DNA from: a virus
Reading direction: 5' to 3' (one strand)
Virus record (IMG/VR): IMGVR_UViG_3300034062_003008
Coordinates: 1 to 34,264 of that record
DNA: 34,264 nucleotides
Within the stretch, counting starts at the first letter, position 1. Every line of letters begins with the position of its first letter. Positions 1 to 34,264 of this stretch are shown here, one piece after another. Under the pieces are notes generated by a model, which saw nothing but the letters and a program-made list of their open reading frames with translations, searched no databases and had not been told where the DNA came from. The translations under genes were made by a program, and so were the position numbers.

Positions 1-166
1 CATTGCGTTTCCGATTCTTTGGCCGGCTTGGCAACCCGAGCCGCTTGGCCCGTGCGAAAGTGCGGTCGTAGGTCAAGTCGCATTGCTTGGCGATCACCTC
101 GACGCTTTTGGCCGTCGCCCATAGCTGGCGAAACTCATCGTCCGTAACGTCCCTGATCGCTTCCAT
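1..166 (-). CDS. Small helix-turn-helix-like protein, 3' end cut by window edge
   Basis: At least 55 codons read leftward off the edge of the window with no stop. The middle of the visible protein (VEVIAKQCDLTYDRTFARAK) looks like a helix-turn-helix, and the end is basic (SRPKNRKR). I chose the ATG at 166 because a GAGGA ribosome site lies eight bases upstream. An in-frame ATG at 223, overlapping the sliding clamp gene's stop, is a possible longer start without a good ribosome site. It is probably the next gene of the replication operon. No function beyond possible DNA binding can be given. Confidence 0.6.
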   Translation of the reverse strand, partial: MEAIRDVTDDEFRQLWATAKSVEVIAKQCDLTYDRTFARAKRLGLPSRPKNRKRN

Positions 167-227
167 GCGTTCCTCGTTGGTGTGAGCCGCAGCGCCAGCC
201 CGATTGCCGACGCTGCGGCCCATAGCG

Positions 228-1340
228 TCAGGATGGATCGAGCGGCATCACCACCGCTCGGCATCGGTCGGCGCGAAAGACGACGGCCGACGCCTTGTCC
301 TTTGCCTCGATGGCGATCGTCTCAGCCGGGTCAAGCGTCACGAGCCAGTCGGAGACAAAGGCCGGGTCGAGCTTGACCGTGGTGCACTTGCCAACGTCGG
401 CGAGGTCGCACGTAGCCGACGACTCGCCGTTCTCGCTAGAGCGGCCCGAGAGAAACAGGCCCTCCTTCGTGAACGTGAAATCGACGCCTCGGCTGGCCTC
501 GCTCGTGCACACGTCGGCCGCGTTGCAGGCGCGGATCAGGTTCTCGACGAGCACCATGGACGGGGGGTCTTCGTAGTTCACGTCCACATCACGCCACCGG
601 GGGAACTTTCCGTCGAGAAGCCGGGCCTGCACCGTCGTTTCGCCGATGGTGGCGAGGATCTCGGTGGTGCTCGCCTGGAGCTCGATCTCGTCGGCGTGCA
701 CTGCGAGCTTCTGAAGCACGTTGATCGTCCGCCGCGTCACCAGCGTCTGCGAATCGTCGAGGGCCTGGTCGATGTCGGCCGACGCCGCATAGAGCCGGCG
801 GCCGTCGGTGGCGATGAACGTCAATTCCCCGTCGCTGAACTCGATCTGGACGCCCCCGAGGGCGTAGCGGCTCGACTCGTTGTCCGTGGCCTCCTTCACA
901 GTCTTCACCAGCGCCGAAAACTGATCGCCAGGGAGGCGCGGAAGCCTTGCCCCAGAAAAATCACCCCCCCGGGGGTATTCAGCCGCATCCTCGACGGGCA
1001 GCCGCCACGTCCCGCCGCTGGCCTGGATGACCGCCGAAGAGCCTTCGACCGCAATCGTCACCTCGACGGTCGGGTGGAGGTTCGACACGATCGCCTTCAG
1101 CCGCGCGAACGGCAGGAGCACGGTCAGGCCGTCACTCCCGGGCAGCGGCGTCGTGATCCGCAACTCCAGGTCCGTGGCCGAAAGCATCCCGCCATCGAGG
1201 AGCACGTAGTTCAGGATCGGCTTCGGCGTTTTGCCGGGCACCGCATCGCTCACCGTGTCGAGGGCAGCCTTCAGCGCCGCCCGAGTCACCGTAACACCAT
1301 TCGCCTTGGCCCGCTTGGGCCTCGTCATTGTCGCCGTCAT
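228..1340 (-). CDS. dnaN: DNA polymerase III sliding clamp (beta subunit)
   Basis: This 370-residue protein has the normal length and landmarks of a bacterial beta clamp, the ring that tethers the replicative polymerase to DNA. Visible signatures are the second-domain segment around residues 159-183 (YALGGVQIEFSDGEL followed by ATDGRRL) and the C-terminal VVMPLDPS, which matches the family's ending at the partner-binding pocket. The start at 1340 has an AAGGAAG site about nine bases upstream. It lies downstream of a replication-initiation-like gene and a LexA-like DNA-binding gene, so it reads as part of a phage replication operon rather than the host dnaA-dnaN locus. Phages more often borrow the host clamp. 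Family assignment is firm; its use by a phage replisome is inferred. Confidence 0.93.
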   Translation of the reverse strand: MTATMTRPKRAKANGVTVTRAALKAALDTVSDAVPGKTPKPILNYVLLDGGMLSATDLELRITTPLPGSDGLTVLLPFARLKAIVSNLHPTVEVTIAVEGSSAVIQASGGTWRLPVEDAAEYPRGGDFSGARLPRLPGDQFSALVKTVKEATDNESSRYALGGVQIEFSDGELTFIATDGRRLYAASADIDQALDDSQTLVTRRTINVLQKLAVHADEIELQASTTEILATIGETTVQARLLDGKFPRWRDVDVNYEDPPSMVLVENLIRACNAADVCTSEASRGVDFTFTKEGLFLSGRSSENGESSATCDLADVGKCTTVKLDPAFVSDWLVTLDPAETIAIEAKDKASAVVFRADRCRAVVMPLDPS

Positions 1341-1449
1341 AACACGCTTCCTTTCGCGTCAGTGAAGATCCAACCAACAACCCAGCGGCGAACACCGCCG
1401 CCTGGGAAACACAGCCAGCTGCGACCCACGCCCAGTCCGACCAGGTCAT
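1132..1449 (-). CDS. Possible small membrane protein overlapping dnaN
   Basis: The ATG at 1449 overlaps the stop of the LexA-like gene as ATGA, the coupling pattern used throughout this operon. The first 36 residues look real: a Trp-rich start (MTWSDWAWVAAG), a hydrophobic segment at about residues 7-30, then a charged stretch. The frame then runs on for about 200 bases inside dnaN, where the translation (105 residues in total) looks like a shadow. Either a short membrane protein was extended by loss of its stop, or the frame is fortuitous and the 1341-1445 gap is simply a leader for dnaN. Confidence 0.35.
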   Translation of the reverse strand: MTWSDWAWVAAGCVSQAAVFAAGLLVGSSLTRKEACYDGDNDEAQAGQGEWCYGDSGGAEGCPRHGERCGARQNAEADPELRAPRWRDAFGHGPGVADHDAAARE

Positions 1450-1679
1450 GCGTCTGACTCCAAAGCCCGCAGGGATCGCCCCACGCCGTCCACCCACGTC
1501 ACCATGCCACGCTCCCTCATCGGCTTCAGGTGGCAGACCACGCCGTTGGGCGACTTGATGCCGAACGCCTTTCCGATGTCGCGGAACGACGGGCTGTACC
1601 CGTTGTCCGCCATGAACTTGGTCACCCACGCGTGGATCTCACGCTGCCGAGCCGTCGGGGCCGTAATCGTCGCTGTCAT
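1446..1679 (-). CDS. Stand-alone LexA-like winged-helix DNA-binding protein
   Basis: The 77 residues match the N-terminal DNA-binding domain of LexA: RQREIHAWVTKFMADNGYSP, then SFRDIGKAFGI, SPNGVVCHLKPMRERGMV and a basic end (GRSLRAL). There is no autocleavage/dimerisation domain (no Ser-Lys peptidase half), so it cannot self-cleave as LexA does. The ATG has an AGAGGTGA site and overlaps the upstream gene's stop by ATGA. It sits between a replication-initiation-like gene and dnaN. It may regulate the phage early promoters or compete for host SOS boxes; both roles are inference from the domain. Confidence 0.85.
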   Translation of the reverse strand: MTATITAPTARQREIHAWVTKFMADNGYSPSFRDIGKAFGIKSPNGVVCHLKPMRERGMVTWVDGVGRSLRALESDA

Positions 1680-2506
1680 GCCGTCACCTCTTTCTGAGAA
1701 AGCTTCCGCCTCGTGTACTCAAAGGCATCCGCTGCCTCTCCGACGAACGCCTTAGGCGGTGCTGGGGCGTCGCCAAAATCTCTGCCGCCTCGTGGCTCGC
1801 CCTTTGGGTGGTCAAACGACCCGCCGAGCACTTTCTCGGCCCACCCGGGCTTCACGAACTGAATCAGCGTCATCGGCGTCTTGAAATACCGGCACTCGCC
1901 GATACGGCCGATGGCTTGCGTGGCAATTTCCAGCCAGCCCTCTTCGGACAAGCGTTCAGCCCAGCCATCCGGCGGCGTGGCCGGCGTCCACTGCCTGCCC
2001 TTGCTGGCGTTCCATGCCTGCCTGAACTGCTCCCACGCCTCACGCGGATGATGATGAGATTCTCCTGTCATCTCATCTCCTCTGCGGCGCGCGAGCGCCG
2101 GATCGTCCGGCGCGTCTGCGCCGGGAGGTTGCGGCCGGCGTTTTCGGCCGGGATTCCGCTCCTCATGGTCCCTGCTGCGGTCGGCATGCTGGGCTCTCGA
2201 CTTGGCCGCCTGGCTAAACCGGCGATCCCATCCGGGGACAGCAACGGTGGCAACCGTCTCGTCGATCTCCAGCCAGCCGACGCTGGCAACAGCGGTCCAG
2301 AACTCCTCGGTAGCCCCGCACGTCCGAACAAGACGCGCCAGCGTCATACGGGCCGTGCCGTCGGCACAGTGCAGCGATGCCCAGCCCCAGAGGTTGAGGA
2401 GGTTAAAGACCACGTCCTGCACCGGCAGGCCCGTCGTGTCGATCAACTCCTGGACCTCGGGCTTCTGAGGCAGGGCCAGGTCGTAGGCGATCCATTCACC
2501 GGCCAT
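1676..2506 (-). CDS. Phage replication-initiation / helicase-loader-like protein
   Basis: The 276-residue protein has the layout of phage replisome-organiser (DnaD/DnaT-like) proteins. The N-terminal domain (residues 1-100: WIAYDLALPQKPEVQELID, then FNLLNLWGWASLHC and VGWLEIDE) resembles the winged-helix start of such proteins. A charged, Pro/Arg-rich linker (about 100-150) follows, then a C-terminal domain with REAWEQFRQAWNA and a KTPMTLIQFVKPGW motif. The start has an AGGAGG site ten bases upstream, inside the preceding gene, which it overlaps by 11 bp. The position next to the clamp and recombination genes fits replication initiation. The exact mechanism (origin binding or helicase loading) cannot be told from the sequence. 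Confidence 0.65.
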   Translation of the reverse strand: MAGEWIAYDLALPQKPEVQELIDTTGLPVQDVVFNLLNLWGWASLHCADGTARMTLARLVRTCGATEEFWTAVASVGWLEIDETVATVAVPGWDRRFSQAAKSRAQHADRSRDHEERNPGRKRRPQPPGADAPDDPALARRRGDEMTGESHHHPREAWEQFRQAWNASKGRQWTPATPPDGWAERLSEEGWLEIATQAIGRIGECRYFKTPMTLIQFVKPGWAEKVLGGSFDHPKGEPRGGRDFGDAPAPPKAFVGEAADAFEYTRRKLSQKEVTA

Positions 2507-2723
2507 CCGTGCCTCCTGTCGGCGGGGAAGGAAACGGCATCCAGTGCGTCACGTTCGCAGTGCCGCCGGACACTATCCAGCGATCGCCCCACCATTCCCC
2601 TCCATTGCTACCTGCTCCGTTAAAGCCTTCGCCGCATTCGCACCACAATTCCGGATCAAACGCAATCACGCATTTGCCAATTTCCGGCAAACGCTCGTCG
2701 CAGGGAATCCATTTACCGGCCAT
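2496..2723 (-). CDS. DUF551-type small phage protein
   Basis: Seventy-five residues with the DUF551 pattern: the start MAGKWIPCDERLPEIGKCVIAFD and the ending VTHWMPFPSPP. This family is common in phages and prophages and its function is unknown. I chose the ATG at 2723, with GAGGAG upstream, over a TTG at 2741. The gene overlaps both neighbours by 11 bp with nearly identical junctions (see findings). Three cysteines (WCECG, PC) could bind metal, but there is no evidence for that. Confidence 0.75.
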   Translation of the reverse strand: MAGKWIPCDERLPEIGKCVIAFDPELWCECGEGFNGAGSNGGEWWGDRWIVSGGTANVTHWMPFPSPPTGGTDGR

Positions 2724-3240
2724 TTTCCCAGATCTCCTCAATGCTTCTTAGTGCGTCGCTAGGAACTTGAAAGCACGGCGGACGTTTGGGGTCAGGCCGT
2801 CCCTCCCACTCGGGCCGCTTCGCGTCTCGTCCGTAAATCCATCCGTGGATCTTGTGCCGACGAAATGGAGTGCCGGTTACATGCACGTACTTCCATTCGT
2901 CATGAGCATCTGGCCGGACGATTAGAAGTGAGTCGTGCGACGGCCTTGTTTTGATGTCGATGTTCGGCGCGAAATCTGGCCTGCCGAAAACATCAACCGA
3001 GCAATCCCAGTGCCGATCGGTTGCTTTTGCGAACGCTTGTTCGGCGCACGCGCCGTTCATTTGAATCTTCCAGCCGTCGCTGTTATCTGCGTCGAATCCG
3101 TACGTGTCTTTCGATCCCCTAGCAAGGCTCTTTATCTGCCGCATTAGCCCAACGAAGCAGGCAGCAAGCGTCTCGTGATTCGTGAGCCTTACCTCAACCT
3201 CTGTCGCTGCTTGTGTGTGGTTCATCAAATTGGCAGTCAT
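2713..3240 (-). CDS. Conserved phage protein, possible PD-(D/E)XK-type fold
   Basis: This 175-residue protein resembles a family of uncharacterised phage proteins that share an EVEVRLT start, a GACAEQAFAKAT helix and an HGWIYGRDAK motif. Residues consistent with a nuclease-like core are a Glu in CAEQAF followed by GRPDFAPNIDIKTR, i.e. Pro-Asp then Asp-x-Lys. This is pattern recognition only; the family has no established activity that I can name. The start has AAGGAG upstream and overlaps the methyltransferase stop by ATGA, so the two are coupled. Confidence 0.6.
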   Translation of the reverse strand: MTANLMNHTQAATEVEVRLTNHETLAACFVGLMRQIKSLARGSKDTYGFDADNSDGWKIQMNGACAEQAFAKATDRHWDCSVDVFGRPDFAPNIDIKTRPSHDSLLIVRPDAHDEWKYVHVTGTPFRRHKIHGWIYGRDAKRPEWEGRPDPKRPPCFQVPSDALRSIEEIWENGR

Positions 3241-4502
3241 ACGAGCACTCCTTGCCCTTGTTGACGCTCGGCCACTGTCATCCCTAACAACCGCGTTTCC
3301 CCAAGCCAGACTTGGCTCTCTCGTGCGTCGATGCCGACTGCGTTGCGCCGGTGCTTTACGGCCATAGAGACCGTCGTGCCGGATCCGCTAAACGGATCGA
3401 GCACCAGGCCGCCGACAGGGCAAAAGCTTTTGATGAAGAACTCGGCTAGCCACTCAGGAAACGGAGCTTCGTTCTTTGTGGCGTCACGCCACCCCATGCC
3501 GCCGCTGCCGACGATTCCGCTGATGACGTTGCCTGGATTGCATACATCTGGATCAACGTAGATCGCCTGCTTGCGGCTGCCGTCCTTGTTGCGGTTGGTC
3601 GCAACTCTCGGGACGTTTTGCTTAGGCGGCTGGCCCATCGCCGTGTTGTCTGCCCACGGCAGTCGCCCGTTCTTCGTGCCGCAAATGATCGGCTCCCAAT
3701 CGTTTCGCAGCCACTCGGGGCCACCGGTGCCTGGGATGCCGTTCCGCTGGTAAACGACGATCTTCCGCATCTTCACGCCTCGACGATGCAGGTCGGCGTG
3801 GAGCAGGAACGGCGTGGAGGTGTAGGCGAAGTCGTCCGTGTATCCCTCGACGACCCACGCCACGAGCCCTTTGCAGACCCGTAGGCATTCCATGTAGCAG
3901 TCTGTCGCCCACGCAACCCACTCCTCGCCAGCTAGGTTGAAGTCGAGTTCGCCGTAGGACCGCTGGGCCTCGTATGGTGGTGAACAGAAAACAAGATCAA
4001 AGTAATTGTCTGGGTATGGCAGTTTCCGGCAGTCGCCTACCTTGAACTCCCACGAAACGTCGCCCTTCGTGCCGCTGGCTTCGGTAGCAGCGGGCGCGGC
4101 TGCGATACTGCGGCGCTGCTTCTCCTGCCGCAGTTGCTTGACGGTAGCCCCGGTCTCCTCAGCCCACGCCAACAGGTCGGCGGCCTGGTCGTGGTTGGCG
4201 ACGATGCGGTGATGCGACCACTCCAAATGTCGGGAACGTTCCCGACTTTCAAATGCGGCGGCCACCCTTGCAGCGTCTGCTGCGGAGTCGTAGGCAATCC
4301 CAAACCTCTCGCACGCCTCTGCCAGCTTGCCACGCTCGACGTAGCCTTCACGGTCGCCAGCGTTCAGCCAGTCGCCGATGAGCCACATTAAACCCTTCTG
4401 ATAGCGGGCAATCTCGTAGCCAGCAGATTCCCATAGTTCAGGCGTCCAGCCGTTGTGGGCAATCAAGCCAGTTGATGTAATCTCGTAGCCGATTTTGCTC
4501 AT
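3237..4502 (-). CDS. DNA methyltransferase (N4-cytosine / N6-adenine type)
   Basis: A 421-residue SAM-dependent DNA methyltransferase. The catalytic motif SPPY lies at residues 174-177, ahead of the SAM-binding motif DPFSGSGTT at 369-377; this order is the beta-class circular arrangement. SPPY is commonest in N4-cytosine enzymes. The N-terminal 150 residues are a helical domain (WESAGYEIARYQKGLMWLIG, REKQRR-like basic region) seen in front of some phage methyltransferases and possibly DNA-binding. No restriction endonuclease gene is adjacent, so self-protection of phage DNA or regulation is more likely than a restriction system. It overlaps both neighbours by ATGA. The target sequence cannot be read from the gene. 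Confidence 0.9.
   Translation of the reverse strand: MSKIGYEITSTGLIAHNGWTPELWESAGYEIARYQKGLMWLIGDWLNAGDREGYVERGKLAEACERFGIAYDSAADAARVAAAFESRERSRHLEWSHHRIVANHDQAADLLAWAEETGATVKQLRQEKQRRSIAAAPAATEASGTKGDVSWEFKVGDCRKLPYPDNYFDLVFCSPPYEAQRSYGELDFNLAGEEWVAWATDCYMECLRVCKGLVAWVVEGYTDDFAYTSTPFLLHADLHRRGVKMRKIVVYQRNGIPGTGGPEWLRNDWEPIICGTKNGRLPWADNTAMGQPPKQNVPRVATNRNKDGSRKQAIYVDPDVCNPGNVISGIVGSGGMGWRDATKNEAPFPEWLAEFFIKSFCPVGGLVLDPFSGSGTTVSMAVKHRRNAVGIDARESQVWLGETRLLGMTVAERQQGQGVLV
4229..4246. repeat. Perfect 18-bp palindrome inside a methyltransferase gene
   Basis: GTCGGGAACGTTCCCGAC is identical on both strands and lies within the coding region for the N-terminal helical domain (residues around RERSRH). 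It could be a protein-binding site, a small inserted palindrome or chance. Confidence 0.6.
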
Positions 4503-4819
4503 TTGCTAGCCCTCCACACGTCCGCATTCCTGTTGCTGGCGGTCTTTCTGACGCCGGCCTTCTGGATCATGCCTGCCTTCGCAAGCTCGATCCGTCGCGG
4601 CCTCTGCGTGCTTGGGTTCATCCCAAGGCGACGCTGCATCTCCTCGTCGGTCAGCCCCTCGGGCGTGGCCTGGAGCAGGGCGAGCACCTTGCGTTGCATC
4701 GCGTTGAGCGTGGCCGGCGTCAGCGCGTCGGCGGCCTGGGCCGAGGTCACGCTGCCGTGAGCCGATGGCGCACGTGGCGTGAACAGCGGCAGCGGTGCTT
4801 CTACGAAATAGTCGGACAC
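4499..4819 (-). CDS. Winged-helix DNA-binding protein
   Basis: A 106-residue protein whose second half is a winged helix (MQRKVLALLQATPEGLTDEE, MQRRLGMNPSTQRPRRIELAKAGMI), a type common among phage regulators. I chose the GTG at 4819 because the perfect Shine-Dalgarno AAGGAGGTGATC stands directly before it; a longer reading from 4858 lacks this. It overlaps the methyltransferase start by ATGA, suggesting co-expression and perhaps regulation of that gene. The N-terminal 40 residues are Pro/Ala-rich and probably disordered. Confidence 0.8.
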   Translation of the reverse strand: MSDYFVEAPLPLFTPRAPSAHGSVTSAQAADALTPATLNAMQRKVLALLQATPEGLTDEEMQRRLGMNPSTQRPRRIELAKAGMIQKAGVRKTASNRNADVWRASK

Positions 4820-4985
4820 GATCACCTCCTTGTGTATTGGCCGCGTCTCGTGCGGCACCCGGTCGAGTCTCAGCGTTGGAGTTAGGCGTCTCTCGACATC
4901 CGGCGTTGATCCGCACTAGGCCGGCGTTACGGGCGAATGCGGCTCCTATGCCAGCCGCTGCGGCCATCGCAGGCCGGTCGCAAAG
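4820..4985. promoter_or_regulatory. 166-bp non-coding gap with degenerate operator-like elements
   Basis: This is the largest gap in the left operon. CAGCGTTGGAGTTAG at 4871-4885 matches the early operator (TAGCGTCGGCGTTAG) at 12 of 15 positions, and a shorter relative lies around 4916-4930 (CTAGGCCGGCGTTAC). I cannot find a convincing -35/-10 pair in the same register, so this is at most a secondary regulatory region before the winged-helix gene. It ends with the very strong Shine-Dalgarno of that gene. Confidence 0.3.
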
Positions 4986-5231
4986 TCACCATTCCCCGCC
5001 GTAGCGGGCCTTCATTCGGTTGCTGTACTCGTCTTCCATGCCGACCTCCCACGCACGCAGCGCGTGATGGTGGCCCGGCTTGATCACGATCTCGGGCTTG
5101 GCGTCCAGCACCTTGCCGATGTCGGTCTCGCACATGATCGGCTCGGCCTTGACCTCAGCCGCCAGGTCGTCGAGCCGCTTCCACTCGCGGCGCTGGGCCT
5201 GCATGCGGTCCTCGTCGGGTTCGTCGCTCAT
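4986..5231 (-). CDS. Small acidic/helical hypothetical protein
   Basis: Eighty-one residues beginning MSDEPDEDRMQAQRREWKRL, with no family I recognise. The ATG at 5231 is preceded by GGAGGTGA and overlaps the stop of the 49-residue gene by ATGA, which supports this start over a longer frame from 5294. The N-terminal half is highly charged and helical; the end (YSNRMKARYGGEW) is basic and aromatic. It belongs to the RecT operon. Confidence 0.65.
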   Translation of the reverse strand: MSDEPDEDRMQAQRREWKRLDDLAAEVKAEPIMCETDIGKVLDAKPEIVIKPGHHHALRAWEVGMEDEYSNRMKARYGGEW

Positions 5232-5377
5232 GCGGTCACCTCCGTGGTGATCTCTTCGAGGTAGGGCAATGCCGCTTCCAGGAGCGTGCGGCACGACAGA
5301 CGCTCGGCCTCGGGCGTGTGCTCGTTTTGGGCGAGCGCGGCCTTGGCCACGACGATGAGGGCGTCAAGCGAAGTCAT
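5228..5377 (-). CDS. 49-residue hypothetical protein between RecT and the next gene
   Basis: A short frame beginning MTSLDALIVVAKAALAQNEH, predicted all-helical and acidic. Both ends overlap their neighbours by ATGA (RecT stop at 5374, next start at 5231), and a GAGGTGA-type site precedes the start inside the end of the RecT gene. The coupling is the main evidence that it is real. No family recognised. Confidence 0.65.
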   Translation of the reverse strand: MTSLDALIVVAKAALAQNEHTPEAERLSCRTLLEAALPYLEEITTEVTA

Positions 5378-6201
5378 GCGGTCACCTCCTCGCTCGCCGT
5401 GAGGATCTCGGCCTTGACCATCGCCAGCTGTGCGAGCTCGCCGCCCTGCTCGCTGGTGAACGTGCCCTGCTCGACCCGCTCGGCGATCCGCCGCCGCAGC
5501 GTGTCCACGGCATCGACCGTCTTGGCGTTGCTGATCGCCAGGCGGGCGCGGGCCACCGGGTCGTCCTCGATCCGCTCGGTGGTGAGCGGTGCGACATCGG
5601 CCGGCGTGGTCCGCACGTCGGGCGTGTGGAACTTGGGCCGCACCTGCACCGGCTCGGCCGCAGGCGTCGGGTAGTCCTGGGCCTCCTCGGCCGTCACCAG
5701 GCCGCGGAGCACGTCAGGGAACGCGTCGCGCAGGGCGAAGCCTCTGGCCCGCATCTGGAGCATGCGGCGCGGGTACTGCGACCAAGGCCCGCTCTTGCCC
5801 CACAGCCCAGCCTTCTTGGCGTCGGCCACCGTGAACCGGCTGACCGTCGGGGCAGGGTAGCCGCGACGCTTGGCCGTGCAGGTGGCGACCATCTGCTCGC
5901 CGTCGCCTTCGATGGCCTCGGTGACGTACTCACAGACCGGGCTGGCCTTCGCCACGGCGAGGGCAGCGTCGCCGAAGATGCTGGGCCTGCCGTTGACCAC
6001 GGCGATCGACTGCATGGCCTGCATCGGGCTCAAGCCGATCTCGGCCCCGGCTTGAATGGCGAGCACGCAGCTGGCGGGCTTGCCTCGGAAATCCTTGGGG
6101 GCGAAGTCGCTACTGGCGATCATCTCGCCGAACTTCATCGCATCTGCCATCGTCGTGAGCGCCAGCCCGCGAGCCGGCGTCGTGCTGATCTCTGTCGTCA
6201 T
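5374..6201 (-). CDS. recT: RecT-family single-strand annealing protein
   Basis: A 275-residue protein with the pattern of phage RecT-type annealing proteins: SDFAPKDFRGKPASCVLAIQ, then AGAEIGLSPMQAMQSIAVVNGRPSIFGDAAL, then ADAKKAGLWGKSGPWSQYPRRMLQMRARGFALRDAFPDVLRG, followed by a TAEEAQD motif. These proteins coat single-stranded DNA and pair homologous strands during phage recombination. The ATG at 6201 has an AAAGGA site. No partner exonuclease is visible. The C-terminal 80 residues are a variable tail with a helical end. Its gene is coupled by ATGA to the small genes downstream. Confidence 0.85.
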   Translation of the reverse strand: MTTEISTTPARGLALTTMADAMKFGEMIASSDFAPKDFRGKPASCVLAIQAGAEIGLSPMQAMQSIAVVNGRPSIFGDAALAVAKASPVCEYVTEAIEGDGEQMVATCTAKRRGYPAPTVSRFTVADAKKAGLWGKSGPWSQYPRRMLQMRARGFALRDAFPDVLRGLVTAEEAQDYPTPAAEPVQVRPKFHTPDVRTTPADVAPLTTERIEDDPVARARLAISNAKTVDAVDTLRRRIAERVEQGTFTSEQGGELAQLAMVKAEILTASEEVTA

Positions 6202-6283
6202 CGTCGCGTCCTTTCGTTGCGTCCTTTGTGAAACTGCCCGTTCAACGTCCTGCCTCCCGGGCACCGATCCCCTCCTTGGTCGT

Positions 6284-6298
6284 CCCGGCTCCGCCGGG
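6284..6298. other. Small GC hairpin upstream of recT
   Basis: CCCGGC-TCC-GCCGGG forms a 6-bp stem with a 3-base loop in the 104-bp gap between the 92-residue gene and recT. There is no T tract, so it may be an attenuator, an mRNA stabiliser or nothing. Confidence 0.3.
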
Positions 6299-6305
6299 CT
6301 CCTAG

Positions 6306-6584
6306 TCAAAACGGCACGGCCTGCTCTTCGCCCACCAGGTGGTGTTCGTTGCCCCTGTCGGGGACGTGCGAGCGGACGTGGTACTGCGTGTCCGTCAGCA
6401 CCTCGACGACCACGCCTCGCCGCTGGTGGCCCTTCTCGTCGAGCCACGCGATCCGGTCGCCGACGGCGTAGGTGTTCACGAGCTTCCCGTCGCGGATCTG
6501 CGGCCGACCGCCGTAGGTCTCGGCCATCCCGGCCACGGCTCCGAGGTACTCGGCGTCGCCCGGGTGAGTGGTTGTGTCGTTCAT
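6306..6584 (-). CDS. Small hypothetical protein with a barrel-like (SH3/KOW-type) segment
   Basis: Ninety-two residues from the ATG at 6584, which has a GGGAG site; a longer frame from 6614 lacks one. The second half (YAVGDRIAWLDEKGHQRRGVVVEV) has the alternating pattern of a small beta barrel, but no named family is recognised. It is the first gene downstream of promoter P1 and has a leader of about 130 bases that contains an extra operator copy. Confidence 0.6.
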   Translation of the reverse strand: MNDTTTHPGDAEYLGAVAGMAETYGGRPQIRDGKLVNTYAVGDRIAWLDEKGHQRRGVVVEVLTDTQYHVRSHVPDRGNEHHLVGEEQAVPF

Positions 6585-6697
6585 TTGTGGGTCTCCCTTC
6601 GTGTGTGGGGGCAACTGTACGAATGTGAACTACGGAATCAAGTAGGCAAAAACCCGAAAAACATTGCGTGTTGAGGAGTCGAAACTTTGTTCACCAT

Positions 6698-6749
6698 TAG
6701 CGGCGGCGTTAGTTCGTGAGCATGGTAGCGTCGGCGTTAGAACTGTCAA
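6698..6749 (-). promoter_or_regulatory. Leftward early promoter P1 with two operator-like sites
   Basis: On the minus strand, TTGACA (6749-6744) and TACCAT (6727-6722) are separated by 16 bp. The spacer holds the 15-mer TAGCGTCGGCGTTAG (plus strand, 6726-6740). A second copy with one mismatch (TAGCGGCGGCGTTAG, 6698-6712) lies 28 bp away, immediately downstream of the expected start site. The TGA stop of the preceding gene falls inside the -35 box. This promoter would drive the 92-residue gene, recT and the genes beyond. Confidence 0.75.
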
Positions 6750-6991
6750 CGGACGATGCCAAGAGCGGCGTCGGCAAGGTCAAGAGTGGCCCGGCCGAGT
6801 TGCCGAAGACGGCCCGGCTCGGGCTGGGGCTGCTGGATCGGCTGATAGGCCGGCGGGGCGTAGGGCTGGGCGGCGACCATCCGCGATGAAAGCTCGATCA
6901 CTGCGAGCCGCTGGCGGGTCTCGACCAGAAGCGAGCATCCGGCGGCGAGCACGGCGACAACGAGCAGGGCTCGGAGTGTGTCGTGGATCAT
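6746..6991 (-). CDS. Small membrane or lipoprotein-like protein
   Basis: Eighty-one residues with an N-terminal hydrophobic segment (LRALLVVAVLAAGCSLLV). This could be a single membrane anchor or a lipoprotein signal with Cys19, although Ala at the -3 position is not the usual lipobox residue. A Pro/Gln-rich linker follows (PYAPPAYQPIQQPQPEPG). The start overlaps the upstream stop by ATGA, and the stop lies inside the -35 box of P1. Function unknown; an early phage membrane protein such as a superinfection-exclusion factor is one possibility. Confidence 0.65.
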   Translation of the reverse strand: MIHDTLRALLVVAVLAAGCSLLVETRQRLAVIELSSRMVAAQPYAPPAYQPIQQPQPEPGRLRQLGRATLDLADAALGIVR

Positions 6992-7167
6992 GCCGTCACC
7001 TCCGCTTCCGCCGCCTTGATCTGGGCGAGCACCTCGCGGGCCTCCTCTTTGGTGTCGTAGCTGCCGACGCTCCAGGCGTCGGCCCCACGCTGAGCGAGGA
7101 TCTCGAACCAGTAGCAGACGCCACGGCTGCGGGGGTCGCTGATTTTCTTGATGCGGTAGGTGGTCAT
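6988..7167 (-). CDS. 59-residue hypothetical phage protein
   Basis: A short protein beginning MTTYRIKKISDPRSRGVCYWFEI and ending in a charged helix. The pattern is beta strands then a helix, as in many small phage proteins that read 'modified-substrate'-like, but I recognise no family. The stop overlaps the next start by ATGA. A strong GC hairpin precedes the gene. Confidence 0.65.
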   Translation of the reverse strand: MTTYRIKKISDPRSRGVCYWFEILAQRGADAWSVGSYDTKEEAREVLAQIKAAEAEVTA

Positions 7168-7185
7168 GGGGTGCCCTTTGGTGTT

Positions 7186-7211
7186 GCCCGCCGGCCCTGT
7201 TGCCGGCGGGC
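7186..7211. other. Perfect 10-bp GC hairpin between two early genes
   Basis: GCCCGCCGGC (7186-7195) pairs with GCCGGCGGGC (7202-7211) around a 6-base loop. It lies in the 55-bp gap after the first early gene. With no T run it could be an intrinsic terminator of an unusual type, a transcript-end stabiliser or an antitermination target. Confidence 0.45.
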
Positions 7212-7222
7212 GTGGTGGTCGG

Positions 7223-7447
7223 TCAGAGCTGACGGCTGAGGTAGCAGTCGGATGCCTTCATCGCCTCTGGGCTGCCCCAGTGAGCGCAGGTGTTGCGAAC
7301 ACACACGGCGGTCGAGTACCAGCTTCCATAGTTGTCAGGCCACCGATACGCGGCCTTCGCCATCGCGTCGAACTGCTGACGAGTGAACCCTAGGGCAATG
7401 ACTTCCTTGCGGAGGGCTTGGCACTTGCTTTTGGTTGCGGCTGTCAT
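7223..7447 (-). CDS. Small hypothetical protein, first gene after early promoter P2
   Basis: Seventy-four residues, helical N-terminus (KSKCQALRKEVIALGFTRQQFDAMAKAAY), then an aromatic/Cys-containing end (WYSTAVCVRNTCAHWG). No recognised family. The ATG has a GGAGA site. As the first gene of the P2 transcript, with a predicted leader of roughly 45 bases, it is likely to be expressed early. Confidence 0.6.
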   Translation of the reverse strand: MTAATKSKCQALRKEVIALGFTRQQFDAMAKAAYRWPDNYGSWYSTAVCVRNTCAHWGSPEAMKASDCYLSRQL

Positions 7448-7497
7448 CGTTCGTCTCCGGCTGGCGTTGCGTCAGGTCTCATTTGCCTGACGCCCGT

Positions 7498-7525
7498 ATT
7501 CTAGCGTCGGCGTTAGAAGTGTCAA
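7498..7525 (-). promoter_or_regulatory. Leftward early promoter P2 with operator in the spacer
   Basis: TTGACA (7525-7520) and TAGAAT (7503-7498) on the minus strand are separated by 16 bp, close to the sigma70 consensus. The spacer contains TAGCGTCGGCGTTAG (7502-7516), identical to the P1 copy; with flanks, 25 consecutive positions differ at only one base between P1 and P2. It drives the 74-residue gene and onward. A repressor bound here would cover both the -35 and the -10 box. Confidence 0.8.
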
Positions 7526-7576
7526 CAGGTGAGAAAAAGCGGGGGAAACGGCATCCTGTCGGGATCGCAAGGAAGG

Positions 7577-7813
7577 CTAGTTCGCCTTGAACCCGCCCTT
7601 GGGGCGGCCCGTCTTCGGCTTGGCCTTGGCCAGCTTCTCGACCTCGGCCTCGTCGAACACCAGGGCGGTCGGGGCGGCCCAATAGCGGGTCAGCCCGCCT
7701 TTCTTGGCCCCGAGCAGGCCCAACTGGCGGACCCTGCCCATGCTGACGCCCAGTTTCTTGGCGGCGTCAGCCGTCGAAATCAGCTTCTTGCCTTCAGGTA
7801 GGGCCACGACCAT
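7577..7813 (-). CDS. Small helix-turn-helix protein (repressor or excisionase-like)
   Basis: Seventy-eight residues with an excisionase/MerR-type helix-turn-helix: KLISTADAAKKLGVSMGRVR, then a recognition/wing region (LLGAKKGGLTRYWAAPTALVFDEAEVEKL), and a basic tail (KAKPKTGRPKGGFK). It lies divergently next to the integrase, where excisionases or lysogeny regulators are normally found. The ATG has no usable Shine-Dalgarno, and the -10 box of P3 ends six bases upstream, so the mRNA is probably leaderless. It is the best candidate to bind the shared early operator, but directionality control of the integrase is equally possible. Confidence 0.75.
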   Translation of the reverse strand: MVVALPEGKKLISTADAAKKLGVSMGRVRQLGLLGAKKGGLTRYWAAPTALVFDEAEVEKLAKAKPKTGRPKGGFKAN

Positions 7814-7819
7814 GCCTCA

Positions 7820-7847
7820 ATACTAACGCCGGGGCTACGTCCGTCAA
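7820..7847 (-). promoter_or_regulatory. Leftward promoter P3 with inverted operator, leaderless start
   Basis: TTGACG (7847-7842) and TAGTAT (7825-7820) are spaced by 16 bp. The spacer/-10 region contains CTAACGCCGGGGCTA (7823-7837), which is the early operator in the opposite orientation with 13 of 15 matches. The expected start site coincides with the A of the ATG at 7813. Confidence 0.7.
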
Positions 7848-7934
7848 ACTGTACGACTGGAACTGGCCCCCGACCCCGGCGTAGGATCGGTGGCAGCTCC
7901 AATGTTCGAGTGGAGGCGGCTCCCCTCAAAGAGC

Positions 7935-7950
7935 TGTATACTTGTGTACA
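7935..7950. promoter_or_regulatory. Imperfect palindrome over the integrase promoter region
   Basis: TGTATAC-TT-GTGTACA is a dyad with one mismatched pair per arm of seven. It includes a plausible -10 box TATACT (7937-7942) for rightward transcription; no good -35 is visible. It lies 10-16 bases before the AAGGAGG site of the integrase, so it may be an operator for the integrase, different in sequence from the leftward operators. Confidence 0.45.
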
Positions 7951-7971
7951 CTTATCCACAAGGAGGCAGTT

Positions 7972-8913
7972 ATGGACCCGATGACGCTTGCAGAACTGTT
8001 TGAACGCTACGGGGATCTCAGGAATCTCGACGCCAAGACGATGCGGCTGTACGCGATGCTCTTGGAACGCCTACGAGCCTTCCTGGGGCACGAGCCCACG
8101 GTGGCCGACCTAGATGACCTCGTGATCAGTCGCTACCTCAGACAGCGTGCTACGCACGTCCACAAGGGCAAGCAGTTGAGGCCAGCCTCGGTCCAGAAGG
8201 ACAAGGTGATGATCCAGGCCGTCTGGAACCTCGCCGCTCGCAAGCGGTGGGCCAAAGAGTTCCCTGAGTTGCCCCGCATCAAGGTGGCCAAATCCATCCC
8301 CACGGGCCGGGCCTATACGGCCGAAGACGTTGCCAAGCTCGTGCGGCGGGCAAAGCGCCGCCAGGGCATGACAGGCGGCAAGCATTCCGCCTGGTGGTGG
8401 TCCACTCTGATCTACATGGCGTACTGCACGGGCGAGCGGGCGTCGGCCCTGCTGTCGCTTCGGTGGGGCGAACTTGACCTTGAGCGTCGCAGGGTGCGCT
8501 TTTTGGGCGCGACAAGGAAGGGTTCGACCCACGACATCGAGCGAGACTTTACGGTGGACCTGGCCGCCATGCTGGCCGCAAAACAAGGGAAGCCCGACGA
8601 GCTCGTCTGGCCATGGGACCGGCAAAAGGGATCGCTCTGGACAAGCCTCAAACTTCTTTGCCGGCTGGCTGACGTGAAATACCGGGGCTTTCACGGGCTG
8701 CGGCGCACGCGGGCCTCCTACGCAGCCCTGGCCGGCGGAACGGCGGCGGCAACTCAAGTGCTCGATCACAGCGATCCCAAGCTTCAGGAGCGATACGTCG
8801 ATCCGACGATCTGCCCCAGCGAACAGAGCAGCGTGGACGTGATGCCGCCGCTCAACCTCTACGACCCGCCCCCTGACAGTGCTGGTCAAGAGCCCGGCAA
8901 GCCGGCCGCTTGA
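7972..8913 (+). CDS. int: Tyrosine recombinase (phage integrase)
   Basis: A 313-residue tyrosine recombinase that would catalyse integration and excision at att sites. Catalytic residues are visible: Arg156 in TGERASALLSLRW, Lys183 as the likely beta-hairpin Lys, His241 and Arg244 in HGLRRTRASYA, His266 in LDHSDPKLQERY and the nucleophile Tyr275. An N-terminal SAM-like core-binding domain occupies about residues 1-100. The ATG at 7972 has a perfect AAGGAGG. A TTG at 7942 would be a poorer start. It is the only accepted gene on the plus strand. The att site could not be identified. The C-terminal 35 residues after Tyr275 are variable and Pro-rich. Confidence 0.93.
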   Translation: MDPMTLAELFERYGDLRNLDAKTMRLYAMLLERLRAFLGHEPTVADLDDLVISRYLRQRATHVHKGKQLRPASVQKDKVMIQAVWNLAARKRWAKEFPELPRIKVAKSIPTGRAYTAEDVAKLVRRAKRRQGMTGGKHSAWWWSTLIYMAYCTGERASALLSLRWGELDLERRRVRFLGATRKGSTHDIERDFTVDLAAMLAAKQGKPDELVWPWDRQKGSLWTSLKLLCRLADVKYRGFHGLRRTRASYAALAGGTAAATQVLDHSDPKLQERYVDPTICPSEQSSVDVMPPLNLYDPPPDSAGQEPGKPAA

Positions 8914-8928
8914 CGTATGTCAGCCCGC

Positions 8929-8980
8929 GACGGGGGCGGCGAGGGTAAAGGAAGCGAAACCCCTCGCCGCCGCGCCCGTC
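8929..8980. terminator. Strong hairpin between convergent genes
   Basis: An 11-bp perfect stem (GGCGGCGAGGG at 8935-8945 with CCCTCGCCGCC at 8961-8971) around a 15-base loop is extended by GACGGG/CCCGTC (8929-8934 and 8975-8980). It lies between the end of int (+) and the end of the 124-residue gene (-). The symmetry suits a bidirectional transcription stop, although neither side has a T tract. Confidence 0.7.
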
Positions 8981-8984
8981 CGGG

Positions 8985-9359
8985 TCAGTGTTGCGGGTCT
9001 TTGTCGATGAAGATCGAGTAGCCGCCTCGCGCCCTGGCCTCCATCACCTCGACCTTTTCCTTGGTGCCCGGGATCGCGGCCGTCGGCTTTGGCGAATCCA
9101 TCACGGCCTGCACCTCGCGGACAACCTCGTCGAACTCGTCGCGGGCCAAGAGCAGGGCATCATGGAGAATCGTCCTGTCATAGCTCGCGGCCCGCTCGGT
9201 GTACGCATGGTTGCCAATCAGCGAATCGCCGCCGACGTTGCGGCGATTGCTGTAGATCAACAGGGTTGAACGTAGGTGGGCCTGCACGCGCTGCACCCGC
9301 GTCAACCACTTGCGTAGCTGCGGGTTGAGGTCGTCCGGCCATCTGACTCGCTGTGCCAA
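8985..9359 (-). CDS. Hypothetical protein converging on the integrase
   Basis: A 124-residue, mostly helical protein beginning at a TTG (9359) with GGGAG upstream: WPDDLNPQLRKWLTRVQRVQAHL, then ASYDRTILHDALLLARDEFDEV. No recognised family. It is the last gene of the late leftward transcript before the hairpin. The start codon choice is the main uncertainty. Confidence 0.6.
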   Translation of the reverse strand: MAQRVRWPDDLNPQLRKWLTRVQRVQAHLRSTLLIYSNRRNVGGDSLIGNHAYTERAASYDRTILHDALLLARDEFDEVVREVQAVMDSPKPTAAIPGTKEKVEVMEARARGGYSIFIDKDPQH

Positions 9360-9407
9360 GCGACCACTCCCTGGTCGCTTCCTTTGCGATCCACGCTATC
9401 CGGTATG

Positions 9408-10682
9408 TCAAGCAAACAGCGGCCCGGCCGCTGCATCAACCGCCGCGATCCTCGCCGTGGCTATCTCGACGTATTCCGCCTCGCGTTCGATGCCGATGAA
9501 CCGGAAGCCCTCAAGGATCGCCCCCTTGCCCGTGGAGCCGCTTCCGGTGAACGGGTCGAGCACTACACCGCCGGGCGGCGTCACGAGGCGGCAGAGGTAA
9601 CGCATGAGGTCGGTGGGTTTCACGGTGGGGTGATGGTTTCTAGGCCGTGTGCGGTTGGCCTTGTCGGTGTTCACCCATTCGCCATCAACCAATGTGCGAC
9701 CTGCAACCCCGTCACCTCCGTTGTATTTTAGCGATGTGTCTCGCTCTGGATGTGATGCCAGCCCCTCATCCCGATCCGCCTTGCTCGCCTTGGCGCAGTA
9801 GAAGAAGCGGGCGGCGGAGCCGGAGTCTCGGTATTGCTGCGTCTCAGCGTTGCCCCATGTGCCGCTGTAAACGCCACCAGAGTCTGTGCCGGTGTTGCCT
9901 CCGTTTCTCGCGCTCGTCGCCGGAAACAGCCCCACCACCTCCTCGCTGCCGTCGTGGATGAGGTTCGCGGGCCAGCGGCCGAGGCCGTCATCAAGATTCG
10001 TGGTCTTTGATTTCCAGCCACCGTCAAATCCGTTTGTCTCTTGATGGCGAGCAAGTTTCCGGCCGCCTTCTGACTTCTGATCGCCGGATGTGATCCCCAC
10101 CCTGCACCCATCCACGTTGATCGCCCCCGTGCCATGCGTCAGCACGTTCTGCGCGACGGTGCCGACGAGCGGCTTGCGGGCCACGATGATCGGCTCCCAG
10201 GCGGGCTTGAGGGCCGTGCCCCAGCCGGACCACTGGATAGCCTCGCCGCTGATAGCCTCGCCGCTGATAGCCTCGCCGCTCTTGCGAGCGCCGAGGATGG
10301 CGTTGTTGCCGCCTTGTCCGCCGGGAACCCGTGGACGCTCCGCCCCAGCCGCCTTGTCAATCGCCTTGCTCACGTCGTGCGACTTGGGGAAGCCGCTGCC
10401 GTAGACCCACATCACGCAGTCCCGAATCTCCCAGCCAGCGTCCTCGATGGCACACGCGAGGCGGTGATAGGTCCGAGTCCCGCCGAACGCGAGCAGGTGG
10501 GCTCCTGGCTTCGCCACGCGGAGAGCTTCGGTCCAGAACTCCACGCCCGGCACGCCGTGATCCCAGCCCTTGCCCATGAACGACAGGCCGTAGGGCGGAT
10601 CGCTCACGATGGCGTCAACGCTCTCGGCGTCGAGTGTCGCCATGACTTCGCGGCAGTCGCCGTGGTGGATCGTCCAGGCCAT
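9408..10682 (-). CDS. Site-specific DNA methyltransferase (DPPY type)
   Basis: A 424-residue SAM-dependent DNA methyltransferase of the N6-adenine/N4-cytosine superfamily. The catalytic DPPY is at residues 28-31, preceded by an IVS strand, and the SAM-binding DPFTGSGSTG is at 376-385. This order and the long central target-recognition region (about 110-340) are typical of phage and restriction-associated enzymes. NHHPTVKPTDLMRYL before motif I is the usual family signature. No endonuclease gene is next to it. The central region contains a threefold SGEAI repeat encoded by a 15-bp tandem repeat. It probably modifies phage DNA to escape host restriction. Confidence 0.92.
   Translation of the reverse strand: MAWTIHHGDCREVMATLDAESVDAIVSDPPYGLSFMGKGWDHGVPGVEFWTEALRVAKPGAHLLAFGGTRTYHRLACAIEDAGWEIRDCVMWVYGSGFPKSHDVSKAIDKAAGAERPRVPGGQGGNNAILGARKSGEAISGEAISGEAIQWSGWGTALKPAWEPIIVARKPLVGTVAQNVLTHGTGAINVDGCRVGITSGDQKSEGGRKLARHQETNGFDGGWKSKTTNLDDGLGRWPANLIHDGSEEVVGLFPATSARNGGNTGTDSGGVYSGTWGNAETQQYRDSGSAARFFYCAKASKADRDEGLASHPERDTSLKYNGGDGVAGRTLVDGEWVNTDKANRTRPRNHHPTVKPTDLMRYLCRLVTPPGGVVLDPFTGSGSTGKGAILEGFRFIGIEREAEYVEIATARIAAVDAAAGPLFA
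10236..10280. repeat. Three perfect 15-bp tandem repeats in a methyltransferase gene
   Basis: GATAGCCTCGCCGCT is repeated three times without interruption, adding five residues (SGEAI in turn) per copy. The period is a multiple of three, so copy-number change keeps the frame and could alter the target-recognition region. Confidence 0.9.
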
Positions 10683-10703
10683 GCCGCAAGCGTGGCGAAC
10701 GTG

Positions 10704-11090
10704 TCAAGCGCGGCGCAGATGCCGGGCCTCCCAGATGCAGCGGCGGAAGTCGATCCGCTCCTCAATGCTGGCGAACCAAATCGCGGCAAGCTCTGTCACC
10801 ACGGGCTGCACCAGGAGGTCGAGGGCCGCCATCGTGTTGGGCGACGTGCCCCATCGGGCTTCGAGGTCTTCGCGGACCTTGGCCCAGATGACCGGCATCG
10901 CGTCGAGCACCTTCGGCGCGTCGGCGTCGCCCTTGGCGGCGTAGCGGGCCATCGTTCGCTCAGGCCAAAACCGTAGGGTCGTGTCCACCACCTCGGCCGT
11001 AGCGTCAGCCATGCCGCCAGCCTTCACGGCGAGCCGGCGGTTGATCGTCTTGTGCAGATCCACGAGCAGCATGCCGAGCGCGTCGCCCAC
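10704..11090 (-). CDS. Helical hypothetical phage protein
   Basis: A 128-residue, predicted all-helical protein. I prefer the GTG at 11090 (GDALGMLLVDLHKTINRRLAV) because GGGAGG lies just upstream; a GTG at 11096 would overlap that site. The end is basic (FRRCIWEARHLRRA). No family recognised. It lies between the small membrane-protein cassette and the methyltransferase. Confidence 0.6.
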   Translation of the reverse strand: MGDALGMLLVDLHKTINRRLAVKAGGMADATAEVVDTTLRFWPERTMARYAAKGDADAPKVLDAMPVIWAKVREDLEARWGTSPNTMAALDLLVQPVVTELAAIWFASIEERIDFRRCIWEARHLRRA

Positions 11091-11105
11091 GGGCACCTCC
11101 CGCCA

Positions 11106-11441
11106 CTAGGGCCTGGCCGGTGATCCTTGCGCGGGCGACGCGCCCGACACGCGGCACTTACCGTCGGGGCAGCCCTTGCCGCCTTTGCACTTGCACGAGG
11201 CCGGGCACGGGCAGGCCGTGCGATGGCCGTCTCCGTGCGTGATCCAGCCGTTCACGCACTCGCCGCAGCACTTGTCGGGCTTCGGCCCGGGGGCCGGGGG
11301 CGTGGGGCTCGGGGCCTCGACGGCCATCGACGCTCGCGCCGCACTGACGGCCGCAGCCGCGCGGGCCGCCTCACGATCGAACGCGACCGGGTCGGCCGAG
11401 AGCCAAGTGAGCACCCAGAGGATCCAATTCCAGAAGGACAT
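11106..11441 (-). CDS. Membrane-anchored cysteine-rich small protein
   Basis: A 111-residue protein with an N-terminal membrane segment (MSFWNWILWVLTWLSADPVAF), an Ala-rich helix, a Pro-rich linker and a Cys-rich end. The Cys region (CCGECVNGWITHGDG, then ACPCPASCKCKGGKGC) contains eleven cysteines in about 45 residues, as in disulphide-rich or metal-binding modules. Together with the neighbouring membrane proteins it suggests an envelope role. It resembles no lysis protein family that I can name. If exported, the cysteines would form disulphides in the periplasm. Confidence 0.7.
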   Translation of the reverse strand: MSFWNWILWVLTWLSADPVAFDREAARAAAAVSAARASMAVEAPSPTPPAPGPKPDKCCGECVNGWITHGDGHRTACPCPASCKCKGGKGCPDGKCRVSGASPAQGSPARP

Positions 11442-11444
11442 GGG

Positions 11445-11708
11445 CTACCAGCCTTTCCCGTGGTCCACGATTGCGTAGCCGTCGTCACCGATGGCGGGGG
11501 CCTTCACCAGTTGCCGCGACTGCACCTCGGGCGGGGCGGGCTCAACGAACACGGCAACCCAGAGCATCTGTTTCGCAGCCTTGGCGATCCATCGAAGCAC
11601 GGGGCGATCCGCGAGCGGGCCGACCGGTTGGCCTGGCGGGCTGGCCATCCAGTAGCCGAGGGCCACGCAGGCGACGAGGACGATCATCGTGTTGCGGTCA
11701 ACTTTCAT
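11445..11708 (-). CDS. Small membrane protein next to the papain-like protease
   Basis: Eighty-seven residues with one clear membrane segment (TMIVLVACVALGYWMASPP) after a short charged N-terminus, then a second weaker hydrophobic stretch (MLWVAVFVEPAPP). The start overlaps the protease gene's stop by ATGA, so its synthesis should be coupled to that of the protease. A holin- or spanin-like helper role is possible; size and topology fit, sequence similarity is not recognised. Confidence 0.65.
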   Translation of the reverse strand: MKVDRNTMIVLVACVALGYWMASPPGQPVGPLADRPVLRWIAKAAKQMLWVAVFVEPAPPEVQSRQLVKAPAIGDDGYAIVDHGKGW

Positions 11709-12838
11709 GGCTCAACCTTCGTCAGAGACTCGATCGGTGCCGGCTGCAGCCAGCGGCCGTTGTGAATGTCGCGGTAGCCAAACCCGGCGACGCCGCCGAT
11801 GGCCCACGTATCGCCCTTGATCATTCGCTCGACGACGCTGCGGCGTGCGAGAAACGCACCGTCGGGCAGGTCGGCCGGGAACTTGCCGCCCTCGTATCGC
11901 AGGTAGCGAGGCCCCCAGCTATTGAGAATGACAGCGAGATCGTCTGGAGCGCCGTTGGCCTTGTGGAGAATCCCACAAATCATCATCTGGTGATGCCACG
12001 TCCCGCTGGCCTCGGCGATGCCGCGATTGGCGACGGTAGAGAAGCCCTGCGAGCTTGCGACGGTGCACGGGTAGCCCGACTCCAAGGCCGCCGCTAGCTC
12101 GCTCCAGGTCTCGACCTTGACGACGTGCTTACACGGGTGCTTCTTCGCCAGCCGGTCGAGCCGATAGTTGTCGCCCTGGCCGCCGGCCCCGTACGCCCCC
12201 TCGCTCTTTTCTCGGCTGGCGTTGTAGGTCGTGTAGTCGAAGATACCTTCGTATGGCTTGCGGTAGATCACGCCCCAGTCGCGGAGCCAGCGGGCGGCGG
12301 CGGCACCGAAGGAGCCATCGCTCCAGCCGCCGACGGGCTGCGACCCGTCGTAGCCTTCGGGGTTGTTTCGCCTCGCCTCGACGCGGGATCCGCCATACAG
12401 TGGCTCGGTCGCGGGCATCAGCGGCGGCTCGGCTAGTTCGCCGATTTCCCACGACACCGCCTCGGCACAATACACGGCGTGCATCGCGCCCCACGCGACG
12501 CAGCTGCCGTTCAATTGCTTACCAACAACGAAGTCCGTGCCGTAGCGGGCACGGTGAGCCTTGAACATGGCACGATAGAGGAACGTGTCCACGTTCTTCG
12601 CCTTGGCCATAGCCTCGGCCCCAGCCTGCCGGAACATCGGCTGCGGAAGCTCGGCCATGAACTCGGCCACGCCTTCGGGGTTGGGCACGTACCCGTAGTT
12701 GCCGTCATCGCCCCCGAGGCCGGTCCAGCCGCCGGGAACGCCGTCGCCGCGCCACGCTTCAAGGGCCACGGCGAGGCCCAGCCCGAGGAGCAGGGCGGCG
12801 GTAAAGATTTGCCACTTGGCTTTCGCGGACGAGCTCAT
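11705..12838 (-). CDS. Membrane-anchored papain-family (C1) cysteine protease
   Basis: A 377-residue protein with an N-terminal membrane segment (about residues 11-30, IFTAALLLGLGLAVALEAW) and a papain-like catalytic domain. The triad is visible: Cys113 in QLNGSCVAWGAMHAV with oxyanion Gln108, His283 in WHHQMMICGI, and Asn306 in ILNSWGP. The family cleaves peptide bonds. The ATG at 12838 is coupled by ATGA to the upstream membrane gene; a longer frame from 12889 is rejected. The flanking genes are all small membrane proteins, which suggests action at the envelope. Such proteases are rare in phage lysis regions, where a peptidoglycan hydrolase is expected; none is seen nearby. Alternative roles are tail or host-protein processing. 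Confidence 0.88.
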   Translation of the reverse strand: MSSSAKAKWQIFTAALLLGLGLAVALEAWRGDGVPGGWTGLGGDDGNYGYVPNPEGVAEFMAELPQPMFRQAGAEAMAKAKNVDTFLYRAMFKAHRARYGTDFVVGKQLNGSCVAWGAMHAVYCAEAVSWEIGELAEPPLMPATEPLYGGSRVEARRNNPEGYDGSQPVGGWSDGSFGAAAARWLRDWGVIYRKPYEGIFDYTTYNASREKSEGAYGAGGQGDNYRLDRLAKKHPCKHVVKVETWSELAAALESGYPCTVASSQGFSTVANRGIAEASGTWHHQMMICGILHKANGAPDDLAVILNSWGPRYLRYEGGKFPADLPDGAFLARRSVVERMIKGDTWAIGGVAGFGYRDIHNGRWLQPAPIESLTKVEP

Positions 12839-13374
12839 CGGGCGGCGGCCTCCGCGGCACGGCCAACCTCGCGATAGGCGGCGACCCATCGGGCTCGCTG
12901 CTCAGGCGTCAGCGGCCCGCCCGAGGTGCCCGCGGCGGCGTTGAGGTACTCCTCGATCGCGGCCCGTGCCCGGGGGTGCTTCTCGCCGAGGCTCTGCCCC
13001 TTCACCAAGAGGAGCCGGGTCCGCACTCGCAACTCGTCGAAAGCGACGCCCGTCTTGATCAACGGCTCGGCCTGCGTTGCGTCCCACTCGAGCTCGGCCG
13101 CGAGCTCGTTGCACAGAGCGGCCGTCGTGGCCGCGTCGGCTGCGGCGTCAGGCCCGACGAACGTGCCCCGCAAATCGAGCCTGGTGGCGTCTGGCGTGGG
13201 TGTGGGCTGCGGGCTGGCCGGCGAGCGGCTGGCGTAGGAGATCAGGGCAGCGGCCCCGAGGGCGATCGCGGCGTAGTGCCGGCGGTCGAGCCGCTCGACC
13301 AGGTGGGCGTGCTCCTGGATCCACGGCCACGCCAGCGCGACGGCAGCGGCCAGCAACAGGGCGGCGGTGATCAT
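12835..13374 (-). CDS. Two-segment membrane protein
   Basis: A 179-residue protein with two hydrophobic segments near the N-terminus (residues 1-16, MITAALLLAAAVALAW, and about 33-47, YAAIALGAAALIS) and a charged C-terminal helical domain with TKEQRARW-like spacing (LTPEQRARWVAAYREVGRAA). The ATG at 13374 overlaps the holin-like gene's stop. No family recognised; the topology suits a phage membrane accessory protein in a lysis or envelope cassette. Confidence 0.65.
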   Translation of the reverse strand: MITAALLLAAAVALAWPWIQEHAHLVERLDRRHYAAIALGAAALISYASRSPASPQPTPTPDATRLDLRGTFVGPDAAADAATTAALCNELAAELEWDATQAEPLIKTGVAFDELRVRTRLLLVKGQSLGEKHPRARAAIEEYLNAAAGTSGGPLTPEQRARWVAAYREVGRAAEAAAR

Positions 13375-13745
13375 ATGGCGGCCTTTCGCACGAGGGGCAG
13401 GAGCGACTCGATGGCACCGGCCGCGGCGAGAAGCACGAGTTGCCGGATCGTCGGGCGAACGATGAGCCAGACGGGCCACGCCAGCGTGGGCACGGCCTTG
13501 TCGGCCACGGCATCAAAGAGCAGGCCAACGGCTTCAAGAGCCCACGCCTTCTTTGCGGCCCCGCTTTCGGGCAGCGAGTCGAGCGCCGCCATGACCGTCT
13601 TCAGGAGGGCGACGGTGAGCTCGCCAAACTCGGCGACCGTGATGCCGTCGGCTGCGGCAGAGCGGGCCGTTGCGATGAACGCGGCGACCTTGTCGGCCAC
13701 CGTGTAGAGGTTGCTGGCCACGGTGATCGGTGCAGACGAGATCAT
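13371..13745 (-). CDS. Holin-like membrane protein (putative)
   Basis: A 124-residue protein with a helical N-terminal part (VADKVAAFIATARSAAADG) and a hydrophobic C-terminal third (TLAWPVWLIVRPTIRQLVLLAAAGAIESLLPLV) that could form one or two membrane spans. Size, the position before the protease, and ATGA overlaps on both sides fit a holin or holin-associated protein. Assignment rests on topology and context, not on a motif. Confidence 0.5.
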   Translation of the reverse strand: MISSAPITVASNLYTVADKVAAFIATARSAAADGITVAEFGELTVALLKTVMAALDSLPESGAAKKAWALEAVGLLFDAVADKAVPTLAWPVWLIVRPTIRQLVLLAAAGAIESLLPLVRKAAI

Positions 13746-14239
13746 GCCTTCACTCCTACGACGTACAGTTCCACGTCAGCCGCGGCGGCTCCGTTGTTCG
13801 TGATCGCGATCACCTTGTCGCTCGCCGTGGTCGCGTAGCCCGCCTTCGGGTGCGAGACGTAGAGCACGCCGTCGGGGCCGACCGTCGTCGCGCCGGCCGC
13901 GAGGGCCGTCCAGCGGTTCGAGGTCGTGCCACCGACCGACAGGCTCGCCGCCGTCGAGCGGTTCTTCACTAGTAGTGTCTTGACCTTGGCAAGCGAGAGC
14001 GTCCCGGTGCCGCCCATCAGCGTCAGCGTGAGCGACCGCAGATCGACGGTCGCGGTGCCGCCGGCCGCGATGGTGATCACGTCCTTGAAGTAGCCGTTGG
14101 CCTGGTCGTTGCCCGTGCCGTCGGCCAGCGTGAACGCTAGGTTCGCCGTCGCCGTGTCGGTGACGGTGGTCGTATTCATGTCGTCGATCCACCGCGGAAC
14201 GATCCGCAGGGAACCGGTGAGCGAGAAACTAGCTGCCAC
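13742..14239 (-). CDS. Beta-rich virion-type protein (paralogue B)
   Basis: A 165-residue, Thr/Gly/Ala-rich protein predicted to be all-beta, from a GTG at 14239 with GGGAGG upstream. It shares an architecture with the next gene upstream: a repeated arrangement of ITIAAGGTATVDL..., KTLLVKNRST, GPDGVLYVSHP and IAITNNGAAAADVELYVVG. Such folds occur in phage appendage and decoration proteins. It is coupled to its paralogue by an 11-bp overlap. Its place just before the membrane cassette could also suit a baseplate or fibre accessory. Confidence 0.6.
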   Translation of the reverse strand: MAASFSLTGSLRIVPRWIDDMNTTTVTDTATANLAFTLADGTGNDQANGYFKDVITIAAGGTATVDLRSLTLTLMGGTGTLSLAKVKTLLVKNRSTAASLSVGGTTSNRWTALAAGATTVGPDGVLYVSHPKAGYATTASDKVIAITNNGAAAADVELYVVGVKA

Positions 14240-14762
14240 TGCCGCTGCCTCCCGCTGCCGTCGAGGTGCCGAACAAATACAGTTCGTAGGTGACTGCGGC
14301 CCCGTTGGGATTCGCGATGCGGATCACGCTATTGGCCTCGGTGACCTCCCACGAGTCGGTCTGATTCACGGAAAACCACTCCGAGCCGGGGCCGACCTCG
14401 GCCGCGTAAACGACGGTCGGTCGCCCGGGGTCCACGCCCACCAGGAGCCGACGCCCCGGCGTCGTCGTGGTGTTCGCCACGCGGATGGCCCGCAGCTGCC
14501 GGAAGGTGAACGGCACCGTCACGCCGAGCGACTGCTGCGTGAGGTTGAGCAGGTCGAACGACTCGATGGAGTTGGCCGGGATCGTGCGGGCATCGGCAAA
14601 CACGAGATCCGCCTCGCCCGGCCCGTCGCCGTCGGTGATTGTGTAGGAGCCCGACACGGTCTTGCGGTTCGTGATCGACCCGACCTCTTGCGTGTCGAGC
14701 CGCGTCCACGAGAGCGTCGTGCGGATCGTGCCGGTCAGTGCGTCCGTGAGCGTTTCAGCCAT
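14229..14762 (-). CDS. Beta-rich virion-type protein (paralogue A)
   Basis: A 177-residue beta-rich protein (TIPANSIESFDLLNLTQQSL, RAIRVANTTTTPGRRLLVG, SVIRIANPNGAAVTYELYLFGTS) that parallels the downstream gene segment by segment, including the ending 'I-x-I-x-N-x-x-G-A-A-x-x-x-E-L-Y'. A Gly/Ser-rich tail follows. The stop is inside the next gene, which starts at a GTG with its own ribosome site. The pair looks like a tandem duplication of a virion component; the exact role is not visible. Confidence 0.6.
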   Translation of the reverse strand: MAETLTDALTGTIRTTLSWTRLDTQEVGSITNRKTVSGSYTITDGDGPGEADLVFADARTIPANSIESFDLLNLTQQSLGVTVPFTFRQLRAIRVANTTTTPGRRLLVGVDPGRPTVVYAAEVGPGSEWFSVNQTDSWEVTEANSVIRIANPNGAAVTYELYLFGTSTAAGGSGSGS

Positions 14763-14994
14763 TGACGAGCCCCGCGTTGATGGCCTGAAGGAGGGCGGCC
14801 GGCTTTACGCCCGCCCTGAACGCCGCCAATTCGATGTCAGCCTTGGAATGCTTGGCGGGTCGCTTGCTCGTCACCTTGCCCCAAAACTGCTGCTGTGGCG
14901 TGTAGTTCGCCGCAATCGACGTGATGTCGCCCGGGGCCGCGATCGGCTCGCGGCCGTCAGCACCGCCTCGGCGAAAGTGGGCGTGAGCGATCAC
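14755..14994 (-). CDS. Small helical hypothetical protein
   Basis: Seventy-nine residues from a GTG at 14994 with AGGGG just upstream: YTPQQQFWGKVTSKRPAKHSKADIELAAFRAGVKPAALLQ. The C-terminal half could be a small helix-turn-helix. The 39-base gap before it contains CCCTAGGGGC, also seen in related form before the glycosyltransferase gene at 18400. No family recognised. Confidence 0.55.
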   Translation of the reverse strand: MIAHAHFRRGGADGREPIAAPGDITSIAANYTPQQQFWGKVTSKRPAKHSKADIELAAFRAGVKPAALLQAINAGLVNG

Positions 14995-15033
14995 GCCCCT
15001 AGGGTCGCCGCCAGAGGGGGCAAAACGGAGGGG

Positions 15034-15777
15034 CTATGGATGGCGACACTCGGCCCGGCAGGCGGCGTAGCCGGCAGCGTCGATGTCGTTGTCGTGGTGG
15101 TCGTCTGGGCCACGACTGCGGGCGATCTTGTCGAGCAGCATGATCGTCGCCCAGTCCTCGGGGCGGAACGAAGTCCCGAAGGCGGCGTTGATCAGGGCCA
15201 CCGTGATGCGGAAGTGTTCCAGCGGCGGGCCGTACTTCTGGCGTCGGTCGCGGACGGCGGCGGCGGCATCGAGGAGCAGCCGCTCCGACGGGCTCACGTC
15301 GTCGGCCTTTGGGAGCGTGTGCGTCCTCCACCCAGCCGGCACGTCGGGAGTGACAGCCCGCAGGCTATCGCCACGCAGTCGCTGCCCTTCGAGCTCGCGG
15401 TGCCCGCGAAGAATCCAGTCGTCGGGAATGCTGGGCGTGTCAGAGTCGGCGGCGTCGCTGGGCACCGGATCGACGGTCGTGTCGAAGCACCGGGCCGCGG
15501 CTTCCTGCGCCGGCTTGCATCCGGCCAAAGAAGCGGCCATCGGCGTGTAGCCGCGCAGCTTCGGATCGGCGGGGTCGGTCGATTCCATGCGGGCGGCAAC
15601 GGCCTCGCGGAGAGTTTGGTTGTCGGCTTCCAGGCGGTCAAATGCTGCGGTCATGGCTTCCCTTTCGTGGATCAATCGAATGACATCGGCGGCGAGCGTG
15701 CCGCTTGTGCCCGTGTAAGCACCAGAGAATCGGCGAGCCCGGTACTCCGCTTGCGTTATGTACTCGGCGTCAAGCAC
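15034..15777 (-). CDS. Protein with a C-terminal DUF6378-like domain
   Basis: A 247-residue protein. The C-terminal 85 residues (VRDRRQKYGPPLEHFRITV, then FGTSFRPEDWATIMLLDKIARS and the DIDAAGYAACRAEC end) match a phage domain usually catalogued as DUF6378, which resembles MazG-like helical folds; an activity is not established. The N-terminal part contains a coiled-coil-like ADNQTLREAVAARME region. I prefer the GTG at 15777, overlapping the phosphoesterase stop, because the first 40 residues look coding. An ATG at 15654 with AAAGGGAAG is a good alternative start (206 residues). Confidence 0.65.
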   Translation of the reverse strand: MLDAEYITQAEYRARRFSGAYTGTSGTLAADVIRLIHEREAMTAAFDRLEADNQTLREAVAARMESTDPADPKLRGYTPMAASLAGCKPAQEAAARCFDTTVDPVPSDAADSDTPSIPDDWILRGHRELEGQRLRGDSLRAVTPDVPAGWRTHTLPKADDVSPSERLLLDAAAAVRDRRQKYGPPLEHFRITVALINAAFGTSFRPEDWATIMLLDKIARSRGPDDHHDNDIDAAGYAACRAECRHP

Positions 15778-16969
15778 GAGCCGCACCCGCGACGAGCATG
15801 CCGGCGAGTCCGCCGCCGGGGGCGTAGAACCACGTCTCCATCGCCTGCCGTGATCCGAGGTAGCCTTCCTGCGAATGCCAGTCATCGGGCGGGCACAGAG
15901 CCGGCGCGATCCGCACGACCACGCCATCAACCGTGTCGATGCCGTCCGTGTCGATCACTCGCCGCATGCGCGCCGCTTGCTTGTGAAGGTGGCCCGTGTG
16001 GAACTCGCGATAGCGGCAGCGGCTCCAGGCGTCGGGCACCTCCAGTGCCATCAGCGACGGCAGCTTGCCGCGGGCCTTGTCGCCGTGAGCGAAGCCGATC
16101 AGGTTGCCGGCGTGCTCCAGGTACTGCCGGTGCGTGTAGGTTTCGTGGATCGTCACCCGCTTGTCGGCCTTGAAGTGCGTGGCCAATAGCAACCGGAACC
16201 ACGCGGTCATCGTCTCGTCGTGATTGCCCGGGACGCAGACGACATCGGTCGGGCAGGTCTCCGCAGACCGATCGACGAGGTACGTCGCTGCGGCCGTCCC
16301 AGTCTCGATCATCTTTTCGAGGCGGCCGTCACGCTCCAGCTGCGTGCCGCGCGTCGTCTTCGCGTCGGGCGTGTCGTAGTGGTACACATCACCGAGGAAG
16401 GCGATCGTCCGCCGGGCCGGCTCTTGGCGGTCGCCAGCGTCGATGAGCCGCAGCCCGGCGTCTCGCACCAAGCGGTCGGCGTGGTCGAGGTCGTAGTCGT
16501 CGCCGCCGGTCGTCTTGCCCCAGGCGTATTTGCCGAAGTGCGGGTCCGCCACGACGAGCACCTGCCAGACGCCGTCACGCTTGGCCTTCGCCGCCTTCGC
16601 CTTGGGCTTGCCGATGCGGCCCGAGGCGGCAGCCCCGTCGATCATCGCCTCGACGGCCTCGCGGATGCCCGGCCCGGCCTTCGGGCGTAGCCGAACGTGC
16701 ACGCGGTGTAGCTCAGTAACAACCGGCTCGCCGCTTTCCTTGTCCGCCGCGAGCCCTTCCCACTTGGTCGCCTCGCTGGTGGCGACCTCGAACTTGGTCA
16801 TATCGGCTTCGATGTGCCGCAGCAGATCCTCGACGGTGCGGATGCGAGCCGAGACGCTCTTCACCTCCAAGCCGTCGGCGGTTTCCTTTTTGGAAACCTC
16901 CTCGATGGTCAGGCCTTTGTCGCCGTTGATCTGGGCGGCAACCTCAGCGACTACGCTCTTTCGAGCCAT
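15770..16969 (-). CDS. Calcineurin-like metallophosphoesterase
   Basis: A 399-residue protein with all five metal-site blocks of the calcineurin-like phosphoesterase fold: ADPHFG (Asp142, His144), LGDVYHYD (Asp194), PGNHDE (Asn249, His250), AHGDKARG (His295) and HTGHLHK (His327, His329). The N-terminal 130 residues are a separate helical/charged region. The ATG at 16969 overlaps the upstream gene by 19 bp. Substrate cannot be told: phosphomonoesters, cyclic nucleotides or DNA ends are all possible for the family. Phages carry such enzymes in replication and in accessory regions. Confidence 0.85.
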   Translation of the reverse strand: MARKSVVAEVAAQINGDKGLTIEEVSKKETADGLEVKSVSARIRTVEDLLRHIEADMTKFEVATSEATKWEGLAADKESGEPVVTELHRVHVRLRPKAGPGIREAVEAMIDGAAASGRIGKPKAKAAKAKRDGVWQVLVVADPHFGKYAWGKTTGGDDYDLDHADRLVRDAGLRLIDAGDRQEPARRTIAFLGDVYHYDTPDAKTTRGTQLERDGRLEKMIETGTAAATYLVDRSAETCPTDVVCVPGNHDETMTAWFRLLLATHFKADKRVTIHETYTHRQYLEHAGNLIGFAHGDKARGKLPSLMALEVPDAWSRCRYREFHTGHLHKQAARMRRVIDTDGIDTVDGVVVRIAPALCPPDDWHSQEGYLGSRQAMETWFYAPGGGLAGMLVAGAARA

Positions 16970-17202
16970 GCGAGCACCCCCTGAAATTGGACGGCGGCAA
17001 TGCCGCGATCTTTCAGCGTCCGTGCAATCGCCTCGGCCGCCGGCTTCTTTTGCTTGCCGAACCGGCCCGCAAGGTAGGCGTCTTTGATCTGCCGCAGCGT
17101 GTCGGCGTGCTCGGGGGAGATCCGCTGATACCACGCCTGCGACTGCCGCTCGCTAATGTTGCCGAGCACCTCGTCGATGATGTCGCCTTTAGCCTTGCCC
17201 AT
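16951..17202 (-). CDS. Small helix-turn-helix-like protein upstream of the phosphoesterase
   Basis: Eighty-three residues, helical: ISPEHADTLRQIKDAYLAGR, KPAAEAIARTLKDRGIAAVQ. The pattern suits a compact DNA-binding domain of the type found in phage small-terminase-like or regulatory proteins, but I would not assign it. A GAGGAGTG ribosome site precedes the ATG at 17202. It overlaps the phosphoesterase start. Confidence 0.6.
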   Translation of the reverse strand: MGKAKGDIIDEVLGNISERQSQAWYQRISPEHADTLRQIKDAYLAGRFGKQKKPAAEAIARTLKDRGIAAVQFQGVLAWLERA

Positions 17203-17205
17203 GCG

Positions 17206-17493
17206 TCACTCCTCGTGGTCATCGGGCTGTCGGAACCCCTCGGCATCGAGCACGCCCGACAGGGTCTCGGAAAACTCCGCGACGGCTTCCTCGCTCAGGT
17301 CTGGCCACCGGGCGTGAATCAACTCATGAAGCAGGGTATCTAAGAGGTCAACGCCGTGGAGCGTGTCGGCGATGCGGATCGTCTTGGCGTTGTAGTCGCA
17401 CTGGCCGTCGTCGTTACGAAGTCGCTTGCGGAGGATCTTCCACCGTTGCTCGCCCACGTAGACGGTCCGCTGCTTGCGTTGGCGGCGAGGCAT
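17206..17493 (-). CDS. SprT-like zinc metallopeptidase (minimal)
   Basis: Ninety-five residues with the zinc-binding HELIH motif at residues 56-60 within LLHELIHARWPDLSEEAVAEF; a downstream Glu (69 or 73) is the likely third ligand. The basic N-terminus (PRRQRKQR) and the short length fit minimal SprT-like phage proteins. The related cellular proteins act on DNA-bound proteins. Substrate here is unknown. It lies four bases from the glycosyltransferase stop. Confidence 0.8.
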   Translation of the reverse strand: MPRRQRKQRTVYVGEQRWKILRKRLRNDDGQCDYNAKTIRIADTLHGVDLLDTLLHELIHARWPDLSEEAVAEFSETLSGVLDAEGFRQPDDHEE

Positions 17494-17497
17494 CGCT

Positions 17498-18400
17498 CTA
17501 TCCTGCGAGCCGGCGGTCGTATTCGGCCTTGGCGTCCGGCGCGAACCGGCGATTGATCAGCGACTTGATGATCGCACCGTTGGCAATCTCGGCCTTCGCC
17601 TGGCAGGCGTGCTGAAACACGAGATTGCCGTCGCTGTCGTGCTGGCAGATCGCGGGATGCCGCCAAACGGGGTTGCGCGGCGGCAGGTGGTAGCGGTGCC
17701 CGCAGAGGTGCCACGCGAGGAGGAACGTGTCCTTGTCGCCGTAGACGAACTGATAAACCTCGTCGCTCCAGTCGTTCAGGCAGAGGGCCACGTCGAGGGC
17801 GGCGAAGTGGCGTCGGCGGTCCACGAGCATCTGGCCCGACTCAAACGGCCGCGCCCCGGGCACGGGCTCCAGGCCCACGGCCCGCCACGCGCCCTCGGGC
17901 ACCCATTGGCCACGCTCGCGGCTCGGCGGCAGGTCGGGCCAAAACATCGCGCCGGCCCGCTCGTAGGCCTTGTCGTGGAAGAGGTAGGTCGGGTCGGTGA
18001 CCGGCACGTTGTCGGCGTCGATCAGCAGGGCCTCGGCGAAGCCCGTGTGAGCGAGGGCAAACGACTTGAGCCACCAGCCCAAATGCTGGGCGGATCGGCC
18101 CGCCACGGCCCGCGTAGCGATCCCACGCTCGCGACAGAACTGGCCAACGTCCACCAGCCGCACGCCGGGCTCGGGGGCGAACACGCCGCGGATCGCGTCG
18201 GGCATCTCGTGCGAGAAGTGCCAGAGCTCGACGGGCAGCCGGCAGCCGAGGCCACGGAGGGCGGTGATCAAATGGAACGCGAGCCGGCCGTAGAGGTCGC
18301 CGCCGGCCACGATGACCACGCCACGGAGCTCGCGGATCGGCGGCACCAGGAGCGGCGGATGGTCGAGCCGGTCGGCGAGGGCCAGGCGAAAGGGGGACAT
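17498..18400 (-). CDS. Glycosyltransferase, putative mannosyltransferase family (GT71-like)
   Basis: A 300-residue protein that matches the fungal-type alpha-mannosyltransferase pattern: WWLKSFALAHTGFAEALLID followed by ADNVPVTDPTYLF (DxD motif at 128-130), a GAMFWPDLPPS segment and FESGQMLVDRRRHFAALDV. The family transfers mannose or related sugars from nucleotide sugars with a divalent metal. No membrane segment is seen, so it is probably cytoplasmic. It lies directly after the putative tail-tip gene, which makes a virion protein or a host surface glycan the likely acceptor. A CCGCAGGGGGT element stands 30 bp before its start. Confidence 0.8.
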   Translation of the reverse strand: MSPFRLALADRLDHPPLLVPPIRELRGVVIVAGGDLYGRLAFHLITALRGLGCRLPVELWHFSHEMPDAIRGVFAPEPGVRLVDVGQFCRERGIATRAVAGRSAQHLGWWLKSFALAHTGFAEALLIDADNVPVTDPTYLFHDKAYERAGAMFWPDLPPSRERGQWVPEGAWRAVGLEPVPGARPFESGQMLVDRRRHFAALDVALCLNDWSDEVYQFVYGDKDTFLLAWHLCGHRYHLPPRNPVWRHPAICQHDSDGNLVFQHACQAKAEIANGAIIKSLINRRFAPDAKAEYDRRLAG

Positions 18401-18430
18401 GCCGCTAGGGTACGGGGCCTGTCGAGCCGG

Positions 18431-18441
18431 CCGCAGGGGGT
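18431..18441. repeat. Intergenic CCGCAGGGGGT element (copy 1)
   Basis: The 11-mer CCGCAGGGGGT occurs in the 48-bp gap before the glycosyltransferase gene. Other copies are at 28143-28153 and 32073-32083, also in gaps before leftward genes. Confidence 0.55.
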
Positions 18442-18448
18442 GGAAGGC

Positions 18449-21400
18449 CTACGTCTTCCGAATCCGCCAATACCACGTCCGCGTGCCGTCTGGTATTCCA
18501 GCCGCCCGAATCATCACGTCCTCGCCTTCCGCCAGCTGCTCCTCTTGGAACTTGTTGAGCACGAGCACGTCGGAGATGTCGGCGCAAAACTGGTGCGTGA
18601 CACTACGAGAATCGGCCTCCGTGGCGTCTTCAAGCTTTTGCCATGCGGCGAGGCCGCCAAGCAGCGCAAACCCTTGCTTGTACGGTGACTGCCGCTCGTA
18701 CTCGCCTGGGTCGGACGAAGCGCCGCCAATGAACGCCCCTCCGTTGGTTGTGCCTCGCGACGCAAGCCAGTTTGGACCGAACTGGCCCTGCAATAAAGCA
18801 TCGTCGTCGTACTCGTACAACTCAGCCCAATTCGCGTCTCCGCTTGCCGTAGCGAAAAGCTGTGGCTCTAGCTGCCAATCCACGTAATCGACATCGGCTC
18901 GCAATGTGACGCGCACCGAGATCGCCAGCGACAGATCGCCAAGCGTCGTCGTCTTGAGTGCCGGATATGTGCGATGATCTCGCCACGCGGACAAACACGC
19001 TTGTAGGCCCGTCTGCGTAATCGCTCCGCCCGACAACTGCCGGACGACGCCGCTATCTTCGTGGCGAATTACAGACCAGTCATCAGGCCACACTTCCGGC
19101 GGGCGACGATAGAGCCACCAGGGGATTAGCTTTCCGACCATCGACGGAGCATGAAAGCTGCCCCCCGCATATTTGTCGCCTGGCAGGAATTCAATTTCTT
19201 CAAGATCGTAAAAGCCGCCAACAGGTCCGTTTACTATTGTGCCGTCGGCTCTTTGCACGTCCGGCATAGCGACCAGTATCGGATCCCACTCCAATACCTC
19301 GGCTTGCGAATACATCTTGTTCTCAAACGTGTATCGCACGCGATACCACTCGCCCTCATAGTCGCCGCTCGTCCGCACCGCGTCGGGCGGGCGCGAAACG
19401 GCTTCGCGGATCGGCAACTCCGCGCTTCGCACCGACTCAATCGCCATCCAGACGTTTTGCGGCAGCTGCTGGCCCTGGAGCGTCTTGGCAAAAGAAATCG
19501 GCCCGCCGTCTTTGGCGAGGAGTATGGCGGCCGTGGTTGTTCCGGGACTTGCTTCGCTATTGGTCGGAACGACGGAAAAGTCGCCGACGTTGCCGTAATC
19601 CGTCTTCGTAAAATCGGCCTCGGCATTGCCCTGGTACGCGACGAGCTCAACCTCAAAGCCGTCGATGTCCTCGTCGCAGCGGATCGCGGAAGCGTGTAGT
19701 TGGGCCGCCGACGGCGCGACGCACGCCGAAAGGCTGGCCGGCGGGCAGGGATCGATTGTGGTCGTCAGCCCGAAATACGAATGCCCAGGAGGCGGCGACG
19801 TAAGCGGCGGCACGCCCGGCACGTAGCCGTCGCGGATCAGTCGCGGCGAATACTCGCCGATTGTCACAGGAACGGTCACGGTCGCCGACGCCGATACGGT
19901 GGACAGCTTTTTGGAGGCATCCTCAAACGCAGCCTTGCCGAGCGTCACTGTCCCGGAGAGGCTTGCCACTCGCCCGATGGCATACGGCCCGGTCGTCGAG
20001 CTCGTGTCGATGAGCCGCGGCCACCCGCTTTCGTCGGCCATCAGCCACGACGTTCGAGCCGCAAGCACGCACGGCTCTGGATCGTAGGGAAACCCGGCTA
20101 GGTCTACTGGCGGATCCCCCTCTTCGATGTCGTGGTATCCGACTGAACCATCGCTTTCGCCGAGAGGTCGCCCCCAGTACGAACGCTTGGTCTGCTCTGG
20201 ATCTTCAGGGTCTGGGTAGACGTAGATTGCTTTGACTCGCCCCGGCTGAGGGCGGCGATCAATCGACGAGAGCTCAATGGTCACAATGTCGTCGGTGAAT
20301 ACATCGCCTGCCGGGTCGTACTTCAGCACCAAGAACATTCGCTCTTCTTGAGCGGCGGTCGGCACCGTGACCTTCCACTCCCGGCTGCCGTCGCCAACTG
20401 CCTCGACCTCAATGCCATCCACGTCTTCCTGCGTGCCGTCGGGCAGCCATTTCGTGAGCGTGAACTGGCCGACATCGACGCCTTCTGGGTCAATCTTGCG
20501 ATCAAACGTCAGCGTGACAGACGACACCTTTTCTGACTGCCTTCGCGCCCGCCAGTATTCGCACGTCTGCAGGCCAACGTCCGTAAGCGTTGCCACTGCG
20601 CCGCGATGGTTGTCGGCGGGGATTTGGTGCGACTTCCATGGCACACCAGGAATTGCGGCAGGGCTGTTGCCGCCTTCGTCCTTTGCCGCAGCGACATTGT
20701 CGTATGGGTACAGCGTGTAATCGCCAGGTCCTCCGACAAGCGGCCCACCTGGAGAAGTGCGCAAGAACCAAACATAGCTGGGCCGCGCGAAAACTCCTTC
20801 TTGGTTTTCGTCGTGGCCGCAAATGTATGTCTTTCCGAAAACATTCGATGTAGAAAGCGGCTCAGTCGAAACAACGCATCCGCGCGGCATACCACCGCCG
20901 CCGTTAAAAAAGTCGGTTCCGGTCCAAAACAAGTCATTTGGGACCGTGAACCCAACAACCGGCTTTGTCGTGTCACGGATAAACGAAGAAAACGTCTTGT
21001 GAAACCGCGGCACCCACCGCCGTGAATCCGGCCCGCTGCCGCTCCATGTTGGCTCTACGGGCACCGTCACGACCAGATAAGAACCTTCGACCTTCGTTGC
21101 GTCGTTGATCTGCTGCTGCGTCGGATTGACCTCAGAAAAGACTTCGTCGCCGTCGCGGTAATACGTTGACCTGCGGCCCGGTAATTCCTGCATCGACGAC
21201 GACGGCGATGGGAAATAGGTGTCGTGCTCACGTATATACGGCTTGCCGCGATCAACGTATGCAGTCGCGTGTACGTTGGCCGGCAACTCGTCGGCCGGCC
21301 CGGCTGCGTAGCAACTGATGCCGGCATTAAGACCGTCGGGCGGCCACTGGTTAATGCTGAAAACATAATTATCTAGACTGCGACCAATCGGCAGCCCGAC

Positions 21401-22345
21401 AATCGCCATCGACTGGCCTTGGAACTCAAGGAGCTTCCTGCCGTCAAAACCTTCTGTGTACGGAGCACCGGCACTATTGCCTTGACTGACAAACCATCCA
21501 AGGTTGTTTGCGGCCGGCAGAGATAAAAGAGAAACCGATTCGCAATAGACGACGATTGCCTCTAGTTCTTCCAGGGGGCGTTCAACAAAATCGTCGAGCG
21601 GCGTTCCTGGGTGTGCATCCAGGTCCCGCGACCCTGACTCCGCAAGCCCAGCAGGCTCCGGCAGGTCGTGCAAAGCGCCGGCCGCAAACGGCACGAAATC
21701 GCCGGCGTAAGGATTGAGGTAGCTGCCGAACGGAATAACATCTACCAGTGAAGATTGCGGCGTGATCTGGTATGGCGTGCTGTTGTATCGGAGGCCGCTG
21801 CCTCCTTTGACTATGCCAACCGGCTCGGCGAATGGAAACAAGATGACATTCGGATTGAATACGGGCGGATTCAGTGGATCAAAATAGATCATCACAGGAT
21901 CCGCGAAGCCTTCCGGTGCTTCTCGCTCTGTGAGCTCAGCCTTTGCCTGAGCGGTCTTGTCGCCAATGACAGAGACTGCGATTGACGCGGATTTCTCCGC
22001 CTGCGTCGGCGGATGCTCTTCGTCGTAGATGTAGACGTTGCCTGTCTGTCGCCCCGGCGCAGGGCTCCACGTCGCATCGACGCGAATCATCGACGCCCCG
22101 AGGTCAAACGACGAACTTCCGCCGGTGGCCGTGCCCGTGATCTGCCCGAAAATCTCATACGCATCCACGGACCACGCCCGCGATGTCGTGACCGTTGACG
22201 GGTGTGCCACGGCACTACAGTCGATGAGCGTGCCGCCTTGCGTGAGCAGCGACTGAACGGCCGAGAACGTGTAGCGTGAGTTGCCGTATGCGTACTTGTG
22301 CAGCACGTCAACAACAATGCAGCCACAGCAGTTGCAGTTGGCCAT
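18449..22345 (-). CDS. Very large putative tail-tip / fibre protein (1298 residues)
   Basis: The largest gene in the window, encoding a beta-rich protein following two tail-type genes and the tape measure, where tip or host-binding proteins normally sit. The start is Cys-dense (MANCNCCGCIVVDVLH), suggesting a metal site or disulphide cluster. An Ig-like domain is recognisable at about residues 607-695 (VTLTFDRKIDPEGVDVGQFT, then REWKVTVPTAA). Many segments are Asp/Pro/Gly-rich and could be repeated beta domains, e.g. WLSTSS-like patches around 1100-1298. I recognise no enzymatic motif. It ends 48 bp before the glycosyltransferase gene. Confidence 0.65.
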   Translation of the reverse strand: MANCNCCGCIVVDVLHKYAYGNSRYTFSAVQSLLTQGGTLIDCSAVAHPSTVTTSRAWSVDAYEIFGQITGTATGGSSSFDLGASMIRVDATWSPAPGRQTGNVYIYDEEHPPTQAEKSASIAVSVIGDKTAQAKAELTEREAPEGFADPVMIYFDPLNPPVFNPNVILFPFAEPVGIVKGGSGLRYNSTPYQITPQSSLVDVIPFGSYLNPYAGDFVPFAAGALHDLPEPAGLAESGSRDLDAHPGTPLDDFVERPLEELEAIVVYCESVSLLSLPAANNLGWFVSQGNSAGAPYTEGFDGRKLLEFQGQSMAIVGLPIGRSLDNYVFSINQWPPDGLNAGISCYAAGPADELPANVHATAYVDRGKPYIREHDTYFPSPSSSMQELPGRRSTYYRDGDEVFSEVNPTQQQINDATKVEGSYLVVTVPVEPTWSGSGPDSRRWVPRFHKTFSSFIRDTTKPVVGFTVPNDLFWTGTDFFNGGGGMPRGCVVSTEPLSTSNVFGKTYICGHDENQEGVFARPSYVWFLRTSPGGPLVGGPGDYTLYPYDNVAAAKDEGGNSPAAIPGVPWKSHQIPADNHRGAVATLTDVGLQTCEYWRARRQSEKVSSVTLTFDRKIDPEGVDVGQFTLTKWLPDGTQEDVDGIEVEAVGDGSREWKVTVPTAAQEERMFLVLKYDPAGDVFTDDIVTIELSSIDRRPQPGRVKAIYVYPDPEDPEQTKRSYWGRPLGESDGSVGYHDIEEGDPPVDLAGFPYDPEPCVLAARTSWLMADESGWPRLIDTSSTTGPYAIGRVASLSGTVTLGKAAFEDASKKLSTVSASATVTVPVTIGEYSPRLIRDGYVPGVPPLTSPPPGHSYFGLTTTIDPCPPASLSACVAPSAAQLHASAIRCDEDIDGFEVELVAYQGNAEADFTKTDYGNVGDFSVVPTNSEASPGTTTAAILLAKDGGPISFAKTLQGQQLPQNVWMAIESVRSAELPIREAVSRPPDAVRTSGDYEGEWYRVRYTFENKMYSQAEVLEWDPILVAMPDVQRADGTIVNGPVGGFYDLEEIEFLPGDKYAGGSFHAPSMVGKLIPWWLYRRPPEVWPDDWSVIRHEDSGVVRQLSGGAITQTGLQACLSAWRDHRTYPALKTTTLGDLSLAISVRVTLRADVDYVDWQLEPQLFATASGDANWAELYEYDDDALLQGQFGPNWLASRGTTNGGAFIGGASSDPGEYERQSPYKQGFALLGGLAAWQKLEDATEADSRSVTHQFCADISDVLVLNKFQEEQLAEGEDVMIRAAGIPDGTRTWYWRIRKT

Positions 22346-22347
22346 GG

Positions 22348-22890
22348 CTATCCAATCACGGCGGCCATGACCCCGTCAGTGCCGGAGCCCATCCACACTA
22401 TTCGTAGAGGCCCGCACTCGGCCGTGATGAGTTGCGTGACATCGTCGGCCCGCCCTCGGGCGTACTTGTGGGCCGTCGTCAGGATTTTGATTTTGGCCGG
22501 AAACCGACCGGAAATAGCCACGCGACCGACCGCTCCAGCGGCGATTGGCTCGACGGCCACCCCGACGGCCTGGTCGCCGCCTTGTGGCATTACGCCGGAG
22601 AGCACCATGTCAGACGTGAATTGAGCCGAGGAATTACTTGCGGTTGAGGTGACTGGATTGCCAAGGCCAAGCACGCCCAGCCACGGCACATCTTCGCCGC
22701 TGTTGTTTCGCACAAGCAAGATGTTTGACGCCCGAGGCGGCCCCTCCTGTCCTGGCGATAAGAATTTATCTCGCTCGCCGAGCACGATGTCGGCCGCATC
22801 CTGCGCCCGGTTCCACGCGCGGGCCGAGATAGCGGTGCCAAGCTTCTGGCCCGGCTCAATGCGGCCATCCTTGCGAGTAGGGTTGCCCAT
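22348..22890 (-). CDS. Tail-region virion protein, hypothetical
   Basis: A 180-residue protein that starts at the ATG at 22890, overlapping the upstream stop as TAATG. The N-terminus is hydrophilic (MGNPTRKDGRIEPGQKLGTA), and the body is beta-rich with VPWLGVLGLGNPV and AVGVAVEPIAAGAVGRVAISG, the type of turn-rich protein found in tail-tip clusters. It is followed two bases later by the 1298-residue gene. No named family. Confidence 0.6.
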   Translation of the reverse strand: MGNPTRKDGRIEPGQKLGTAISARAWNRAQDAADIVLGERDKFLSPGQEGPPRASNILLVRNNSGEDVPWLGVLGLGNPVTSTASNSSAQFTSDMVLSGVMPQGGDQAVGVAVEPIAAGAVGRVAISGRFPAKIKILTTAHKYARGRADDVTQLITAECGPLRIVWMGSGTDGVMAAVIG

Positions 22891-23786
22891 TACAGCCCCG
22901 TCATGCCGGTGCCGATGCCTAGATCGGCGAAGTTGCTCTCGCGGTAGACCTGGTGCACCCACACGATCTTGGGCACCTTCCAAATCTTGTTGTCCTTCAC
23001 GTCGTCTTCGTAGTACGTGTTGAGGTACTCGTGGCCCTTCTTCTCGATGTTTACGATCTCGCCGATCGTGAGTGCCGGCAGCGTCTGTTGCTCGCCAGCG
23101 TTTGGCGAGACGGCGAACTTGTACGACAACGCCCACGGGCCGTCGCCCTTTTCACGGTCCCAGTCTTGCGAGCCAGAGCAGCCAAGGAACAGCACCTCGC
23201 CAGCCTTAAACCCGCGGAACTCGCCGTTGTTCGTCGTGCCTGACGCCTGCGACACTGTCTTGATGTACTCGGCCTTCACATACGACGACGGCACCTCGTA
23301 ATTTTCCTGCCACGACAACTGCGGCACGATGATGTCCACGCCGTTGACGTTCTGGCCGTCAAAGCCGATGACCTTGTCGCCGTCAGTCAGATTGGGCGTC
23401 TTTCCCTTTTCCGACACCTTGCCTGCGATGGCCTGCGTAATGTGCTCTTGCCCGCCAGACGTGTCGAACGATCGCGAGCGGCGAATCGGCCCCGTCTGCT
23501 CCTCGTCTTCGACGCCTTCCTTGGAGTAATTAACGGTCAGGTGCCACGCGTCACCGCCGAGGTATTCCAGCGTGTAGCTATCGGCCTGCAGCTGGCCGCC
23601 GCCTGGCGGATAGTTCCAATAGAGATTGCGGACGTTTAGTTGATCAACGATGTCGTTATGGACGGCAGTGTCGTCCGTCGAGCCAAAGAGCTTCCACGAC
23701 TTGACGTAGGTGCTCGTGGCCTTGCGGCCCGGCCGTACAATCGTGGCCGTCCGCGACTCGTTGTCTTCGACCCACTGGATCGCCAT
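22890..23786 (-). CDS. Tail-region virion protein, hypothetical (298 residues)
   Basis: Starts three bases after the tape measure gene, with AAGGAG (overlapping the tape measure's last codons) as its ribosome site. The protein is hydrophilic and beta-rich (YTLEYLGGDAWHLTVNYSKEG, GDGPWALSYKFAVSPNAGEQQT) with no recognised motif. By gene order (tape measure, this, next) it may be the distal tail or hub-type component. Position is the main support. Confidence 0.6.
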   Translation of the reverse strand: MAIQWVEDNESRTATIVRPGRKATSTYVKSWKLFGSTDDTAVHNDIVDQLNVRNLYWNYPPGGGQLQADSYTLEYLGGDAWHLTVNYSKEGVEDEEQTGPIRRSRSFDTSGGQEHITQAIAGKVSEKGKTPNLTDGDKVIGFDGQNVNGVDIIVPQLSWQENYEVPSSYVKAEYIKTVSQASGTTNNGEFRGFKAGEVLFLGCSGSQDWDREKGDGPWALSYKFAVSPNAGEQQTLPALTIGEIVNIEKKGHEYLNTYYEDDVKDNKIWKVPKIVWVHQVYRESNFADLGIGTGMTGL

Positions 23787-23789
23787 CCG

Positions 23790-26294
23790 CTACTCCTTCA
23801 CGACGCCGCCGTCGCCTTCGCGCGTGTTCTGCTCAATCCGCTGCAGCGTCTCTAGCTGCTTCTGGGGAATGCTGGTCCCCACACCCATACCACCAGCTGC
23901 AAACGCGGAGAACGATCCGACGCTCTCGCCTTGGTTCTGTGCGGCCTGACCGGCAGCGTCTTGGATGCCCTTGGGATCCGCCGCCTGTCCGCCAGCGCCA
24001 GCCGCTGCGGCCCCGCCGGCTGCGGCACTGCCGGCCTTACTGATCCGCTCCTGGGCGTCTTCGAGGGCCGCCTCAATCGTGGCGGCTTGCTGCGCCGAAA
24101 GCCGGCCGTTGGACGAGAGCGCGTCGAACTCGCCGTAGAGGTCCTGGAGTTGCTCGATCGACGACGCGGATTCAATGTTCTTCAGGAGGTCGGCGAACTG
24201 CTCGCCCTGGACGCGTTGGTTCTTGGCTCCGCTGGCCTTCTGTCCGAGGGTCTGCTCCGCTGCCACCGTATTGGCCCGTCGCTCCTCGGCTCGCCTGTCG
24301 TTTTCCGCATGCCGACCGGCCGCGATCTCATCGGCCTTCTTCATCTCGGCATCCGAGCCGCGGGCCGCCTCCCGCTCCCGCTTGCGGGCCGCGTTGGCGT
24401 CGGTGACCTTCTTGTTTTCAGCTTCGAGGTCGAAGCCCTTTTTGATGAAGCTCTGGACGTAGTTCCAGCTTTTCTGGACGGCAGCGACCATGTCGTCAAA
24501 CGCGTTGAGCACCCAGTTGATTGAGTCGCCGAACACGCCCTTGATGCCCGCCCACATGTAGGTCACGGTGTTCTGCACGAACGCCGACCACGAATCGACC
24601 GAGCCCATGATCGCCTCGGACCCGCGAGCCCAGGCGGCGTAGAGCCCGGCCATGGCGATGTCCATTGCGCCCTGGAGGTCGCCGCCGGCAATGGCTTCGT
24701 AGAGCCCCGAGAACGTCGTGCTGCCGATGTTGCCAAGGTCGGTCAGAAGTGTCGTCGCATCGCTCACGGCCGTAGCAAACCCGCCGCTCAGTGCAGACGA
24801 GATGCCTTCAAAGCCTCCGAGCATGTAGAAGACGAAGCCGCCCGCAGCAGCGAGAACCGCGACGAGAGCCAAGAGTGGGGCGTTGGCCACGGCCCACGCA
24901 GTACCGGATGCAACGGCCGCCGCCACCGACGCTGCCGAGTAGGCGAGCACGCCAGCCGTTGCCGACACGAACGACATGACCAACCCGGCCAGCGTGGTGA
25001 TGATGCCCACGATCGGAGCCACGACGAGCGACGCGGCGTTGATCAGGCCGCCCAGGCCAAACGACACCAGTTGCAGCGAGCCCCCGACGCCGACCAAGAC
25101 AGCGCCGACAGCGCTAAACACGGCCACGCCCTTGGCGATGTTGGCCACGAGCTCTTGGTTGTTGCTCACGATTGACGCGAAGCCGTTGACCACCGCCGTG
25201 ATTGGCCCGGCGAGGGCCATCAGAGCCGGGGCCACGGCATCGCTTACAGCGATCGCCAGCCGCTCCATCGCGGCAAACAGACTCGACATAGCCCCCGACA
25301 GCCCGCTCGACATCGTGGCGAACTTGTCGCCCACCGACATCGCACCGGCCATCCCGTCCCGCATGGCGTTGAAGCCATCGACGCCGGCTGCGGTCATCAC
25401 GGCGGCGGCCCGGATCGCGTCGGACCCAAAGATTCGGCTAAGGATGTCGTCCTTCGCCGCCTGGTCCATGCCTTCGAGGGCAGTCGTGAGGGTGCCGATG
25501 ATCTCGACCATCGGCCGCATGGTGCCGTCGGCGTTGCGGAACGACTGCACCGATAGGCCCACCTGCTCCAAGGCCCCGACGGCATCGTCGGCCGGTGCCA
25601 TGAGCCGCATGAGCATCGTCTTTAGTGACGTGCCGGCGTCTGATCCCTTGATGCCTGCGTTGGCCAGCACAGCCAACGCAGCGGCCGTGTCCTGAATGGA
25701 TTGGTTGGCCAGCCCGGCGACGGCCGACACCTGCGAGAACGCTTGGGCGATGCCCTCGATCGAGGTCGAGCTCGCGTCGGCCGCAGCCGAGAGCGTGTTC
25801 GCAGCCACGTCGCCGCTCACCTTGAACACGTTCATGGCGTCGGCCATCACGACCGCGGCGTCAGCCACGGCCATGCCGCCGACCTTGGCAAACGCGATCG
25901 CCGCCTCGCCGGCCCCGCCGAGCACCTGCTCCAGCGACATGCCGGCCTTCAGCAGTTCAAGGAAGCCGGCAGCGGCCTCGGTCGGCCCGACGCCGAGGGC
26001 CTGCGACATTGAGAGGGCGGCCTTGCGGACCTGGTCGATCTCGGCCGCAGTCGCCCCGGTGGACGCCTGGACGTTGAGCAGCACGTCCTGGAACCGTGCC
26101 CCGGCCATAGCCGAGGCCACGAACGGTGCGGCAAGCCCGGCCCCGACGCCGGCCATCCGGCCGCCGATACCGGCGATCGACGCGCCAACTTTTCCGACCG
26201 ACTTATTGACGCGGTCGAGCGTCGCAAAGAACTTGCGCGCGTCAGCGCCGATTTCGACGAATACGCCGCCCTGCCTGACACGTCCTGCACTCAT
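23790..26294 (-). CDS. Tail tape measure protein (TP901-type)
   Basis: An 834-residue protein with the conserved tape-measure core: MAGARFQDVLLNVQASTGAT, AMNVFKVSGDVAANTLSAAADASSTSIEGIAQAF, and the central LAVLANAGIKGSDAGTSLKTMLMRLMAP, a hallmark of phage tail tape measure proteins. Hydrophobic helical stretches at about 400-500 (AGVLAYSAASVAAAVASGTA) are typical of tape measures that reach the host membrane. The C-terminal 250 residues are charged and helical. Its 834 residues suggest a tail of roughly 120 nm if the usual one residue per ~1.5 Å holds; that is an inference. The start overlaps the chaperone frameshift product's stop by ATGA. Confidence 0.9.
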   Translation of the reverse strand: MSAGRVRQGGVFVEIGADARKFFATLDRVNKSVGKVGASIAGIGGRMAGVGAGLAAPFVASAMAGARFQDVLLNVQASTGATAAEIDQVRKAALSMSQALGVGPTEAAAGFLELLKAGMSLEQVLGGAGEAAIAFAKVGGMAVADAAVVMADAMNVFKVSGDVAANTLSAAADASSTSIEGIAQAFSQVSAVAGLANQSIQDTAAALAVLANAGIKGSDAGTSLKTMLMRLMAPADDAVGALEQVGLSVQSFRNADGTMRPMVEIIGTLTTALEGMDQAAKDDILSRIFGSDAIRAAAVMTAAGVDGFNAMRDGMAGAMSVGDKFATMSSGLSGAMSSLFAAMERLAIAVSDAVAPALMALAGPITAVVNGFASIVSNNQELVANIAKGVAVFSAVGAVLVGVGGSLQLVSFGLGGLINAASLVVAPIVGIITTLAGLVMSFVSATAGVLAYSAASVAAAVASGTAWAVANAPLLALVAVLAAAGGFVFYMLGGFEGISSALSGGFATAVSDATTLLTDLGNIGSTTFSGLYEAIAGGDLQGAMDIAMAGLYAAWARGSEAIMGSVDSWSAFVQNTVTYMWAGIKGVFGDSINWVLNAFDDMVAAVQKSWNYVQSFIKKGFDLEAENKKVTDANAARKREREAARGSDAEMKKADEIAAGRHAENDRRAEERRANTVAAEQTLGQKASGAKNQRVQGEQFADLLKNIESASSIEQLQDLYGEFDALSSNGRLSAQQAATIEAALEDAQERISKAGSAAAGGAAAAGAGGQAADPKGIQDAAGQAAQNQGESVGSFSAFAAGGMGVGTSIPQKQLETLQRIEQNTREGDGGVVKE

Positions 26295-27045
26295 GTTTCT
26301 ACCGTGTGCCAGTCAGGCCCAAAAAGTTTGGCAATCTCTTCTGGTGTGGCCTGGCGGACTGCTTTCTTGCGAGCGAAGGGGTGTAGCTTTGACGGGTCGA
26401 TTGGCGGCTTGCGGCGGTCCCTGTTCACATTGAAGATCGCCGCCATCACGTTGGCGGTGTGCCACCAGTCGTGTTCGAGGCGGGCGTCTCGGGCTGCGGC
26501 GAGTTGCCGGAAGGTCCACTCGCCGGGGTGGACGCCGAGGATTCCTGCGGCTTCCCAGATCGCACTCCAGGCAGATCCGACGCCTTCACCTCGGCCAGCC
26601 CCGCCTCCGCCTTGTCGAGCATCTCGCCGGCCACTTCGTCCATCTTTGCCGCGAGGAGCCCGACCATTCGACGGAGGCGCTGGGGGAAAAAATCGACAAG
26701 CTCCTGTTCCAGGGCCTTCGCTCCCGCCTCCAAGGAATCGCCGCGAAGCCCGTCGAGGAACTGATCCTTCGTCAGCTTCCGCTCCTCAACCTGCTTGGTC
26801 AGGATCGCGTACAGCGACTCGCCCACTTTGGCGAACTGGCCGCGAAGCACCTGGAACGTCTGCGACAGCGACGCCACATCGACCATGTCGAATGGCAGCG
26901 TCTTGCGCTCAGTCTTCACGCCACCGTCTGGCAACTCCTCCTCGACCGTCACGTCCACCGTGACCATGTCCCGCACCCGCAGGGCAGATGCCACCGTGAG
27001 CGCCACCTGCCAGGGACGACCCTCGTTATCGCGAAACTCCCTCAC
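26291..27045 (-). CDS. Tail assembly chaperone, predicted -1 frameshift product
   Basis: A 95-codon open stretch (26578-26294, minus strand) lies in the -1 frame relative to the chaperone gene and has no start codon of its own before residue 43, yet translates as normal protein: SAWSAIWEAAGILGVHPGEW, then FRQLAAARDARLEH, ending FGPDWHTVET just before the tape measure. In lambda-like phages a G protein is extended by -1 slippage to give a G-T fusion in exactly this position. The -1 frame is open from before 26760. A candidate slippery heptamer T_TTT_TTC (plus-strand 26686-26692) lies in the zero frame, but shifting there would replace about 36 well-formed residues, so the true slip site may be nearer 26590. 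Frameshift is well supported, the exact site is not. Confidence 0.8.
26446..27045 (-). CDS. Tail assembly chaperone (G-like, unshifted product)
   Basis: A 199-residue protein from a GTG at 27045 with a GAGAGGTGA site: helix-rich centre (FQVLRGQFAKVGESLYAILT, KQVEERKLTKDQFLDGLRGD, DFFPQRLRRMVGLLAAKMDEV) and a low-complexity Ser/Pro/Thr-rich C-terminus (SSASTPASGPSGNSP...) that is probably only a by-product of the overlapping -1 frame. Position between the tail-tube-like genes and the tape measure is the classical place for this chaperone. Confidence 0.8.
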   Translation of the reverse strand: MREFRDNEGRPWQVALTVASALRVRDMVTVDVTVEEELPDGGVKTERKTLPFDMVDVASLSQTFQVLRGQFAKVGESLYAILTKQVEERKLTKDQFLDGLRGDSLEAGAKALEQELVDFFPQRLRRMVGLLAAKMDEVAGEMLDKAEAGLAEVKASDLPGVRSGKPQESSASTPASGPSGNSPQPETPASNTTGGTPPT

Positions 27046-27055
27046 TCGTCACCTC

Positions 27056-27427
27056 TCATTCGTTTGGCTGGATGCCTTCCCGACACAAGCGGGCTTCGAC
27101 CGTGTATGTCACGACGCCATCGACGGGCTGACTTTCGGCAAACGACGTGACAACGCAGGGAATAGCTACGCCGCTGCCGCCGACCGAAACCAGGCTGAAC
27201 TGCCGCCCCTCAATGATGCCATCCTTGGCAAGGTTGCAGCCGTCAATGTCGTTGAACTCAATCGACACTGAGGTCTCAAACCCGGTCGGGTAGACGGTCG
27301 CCTGGCGGCTGCCGTACTCGTCTACGTCAATCGTGCGTGCGGTCCGCTGCACGTTGACAGCACGCACGCCGACCAGCGTGACGCCGTCAACGCTGATGAC
27401 GCAATCCTTGCCGAGTTGGATCGCCAC
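27056..27427 (-). CDS. Tail-tube-like protein, paralogue 3
   Basis: A 123-residue beta-rich protein beginning at a GTG at 27427 with GGGAGGGC upstream: MAIQLGKDCVISVDGVTLVG, TIDVDEYGSRQ, SVSIEFNDIDG, VVTYTVEARL. It shares its plan (MxIxLGKD..., IDVxx..., VxIExxDxxG, then DGxxTYTVxAR) with the next two genes upstream. Tail-tube proteins commonly sit before the chaperone. The role of this copy relative to the others is unknown. Confidence 0.7.
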   Translation of the reverse strand: MAIQLGKDCVISVDGVTLVGVRAVNVQRTARTIDVDEYGSRQATVYPTGFETSVSIEFNDIDGCNLAKDGIIEGRQFSLVSVGGSGVAIPCVVTSFAESQPVDGVVTYTVEARLCREGIQPNE

Positions 27428-27431
27428 GGGA

Positions 27432-27752
27432 TTAGCCCTCCCGTGCGGTGATCGTAAACGTCACGGCTCCGTCAATTCCGATGTTCTCAGTGACGCCCAT
27501 GACAAGAAAGCTGCTGGCCGGCGTATTGCTCGTGAGTTGAGCAATCACGCCCGTGGCGTCGTGGCACTCGATCTCCCACATCTTCGTGGTAAATCCGGCC
27601 TTGTAGGCCCGGTAGCCAGCTGCACCCGACGCCCCGCCCTCGTTGGCGCGGTTCGTCACGTCGATGACTTCACACTCTTCCGTGTAGGTCGCCGAGATGA
27701 TGTCGGTGCCGAACGGAGGGGCCGAGCCGTCCTTGCCAAGAACAATGGACAT
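27432..27752 (-). CDS. Tail-tube-like protein, paralogue 2
   Basis: A 106-residue protein: MSIVLGKDGSAPPFGTDIIS, ECEVIDVTNRANEGGAS, KMWEIECHDATGVIAQ, FLVMGVTENIGIDGAVTFTI. Same plan as its two neighbours, with one gap-free core of about 100 residues. The start has AGGAG upstream. It lies four bases from the next gene. Confidence 0.7.
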   Translation of the reverse strand: MSIVLGKDGSAPPFGTDIISATYTEECEVIDVTNRANEGGASGAAGYRAYKAGFTTKMWEIECHDATGVIAQLTSNTPASSFLVMGVTENIGIDGAVTFTITAREG

Positions 27753-27767
27753 GTTGGTGCTCCTGCG

Positions 27768-28085
27768 TTAGGTGGTGGAGTGACGGCTGGCGGAAACGGT
27801 CCACGTCTGGATGCCGTCGATCGGGTCAGCCTTAGCGACGCTGGTCACGACGTACTCGACGTTGCCGGTATTCGTTCCACCGAGCGTGAACGTGTCGCCG
27901 GCCTCAACGCCCGGGTCGTCCACGCATTCGACCTCGACGGTCTGCTCGATAAGCGCCTTACGGAACTTGCGGGCCGCGTCGCCGAACTTGGTCACGTCGA
28001 TCTCACTCGCCGAGTTGTTGACCGTGACACTGCGAGCATTCGCAATGCCCGTGATATTCGCGTCCTTGCCGAGGGTCACTGCCAT
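27768..28085 (-). CDS. Tail-tube-like protein, paralogue 1
   Basis: A 105-residue protein: MAVTLGKDANITGIANARSV, IDVTKFGDAARKF, QTVEVECVDDPGVEAGDTF, DPIDGIQTWTVSA. The first of three tandem paralogues after the tail-completion gene. Each is a single beta-domain with an IDVT strand and an E-C/I-x-D pair. A copy of the CCGCAGGGGGT element lies 57 bp upstream of the start. All three could be tube or tube-associated proteins of one tail. Confidence 0.7.
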   Translation of the reverse strand: MAVTLGKDANITGIANARSVTVNNSASEIDVTKFGDAARKFRKALIEQTVEVECVDDPGVEAGDTFTLGGTNTGNVEYVVTSVAKADPIDGIQTWTVSASRHSTT

Positions 28086-28142
28086 GTGGACTGCTCCGTG
28101 TGCGGGGTGTGCCGCTCACGATAGGGCTGACAGGCAGGCTCT

Positions 28143-28153
28143 CCGCAGGGGGT
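28143..28153. repeat. Intergenic CCGCAGGGGGT element (copy 2)
   Basis: Same 11-mer as at 18431-18441 and 32073-32083, in the 72-bp gap before the tail-tube-like genes. Confidence 0.55.
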
Positions 28154-28157
28154 GTGG

Positions 28158-28952
28158 CTAGGCTGCGCGGAGCGTGTCGCGGAACCGCTCGCGGGCGCGG
28201 GCCACAACTTTCTGGACGCCCGCCGCGCCCTGCATGTACGGCCTGGCAGGATAGCGAGCGGTCTTGGTCATGGTCGTCCGCTCCCAGTTCCTGGAGTGGC
28301 GAAAGCCTTTGTGAGACCAAAGGATTGCCCCGTACTGGAACTGATTGGCTTGGGGCAGGCTTGTAGTGAACCGCCCCTTGGCGTCTCGCCCCTGCTTGCC
28401 ATAACCCTTGCGTCGCAGGAACGCATTCCGGGCCGCCCCGACGCCAATGCGGTAGGCAGTGAGCGTCATCGTGCCGCCGAACTCATGGAGCCGGCCAAGC
28501 CAGTCAGCTTTGAGTGCCCCGATTACCACGCTGCGGCGCGACCCATCCCAGAAAAACATCACGTCGCGGTAAGCGAACCGCTTTGGTGCCCACGACTTGA
28601 TTGGCCTGCCGGCCGAGCGAGGCTTGCCGCTTCCGGCCATCGTGATGTCGCGGTAGAGGCCGCCGACAAACTCGACGATCTCGTTTGCCCGCACCGCTTT
28701 CTGGCCGGCTTTTGTCTTTGCTGGGGCATTCTGGCCAATGCCACGCTTTGACGCCTCCTGGATGTCGCGGCCGGTTTTGCGTAGGGCTTCGTAGTTGGCT
28801 TTCTCTAGTGCCCGCCGCACCTTTGCCCGATCAAAGAACTGGCCCTTGATCTTTGCTTGCAGGGCGATCTTGGACTGCGTCGCGGCCGAGGCCTCTCGGC
28901 GATTGCCGCCGACGGCACCGGGGCGAATGTGTGCCCGGCTTGCCCGTGCCAT
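28158..28952 (-). CDS. HK97 gp10-like tail-completion / head-tail joining protein
   Basis: A 264-residue protein with a basic N-terminal region and helical start (ALEKANYEALRKTGRDIQEASKRGIGQNAP), then a compact region ending in WLGRLHEFGGTMTL and a conserved ARYPARPYMQGAAGV, a signature of the gp10-like family of tail-completion proteins. These cap the tail-tube side of the head-tail joint. The ATG at 28952 overlaps the upstream stop (TGATG). Its order, just before tube proteins, agrees. Confidence 0.75.
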   Translation of the reverse strand: MARASRAHIRPGAVGGNRREASAATQSKIALQAKIKGQFFDRAKVRRALEKANYEALRKTGRDIQEASKRGIGQNAPAKTKAGQKAVRANEIVEFVGGLYRDITMAGSGKPRSAGRPIKSWAPKRFAYRDVMFFWDGSRRSVVIGALKADWLGRLHEFGGTMTLTAYRIGVGAARNAFLRRKGYGKQGRDAKGRFTTSLPQANQFQYGAILWSHKGFRHSRNWERTTMTKTARYPARPYMQGAAGVQKVVARARERFRDTLRAA

Positions 28953-29389
28953 CAGCGGAACGTCCTGTACGTGACCGAGATCACGGCCCGCCACACGTTG
29001 CGTTCCTGCAGGCCCTCGTCTGGGTTGATGTCGAGACTGATCGACATCGGGCTCGTCGCCGGAAACTCCAACTCGCCCCAGTCGTTCGCGAGCAGCACGT
29101 CGATGATCTCTTCCGTGAACTCGAGCATCTGGTCGGCATCCGCCTCGGTTGGCGTGTGCCTGCCGACAAACACATTGATCTGGTAGTCGAACTGGTGCTT
29201 GGAGCGATCGACTCGCTCGATGTTGTTCTGGCTTCCGGGCGTGACGACGATCACCGGGTTGACCATGTCCTCGATGTCTACGCTCGGCCAGTTCGCGCGA
29301 GACACGGACGGAGTGGCATCCACAGTGCTCCACGAATAGCCCGACAAGGCTTCCGCCAAGGCGTCGGCGAGGTCTTTGAGCAGGCTCAC
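28952..29389 (-). CDS. Tail terminator-like protein
   Basis: A 145-residue protein from a GTG at 29389 that overlaps the GT2 gene's stop: MSLLKDLADALAEALSGYSW, then VIVVTPGSQNNIERVDRSKHQFDYQINVFVG, and a C-terminal ISVTYRTFR. The pattern (short N-terminal helix, then ferredoxin-like strands with a 'VxVxxxxR...xxYxIxVxV' core) fits the phage tail terminator / minor tail family (lambda gpU-like), which is encoded just before the tube proteins. The assignment is by fold pattern and position. Confidence 0.6.
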   Translation of the reverse strand: MSLLKDLADALAEALSGYSWSTVDATPSVSRANWPSVDIEDMVNPVIVVTPGSQNNIERVDRSKHQFDYQINVFVGRHTPTEADADQMLEFTEEIIDVLLANDWGELEFPATSPMSISLDINPDEGLQERNVWRAVISVTYRTFR

Positions 29390-30435
29390 GCGGCGGCCTC
29401 CAGGATTCGCTCCATTGCCTCGACGTTGCCCGTCAGGCGTGGGTCTCCCGGGCATCGTGCCACGGCTTCCCTCGCCAACTGGAGGGCCTCGGGCCGCATG
29501 CCGAGATTCCAGGCCGCCACGCTGGCGAGGTCGTAGGCCTTTGTCTTGGCCTCGGGATCGGTCGCGTGCGTGCCCTGGCCGTCGGCGTTGATCGCTTGGG
29601 CGGCGAAGGCGTGACACTCCCGCCACTCCTCCCGCTTGTAGTGGCAGAACGCCAGCTGCTGCCAGGCGTCGGGCTCGCCGGTCGCCTCCGTCGCGGCGTG
29701 GTGTAGATGCTTCTCGTCGCCCGTCAGGCGAAACAGGGCGCGGTAGGCGTAGGCCCGCTCGGTCCACATGCCGCCTTTCATTCCGAGGTAGTGGACGAAC
29801 GTCGCCGCAGCCTGCGGGTCGCCGGCCCACTCCATTTCGCGGGCGAGATACCACCAGGCCCGGGCATCGTGCGGAGCCTCGCGCACGGCCACCTGGAGCA
29901 GGGCGAGATCGGTCTTGTGCCGCTTGCCGGCGTCCCGGTGATGGTGGATCTCCAGCCCCTCGACGAACTTCTGTCGTTTCTCGCCGTTCCAGCACACGAG
30001 CCCCTCGTGCGTCGCCGCCGTCCATCGGAACCCGTGGCGGGCGTGAATGCGGTCGCTGTAGAAGACGAGCCCCGGCGAGCCGTCGGCCTTCCACGACCAC
30101 ACGTAGCGATAGCGGAGGTTGTTGTGCTCGTTGTCCCACTCCCGCTCGACAACCTCACGCCATCCGGGCTGCAGCCGCTCGTCGAGGTCAAGCCGGATGC
30201 AGACATCGACATCGGGCGGCGCATGGCCGAGCGACAGGTTGTGGGCATCGTCCCACCGCCAGGGCACGACGTAGCCGTTACAGACCGTAACGCCCTGTTG
30301 CATCAGGATCCCCGGCGTGCCGTCGGTGGATCCTGTGTCGGTGACCACCCGCACGTCGGCCTCCCGGCACGAGTCGGCCCACTCGACGCAATGCTTCGCC
30401 TCATTCTTCGCCAATGCGTAGACGCCGATCTTCAT
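29386..30435 (-). CDS. GT2 glycosyltransferase with C-terminal helical (TPR-like) repeats
   Basis: A 349-residue protein with an N-terminal GT2-type domain (MKIGVYALAKNEAKHCVEWA, DTGSTDGT, and a LDLDE DxD motif at residues 82-86, then HHHRDAGKRH) and a C-terminal helical-repeat region (ARAWWYLAREMEWAGD, AWQQLAFCHYKREEWRECHA, AAWNLGMRPEALQLAREA). The GT2 domain transfers a sugar from a nucleotide sugar to an acceptor, and the TPR part probably binds a protein. It overlaps the methyltransferase gene by ATGA and the tail terminator by GTGA, so the carbohydrate genes are fused into the tail operon. Confidence 0.87.
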   Translation of the reverse strand: MKIGVYALAKNEAKHCVEWADSCREADVRVVTDTGSTDGTPGILMQQGVTVCNGYVVPWRWDDAHNLSLGHAPPDVDVCIRLDLDERLQPGWREVVEREWDNEHNNLRYRYVWSWKADGSPGLVFYSDRIHARHGFRWTAATHEGLVCWNGEKRQKFVEGLEIHHHRDAGKRHKTDLALLQVAVREAPHDARAWWYLAREMEWAGDPQAAATFVHYLGMKGGMWTERAYAYRALFRLTGDEKHLHHAATEATGEPDAWQQLAFCHYKREEWRECHAFAAQAINADGQGTHATDPEAKTKAYDLASVAAWNLGMRPEALQLAREAVARCPGDPRLTGNVEAMERILEAAA

Positions 30436-30980
30436 GTGATGACCGCTGCCTCCCGAAGCCCGTCGTTGATAAAGTCCACTCGCCGCCGCTTCTCGCGGGC
30501 GAACTCATCGACCGCCTTCCGTACCTCGGGGTTGCAGCAGTCGTCGGCCAGGATCACGGGCACCTGAGCCACGAGGTGCAGGTCGTGCAACGCCCCGGCG
30601 TAGGAGTGGTCGCCGTCTACGTGGGCAAAGTCGGCCGGCGGCAGGCTGCGAACCGCCCGGCTGTTGACCACCACAAGCGAGGCGTCGATCGCCCACCGCT
30701 CCACCACGCTCTGCCAGTGGGCGAGGCAGTCGAGGCTGTCGTCGTCGGCCGCCCCGTCGATGCACAGGTAGCGGGCGTCTGGGCAGGCCGTGGCGAACGA
30801 CACAAGCGAGTAGCCGCACCGCGTGCCGATCTCGATCACCCGCTTCGGCCGCACGTCGGCGGCGACGGCCGCCTTGCGGTAGTAGTGGCGGGCAACCCGC
30901 TCGTCGAGTTGGAACCAGTCGTGTGGCCGCCACGCATCGGCGAGCGTCTTGGAAATCTTCACCTCAAACGGTGACGGCAT
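30432..30980 (-). CDS. Class I SAM-dependent methyltransferase
   Basis: A 182-residue protein with the methyltransferase nucleotide motif VIEIGTRCGYSL (about 48-59), the second acidic residue in YLCIDG, and a FAHVDGDHSY motif typical of the Methyltransf_24 group, whose members include glycan- and small-molecule-modifying enzymes. The ATG at 30980 lies inside the end of the upstream gene. Placed between a glycosyltransferase and a GH130-like gene, sugar O-methylation is a reasonable guess. Confidence 0.85.
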   Translation of the reverse strand: MPSPFEVKISKTLADAWRPHDWFQLDERVARHYYRKAAVAADVRPKRVIEIGTRCGYSLVSFATACPDARYLCIDGAADDDSLDCLAHWQSVVERWAIDASLVVVNSRAVRSLPPADFAHVDGDHSYAGALHDLHLVAQVPVILADDCCNPEVRKAVDEFAREKRRRVDFINDGLREAAVIT

Positions 30981-32040
30981 AGAGCATCCTCCGTACGTCG
31001 TCGGCTTCAATCGCCGTGATCCACGCCTCGGCGTCACGAACGCCGTAGCTGGCCACAAGCCGGTGGCCGTTGACCGCCAGCCCGGCGGCAAACTCAATCG
31101 CCTGCCTTTCGCGAAAGGCGAAAGCGGGCGAGACCCGCCGCAGTTCGAGGTCGGCGTCGAGCCAGATAAACCGGTGTTCGTAGACGCGGCGGCTGCCGAG
31201 GCCCGCCACCTCGTGCACTAGGCCAAGCCAGCCGTCGTCGAACTGGAGCAGCTGCGAGCCGCCACGGAACCGCTTGGCGAGGGCCGGCGACGGGCGACGC
31301 TGCGAAATCTGCCACGCCCCCGGGATCGAGCCGTTGGGGTCCACCGTCACGACGTGACCGTTGTGGTTCGCCGCGTAGAGCCAGCCCTCGCGGCCCACAA
31401 ACGGCATCCAGTTCTTTTCGTGATCCTGGACGTTGATCCCGTCGAGCACCCGCAGCCCCGAGAACGTGGCCGCCCGCAGATCGAGGTCCGCGGTCGCGAT
31501 CCGGCAGCGGCCGTCGAAGGGGCTCACGTCGCGGACGGTGGCCGAGACGCCTATACCCGTTTGGGTATATCGCAGCCGGCAGTCCTCCAGGCCGGTGACC
31601 GCGAAGCCGGTCCGTGGGTAGTCGGGGCCAGTGACGACGCGGGCCGAGGCGACGGTGAGGTCGGGCCGCAGCCTGACGAGCACGTTCTCCGTGCGGATGC
31701 AGCCGCCGTCGGCGGCGGGCATCTCATAGCGGCCGTCCACGATCTGGTAGTTCGAGGATCGCACCAGGGCGACCAGGTCGCCGCCGTAGCTCGCGAGCGT
31801 GGGGTTGAACAGCGACCAGCCCTCGTGGGCCGGCTCTACGTCGATCCGCTGGTGGTGGACGCTGGCGAGCTCGTCGAGCGTGGGCGTGTACCAGGTCCGG
31901 TTGGTCCGCACCATGTGCTCGATCTCTTCCGTGAGGTCGGGCCGGGCGAGGATCCGCTCGCACGCCCGGCGGCCGGCGTCGAGCTCGCCGACGTAGTAGC
32001 TGTGGACGCAGAGGGCGAGGTCGTGCTCGTGGCCGTTCAT
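30964..32040 (-). CDS. GH130-like beta-propeller glycosidase/phosphorylase-type protein
   Basis: A 358-residue protein. After a short helical N-terminal part (about 1-65), it has the five-bladed propeller pattern of GH130-like mannoside phosphorylases and hydrolases: SLFNPTLASYGGDLVALVR, TGLEDCRLRYTQ, HEKNWMPFVGREGWLYAANH, FRGGSQLLQFDDGWLGLVHE, VSPAFAFRERQAIEFAAGLA. The conserved Glu-Asp-x-Arg and Glu-Lys-Asn-Trp motifs are present. It may process or only bind mannosides. A palindrome (31552-31569) falls within the coding region around 'RYTQTGI'. Start: ATG at 32040, with no clear ribosome site; a TTG at 32049 is an alternative. Confidence 0.75.
   Translation of the reverse strand: MNGHEHDLALCVHSYYVGELDAGRRACERILARPDLTEEIEHMVRTNRTWYTPTLDELASVHHQRIDVEPAHEGWSLFNPTLASYGGDLVALVRSSNYQIVDGRYEMPAADGGCIRTENVLVRLRPDLTVASARVVTGPDYPRTGFAVTGLEDCRLRYTQTGIGVSATVRDVSPFDGRCRIATADLDLRAATFSGLRVLDGINVQDHEKNWMPFVGREGWLYAANHNGHVVTVDPNGSIPGAWQISQRRPSPALAKRFRGGSQLLQFDDGWLGLVHEVAGLGSRRVYEHRFIWLDADLELRRVSPAFAFRERQAIEFAAGLAVNGHRLVASYGVRDAEAWITAIEADDVRRMLYAVTV
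31552..31569. repeat. Palindrome TATACCC-GTTT-GGGTATA inside a coding region
   Basis: This is the third copy of the ATACCCGTTTGGGTAT palindrome; the two others are at 32117-32132 and 32158-32173. Here it is in frame within the GH130-like gene. Confidence 0.8.
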
Positions 32041-32072
32041 GGCGGCCAAGTGTGCCGACCGCGGCGGGCGAG

Positions 32073-32083
32073 CCGCAGGGGGT
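32073..32083. repeat. Intergenic CCGCAGGGGGT element (copy 3)
   Basis: Third copy of the 11-mer also found at 18431-18441 and 28143-28153. Confidence 0.55.
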
Positions 32084-32113
32084 CAGTCAGCGGCGGCACC
32101 TCGCCGCTGTAGC

Positions 32114-32181
32114 GTCATACCCGTTTGGGTATAGCCGCACTTTCGCTCGGTAAGGTCATACCCGTTTGGGTATAGCCGCAC
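32114..32181. repeat. Two identical 27-bp direct repeats, each containing a palindrome
   Basis: 32114-32140 and 32155-32181 are identical for 27 bases (GTCATACCCGTTTGGGTAT then AGCCGCAC). Each includes a 16-base hairpin-forming palindrome. Confidence 0.9.
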
Positions 32182-32284
32182 CTGCGGCGTGTTGTGTCGT
32201 CTCGCGTAACACATCAAATCCGATATGTTTCACAAACGAGATTCTGTAAGCATTAATGCCACATTTCTCTTACGAACTGCGCAT

Positions 32285-32635
32285 CTATTGGCACTTCCTG
32301 CCATCTGATGCGCGGCCCAGCAGCCCGAACACGGCGTCGTGATGCTGGCGGTAGTCGGCACTGTCAATGAACGCCCCACCGTCTGCGGCGACCGCCGCGT
32401 GCCTGAGCATGAACGCAATCGCCTCCCGCTCCGCGTCGGTGAGCGTGTTGTCCCGAGCGGGAACGTCATCGCCCAAATCGCGTGTTTTGCAATCGGACTG
32501 TCCCGAGCGGGAAAGTAGCCGCGACACGAGGCAGGCCGGATGCCAGCGGTGACATAGCTCGCCGTGCGTTTGGATGCGGTCGCCCTGGGTGGCGAGCCAC
32601 GCGCGGGCGTCGGCGATGAGGTCGATGTCGCTCAC
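32285..32635 (-). CDS. Hypothetical protein containing two inserted palindromic 15-mers
   Basis: A 116-residue protein: MSDIDLIADARAWLATQGDR, a Cys/His segment (GELCHRWHPACLVSRLL), then TLTDAEREAIAFMLRHAA and a helical end. The start is a GTG that overlaps the preceding gene's stop. No family recognised. Two copies of a 15-base palindrome are read in different frames inside it (see findings). Confidence 0.6.
   Translation of the reverse strand: MSDIDLIADARAWLATQGDRIQTHGELCHRWHPACLVSRLLSRSGQSDCKTRDLGDDVPARDNTLTDAEREAIAFMLRHAAVAADGGAFIDSADYRQHHDAVFGLLGRASDGRKCQ
32449..32513. repeat. Repeated TGTCCCGAGCGGGAA (50 bp apart) within a gene
   Basis: The 15-mer occurs at 32449-32463 and 32499-32513. 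It contains the hairpin TCCCG-AG-CGGGA. Confidence 0.85.
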
Positions 32636-32847
32636 GCCAGCAATTCCACAAGCTCATGCGGAATCAGTTCGCGGACGGCCTCCAGTTCACGGCGGGCCGC
32701 GTCGGTCGGCTCGCCGTACTTGATCCGTTGGCGGCAGTGTTCGCCAATCCGCTCCAGGGCGATCAGGGCGTCACGGCCGGCGAGGGCGTAGCGGTGGAGC
32801 CGCTCGTCATCGGGATCGCCCAGATCGAACCGGAGGATGGCTTGCAT
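32632..32847 (-). CDS. Small conserved phage protein
   Basis: A 71-residue protein with MQAILRFDLGDPDDERLHRY, then a helical end ELEAVRELIPHELVELLA. Proteins with a RFDLxDPDDRxxH start are common in phages and prophages, of unknown role. Its stop overlaps the next start (GTGA). Confidence 0.65.
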   Translation of the reverse strand: MQAILRFDLGDPDDERLHRYALAGRDALIALERIGEHCRQRIKYGEPTDAARRELEAVRELIPHELVELLA

Positions 32848-32877
32848 GACCGCAGCCTAGCCGACTGGTCAATCGGG

Positions 32878-33099
32878 TCAACGCTCGTCCTGGCTCGCGA
32901 TCCGCTTGGCCGCGTCGATGTCGAACGAGTCGGCATGGCCGAGGTCGAACCAATGTGGATAGTGCCGCAGAAGGCGGCGGGCCTCCTCGCGTACCTCGCG
33001 GCGGATGCCCTTGATCCCGCCCTCATAGGGGCTGGCGAGACGCAGCAGGAAATCCTGCGTGCGGATGACCGCCGACGTTCTCTCGCGAGGGAGTGTCAT
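32878..33099 (-). CDS. BPSL0761-family-like small protein
   Basis: A 73-residue protein: MTLPRERTSAVIRTQDFLLR, then a RREVREEARRLLRHYPHW helix and a short acidic end. This TxPxERxxAVxxTxxFLxxL plus ReAxxLLRHYP pattern matches a small conserved family found in proteobacterial and phage genomes, with no known function. The ATG at 33099 follows the inverted repeat TTCGC-AAACT-GCGAA (33108-33122). Confidence 0.75.
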   Translation of the reverse strand: MTLPRERTSAVIRTQDFLLRLASPYEGGIKGIRREVREEARRLLRHYPHWFDLGHADSFDIDAAKRIASQDER

Positions 33100-33107
33100 G
33101 TTCGTAA

Positions 33108-33122
33108 TTCGCAAACTGCGAA
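33108..33122. promoter_or_regulatory. Small inverted repeat at a gene start
   Basis: TTCGC-AAACT-GCGAA lies nine bases upstream of the ATG at 33099, where a ribosome site would be expected; none is obvious. It may be an operator or an RNA hairpin. A second dyad, CATTCCA-12-TGGAATG (33164-33189), is in the same 127-bp gap. Confidence 0.35.
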
Positions 33123-33226
33123 CGCCCGGTCGGTTTCGTTGCAAAACATACGGTGAGTGCTGCCATTCCACTTTCCAGAAAATGGAATGACGCTACTTCA
33201 AATCGCGTTTCTCTGTGGGTGTACGG

Positions 33227-33502
33227 TCATATCTGCGGAGGCGGCAGCGAGGCCATGTATTCCGCCTCGCTGATCTCTTCCACCACACCGGCCGCGAGCA
33301 ACTGCGGCAGCACCGCCGCGACGGCCTCGTACTCACAGAACTCATTCCGCACCGCGAGCAATACGCGGCCCTGCGGATCATGCGGCGAATCAGCCGCAGG
33401 CAGGAGGGTCGTGATCTGGCCGTTAGCCGGCAGCCCCCAGGCGGCATCCAGCGATAGACGCACCTGCTCCAAAACTGCATCGGACGAGCGAAAGAACCTC
33501 AT
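33227..33502 (-). CDS. Small hypothetical protein
   Basis: Ninety-one residues beginning MRFFRSSDAVLEQVRLSLDA with an acidic end (VVEEISEAEYMASLPPPQI). The ATG at 33502 overlaps the lectin-like gene's stop by ATGA, which favours it over a GTG at 33514. The sequence pattern WGLPANGQITTLLPAADSPHD does not match a family I know. It may be a chaperone or partner for the upstream lectin-like protein. Confidence 0.6.
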   Translation of the reverse strand: MRFFRSSDAVLEQVRLSLDAAWGLPANGQITTLLPAADSPHDPQGRVLLAVRNEFCEYEAVAAVLPQLLAAGVVEEISEAEYMASLPPPQI

Positions 33503-34236
33503 GCGATTCCCCACTTTGCCGCCAACCCATTTTCTACGGCAGTTACTTCCGCGTCAGACAGATTGTGGGCGTAGAGCAATACTTCCGAAAAAACGCCCTG
33601 AAAGTTAAAGGTGCCGTCGTAGTCAAGGAAACGCCATGTAGCACCGCCCCACTGGTTCGACTGCACTGATGACATATCCAGAGATCGCACCGTCAGCAGC
33701 AAGTTTGCGTTATTGCCGGCAGAATAAATTGCTGCCCGCGTAGCGGCAATCGCCGCACGGTTAGCGCGATACGTCGGAGTGCCAGAAGTTTGGTTTGGCG
33801 ACGCTATCGAACCAGACTGCGCGGCATCCATAAACGAAGACGACGACCACAAGGTGAGCCAGCCAGCAGACCCGGTGTAACGACCGACAAAAAAGTATGT
33901 GACAGTGCTGGACGATGTGACCTTCGGAACCGAAGAGAACCCGCTATTTGCGGTAGACGACAGCGAGAGCGCCGGCCGTCCACCCATGCCGCTGGTGAGC
34001 AGCGTAGGCCGCAGGTTGTTGGTCGGCTGCGTAGCGTTGAAAGACGCCGAAGCCTTGTTGTTGATCCGCCCGACCGGATCGCCGTTTGCCGCGACCGCCC
34101 CCGTACCGTCGCTGTTCTGCGACATGGTGGAAACGTCGCTGGCGTCCAGCCACCAGACGAGGTTAGCGATGGAGCGCGGATCGAAGCCCGTCGATGCGGC
34201 GGCTTTGGGGCGCAGGAGTCGGGGGCTGAGTGGCAT
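33499..34236 (-). CDS. LamG/concanavalin-like lectin protein (putative virion adhesin)
   Basis: A 245-residue protein with a linker/signal-less N-terminus (PLSPRLLRPKAAAS) and a LamG-like beta-jellyroll: SIANLVWWLDASDVSTMSQN, AVAANGDPVGRINNKASASF, TVTYFFVGRYTGSAGW, and the C-terminal hallmark FSEVLLYAHNLSDAEVTAVENGLAAKWGIA. Such domains bind carbohydrates and are common in phage tail fibres and in secreted bacterial proteins. Here it stands at the start of the operon next to small phage genes. A carbohydrate-binding role matches the glycan genes downstream. The start ATG lacks a strong ribosome site. Confidence 0.75.
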   Translation of the reverse strand: MPLSPRLLRPKAAASTGFDPRSIANLVWWLDASDVSTMSQNSDGTGAVAANGDPVGRINNKASASFNATQPTNNLRPTLLTSGMGGRPALSLSSTANSGFSSVPKVTSSSTVTYFFVGRYTGSAGWLTLWSSSSFMDAAQSGSIASPNQTSGTPTYRANRAAIAATRAAIYSAGNNANLLLTVRSLDMSSVQSNQWGGATWRFLDYDGTFNFQGVFSEVLLYAHNLSDAEVTAVENGLAAKWGIA

Positions 34237-34264
34237 GGCGCGTCGCTACTGTAGGGATGTAAGG

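Follow-up and report, generated by a model that had tools for sequence, protein, structure and literature searches.

HipBA is a classic persistence module, and in E. coli K-12 its operators comprise four sites of the form TATCCN8GGATA, a series of HipB dimer sites that are bound cooperatively. Phage counter-measures against toxin-antitoxin (TA) systems, such as the pseudo-ToxI RNA and T4 Dmd, mimic the antitoxin side and keep the toxin silent. Palindromic DNA is also familiar in other guises: Rickettsia palindromic elements (RPE) are short palindromic sequences lying inside genes and read in different frames, and REP/REPIN sequences are paired palindromes. Lon degrades E. coli HipB more slowly when an operator oligonucleotide is present (PMC3376134), and HipA-family kinases have been proposed, though not demonstrated, to take part in abortive infection or to act against phages (PMC8262856). 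The reading that we favour for the locus described here, and that we hold to be about evenly balanced between right and wrong, is that two palindromes in a phage genome belong together as an orphan version, carried by the phage, of the double operator of Y4mF/couple_hipB-type HipBA systems, and that this pair would serve as a decoy for the HipBA of the host. Like the E. coli operators, this pair would represent a series of HipB dimer sites, although its recognition sequence differs and the sites in the E. coli O1O2 oligonucleotide are more closely spaced (PMC3376134). Whereas pseudo-ToxI and Dmd are an RNA and a protein, the pair would be a bare DNA site mimicking a TA operator.

The window, meaning the whole stretch of DNA that was analysed, corresponds to a linear virus record in IMG/VR, 34,264 bases long. 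It contains two exact copies of TGTCCCGAGCGGGAA on the plus strand, 50 bp apart from start to start (Table 1), which are its only TCCCGNNCGGGA sites even when one mismatch is tolerated. The 15-mer itself is an incomplete palindrome with the symmetric part TCCCG-NN-CGGGA, and the actual unit is two TCCCGNNCGGGA palindromes exactly 50 bp apart. As the first-pass annotation had reported, both copies are exact and are translated in different frames of a minus-strand ORF, as ...SRSGQ... and ...VPARD.... By an arithmetic estimate, about 0.5-1 repeated exact 15-mers are expected by chance in 34 kb, so that the recurrence within the window is weak evidence, and the case therefore rests on comparison: what argues against randomness is that related phages, unrelated phages and bacteria all have this pair at this spacing.

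Table 1. Features of the palindrome pair and its surroundings, in window coordinates
Feature	Position	Strand	Remarks
Palindrome copy 1	32449..32463	+	Symmetric core 32451-32462, TCCCGAGCGGGA; candidate HipB-type operator half; motif shared with bacterial 49-51 bp pairs 5' of hipB
Palindrome copy 2	32499..32513	+	Symmetric core 32501-32512; candidate second operator, 50 bp from copy 1
38-bp linker between palindrome cores	32463..32500	.	Conserved within this phage family only; unrelated in other phages and bacteria
116-aa ORF enclosing the pair	32285..32635	-	Unknown function; GTG start; N- and C-terminal parts modular between relatives
71-aa ORF	32632..32847	-	Context; upstream of the 116-aa ORF, same hypervariable cluster
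97-aa ORF	32878..33171	-	Context; query for motif-independent retrieval of relatives

The surroundings of the pair (window 32050-33200) are hypervariable: small genes on the minus strand are clustered there, modules have been swapped among them, and regions of five other loci correspond to this stretch (L034, L048, L050, L058, L151). A recurring intergenic sequence, ACACGCCGCAG..., and further short palindromes, e.g. TTTCCGGCGTCGGAAA and TTCGCGAATCGCGAA, also occur there. No Rfam match to a structured RNA was found anywhere in the window. A CRISPR array was considered and rejected, because there are two copies of 15 bp rather than several units in which repeats no shorter than about 23 bp alternate with unique spacers, and because the linker is conserved between relatives. 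The window also encodes a tape-measure protein and DNA methyltransferases; searches with these found no close reference phage, and the best match of the tape-measure protein, in a Planctomycetota genome (260 bits, vs 120 bits in Pseudomonadota), weakly suggests Planctomycetota as host.

Viral contigs searched with TGTCCCGAGCGGGAA yielded 71 stretches. In relatives of the window phage the palindromes always stand 50 bp apart with identical arms, while the two centre bases vary (CT, TT, AG). Alignments to the window break in several relatives at the edges of a unit of ~67 bp, with the flanking DNA changing just beyond it in L008, L038 and L043. Since a search by motif is biased towards the motif, relatives were also retrieved by the neighbouring 97-aa protein (n = 9); six of these nine carry the pair and three lack it (L151-L153), one of the latter (L151) having a pair-free orthologue of the enclosing gene and two having other genes. 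Among the window and the six motif-independent loci, none of the 20 arm columns is variable, as opposed to 11 of 38 in the linker and all four centre positions (arms vs the remaining columns, p = 0.0013, which is indicative only, the rows being related). Pairwise divergence among these seven sequences amounts to 12% in the linker and 26% in downstream DNA. The changes at the centres alter residues (S to A, A to E), whereas synonymous sites within the arms are invariant.

Invariant arms, centres that are free to change even where a residue is altered, and a 50-bp spacing maintained across differing linkers together argue for constraint at the level of DNA. The objection raised in the first-pass annotation, that a protein repeat would hardly explain the two copies, is strengthened by this tolerance of amino-acid change at the centres and by the lack of synonymous change in the arms. 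The gaps that it proposed to look for in orthologues of the 116-residue protein are illustrated by the L151 product (L151:4274-4585), which aligns to the N-terminal half of that protein with a gap of 16 residues exactly at the pair; nor were both segments seen to be kept as conserved residues, though six of nine relatives do carry the pair.

Loci without similarity to the window phage likewise bear pairs at 50 bp. When viral contigs were scanned with TCCCGNNCGGGA-N(23-53)-TCCCGNNCGGGA, which admits any spacing from 35 to 65 bp, at least 119 stretches were returned, as against 4 in the whole viral collection, without a common spacing, for a reversed-motif control. Distinct linkers, counted by start-to-start spacing among the matches listed and including loci from the earlier 15-mer scan, number 66 at 50 bp, 23 at 49 bp, 6 at 51 bp and 3 at 48 bp; other spacings are barely represented. 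Chance was rejected as an explanation on the strength of this spacing peak and of the contrast with the reversed motif. The viral pairs at 48-51 bp fall into at least 45 clusters with unrelated flanking sequence; one locus (L159) has three copies, at spacings of 49 and 49 bp, and the outer flank differs in some pairs (TGATCCCG..CGGGATCA). DNA-similarity searches for named phages with the pair, starting from L186, L169, L162 and L024, gave nothing useful.

Because unrelated phages share the palindromes and their spacing, and not the linker, the pairs have the appearance of paired protein-binding sites. A mobile palindromic element of the RPE or REPIN type was rejected on the same comparison: copies of such elements are alike throughout, whereas outside the family of the window phage only palindromes of 12-14 bp and their spacing are common, the linkers are unrelated, and the window itself holds a single pair. 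Of the two explanations offered in the first-pass annotation, a DNA-level function thus gains from the invariant arms, free centres and fixed spacing, and insertion of a self-mobile palindrome loses from the unrelated linkers.

The largest viral cluster lies in the CobS gene of T4-like cyanophages, with 28 pairs at 50 bp among the matches listed (L154, L155, L157, L165, L174 and others). There, the second site falls on VPFGN, a motif that is conserved in the protein, and the first lies in a variable stretch; a perfect first site is missing from CobS of the named cyanophages examined. Part of this cluster may be a coding coincidence, and we treat it as ambiguous rather than as a clean independent case. 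A further coding family with a 50-bp pair (L012, L024, L031, L072 and others), in records some of which are about 200 kb, encodes SRSGQKDLLPGGKADNVPDRE..., presumably resembling the N-terminus of a DUF5661-like protein, and has extra copies 21 bp away. In L250 (2880-2980), a 49-bp repeat holds a second palindrome, TTATCGT..ACGATAA, in step with the HipB-like site.

The same motif in a scan of bacterial genomes returned at least 119 stretches, with peaks at 49 bp (45 pairs) and 50 bp (56 pairs) among the 160 listed, mostly directly 5' of hipB and hipA. Neighbouring genes were sought with HMMs built from HipB-like and kinase proteins adjacent to the pairs; among the matches listed, HipB and/or HipA lies within 3 kb of 97 of 108 bacterial pairs at 48-51 bp, as opposed to 9 of 52 at other spacings, and 67 of the 68 loci with a HipB match have the array 5' to that gene. 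TIGR03070 (NCBIfam) defines couple_hipB, the Y4mF family antitoxin; six of eight HipB-like neighbours exceed its cut-off, and for the other two it is the best, though sub-threshold, match. The single kinase neighbour that was tested matches TIGR03071, the HipA N-terminal domain. From this association of pairs at 48-51 bp with hipB and hipA, and from their place 5' of hipB, TTCCCGnnCGGGAA at 49-50 bp is assigned by position as the operator array of this hipBA family.

Eleven bacterial pairs at 48-51 bp, among the matches listed, have no hip genes nearby. One of these, in Comamonas koreensis (L310:5077-5138), is flanked by ORFs that look phage-like by eye and may represent a prophage-borne orphan. 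In a Planctomycetota genome (G359:C78:15796-16132), an apparent CRISPR array has a repeat that contains TCCCGTGCGGGA, which explains some of the bacterial pairs at about 64-65 bp.

The phage pair thus resembles the operator arrays of TIGR03070-type hipBA in its TTCCCGnnCGGGAA motif, in its place within the 49-51 bp range of spacings, in the number of copies (2-3) and in similar centre and flank preferences, and differs from them in lacking hipB and hipA and in being embedded in unrelated coding sequence. Preferences derived from bacterial hip operators rank the sites of viral pairs above isolated sites (AUC 0.73, with a control biased by the 15-mer search) and above 13 control sites (AUC 0.72, p = 0.006, paired sites not being independent). 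An HMM search of the DNA surrounding viral pairs found neither hipB nor hipA (0 of 132, among the matches listed). Fifty whole viral records, among them records of 150-220 kb, gave nothing for HipA_C, and nothing above cut-off for TIGR03070, an absence to be read in the knowledge that records may be fragments; weak sub-threshold Xre-like matches occurred in 4 of the 50. The window has no HipA and no HipB above cut-off, and neither it nor any of the 50 records contains adjacent hipB and hipA genes.

The palindromes and a spacing of 49-51 bp are accordingly present in the window, and a hipB gene directly 3' of them is not, for which reason we speak of an orphan, operator-like pair and not of a hipBA operator in its ordinary context. 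Operator-type sites in phages that lack the corresponding TA genes are also what a phage decoy of a TA system would consist of. Motif, spacing, the link to hipBA in bacteria, the lack of hipBA in phages, constraint confined to the arms and the existence of a pair-free orthologue jointly indicate an orphan pair of HipBA operators on which constraint acts at the level of DNA. A HipB-type operator identity of the pair is probable; its role as a decoy is a tentative proposal, to which we give slightly less than even weight.

A possible course of events can be outlined from the sequences. The pair would consist of two putative HipB-dimer sites, TTCCCGnnCGGGAA-like and centred 50 bp apart, which in this phage lie within the coding region of a small modular gene. 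As phage DNA enters and replicates, the operator copies would bind HipB, or the HipB-HipA complex, of the host; we infer such binding, and also that it would sequester the host protein and not regulate a phage gene. A bound decoy might keep HipA inactive and stabilise HipB, so that the HipBA response of the host would be blunted during infection. Alternatively, the effect of a decoy could be derepression of hipBA, harmful or useful depending on the host. The rarity of pairs in 294 sampled Planctomycetota genomes counts against the decoy reading, as does the lack of the pair in some relatives (L151-L153).

The competitor that fares best, though we consider it unlikely, is a regulatory use, in which a phage gene has been placed under host HipB or HipBA and the pair represses or times a phage promoter. 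Bacterial pairs directly 5' of hipB are what would be expected of autoregulatory sites, an intergenic position is common among viral pairs, and in several relatives of the window phage (L029, L034) the pair stands at the very start of an ORF. Against this, the pair lies inside coding sequence in the window family and in at least two others, and elsewhere between the tRNA genes of phage tRNA arrays (L186, L245 and L247, and probably L167, as read from its sequence), where a repressible promoter of a protein gene is an unlikely purpose. No gene recurs downstream of the viral pairs, and promoter scores over them are not raised (z>2 at 5% of viral vs 19% of bacterial sites, a difference that is not significant, p = 0.2).

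It is improbable, in our estimate, that the pairs are relics, i.e. operators left behind after loss of a phage-captured hipBA and drifting without function. The modular region with its high gene turnover would suit such a history, and the pair in L098 looks decayed; perfect arms around free centres, amid the divergence of linker and downstream DNA given above, would not be expected of drift, and neither would at least 45 unrelated clusters in which no pair has a HipB or HipA match nearby, or the lack of HipA from all 50 whole records. There is likewise a small probability that the sites belong to another Xre-type regulator, of phage or host, that shares motif and spacing with HipB by coincidence. 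The divergent outer flank of some viral pairs could be so explained, and phages do have other palindrome pairs with a spacing of their own (ATACCCNNNNGGGTAT, below); nearly all bacterial pairs at the present spacing sit at hipBA, however, and flank and centre preferences agree in part between viral pairs and hip operators. That the segments are simply ordinary coding sequence (SRSGQ ... VPARD), repeated through the protein or by chance, we regard as very improbable. In its favour, the recurrence of a 15-mer within 34 kb is unremarkable on its own, the ORF is conserved, and cyanophage CobS demonstrates that a coding motif can match one site. Against it, the 50-bp spacing is fixed in unrelated genes and in non-coding DNA, centres vary at the expense of amino acids while synonymous sites in the arms stay unchanged, and the segment is missing from the L151 orthologue.

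If the decoy reading holds, HipB-site pairs of fixed spacing among tRNA genes, in intergenic gaps and inside genes raise the prospect that bare operator DNA arose independently, in many unrelated phage lineages, as a decoy against a TA system, a generalisation that we advance more tentatively than the decoy role of the pair itself. No earlier report of HipB operators in phages was found in the full-text literature searched, which includes few subscription papers and preprints, and a phage DNA decoy, or any other phage use of the bacterial regulator HipB, appears to be undescribed. Such elements, if real, would constitute a DNA-based class of anti-TA, and possibly anti-defence, element, capturing host HipBA as the phage genome multiplies; a DNA decoy would be a simple counter-strategy that needs no gene. 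Orphan pairs in dozens of unrelated phage clusters would also amount to independent, sequence-level evidence for an interaction between phages and HipBA. For Y4mF-type hipBA modules, which are widespread, the results further supply an operator consensus and spacing that should be useful for annotation.

A second palindrome, ATACCCGTTTGGGTAT, occurs in the window at 32117-32132 and 32158-32173, 41 bp apart and between genes, with a third copy (31553-31568) inside a gene of 361 aa. Searches for an owner of ATACCCNNNNGGGTAT found no pair in 25 genomes and a pair in 1 of 398 in another set. In unrelated phages ATACCCNNNNGGGTAT pairs do recur, favouring spacings of 40-41 and 27-28 bp, and together with the 41-bp pair of the window they may represent a second class of orphan operator pairs.
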